Of a DNA stretch of 12,380 nucleotides, positions 1-12,380 are shown piece after piece. Source of the stretch: Bacteroidales bacterium (GTDB lineage: Bacteria > Bacteroidota > Bacteroidia > Bacteroidales > F082). The DNA lies in the NCBI GenBank assembly GCA_017428285.1, contig JAFRRE010000136.1, forward strand, positions 1-12,380, written 5' to 3'. The notes under the pieces are model-generated. The model searched no databases and was not told the DNA's origin. It saw only the letters and a program-made list of their open reading frames with translations. Each line of letters starts with the position of its first letter. Position 1 is the first letter of the stretch. The translations under genes and the position numbers were made by a program.

Positions 1-12
1 ACTCTTCGTTGT
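1..12 (-). rRNA. rrs: 16S rRNA, extreme 5' end only
   Basis: Read on the minus strand, the window ends in ACAACGAAGAGT. This lines up with the start of bacterial 16S rRNA (E. coli AAATTGAAGAGT, which continues as TTGATC...CTGGCTCAG). The rest of the gene would lie beyond the left edge. The call rests on this short match plus the leader, boxA-like site and promoter found upstream on the same strand. The exact mature 5' end is taken by analogy with E. coli. Confidence 0.75.
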
Positions 13-198
13 AGTATTGTACTTCTTGTTTCTGTTCTGAATCTCGGGTTCCGCCTTGATGTTCTCTTTGGTGTTCCTTTGTTAAAAGGTTCCTTGCCTC
101 GCGCGGCTCCCGCCGCGCTGGTCTTGTGCTGGCCTCAGACTTTCAAAGAACTTCGCTTCCGTCTCCCCTCTCTTCGTCCCCGCTTCCCTTCCGAAAGC
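13..198 (-). other. rRNA operon leader (pre-16S) with boxA-like site and hairpin
   Basis: This roughly 185-nt stretch lies between the predicted transcription start and 16S rRNA and has no credible reading frame. Positions 140-151 read GTTCTTTGAAAG on the minus strand, close to the boxA antitermination sequence of rRNA leaders. Positions 101-118 form a perfect 7-bp stem (GCGCGGC/GCCGCGC) with a GGGA tetraloop. The transcript's 5' end can also pair CCCGCTT with AAGCGGG (179-185 with 195-201). AAGGAAC occurs twice just after the GC-rich hairpin. These elements fit the antitermination and RNase processing roles of rRNA leaders. Assignment of each motif is inference from known leaders. Confidence 0.7.
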
Positions 199-203
199 GG
201 GTG

Positions 204-233
204 CAAAAGTACTACCTTTTCCCAAACTGGCAA
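204..233 (-). promoter_or_regulatory. rRNA operon promoter, Bacteroidetes type
   Basis: On the minus strand TTG (231-233) and TACTTTTG (204-211) are separated by 19 bp. This matches the Bacteroidetes housekeeping promoter (-33 TTG, -7 TAnnTTTG). The -7 box runs directly into GCACCCGC, as I recall from Bacteroides rRNA promoters. The 60 bp upstream (240-300) are very rich in A and T, which could act as an UP element. Start of transcription is expected near 196-199. Confidence 0.7.
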
Positions 234-327
234 GCACTTTTTTCATTTATTTTTTATCTTTTCTTTATCACACTGATTGTCAGGAAGAAAAATTTACACA
301 TTTTTTGATTCCACCAAAAAATCAAGC

Positions 328-348
328 CCGTTTTTCAAGATAAAACGG
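328..348 (-). terminator. possible terminator or insulator hairpin upstream of the rRNA promoter
   Basis: CCGTTTT (328-334) and AAAACGG (342-348) form a 7-bp stem with a 7-nt loop. On the minus strand GCTTGATTTTTT follows, a T run 5 nt after the stem. No minus-strand gene lies immediately upstream, so if functional it would block stray transcription into the rRNA promoter. Apart from this, stretch 240-480 holds only AT-rich sequence and a small CCATG/CATGG inverted repeat at 418-432. Confidence 0.3.
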
Positions 349-477
349 ATGTTTTGATGTTTTTTTGCCGACAATTTGGAACCATCTGTCATCGTTTTTG
401 GAGGGATTCTTAGGCTACCATGCCCGACATGGAAGCATTTCGAGCCAGAACACCTTATATAATATATTGGACATCGT

Positions 478-507
478 TAGGCAATTCCGTTTTTATTCTT
501 ACCTTTG
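478..507 (+). promoter_or_regulatory. promoter of the small gene at 541
   Basis: TACCTTTG at 500-507 is an exact TAnnTTTG -7 box. The expected -33 TTG position (478-480) reads TAG, so that half is weak. The box lies about 33 bp before the ATG at 541, giving a leader of roughly 28 nt. It also argues against an upstream TTG start at 505, which would fall inside the promoter. Confidence 0.5.
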
Positions 508-540
508 CGCCATGAACAACATGGTATAAAACGAAATCCT

Positions 541-783
541 ATGCCAAACAAGAATATAAAAGGGAGCCTAAGCGGAATCGTCGACAAAATGAACCAGAAA
601 TATGATGGCCTCATTGGGGTGGGGTTCAATCTGGGTCTTGACCGACGCGTCGTTCCCGTGATGGAAGACGGGGCGGTGGCGGGCTGGAAGATGCAGCGCT
701 GCGAAAACGACGAATGGCTGGATATGGAAGACGGCCCCTTTGAGACCATGGAGGCACTGATAGCGTTTTATAAATGCAATTAA
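541..783 (+). CDS. small hypothetical protein, 80 aa
   Basis: I do not recognise the family. The protein is soluble and acidic in its second half, with no signal peptide, membrane segment or metal-binding motif. It opens with basic residues (MPNKNIKG), then GLIGVGFNLGLDRR, then a tryptophan-containing stretch (GWKMQRC, EWLDMEDGPFE), and ends in a short helix-like segment (TMEALIAFYKCN). ATG 541 is preferred over the in-frame TTG at 505 because a TAnnTTTG promoter box covers 500-507. A five-codon frame, ATG 512 to a TAA, lies in the leader and is probably not meaningful. The gene stands alone between the rRNA promoter and a repeat-rich spacer, and it converges on hsdR. That it is a real gene is supported by the promoter and by clean codon use through the frame. 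Confidence 0.6.
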   Translation: MPNKNIKGSLSGIVDKMNQKYDGLIGVGFNLGLDRRVVPVMEDGAVAGWKMQRCENDEWLDMEDGPFETMEALIAFYKCN

Positions 784-827
784 CCGACAAACTTTTTGAA
801 AGTCAACACAGCTTAGCAGCCGTGTCA

Positions 828-886
828 TGCCCTCCCTTTAATCCCCCGCCCTTCGGGCACCCCCTTAAAAGAGAGAAGGGTGGGCA
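828..886. repeat. nested inverted repeat in the hsdR 3' spacer
   Basis: TGCCCTCCCTT (828-838) pairs with AAGGGTGGGCA (876-886) at 10 of 11 positions. Inside sits a second perfect stem, GCCC-TTC-GGGC (848-858). The structure lies between two convergent genes and could act as a bidirectional terminator. The lack of a clean T run, and its overlap with the 17-bp repeat at 883-899, make an intergenic repeat element equally likely. Confidence 0.45.
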
Positions 887-899
887 TCTATGGCTGCGG
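883..899 (+). repeat. left copy of a 17-bp inverted repeat bracketing the R-M locus
   Basis: GGCATCTATGGCTGCGG occurs here, and its exact reverse complement occurs at 9393-9409. The match stops at both ends of the 17 bp. The two copies enclose hsdR through hsdM and nothing else. It may be an island boundary or two copies of a dispersed intergenic repeat. Confidence 0.55.
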
Positions 900-930
900 C
901 CTTGCATTGTCATCCGTCTTATTATGAAAA

Positions 931-949
931 CCCGACATTGCATATCGGG
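931..949 (-). terminator. possible hsdR terminator
   Basis: On the minus strand CCCGA and TCGGG form a 5-bp stem followed directly by TTTTC, about 40 nt after the hsdR stop codon. A tighter hairpin, GTCCC-GAA-GGGAC, lies at 963-975, 11 nt after the stop, but has no T run. Either or both may end or stabilise the hsdR transcript. Confidence 0.35.
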
Positions 950-986
950 GTGAAATAGGGTCGTCCCTTCGGGACTCGTTGTCCTA

Positions 987-3900
987 TCAGTGTGATTCCG
1001 CCGCCATCAACCCCTCCATACCAAACTCCTGCTCATACTTGACGACTTTAGGCTGGTCGAAGCCACCGTTGAACAAACCGAAGAACTTGGAGAAGAAGTT
1101 CTGCAGTTTCTCCACGACGGTGTTTTTCTTGGCTTCACGGTTGACCGTTCCACCACCAAAGATGGGCATGGGCGGCAAGACCTTGGTAATGGCCAAGCCT
1201 GTCGTGGTCACATAACCGTCTTCAAAAGCCTGCTCCATGAATTTCTTGGTCTCCTTCGGACGCAAATGCTCTTCGTTGATGATGTCCTCCAACTCCTTTT
1301 GGCATTGTTCGTTCACGTATTCGTTCCATTCCTCTGGGATGTCCCTTCCTTCCTTGGGCGTCATGCGCTCGATGAACTGCATGATGAGGTCTCTCTTGTT
1401 GCGCAAGTCGGGGCTGGAGCCGATGGCCTTTTGGATTTTGGCGATGATGGTCTTGTCCTTGCAGTTGTCATCGTGGTACTGCTTCACGAGTTGGAGAATG
1501 TAAGGAATGTCTATTTGGATTCTGTTCACCAACTCCATTTCAAACACGAGGTCGTCTTCGATGTGCTCCTTCTTCCCTCCTTCTTTCTCTTTTCGCAGTT
1601 CGTCATGGATGTCGTTATACCAAGTTAGATAGTCCTGGACATCGAATGGGCTAATGATGACCTTGTCGTCGGTGAACTCATCGAAAGCGGAAAGGAGGTT
1701 CTGCATCTTCAACACGCCGCCAAACAACCTTACGAAGTCTTTCTTTTCTTCCAAAGTGAACTCTGCAGGATTGATCGGCAAGGCATATTTGTCCAACAAC
1801 TGTTCGATGATTTCCTTATAGCCCAACACATGTTTGCCTTTCTCATCCTCATAACCGTAATAATAGTCCTCGAAAGGCCGCATCAATACGATTCCAGCAG
1901 CTTCCTTGTCGCCAAACAAGGCAAACGATTCGTTGGTGGCATCTTCGAGATTGCGGAAACACACGATGTTTCCACAGTCCTTGATGCTGTTCAAGATTCG
2001 ATTGGTGCGGCTGTAGGCCTGCAACAAGCCGTGCATCCTCAGGTTCTTGTCCACCCAAAGCGTGTTGAGGGTCTTGGCATCGAAGCCCGTGAGGAACATG
2101 CTGACCACGACGAGCAGATCCACCTCGCGGTTTTTCATGCGAAGCGAAAGGTCTTTGTAATAGTTTTGGAATTTCTCGCTACTGGTGTCGTATTTGGTGC
2201 CAAACATGCCGTTGTAGTCGGCGATGGCGCTTTCGAGGAATTCGCGCGACGTGCTGTCGAGTTCTTCGGTGTCGCCTTCGTCCTCGTTGCCGAAACCGCC
2301 CGTGTCCTCTTCCGCCTCGTTGGCAGAATAGGTGAATATCGTGGACATTCGCAAACGCTCGGCCTCGGGCCGTTGTTCCATCTGGCGTTTGAATTCCTTG
2401 TAATAGGCCATAGCCATGGGGATGGACTCAACGCAAAGGATGGAGTTGAAGCCACCCAGCTGACTCTTGCGCTTCTCTTCCTGTGTGCGATTGTTCTTGG
2501 CTACTTCGGCCACGTTGGTGATGACGCTATAGGAATAGCGCTGCTGTTGCTTCGTCTTTTGTGGATAGTGCTCAAGGATGTAGGCCACGTTATTGGCGAT
2601 GCGTTGGGGCGAAGCCAAGGCTTCTTCCGTCTCAATGCCCCACACTTTCTTGTCGTCGATGTTGCTCTTGGCTTTCATGGTGCTGATGTAGTCGACTTTG
2701 AACTTCAACACGTTCTTGTCGCGGATGGCATCGATGATGGTGTAGGAATGCAGTTGCTCGCCAAAGGCCTGCTCTGTGGTGCGCAGGTTGGCAAATTTGC
2801 CCGCACCCGCATTCTTGGCGAAGATAGGCGTTCCCGTGAAGCCGAAGATGTAGTATTTCTTGAAGGCCTTGGTAATCATCACGTGCATGTCACCGAACTG
2901 GCTACGATGGCATTCGTCGAAGATGAGCACCACATTCTCGGAAGCGCAGTTGATTTCCTTTTTCTTTTTCAGCAAGGTGGAAAGCTTCTGGATGGTGGTG
3001 ATGATGATCTTCTTGGGGTCTTTGTCTTGATTGTTAAGCTGCCTTTGAAGGATGTTCGACGAGGTGTTGCTGTTGGCACAGCCTTTCTCGAAGTTGTCGT
3101 ATTCCTTCATGGTCTGATAGTCGAGGTCCTTGCGGTCGACGACGAAGAGCACCTTGTCGATGTAGGGCAAAGTAGAGGCTATTTGCGCGGTCTTGAACGA
3201 GGTCAAGGTCTTGCCGCTGCCCGTGGTGTGCCAGATGTAGCCTCCAGCGCGAAGGCTCCCCTGCCATTTGTTCATCGTGGCCTGCTTGATGCGCAGCAAG
3301 ATGCGCTCGGTGGCGGCAATCTGGTAGGGACACATCACGAGGAGGTTCTTGTCGACCGTGAAGACGCAGTATTTGGTCAGCACGTTGAGCAACGAGGCCT
3401 TGGCAAGGAAGGTCTTGGTGAAGTCGCGCAAGTCGATAATGGGGGTGTTTTCGGCATCGGCCCAATAGCTGGTGAACTCAAACGATTGCGACTGGGTTTT
3501 CACCTTCGACTTGCTCTTGTTGACGGCAGCCACGTGGGCAAAACGCGTCGTGTTGCTGTAGTATTTCGTTTCGGTGCCGTTGCTGATGATGAACACCTGC
3601 ACATAATCGTAGAGGCCGCATCCTGCCCAAAACGACTCCCGTTCATAGCGGTTGATTTGGTTGAAGGCTTCCTTCAGAGGCACGCCACGACGTTTCAATT
3701 CGCAATGCACCAGCGGCAAGCCGTTGACGAGAATCGTCACATCATAGCGGTTGGCTTGGGCGCCGCCTTCGGGCACGTATTGGTTGAGCACCTGAACATG
3801 GTTGTTGTGGATGTCCTTCTTGTCGATGAGCTTCACGTTTTGCGAAGTGCCGTCGTCGCGGGTGATGTTAACGATTTCGGTGCGCTGGATGCGTTCGGTC

Positions 3901-4193
3901 TTGTCCTCGATGCTCATTTGGGGCGAGGCGATATGCTGCTCAAAGAGTTGTTTCCACTCCTTATCAGAAAAAGTCAGATGGTTGAGCCGTTCCATCTGCT
4001 GGCGCAGGTTGGCGATGAGTTGCGGCTCGGTGGTGACGTTGACATATTCGTAGCCTTGCTCCACCAGTTGCTTGATGAAGCTGGCTTCCAATGCCGCTTC
4101 GCTTTGGTAGCCATTGTCCTCGCGCGGCAAAGGCTCGTAGTGGGCCATCACCGTGCAATGCTCTTGTTCCGCTATGATGTTGAAGTTTTCCAT
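987..4193 (-). CDS. hsdR: Type I restriction enzyme, R (endonuclease/translocase) subunit HsdR
   Basis: HsdR is the motor and nuclease of a type I R-M complex. It binds the M2S core, pumps DNA using ATP and cuts unmodified DNA far from the target. The protein has 1068 residues, normal for the EcoR124I-like branch. The N-terminal PD-(D/E)XK nuclease has D151, E165 and K167 and a QxxxY motif (Q179, Y183). From memory these numbers are the same as in EcoR124I. The SF2 helicase follows: GSGKT 325-329, DECH 426-429, TGTP 453-456, and a late block with FLTGFDAKTLNT and QAYSRTNR. A long helical C-terminus, expected to contact HsdM/HsdS, ends the protein. All catalytic motifs are intact, so it is predicted active. 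ATG 4193 lies after an AT-rich leader without Shine-Dalgarno sequence. hsdR is separated from the hsdM-hsdS operon by a divergent kinase-like gene and needs its own promoter. Confidence 0.96.
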   Translation of the reverse strand: MENFNIIAEQEHCTVMAHYEPLPREDNGYQSEAALEASFIKQLVEQGYEYVNVTTEPQLIANLRQQMERLNHLTFSDKEWKQLFEQHIASPQMSIEDKTERIQRTEIVNITRDDGTSQNVKLIDKKDIHNNHVQVLNQYVPEGGAQANRYDVTILVNGLPLVHCELKRRGVPLKEAFNQINRYERESFWAGCGLYDYVQVFIISNGTETKYYSNTTRFAHVAAVNKSKSKVKTQSQSFEFTSYWADAENTPIIDLRDFTKTFLAKASLLNVLTKYCVFTVDKNLLVMCPYQIAATERILLRIKQATMNKWQGSLRAGGYIWHTTGSGKTLTSFKTAQIASTLPYIDKVLFVVDRKDLDYQTMKEYDNFEKGCANSNTSSNILQRQLNNQDKDPKKIIITTIQKLSTLLKKKKEINCASENVVLIFDECHRSQFGDMHVMITKAFKKYYIFGFTGTPIFAKNAGAGKFANLRTTEQAFGEQLHSYTIIDAIRDKNVLKFKVDYISTMKAKSNIDDKKVWGIETEEALASPQRIANNVAYILEHYPQKTKQQQRYSYSVITNVAEVAKNNRTQEEKRKSQLGGFNSILCVESIPMAMAYYKEFKRQMEQRPEAERLRMSTIFTYSANEAEEDTGGFGNEDEGDTEELDSTSREFLESAIADYNGMFGTKYDTSSEKFQNYYKDLSLRMKNREVDLLVVVSMFLTGFDAKTLNTLWVDKNLRMHGLLQAYSRTNRILNSIKDCGNIVCFRNLEDATNESFALFGDKEAAGIVLMRPFEDYYYGYEDEKGKHVLGYKEIIEQLLDKYALPINPAEFTLEEKKDFVRLFGGVLKMQNLLSAFDEFTDDKVIISPFDVQDYLTWYNDIHDELRKEKEGGKKEHIEDDLVFEMELVNRIQIDIPYILQLVKQYHDDNCKDKTIIAKIQKAIGSSPDLRNKRDLIMQFIERMTPKEGRDIPEEWNEYVNEQCQKELEDIINEEHLRPKETKKFMEQAFEDGYVTTTGLAITKVLPPMPIFGGGTVNREAKKNTVVEKLQNFFSKFFGLFNGGFDQPKVVKYEQEFGMEGLMAAESH

Positions 4194-4244
4194 ACTTTGG
4201 TCGTTACTGCAAAAACCATAACACCGTTATGTTTTTTTGCTGTG

Positions 4245-4252
4245 CGAAGATA
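4245..4252 (-). promoter_or_regulatory. possible hsdR -7 box
   Basis: TATCTTCG on the minus strand differs from TAnnTTTG at one position and lies about 50 nt before the hsdR ATG. No clear TTG is found 19 bp upstream. A 14-bp direct repeat begins 15 bp upstream of the box, where a repressor could act. Confidence 0.35.
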
Positions 4253-4267
4253 CATATTTCTTCAAAC

Positions 4268-4367
4268 GGCTGAATAATTTCAGCAAAAAATAGTGTGTTG
4301 CAATTGTTTTTTAAAAAATAAATCAGCCGCGAAAGCCAAAAAACATCATAAATGGCTGAATAATTTC
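4268..4367. repeat. 14-bp direct repeats in the hsdR/kinase divergent spacer
   Basis: GGCTGAATAATTTC occurs at 4268-4281 and again at 4354-4367, 86 bp apart. The first copy is part of a short palindrome, CTGAA-TAAT-TTCAG (4270-4283). A related inverted sequence, AATCAGCCGC, lies at 4321-4330. The spacer of 297 bp between the two start codons is AT-rich and otherwise featureless. The arrangement suggests operator sites for a shared regulator, but no regulator gene is visible in the locus. Confidence 0.45.
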
Positions 4368-4467
4368 TAATACAAACAAACTTTATATCTGCCGCAAATA
4401 CTGTCATTTTTCTACTCTGTTTTTATTGTCTCCCTTTATGTTGTGTTTATTATTTCATTTTTATTCG

Positions 4468-4475
4468 TAATTTTG
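4468..4475 (+). promoter_or_regulatory. -7 box of the kinase-like gene
   Basis: TAATTTTG followed by CACACG fits the TAnnTTTG box exactly. The position 19 bp upstream reads TTT rather than TTG. The start of transcription would be near 4482, only some 9 nt before ATG 4491. The box falls inside the longer frame that opens at GTG 4443, so that upstream start is unlikely. Confidence 0.5.
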
Positions 4476-4490
4476 CACACGAAAACCAAT

Positions 4491-5135
4491 ATGGCAATGG
4501 ATTATGACATACCTGAATCGATTCCACAAGGAAGTGACGGAGCGCAAGAAGCGGAAAATCGCCGCATCTCAGAAATCGCCGATGAGCTCAGCCGACTTTG
4601 CCGAATACATGAAGCGCAACCTCGCACTGGCAAAGCAGATGTAACGCCATTTGAAATCGAGCAACGCGAAGCGGAACAACTGGCGAAATCAAAAGGATTC
4701 TGGATTCCAATGATGGATGTGTTTAACCTTGGTGTACCAGGACCAAGCGGACACGAAAACGACACTTACGTTGCAGAGAAGGTTGTTTATAAGGTAAACA
4801 ATTTGCTCAATAACGGTGGTATTGTGGCACTGCTCCAGAAGATATTGCTGCACAATATTCTTTTCCCTGACACTGCGTATGCTTTTTATGGTTTTGCTGG
4901 ATTTGATGGACGAACCGTCCAGCCAGTCATTTACCAGCCCAGGGTGGCCAATGCCAAGCCTGCCAATCAGATTATGATTGACACCTATATGGCTGCTCTT
5001 GGCTTTGAGAAAACTACTGAAGAAGGGCATTTCTCCAATGGAGAATACGAAGTGTGGGACTTAGTTCCCCGAAATGTTTTGGTTGATGTCGAAGGAGATA
5101 TCTTTGTCGTAGATGCCGAGATAAAGCGGGTATAA
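4491..5135 (+). CDS. kinase-like protein of the polyvalent-protein kinase type, 214 aa
   Basis: The C-terminal two thirds look like a compact protein-kinase fold, as I remember it from polyvalent proteins of phages and conjugative elements (Kinase-PolyVal). Visible parts are a loop GPSGHENDTY (84-93), VYKV with likely ATP-binding K101, the segment LLQKILLHN (114-122), hinge-like VQPVIYQP (143-150), catalytic-loop-like DLVPRNVLVD (190-199) and VVDAE (206-210). The spacing D190 to N195 to D208 equals the 5 and 13 residues between the catalytic Asp, Asn and DFG Asp of PKA. Oddities: residues 105-122 hold no acidic residue for the usual salt bridge, and the protein ends six residues after D208, so no activation segment or full C-lobe exists. 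The first 65 residues are charged and helical. The gene runs against its neighbours and stops 13 nt from the hsdS stop. It could modify R-M components or a host target, or be an inactive kinase. Substrate unknown. Confidence 0.75.
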   Translation: MAMDYDIPESIPQGSDGAQEAENRRISEIADELSRLCRIHEAQPRTGKADVTPFEIEQREAEQLAKSKGFWIPMMDVFNLGVPGPSGHENDTYVAEKVVYKVNNLLNNGGIVALLQKILLHNILFPDTAYAFYGFAGFDGRTVQPVIYQPRVANAKPANQIMIDTYMAALGFEKTTEEGHFSNGEYEVWDLVPRNVLVDVEGDIFVVDAEIKRV

Positions 5136-5148
5136 AAGCGCTCTCATC

Positions 5149-6312
5149 TTATTCAAATGTCAGCAACTTATTCCGATAATACTCATACTGCCTCTCCCGC
5201 TGCGCCAGCTGCTGCTCCAAATTGGCGATGCTGGCCTCAAAGGTATCGAGGATGGAGACAATGCGCTGCTGCTCATCTATTGATGGAAGTGGAAAAGCGA
5301 ATTTAGCCATGCTATCTCCTGAAATACGAACAACTTTAGCACCAGTAGCATGAGCAATTTTAAATAAGCGAAAACGATGTGAAGCAAATTGATACGCCAT
5401 AAATTTTCCATTCTGGTCATGATGAAAAATATACGCATCACCGCTAACTGCAATGCTTTCATCTCCCAACCATGCAACTGGCTTTGCAACCCTTTCAGCA
5501 TCTTCAGAAGTTGTAGCTAATACAACATCGCCTTTTACTGCTTTCTTGCTTTTCTTGTATAAACTATCACTTATTTTTGAAACTGTTTCAGTAGCTGACA
5601 ACCCGAATTTTGTATGAATTTGCCCATAATGAATGCAACCAAAACCTTCATCTACAAAATCATTTTTTTGAATTCCACTGCCTCGAATAAATGTACCAAC
5701 CTCTCCCAGCGTCTTCATCACAACTCCCTCTTTCCCTTCCAAATCAAGCAGTTGGTCGCGGTAGTGCTCATATTGCTTGCGGCGCAAGGCGATTTGCTGT
5801 TTCAGGTTCTCGATGGAAGCGGCGAAAGTATCGAGGATGCCGACAATGCGGGTTTGCTCGGAGAGGGAGGGGATGGGGATTGGTAGTTTGTAAAGTCCGT
5901 CCATATCTACTGAAGCAAATCCTCCTTGATGAGTATGCTGTTGACACCATTTATCAACAAGGAACATGTAATAATAGATATACTTCATATTAATACTTTT
6001 CGCAAATCCCTCTTTTGGATAGAAATTGGTAAAACGCTGATTGCAAAGATGTTCAATAGTTATAAGAGCATGTTCACCAATTGTAGCAGATGTGGCTAAT
6101 ATGATAGAATTCGCTTTAAAGAGACCCTTGCCTTTTATTGCTTTCTCGGTTACGTGTAATTTCGAATCACTAAGAATGGTACCACAATCTCGAATATCAT
6201 CCATTTTAAACCATGGAATCGTACCGCCTACCCAAAAGCCATCGTCTTTTGTTGATGGAGTATAACCATTTCGTGTTTCAAAAACTTCACCTAATTTCTT
6301 CCATTCCACCAT
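5149..6312 (-). CDS. hsdS: Type I restriction enzyme, S (specificity) subunit HsdS
   Basis: HsdS recognises the bipartite DNA target and holds two HsdM and the HsdR subunits. The protein has 387 residues in the classic layout: target recognition domain 1 (about 1-145), central helical repeat (about 146-192), domain 2 (about 200-340) and C-terminal helical repeat (about 341-387). The two helical repeats share EQxRIVxILDTF, ASIxNLxQQ and QYExYR, and at DNA level they share GTATCGAGGATG. Domain 1 is more AT-rich than the flanking hsd genes, as is common for exchanged recognition domains. Start: ATG 6312 (MVEWKKLGEV, the usual HsdS opening) lies one nt after the upstream stop. ATG 6327 and ATG 6366 are in frame but overlap the upstream gene. 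The target sequence cannot be read from the protein. No second or silent hsdS copy is in the window. Confidence 0.95.
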   Translation of the reverse strand: MVEWKKLGEVFETRNGYTPSTKDDGFWVGGTIPWFKMDDIRDCGTILSDSKLHVTEKAIKGKGLFKANSIILATSATIGEHALITIEHLCNQRFTNFYPKEGFAKSINMKYIYYYMFLVDKWCQQHTHQGGFASVDMDGLYKLPIPIPSLSEQTRIVGILDTFAASIENLKQQIALRRKQYEHYRDQLLDLEGKEGVVMKTLGEVGTFIRGSGIQKNDFVDEGFGCIHYGQIHTKFGLSATETVSKISDSLYKKSKKAVKGDVVLATTSEDAERVAKPVAWLGDESIAVSGDAYIFHHDQNGKFMAYQFASHRFRLFKIAHATGAKVVRISGDSMAKFAFPLPSIDEQQRIVSILDTFEASIANLEQQLAQRERQYEYYRNKLLTFE

Positions 6313-6313
6313 G

Positions 6314-7528
6314 TCATTTGTCTCCATATTCGTTATCTTCATTTGCATTAAGGCTTGAGGCATCATCTGCCATTGGCAGTTGTTGCTTCTTCCTCAGTTC
6401 CAGTTCGGCCACGGTGCGGTCAACCACCTCTTGCAGTTGGTAGGTAGCAACTCCCAATGGCTTCTGAATATCTTGCAACGACCATTCAACGATTGTCTTT
6501 TTCGCAGTCTTGCAAATCAGCAAGCCGACGGAAGGGTTGTCATCCTTTCCGCGAAGCAGCTTGTCGGCAGCCGTCACATAGAAATTCAGTTTGCCAGCAA
6601 ACTCGGGGACGAACTTCACAGCCTTCAGCTCGATTATGACATATCGGCGTTGGGGAATATGGTAGAACAACAAGTCGGGGAAAAAAGCCGTTTCTTCGTC
6701 CATACGCAATTCCATCTGTCGGCCCACATAGGCGAAGCCTTTGCCAAGTTCAAGCAGAAATGCCGTTACGTTTCTGACCAATGCATTCTCCAAGTCTTTC
6801 TCTTCCTTAATGGCATCCTCGGTTATGAAACTGAGGTCATACTCTTTTTTGAGCAAATCCTTTGCCGACTCACTTTGGGAAACAGGTAATGTCCCGTCGA
6901 AATTGGTAACGGCAAGCCCTTGTTTTCGGAAGAGATGAGCATCCATCTGGTGTTCCAAGCGAGCGCGACTCCATCCTTCCGTTGCCACTTTGTTGATATA
7001 AAACAGTGCTTCTTGAAGCGACTCGCTTTTTGTGAAAATATACACATGGTGGAACCACGGAACAATGCCAAAAATCTCAGGCATCACTAATTCTTCAGCA
7101 GGTTGCTGAAAAATTGCATCAGCAAATTCTTCAGCAGGTTGCTGAAAAAACCGGCTATCACCCTGATGGCATTTTCCAACTCTTTGAAAATAAAACTCAT
7201 ACCAACGTTTCATATAACGAAGATTGGCCGAAGAAAAGCCCTTGGCGGTTGGGAAAATGGCTTTCAAGTCGAGGCTCAGTTGATCGAAGAATCCGCTGCC
7301 CCATTTGCTTTCGGCCTTCTTCGCAACGATGTCGTGCCCCAAATCCCAATAGTAAGCCAGTAATTCACTATTGACTTTGACAGCCGCACGTGCCTGACTA
7401 TGCAAAAAGCGTTGTTTCAGTTCCGAAAGCCATTCTACATAATCCTTATCGGTCACCATGCCATCACGCGAAATGAATGACGGCGTTTTTTGCTGTTCAC
7501 CATTTGTCGTTTTATTGCCCTTAACCAT
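6314..7528 (-). CDS. DUF1016/YhcG-family PD-(D/E)XK nuclease
   Basis: The 404-residue protein has the two parts of the YhcG family. An N-terminal helical region (about 28-165) includes YYWDLGHDIV, WGSGFFDQLS, FSSANLRYMKRWY and VPWFHHVYIF. A C-terminal nuclease (about 190-355) has D285 in FFPDLLFYH and E300-L-K302 in VIIELKAVKF. The active-site residues are present, so nuclease activity is plausible. The family is frequently found beside type I R-M genes, but its role there is not settled. Here it lies in the hsdM-hsdS operon, 15 nt after hsdM and overlapping the hsdS region, so it is co-transcribed. Residues 128-151 carry a duplicated FQQPAEE segment made by a tandem DNA repeat (7089-7149), in a spot where I recall length variation in this family. 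A strong AGGAGG site precedes ATG 7528. Confidence 0.9.
   Translation of the reverse strand: MVKGNKTTNGEQQKTPSFISRDGMVTDKDYVEWLSELKQRFLHSQARAAVKVNSELLAYYWDLGHDIVAKKAESKWGSGFFDQLSLDLKAIFPTAKGFSSANLRYMKRWYEFYFQRVGKCHQGDSRFFQQPAEEFADAIFQQPAEELVMPEIFGIVPWFHHVYIFTKSESLQEALFYINKVATEGWSRARLEHQMDAHLFRKQGLAVTNFDGTLPVSQSESAKDLLKKEYDLSFITEDAIKEEKDLENALVRNVTAFLLELGKGFAYVGRQMELRMDEETAFFPDLLFYHIPQRRYVIIELKAVKFVPEFAGKLNFYVTAADKLLRGKDDNPSVGLLICKTAKKTIVEWSLQDIQKPLGVATYQLQEVVDRTVAELELRKKQQLPMADDASSLNANEDNEYGDK
7089..7149 (-). repeat. two 36-bp-period tandem units, each with a palindrome, inside the DUF1016 gene
   Basis: A 25-bp sequence is repeated exactly at 7089-7113 and 7125-7149, with a period of 36 bp (12 codons), so the frame is kept. 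Each copy contains a perfect palindrome TTCAGCA-ACC-TGCTGAA (7094-7110 and 7130-7146, minus strand). The encoded peptide is FQQPAEE twice. Partial similarity continues downstream of the second exact copy (GAATT...TGATGC). Confidence 0.85.
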
Positions 7529-7536
7529 GTTATAGC

Positions 7537-7542
7537 CCTCCT
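7537..7542 (-). promoter_or_regulatory. strong Shine-Dalgarno site before the DUF1016 gene
   Basis: AGGAGG on the minus strand lies 8 nt before ATG 7528 and directly after the hsdM TGA (7544-7546). None of the other genes here shows such a site, and Bacteroidetes normally rely little on this sequence. It fixes the start codon and may support high or independent translation. Confidence 0.7.
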
Positions 7543-7543
7543 T

Positions 7544-9106
7544 TCAGTTTTTTCCCAATTCCGCAACAATTCCGGCAATCTTTTTGTTCAACGCTTCCCC
7601 TTCGGCAATCAATTTTTCAAGCGTGGCATTCACCTCCACGATGTCAATCACCTCGCGTGTGTCTTTCTGTTCCACATAACTCGAAACAGAGAGGTTGCTG
7701 TCGTTATCCAGCACCTCGCTCGTAGGCACCAAACGCGAGAAGTATTGCTCTTCCTTGCGTTCACTAAAGACCGCGAAGATGTGGTCTTGGTTTTTCTCGG
7801 TCAGCTTGTTCTTGTTGCCGTTCTTCACAAATTCCTTGGAGGCATCGATGAACAAGATGGAATTGTCGGGTCGGCGGCCCTTGCGCAACACGATGATGCA
7901 GGTGGCAATGCCCACACCGAAAAACAGGTTGGCAGGCAACTGGATGATGGTGTCGATATAGTTGTTCTCCACCAACCAATGACGGATGGCTTTCTCCTTG
8001 CCGCCACGATAGAGCACACCAGGAAACTCAACTATGGCAGCCGTGCCGCTCTCGCTCAACGAGCGCAGCATGTGAAGCGTAAAAGCAAGGTCGGCCGTGC
8101 TATCGGGTGCCAACACACCCGGGCCTGCATAACGGTCGTCGTTGATGAGCAAGGGATTCTTGGAGCCTTCCCACGGGATGCTGTAAGGCGGATTGCTCAC
8201 GATGGCATCGAAAGGCTCAAAGTCGCGGTGCAAGGGATTCAGCAAGGTGTCGCCCAAACGGATGTCGAAGTTGTCGTAATTGATGTTGTGCAGAAACATG
8301 TTGATACGACACAGGTTGTAGGTCGTTGGGTTAATCTCCTGGCCGTAGTATTTCAAGGCGGGGTTCTCCTTCCCTATGGTCTTGGAGAACTTCAGCAACA
8401 GCGAACCCGATCCGCAGGCAGGGTCGTAAACCGAACGGATGGTGTGGCCATCGGCGGCGGTAAGGCGTGCCAGCAACTCCGACACCTCTTGAGGTGTGAA
8501 GAACTCGCCGCCACTCTTTCCGGCATTGGAGGCATACATGGTCATCAGAAACTCGTAGGCATCGCCGAAGGCATCGATTTTGTTCTCTTGAAAGTCGTCG
8601 CCAAGGTCCATGTCGCGCACCTTGAGCAGCACTTTCGAAATCAACTTGTTTCGGGTCTTCACGTCGCCGCCCAATTGCGTGCTGTCCACGTTGAAGTCGC
8701 TGAAGAGGCCTTTCATGTCGTCTTCGCTCACCGTACCCATAGCCGAGCCTTCGATGGCCGTAAAGATTTTAGACAAGGTCATGTTGAGGTTGTCGTCGTC
8801 CGTACAGGTCTTGCACACATTCTGGAAGAGTTGTGAAGGCAAGATGAAGAAACCTTTCTCCTCGACCATCTGCTGTCGAGCCGATTCGGCTTCCTCATCA
8901 CTCAATTCGGCATAATCGAAGCCATCCACGCCCGCATCCTTTTGCAGCTTGTTGATGTAATCCGTAAGGTTCTCGGAGATAAAACGATAGAAAAGCGTGC
9001 CTAACACATACGCCTTGAATTCCCAGCCGCCCACTGCACCACGCAGTTCGTCGGCCATACTCCAAATCGTCTTGTGCAGCTCGTCACGTTGTTGTATTGT
9101 TGCCAT
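7544..9106 (-). CDS. hsdM: Type I restriction enzyme, M (DNA adenine methyltransferase) subunit HsdM
   Basis: HsdM transfers a methyl group from S-adenosylmethionine to N6 of adenine in the target chosen by HsdS. In the M2S complex it protects host DNA and senses methylation for HsdR. The 520 residues match the family length. The N-terminal helical domain (about 8-145) contains LYRFISEN-like LFYRFISEN and LFQNV. The Rossmann methyltransferase has GEFFTPQ 200-206, the SAM-binding DPACGSG 228-234 and the catalytic NPPY 305-308. The C-terminus is helical, as expected for contact with HsdS. All motifs are intact. The gene leads the hsdM-DUF1016-hsdS operon. ATG 9106 follows a leader of about 20 nt after a TAnnTTTG box at 9132-9139. 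hsdM stops at 7544-7546, 15 nt before the next gene. Confidence 0.96.
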   Translation of the reverse strand: MATIQQRDELHKTIWSMADELRGAVGGWEFKAYVLGTLFYRFISENLTDYINKLQKDAGVDGFDYAELSDEEAESARQQMVEEKGFFILPSQLFQNVCKTCTDDDNLNMTLSKIFTAIEGSAMGTVSEDDMKGLFSDFNVDSTQLGGDVKTRNKLISKVLLKVRDMDLGDDFQENKIDAFGDAYEFLMTMYASNAGKSGGEFFTPQEVSELLARLTAADGHTIRSVYDPACGSGSLLLKFSKTIGKENPALKYYGQEINPTTYNLCRINMFLHNINYDNFDIRLGDTLLNPLHRDFEPFDAIVSNPPYSIPWEGSKNPLLINDDRYAGPGVLAPDSTADLAFTLHMLRSLSESGTAAIVEFPGVLYRGGKEKAIRHWLVENNYIDTIIQLPANLFFGVGIATCIIVLRKGRRPDNSILFIDASKEFVKNGNKNKLTEKNQDHIFAVFSERKEEQYFSRLVPTSEVLDNDSNLSVSSYVEQKDTREVIDIVEVNATLEKLIAEGEALNKKIAGIVAELGKN

Positions 9107-9131
9107 GAAATATGCTTGTTATTTAAAGCCA

Positions 9132-9139
9132 CAAAGATA
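9132..9139 (-). promoter_or_regulatory. -7 box of the hsdM operon promoter
   Basis: TATCTTTG on the minus strand matches TAnnTTTG exactly and lies 25 bp before the hsdM ATG. No good TTG is present 19 bp upstream, so the -33 element is weak or absent. It would drive hsdM, the DUF1016 gene and hsdS. Confidence 0.6.
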
Positions 9140-9178
9140 CAAAAAACCTGAAATGTTTAGGCTTATACTTTAGTAACA

Positions 9179-9218
9179 ACAAAAATCCTCCTCACAAGTC
9201 CTTCAACTCATGGGGAGG
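9179..9218 (-). terminator. rho-independent terminator of the ftsY-rimO unit
   Basis: On the minus strand CCTCC (9214-9218) and CATGAGT (9206-9212) pair with ACTTGTG (9193-9199) and GGAGG (9187-9191). This gives 12 pairs, two of them G-T, with one mismatch and a 6-nt loop. The stem is followed at once by ATTTTTGTTGTT. It lies about 285 nt after the rimO stop and just before the hsdM promoter, so it would keep housekeeping transcription out of the R-M operon. Confidence 0.6.
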
Positions 9219-9240
9219 CTTCCTTTTGGCATATTTATTT

Positions 9241-9337
9241 TAGGCATTTCCCTCGCCCTTCCTTCGCTCTTCCTTCGCTCTAGCCATACTCAAAGGGTAT
9301 GGTTGAGCGAAGGTAGAGCGAAGAAACACTATGCCTA
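9241..9337. repeat. large imperfect hairpin element, 97 bp
   Basis: Arms at 9262-9289 and 9297-9323 are near-perfect reverse complements over about 27 bp with a 7-nt loop. Their outer edges carry a further exact match, TAGGCAT (9241-9247) with ATGCCTA (9331-9337). The left arm itself contains CCTTCGCTCT twice in an 11-bp period. There is no T run and no coding frame. It resembles a REP- or MITE-like dispersed repeat more than a terminator. Confidence 0.65.
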
Positions 9338-9392
9338 GAGTATGCGAAAGCCCATCCTCTTCTTTCCTTTTTACCGAACAAAGGAGACAAAA

Positions 9393-9409
9393 CCGCAGCC
9401 ATAGATGCC
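9393..9409 (-). repeat. right copy of the 17-bp inverted repeat bracketing the R-M locus
   Basis: CCGCAGCCATAGATGCC is the exact reverse complement of 883-899. It lies 287 bp upstream of the hsdM start codon, between the large hairpin and the rimO 3' region. Flanking bases do not match those of the left copy. Confidence 0.55.
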
Positions 9410-9417
9410 TACTGGCA

Positions 9418-9474
9418 TTCTGCCCATAGATCCCAGCCTCCCCTCATGCCAGCGTGGGGATGACATGGGCAGAA
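9418..9474. repeat. 57-bp nested stem-loop
   Basis: TTCTGCCCAT (9418-9427) pairs exactly with ATGGGCAGAA (9465-9474), and inside it TCCCC (9439-9443) pairs with GGGGA (9456-9460). CATGCCA inside the loop can alternatively pair with TGGCATG downstream. This looks like part of the same intergenic repeat family as the neighbouring elements. Confidence 0.5.
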
Positions 9475-9476
9475 AG

Positions 9477-9502
9477 GTTGGCATGACATAGCTGCTGCCA
9501 AC
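9477..9502 (-). terminator. hairpin directly after the rimO stop codon
   Basis: GTTGGCA (9496-9502 read on the minus strand) pairs with TGCCAAC (9477-9483) across a 12-nt loop, starting one base after the rimO TAG. The following sequence is only weakly T-rich (CTTTCT), so it may protect the mRNA 3' end rather than terminate. Confidence 0.3.
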
Positions 9503-9503
9503 T

Positions 9504-10793
9504 CTAAACTATTTCCCCGTAGCAGTCAAAATAATCCGCTTGGGTGATTTTGACTTGGTAAAAATGGCCGATTTGCAGTTCCCTCTCTGCTGAAATAAGG
9601 ATTTCATCGTCAACTTCGGGGGAGTCGTACTGTGTACGACCGATGTAATAGTCACCTTCGAGTCGGTCTATCAAAACTTTCTCGGTCTTGCCCACACGTT
9701 GGGCATTGATCTCCAACGAGATGTTCTGCTGGATATCCATGAGCTTGTCGACACGCTCCTGCTTCACATCGTCGGGAACATCGTCGGGCATTTCGTAGGC
9801 GGCTGTGCCTTGCTCGGGCGAGAAAGCGAAAACCCCTGCCCTCTCGAAACGCATGTCCTTGAGGAACTGGCAAAGCTCCTCGAAGTCCTCCTCGGTCTCG
9901 CCAGGGAAGCCCACGATGAAGGTGGTGCGGAAAGCGATGTCGGGCACATGCTTGCGGACGTTCTTCACAAAACCGATGGTCTGCTCACGGTCCACACCTC
10001 GGCGCATATCCTTCAGTATATGTGTGCTGATGTGCTGCAATGGCAAATCGATGTAATGGCAGATTTTAGGGTTCTCACGCATCAAATCCAGCAACTCGTC
10101 GGGGAAACCGAGCGGATAGCCGTAATGCAGGCGAATCCACTCGAAGCCGTCGATGTCAGCAAGTGCTTTCACCAGCTCCACAATGTGCGACTGACCATCG
10201 ATGTCGTGACCGTAATAGGTCAAGTCTTGGGCGATGAGAATGAGTTCCTTCACACCCTGCTTGGCCAGGCCTTTGGCCTCTTCGATGAGGTTCTCCATCG
10301 GCACGGAGACATGGCCACCACGGATGAGCGGGATGGCACAAAAGGCACAACGACGGTTGCAGCCTTCAGAAATCTTCAGATAAGCATAATGTTTGGGAGT
10401 GGAAAGCACGCGACGGCTGCAATACTCGGGCTGGACTTCTTCCTTCAGCAGGTCGGCGGCGATGAGGTTGACACTCTCCACACCGTAGAAAGCATCCACC
10501 TCATGGATTTCGGCTTGCAAATCTCTCTTGAACCTTTGGGAAAGGCATCCCGTGACGTACAGTTTCTTAATCTTGCCTTGCTTGCGCAGCTCGGCATATT
10601 CCAAAATGGTGTCAATGGATTCCTCCTGAGCATCACCGATGAAGCCGCAAGTGTTGATGATGACCACATCGGAACGGCGTTCGTCGTCGTGACGGATCAC
10701 ATAACGGTGTTCCAACAAAGCGGCCAGATGCTCCGAGTCGACTTTGTTCTTGGAGCAACCGAGAGTGACGATATTTAGTGAAGGTCTTCGCAT
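9504..10793 (-). CDS. rimO: Ribosomal protein S12 methylthiotransferase RimO
   Basis: RimO is a radical-SAM enzyme that adds a methylthio group to the conserved aspartate of ribosomal protein S12. The 429 residues show the full family layout. The N-terminal UPF0004 domain has the three cysteines of the auxiliary 4Fe-4S cluster: C13 in LGCSKN, C49 in NTCGF and C83 in TGCLSQR. The radical-SAM motif CxxxCxxC is C145, C149, C152, followed by AIPLIRGGHVS. The C-terminal TRAM domain covers about 365-429 (RVGKTEKVLIDR...). LGCSKNKVDSE separates it from the tRNA enzyme MiaB. Start ATG 10793 gives MRRPSLNIVTLGC, normal spacing to C13. It follows ftsY after a 305-nt repeat-filled spacer and is probably read from the same direction, an order I recall from other Bacteroidales. 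Confidence 0.95.
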   Translation of the reverse strand: MRRPSLNIVTLGCSKNKVDSEHLAALLEHRYVIRHDDERRSDVVIINTCGFIGDAQEESIDTILEYAELRKQGKIKKLYVTGCLSQRFKRDLQAEIHEVDAFYGVESVNLIAADLLKEEVQPEYCSRRVLSTPKHYAYLKISEGCNRRCAFCAIPLIRGGHVSVPMENLIEEAKGLAKQGVKELILIAQDLTYYGHDIDGQSHIVELVKALADIDGFEWIRLHYGYPLGFPDELLDLMRENPKICHYIDLPLQHISTHILKDMRRGVDREQTIGFVKNVRKHVPDIAFRTTFIVGFPGETEEDFEELCQFLKDMRFERAGVFAFSPEQGTAAYEMPDDVPDDVKQERVDKLMDIQQNISLEINAQRVGKTEKVLIDRLEGDYYIGRTQYDSPEVDDEILISAERELQIGHFYQVKITQADYFDCYGEIV

Positions 10794-10980
10794 TACACGA
10801 GTTTGTTTTTATATCAAGAATTTGAGAATTAGAGAAGAGAATTCATTTACTGAAGTCTTGCGCCTTTGGCGCGATGAATTTGAGAAGGTCTTCGCATATC
10901 ATGTTTTTTTTCTATCAAGAATTAGAGAAAACAGAGAATTTGCAAACAGAAGTCTTACACCTTCGATTCAGTGAATTTGA
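10780..10980. repeat. diverged tandem duplication of about 100 bp spanning the rimO start
   Basis: Unit A (10780-10883) and unit B (10884-10980) both begin with GAAGGTCTTCGCAT, carry TATCAAGAATT...AGAGAA next, then GAAGTCTT, and end in GAATTTGA. They differ by small insertions and substitutions between these blocks. Unit A includes the first codons of rimO. The 305-nt spacer between rimO and ftsY consists largely of these units plus an inverted remnant. Confidence 0.7.
10847..10897 (-). other. 16-codon upstream frame mimicking the RimO start
   Basis: In unit B the duplicated start codon opens a short frame, MRRPSQIHRAKGARLQ then TAA, sharing MRRPS with RimO itself. It ends 54 nt before the rimO ATG. 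It also covers a GCGCC-AAA-GGCGC hairpin. It may be an accidental product of the duplication or a leader peptide. No promoter or ribosome site supports it. Confidence 0.25.
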
Positions 10981-11076
10981 GTAGAGAAAATCGCAAGCGA
11001 TTTTCTCTCAAATTCCTCATAAATTCAAAAAAGTAGACTCAAAATGAAATAATCTCAAATTCTCTAATTCTTGATA
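10913..11076. repeat. 17-bp inverted repeat in the rimO-ftsY spacer
   Basis: TATCAAGAATTAGAGAA (10913-10929) has its exact reverse complement at 11060-11076. A related direct copy with a short insertion lies at 10812-10836. Together they make three copies of one motif in the spacer, two direct and one inverted, and allow the RNA to fold over about 160 nt. Confidence 0.65.
10973..11015. repeat. strong hairpin between ftsY and rimO
   Basis: AGAGAAAATCGC (10983-10994) and GCGATTTTCTCT (10997-11008) form a perfect 12-bp inverted repeat separated by two bases. The stem extends by GAATTTG/CAAATTC (10973-10979 with 11009-11015) across a 3-nt bulge, for 19 pairs in all. Neither strand shows a following T run, so it may be a processing or attenuation structure rather than a simple terminator. 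Confidence 0.6.
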
Positions 11077-11098
11077 AATATAATATCTTGATGAAACA

Positions 11099-12055
11099 CT
11101 ATTCGAACAGCGAATCCACAAACGCCTTCCGGTCGAAGACCTGCAGGTGGTCGATGCCTTCGCCGACACCGATGTATTTGACCGGAATCTTGAACTGGTC
11201 GGAGATGCCGATGACCACGCCGCCTTTGGCTGTACCGTCAAGCTTGGTCAGTGCGAGAGCGTTGACTTCAGTGGCAGCAGTGAACTGCTTGGCCTGCTCG
11301 ATGGCGTTCTGGCCCGTGGAGGCATCCAATACGAGCAAGATTTCATGTGGAGCGTCAGGAACAACCTTCTGCATGACGGTCTTGATCTTGGTCAGCTCAC
11401 GCATGAGGTTGACCTTGTTGTGCAGACGGCCAGCGGTGTCGATGATGACGACATCGGCATCTTGGGCAACAGCCGACTTCACCGTGTCGAAAGCCACGGA
11501 AGCGGGGTCGGCACCCTGACCTTGTTGAACGCAAGGCACACCTACTCTCTCGGCCCAAATCTGCAACTGGCTGACGGCAGCGGCACGGAAGGTGTCGGAA
11601 GCACCGAGCACGACCTTCTTGCCCGCCTTCTTGAAGTTATAAGCCAGCTTGCCAATGGTAGTGGTCTTGCCCACTCCATTCACGCCGACAACCATAATGA
11701 CATACGGCTTCTTGCCAGCAGGAATGTCGAAGGTGGTGCCATCGCCCGACTCGTTCTCTTGGAGCAAGCCCATAATCTCCTCTTTTAATATGGAGTTAAG
11801 TTCGCTGGTGCCCACATATTTGTCACGCGCAACACGGGCTTGGATGCGGTCGATAATCTTCAAGGTGGTTTCCACACCTACATCCGAAGTGATGAGGATC
11901 TCCTCCAAGTTGTCGAGCACCTCGTCGTCGACAGTCGACTTGCCCATGATGGCTTTGGAGATACGGGAGAAGACACTGGTCTTGGTCTTTTCAAGCCCTT
12001 TGTCGAGGTCTTCCTTTTGTTCTTTTTTACGGGTTAGAAATGAGAATAGGCCCAT
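11099..12055 (-). CDS. ftsY: Signal recognition particle receptor FtsY
   Basis: FtsY is the SRP-receptor GTPase that docks ribosome-SRP complexes at the membrane and hands nascent membrane proteins to the SecYEG translocon. The 318 residues hold a helical N domain (about 20-105) and a GTPase G domain with all motifs: GVNGVGKT 124-131, DTFRAAA 154-160, DTAGR 206-210, TKLD 270-273 and GVGEG 296-300. The acidic A domain of E. coli FtsY is absent. Only a short basic-acidic stretch (LTRKKEQKEDLDK) precedes the N domain, as in many compact FtsY proteins. ATG 12055 (MGLFSFLTRK) is the natural start. The gene lies 150 nt after the DUF4295 gene, from which a strong terminator separates it. No clear TAnnTTTG box is visible between them. 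rimO follows downstream. Confidence 0.96.
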   Translation of the reverse strand: MGLFSFLTRKKEQKEDLDKGLEKTKTSVFSRISKAIMGKSTVDDEVLDNLEEILITSDVGVETTLKIIDRIQARVARDKYVGTSELNSILKEEIMGLLQENESGDGTTFDIPAGKKPYVIMVVGVNGVGKTTTIGKLAYNFKKAGKKVVLGASDTFRAAAVSQLQIWAERVGVPCVQQGQGADPASVAFDTVKSAVAQDADVVIIDTAGRLHNKVNLMRELTKIKTVMQKVVPDAPHEILLVLDASTGQNAIEQAKQFTAATEVNALALTKLDGTAKGGVVIGISDQFKIPVKYIGVGEGIDHLQVFDRKAFVDSLFE

Positions 12056-12060
12056 GATAC

Positions 12061-12123
12061 ATTGTTTAATTGTTGATTGTTTAATCGTTAAATTGTTGAG
12101 GTCCCTGAGCTTGTCGAAGGGCC
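12061..12123. repeat. AT-rich repeat and dispersed-repeat-like hairpin upstream of ftsY
   Basis: Positions 12061-12098 consist of variants of TTGTTTAAT/TTGTTGATTG. Next to it, 12100-12123 reads on the minus strand GGCCCTTCGACAAGCTCAGG plus GACC. This contains CTTCGACAAGCTCAGGG, a sequence I recall as a common dispersed intergenic repeat in many genomes. CCCT/AGGG and GG/CC pair around a single bulged base. The block fills the ftsY leader. Confidence 0.45.
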
Positions 12124-12148
12124 GACTCGTGTCCGATTATACAAACAC

Positions 12149-12183
12149 AAAAAAGCTCTCCCATAAGGTTATGGAAAAGCTCT
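12149..12183 (-). terminator. strong rho-independent terminator after the DUF4295 gene
   Basis: On the minus strand AGAGCTTTTCCATAA and TTATGGGAGAGCTTT pair over up to 15 bp, three of them G-T, around a CC turn, running into a T tract. It lies 23 nt after the DUF4295 stop. It would end the ribosomal-protein transcript before ftsY. Confidence 0.8.
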
Positions 12184-12205
12184 GTTGTTCTGCGGTTAAC
12201 GCAAA

Positions 12206-12358
12206 TTATCTCTTAGCAAGGTACTCCTGCACCTTGTCGGCAGGAACGACGATCTCCTCAAAATAGTAGGCACCAGTCTTCTCAGAACGCTTCATTCTGA
12301 TGATCTTGCTATAGGTCTTGTCCAAGCTACGAAGGGTAGCAACAGCTTTCTTTGCCAT
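12206..12358 (-). CDS. DUF4295 family protein, 50 aa
   Basis: This small basic protein begins MAKKAVATLRSLDKTYSKII and ends in VQEYLAKR, with the motif KTGAYYFEE in the middle. I recognise it as the Bacteroidetes-specific DUF4295 family, which normally follows the genes for ribosomal proteins L28 and L33. Those genes would lie beyond the right edge. The high lysine and arginine content and this position suggest a ribosome-associated role, but no function is established that I know of. The start ATG 12358 and stop TAA 12206-12208 give the typical length. A terminator 23 nt downstream marks the end of the operon. Confidence 0.88.
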   Translation of the reverse strand: MAKKAVATLRSLDKTYSKIIRMKRSEKTGAYYFEEIVVPADKVQEYLAKR

Positions 12359-12380
12359 AACTCTTAATTATTTAATCTCC

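Follow-up and report, generated by a model that had tools for sequence, protein, structure and literature searches.

A solo Kinase-PolyVal gene between hsdR and hsdS of a Bacteroidales type I restriction-modification locus, and its scattered relatives

The part of Iyer et al. 2017 that was available (PMC5512222) describes Kinase-PolyVal (PF18762) as a kinase domain without C-lobe, with a Glu before strand 2, a Gln in the last N-lobe strand and, as a criterion of the family, an insert between the phosphotransfer His and Asp; a T7-kinase-like modification of the host is proposed for it there, and stand-alone Bacteroidetes versions are already stated. No functional study of the family was found in the literature searched by family name and PF18762, where the name occurred only as a list item. 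As for the movement of restriction-modification (R-M) genes, Nobusato et al. 2000 reportedly described their insertion with long target duplication. More specifically, "long and variable target duplications" are reported for R-M genes in the accessible text of PMC3031569. Type I R-M loci may also harbor conflict genes, since the excerpts of PMC12255303 and PMC3874165 place DarTG2 of the RRDM island between hsdS and hsdR, and PrrC in EcoprrI.

We analyzed a stretch of 12,380 nucleotides from a Bacteroidales bacterium, here named the window. A preliminary description had proposed that it carries a free-standing polyvalent-type kinase gene in a type I R-M locus; the proposal stood, except that such a gene is not new, given the stand-alone Bacteroidetes versions in the consulted part of PMC5512222. 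The features of the window are the following:

987..4193, minus strand: hsdR, EcoR124-like type I restriction subunit (PF12008, PF18766, PF04313; PADLOC REase_I, 1095 bits)
4194..5148: cargo slot between hsdR and hsdS, vacant in the related locus L118
4468..4475, plus strand: TAATTTTG, presumed Bacteroidales-type promoter box of the kinase gene, 29 nt before ATG 4497
4491..5135, plus strand: solo Kinase-PolyVal gene, 214 aa, open frame with a PF18762 match
4782..4805, plus strand: ATP-lysine stretch VVYKVNNL with K101 (67/67 copies)
5055..5123, plus strand: catalytic stretch W189 to I211, with D190, N195 and D208 (kept in 66-67/67 copies)
5149..6366, minus strand: hsdS (PF01420, two stretches)
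6314..7528, minus strand: DUF1016/YhcG PDDEXK nuclease (PF06250, PF17761; PADLOC candidate PDC-S02, E 1.8e-121)
7544..9106, minus strand: hsdM (PF02384, PF12161)
9504..10793, minus strand: RimO-like radical SAM gene, name read from Pfam domains
11099..12055, minus strand: ftsY, name read from Pfam domains

The kinase gene lies on the plus strand, opposite to all six other genes, and 13 nt separate its stop from the hsdS stop. The R-M locus is of the EcoR124-like type I. The nuclease gene (6314-7528), placed between hsdM and hsdS and overlapping the hsdS start, is a second extra gene of this locus.

The gene at 4491-5135 is real. Its product matches Kinase-PolyVal with E 5.2e-23 and 82.2 bits (Pfam cut-off 27), residues 58-212 covering profile positions 5-157 of 160; this is the only Pfam domain in the 214 aa, and the chain of several conflict domains found in polyvalent proteins is not present. 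NCBIfam and PHROGs searches with the kinase gave no match, and the sole matches in a search of solved-structure sequences, WD-repeat designs and MENT chains, were taken as chance. Translation may start at ATG 4491 (214 aa) or ATG 4497 (212 aa); the latter is common to most relatives and appears more likely.

We aligned 67 copies: that of the window and those of the 66 loci, among the 80 analyzed (see below), whose open frame reaches 195 aa or more. K101, D190 and N195 are present in 67/67 copies and D208 in 66/67, supporting the earlier assignment of D190, N195 and D208 to the protein-kinase spacing and of K101 as the ATP lysine. The preliminary description was also right that the protein ends directly after the DFG-equivalent Asp and that the helix following K101 is free of acidic residues: the window protein stops 6 residues past D208, with a last model strand (210-213) closing the chain and the C-terminal subdomain of kinases absent, and the invariant E89 (67/67) sits just ahead of strand 90-94 in the alignment and the predicted model. 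Q149, also in 67/67 copies, falls within strand 143-150. These two would be the special Glu and Gln of Kinase-PolyVal, the matching of the model to the published strands being our reading. Both the early ending and the odd active site are family traits, because the part of PMC5512222 at hand describes them for Kinase-PolyVal. Compared with the family as presented in that part of Iyer et al. 2017 (PMC5512222), the window gene has the profile match, the loss of the C-lobe, the K/D/N/D residues, E89 and Q149, and differs in being a solo gene and in its chromosomal dispersal and R-M slot, which are absent from the text available. The predicted structure is kinase-like, with the effector kinases OspG/NleH as best small-kinase matches.

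Upstream of the gene, TAATTTTG begins 29 nt before ATG 4497 and follows TAnnTTTG, which we take to be the consensus of the Bacteroidales-type promoter box. TAnnTTTG is found at most 60 nt upstream, at a near-constant distance, in 60 of 66 kinase copies (66 of 81 were usable, the rest being cut off or having another codon at the start), whereas 200 base shuffles averaged 3.1 such copies and never exceeded 8, making the own promoter that had been suggested for the kinase likely. The dN/dS of the kinase is about 0.1, which indicates purifying selection.

Relatives are numerous, 1852 (E<=1e-3) among 2053 candidates from a set of 5.8 billion proteins, and all of the best 120 relatives listed have PF18762. 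Scanning one genome per species yielded 88 relatives, and the analysis covers the 80 best-matching loci; 78 of these are labeled Bacteroidales or Bacteroidetes. The remaining two, L028 and L038, are two close kinase copies in a single MAG labeled Lachnospiraceae, likely a binning error.

Kinase relatives were found at three loci (L138, L139, and L140) in 2.9 million viral contigs scanned. They are 42-49% identical over residues 6/9 to 212-214, near the full solo length and with the N-terminal helices included, and as this common stretch begins far ahead of the Pfam model, the two N-terminal helices are probably part of the true domain. The open frames that carry them fill the stretch examined (2843, 3288, and 3258 residues) and have LPD38, LPD14, SNF2 or Eco57I-like matches elsewhere. 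In 3/3 phage proteins an InPase domain (PF18823) follows the kinase domain by 43-51 residues, whereas the solos have no InPase nearby: with one phage InPase as query, neither the window nor any of the 80 loci gave a match near them (best E 2.2), and PF18823 was present in 1 of 15 carrier genomes, within a 3887-residue frame. The pairing might hint at a pyrophosphate-releasing reaction, in which the fold would conceivably transfer AMP rather than phosphate.

This kinship keeps alive the "captured anti-defence module" of the preliminary description, in which a phage or mobile-element takeover domain, freed from a giant protein, would shield the element or the resident DNA, perhaps by damping restriction. 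In its favor are the phage frames of 2843-3288 residues, which carry polyvalent-type domains, and the T7-kinase-like host modification proposed in the section seen of PMC5512222, yet the viral relatives number just three, and neither the 50,697 phage records nor the 72,556 plasmid records gave one at E<=1e-5. Moreover, a tree with diverged paralogues joins the solos in a single group that excludes the three phage domains; its branches are very long, its row L104_par was read in a wrong frame and L100 is doubtful, so that only the solo-phage gap was used, with caution. Many copies, too, have unrelated chromosomal genes as neighbors and carry a promoter of their own. We consider a captured counter-defence kinase unlikely.

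We then turn to the distribution of the solo copies. Carrier genomes (26 searched) hold no more than two close copies (>60% identity) each, counting the broken copy of L069 as one, and also diverged paralogues near 30% identity. The genes beside the kinase are mostly singletons by clustering and vary by locus; one neighbor cluster of 12 is merely the antisense shadow of the kinase. Kinase pairs with 90-98% identical DNA have only a short stretch around the gene in common, from -55 to +8 in L045/L050, -31 to +9 in L041/L042 and -135 to +72 in L015/L016, and no real common neighbor within 5 kb. Common context in L060/L067/L068 and L037/L040, and common downstream DNA in L003/L069, mean that these are vertical relatives. 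Of the 78 copies that no contig end truncates, 12 lack the full open frame, though part of this may be sequencing error. As one part of the joint explanation that we narrowly favor, the solo kinase would spread in Bacteroidales as a one-gene unit some 0.7-0.85 kb long, reaching unrelated intergenic sites, where copies decay. A transposon unit was rejected, no transposase being among the best 25 of 117 Pfam families listed for 147 immediate neighbors (of 148, one dropped for length), and so was an integron-like or transposon unit with inverted repeats, which showed no excess (1/71 kinases versus 0/177 controls at 300 nt).

Direct repeats flank 14/70 kinases compared with 4/250 control genes (odds ratio 15, p 3e-7), considering two 300-nt flanks, with contig edges excluded and genes of 450-1000 nt from the same loci as controls. 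With a sampled control, the counts were 14/71 versus 3/177 at 300 nt and 28/71 versus 9/132 at 1500 nt. The flanking repeats are 21-156 bp long, and the 14 loci represent about 11 separate cases because L015/L016, L037/L040 and L003/L069 are related pairs. Repeats that stem from a tandem paralogue array (L074), and the outer repeats of L014 and L016, which lie at contig ends, did not count as evidence.

Ten repeats were searched in their own genomes, scoring at most 40 candidates per genome; seven of them come from the 14 loci, L010 is represented by its outer 59-bp repeat, L023 and L032 have less than 300 nt of downstream sequence, and the downstream copy of L033 is 480 nt away. Seven of the ten are full-length only beside the kinase: exactly two copies, both beside it, were found in the genomes of L010, L032, L037 and L044, and two full copies, along with partial matches 31-45 nt long, in those of L002, L023 and L033. 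The repeats of L003, L041 and L049 overlap dispersed repeat families, which were rejected as the general cause since the overlap concerns only these three of the ten searched. The L032 repeat coincides with the 3' end of the ORF upstream; by eye, that of L033 looks like a gene end with a hairpin terminator and that of L037/L040 like the 3' end of hsdS. The L003 repeat (3043-3160 and 3864-3981) ends in a promoter-like box, and its dispersed family has partial matches in several related genomes.

We infer that the repeats mark insertion of the kinase unit. An empty site with a single repeat copy was not found among the relatives of L033 and L041, in which the flanks are non-adjacent, or for L032, checkable on the gene side only. 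The pattern is similar to insertion with long target duplication: direct repeats of variable kind lie to either side and no transposase is seen in the unit, as the available text reports gene units for R-M systems. The likeness has its limits, as one kinase gene rather than an R-M complex would be inserted, and the window copy has no direct repeat at E<=1e-4 within 1.6 kb. A plain selfish or neutral hitch-hiker, a single gene with no role in conflict carried by illegitimate recombination or natural transformation, could produce a single-gene unit, scattered sites, decaying copies and neighbors of mixed function; against purifying selection, an invariant active site and conserved promoter spacing, we regard it as quite unlikely.

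In 6/80 loci (L010, L024, L037, L040, L059, and L061) an R-M gene stands no more than 1.5 kb from the kinase; two of these cases are type IIG, and the R-M types beside the kinase differ. These 6 loci fall in 215 kb of near sequence, compared with 2 loci in 920 kb, L017 and L026, whose R-M genes (1.7 and 3.3 kb off) lie only beyond 1.5 kb; as the queries were the R-M proteins of the window and near loci, other R-M kinds could be missed and the count leans to near matches. By PADLOC, several R-M families match 2 members each among the 147 near neighbors, the matches including type II methylase and PDC families, and the best 25 of 68 families listed for 103 genes 4.5-9.5 kb from the kinase include no R-M; this enrichment is only suggestive because families with fewer members are absent from both listings.

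The preliminary description had called for a survey of Bacteroidales genomes for the same gene beside hsdR/hsdS. The kinase was indeed found inside or beside type I R-M genes in L037, L040 and L010, and in L061, where hsdM, hsdS, kinase and hsdR follow on one strand with gaps of 57 and 13 nt on the two sides of the kinase. An hsdS remnant also lies beside the kinase of L033, a piece 78% like the HsdS end right behind the gene, with no other R-M match in the 15 kb examined, as if this kinase had once departed from an R-M locus; L033 groups with L037 and L040 in the kinase tree (support 97). Type I adjacency (window, L037, L040, L033, L061, and L010) needs 4 changes on this tree by a quick method, fewer than in shuffles (mean 5.9, with 1/500 as low as 4), and is therefore partly inherited. 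On the tree, the window's R-M association is separate from that of L037/L040/L033, and the type I link arose several times.

We surveyed 61 genomes (the L037 host and 60 relatives) and obtained 15 loci with an EcoR124-like hsdR start (41-76% identity). An ORF of at least 99 aa stands directly before hsdR in 13/15, the hsdS side not being covered in L121, L130 and L132. Ten slot ORFs were scanned with Pfam, and seven matched, the three without match being L125, L126 and L127. That of L119 is 23S rRNA IVP-like (L120 and L121 look alike), and other matches are Fic, metallophosphatase, PIN, PDDEXK_3 and AAA_13; a YoeB toxin occupies the slot of L123, which is the L037 locus also carrying the kinase. 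L118 has nothing between the genes (hsdS-TAA-T-ATG-hsdR), and L128 leaves no room. The hsdS-hsdR gap is a cargo slot of a kind already known, and the window kinase is one of its tenants; this favors the "added defence effector" role over the captured module.

The other suggested role, a dedicated regulator of the window R-M system phosphorylating HsdR, HsdM or HsdS, agrees with the position between hsdR and hsdS, with the in-line order of L061 and with L037, L040 and L010. Nonetheless, only 6/80 loci have any R-M gene near, the adjacent types differ, the type I link arose several times on the tree, and 1/15 related loci with a covered hsdR start has the kinase. Because of the neighbor counts and the slot survey, this role was put aside as the main reading and is improbable; R-M proximity is better seen as opportunistic, with no fixed functional pairing.

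Our preferred explanation, which we hold with moderate confidence, is a conflict kinase that moves as a single gene and here occupies a defence slot. It builds on what is established: the family, the conserved active site, purifying selection, scattered sites, the excess of flanking direct repeats, and the slot. The protein would be a minimal protein-kinase-fold enzyme, made of the N-lobe and catalytic loop without C-lobe and expressed from its own promoter, that may bind ATP and phosphorylate a protein. It could act as a latent effector in conflicts with phages or mobile elements, activated by a partner that the infection supplies; in this it may be likened to OspG, which depends on a partner protein. 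The single-gene unit would insert at unrelated sites, often flanked on either side by directly repeated local sequence, and the window copy would be parked in the hsdS-hsdR slot, where relatives hold YoeB, PIN, Fic, AAA_13 and nuclease genes. The mixed function of the neighbors speaks against the conflict-effector mechanism. Like PrrC in EcoprrI and DarTG2 in RRDM, as far as the excerpts describe them, the window gene would be a conflict gene within a type I R-M locus, here between hsdR and hsdS; unlike them it is a kinase, lies on the opposite strand, and most of its relatives found are outside R-M loci.

A bolder proposal, which we regard as doubtful, is that solo PolyVal kinases make up a new class of anti-phage effectors or decoys encoded by one gene, the host's versions of the phage giant-protein kinase; they would spread by long target duplication and dock repeatedly in R-M loci, in the window at the hsdS-hsdR slot. 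The 214-aa protein offers a small experimental handle on a phage-borne kinase family, the slot survey marks a place in type I R-M loci to look for yet unrecognized defence genes, and the repeats suggest that the long-target-duplication route of R-M genes may also be open to a lone conflict gene of another kind.

Two further observations concern neighboring genes. In L037 and L040, at 9200-10850, nested direct repeats have an order from which the YoeB toxin unit and the kinase may have inserted successively before hsdR. Finally, ORF6N-domain genes recur near the otherwise unrelated kinases L007 (by Pfam), L069 and L076 (by clustering), possibly as another scattered orphan gene.
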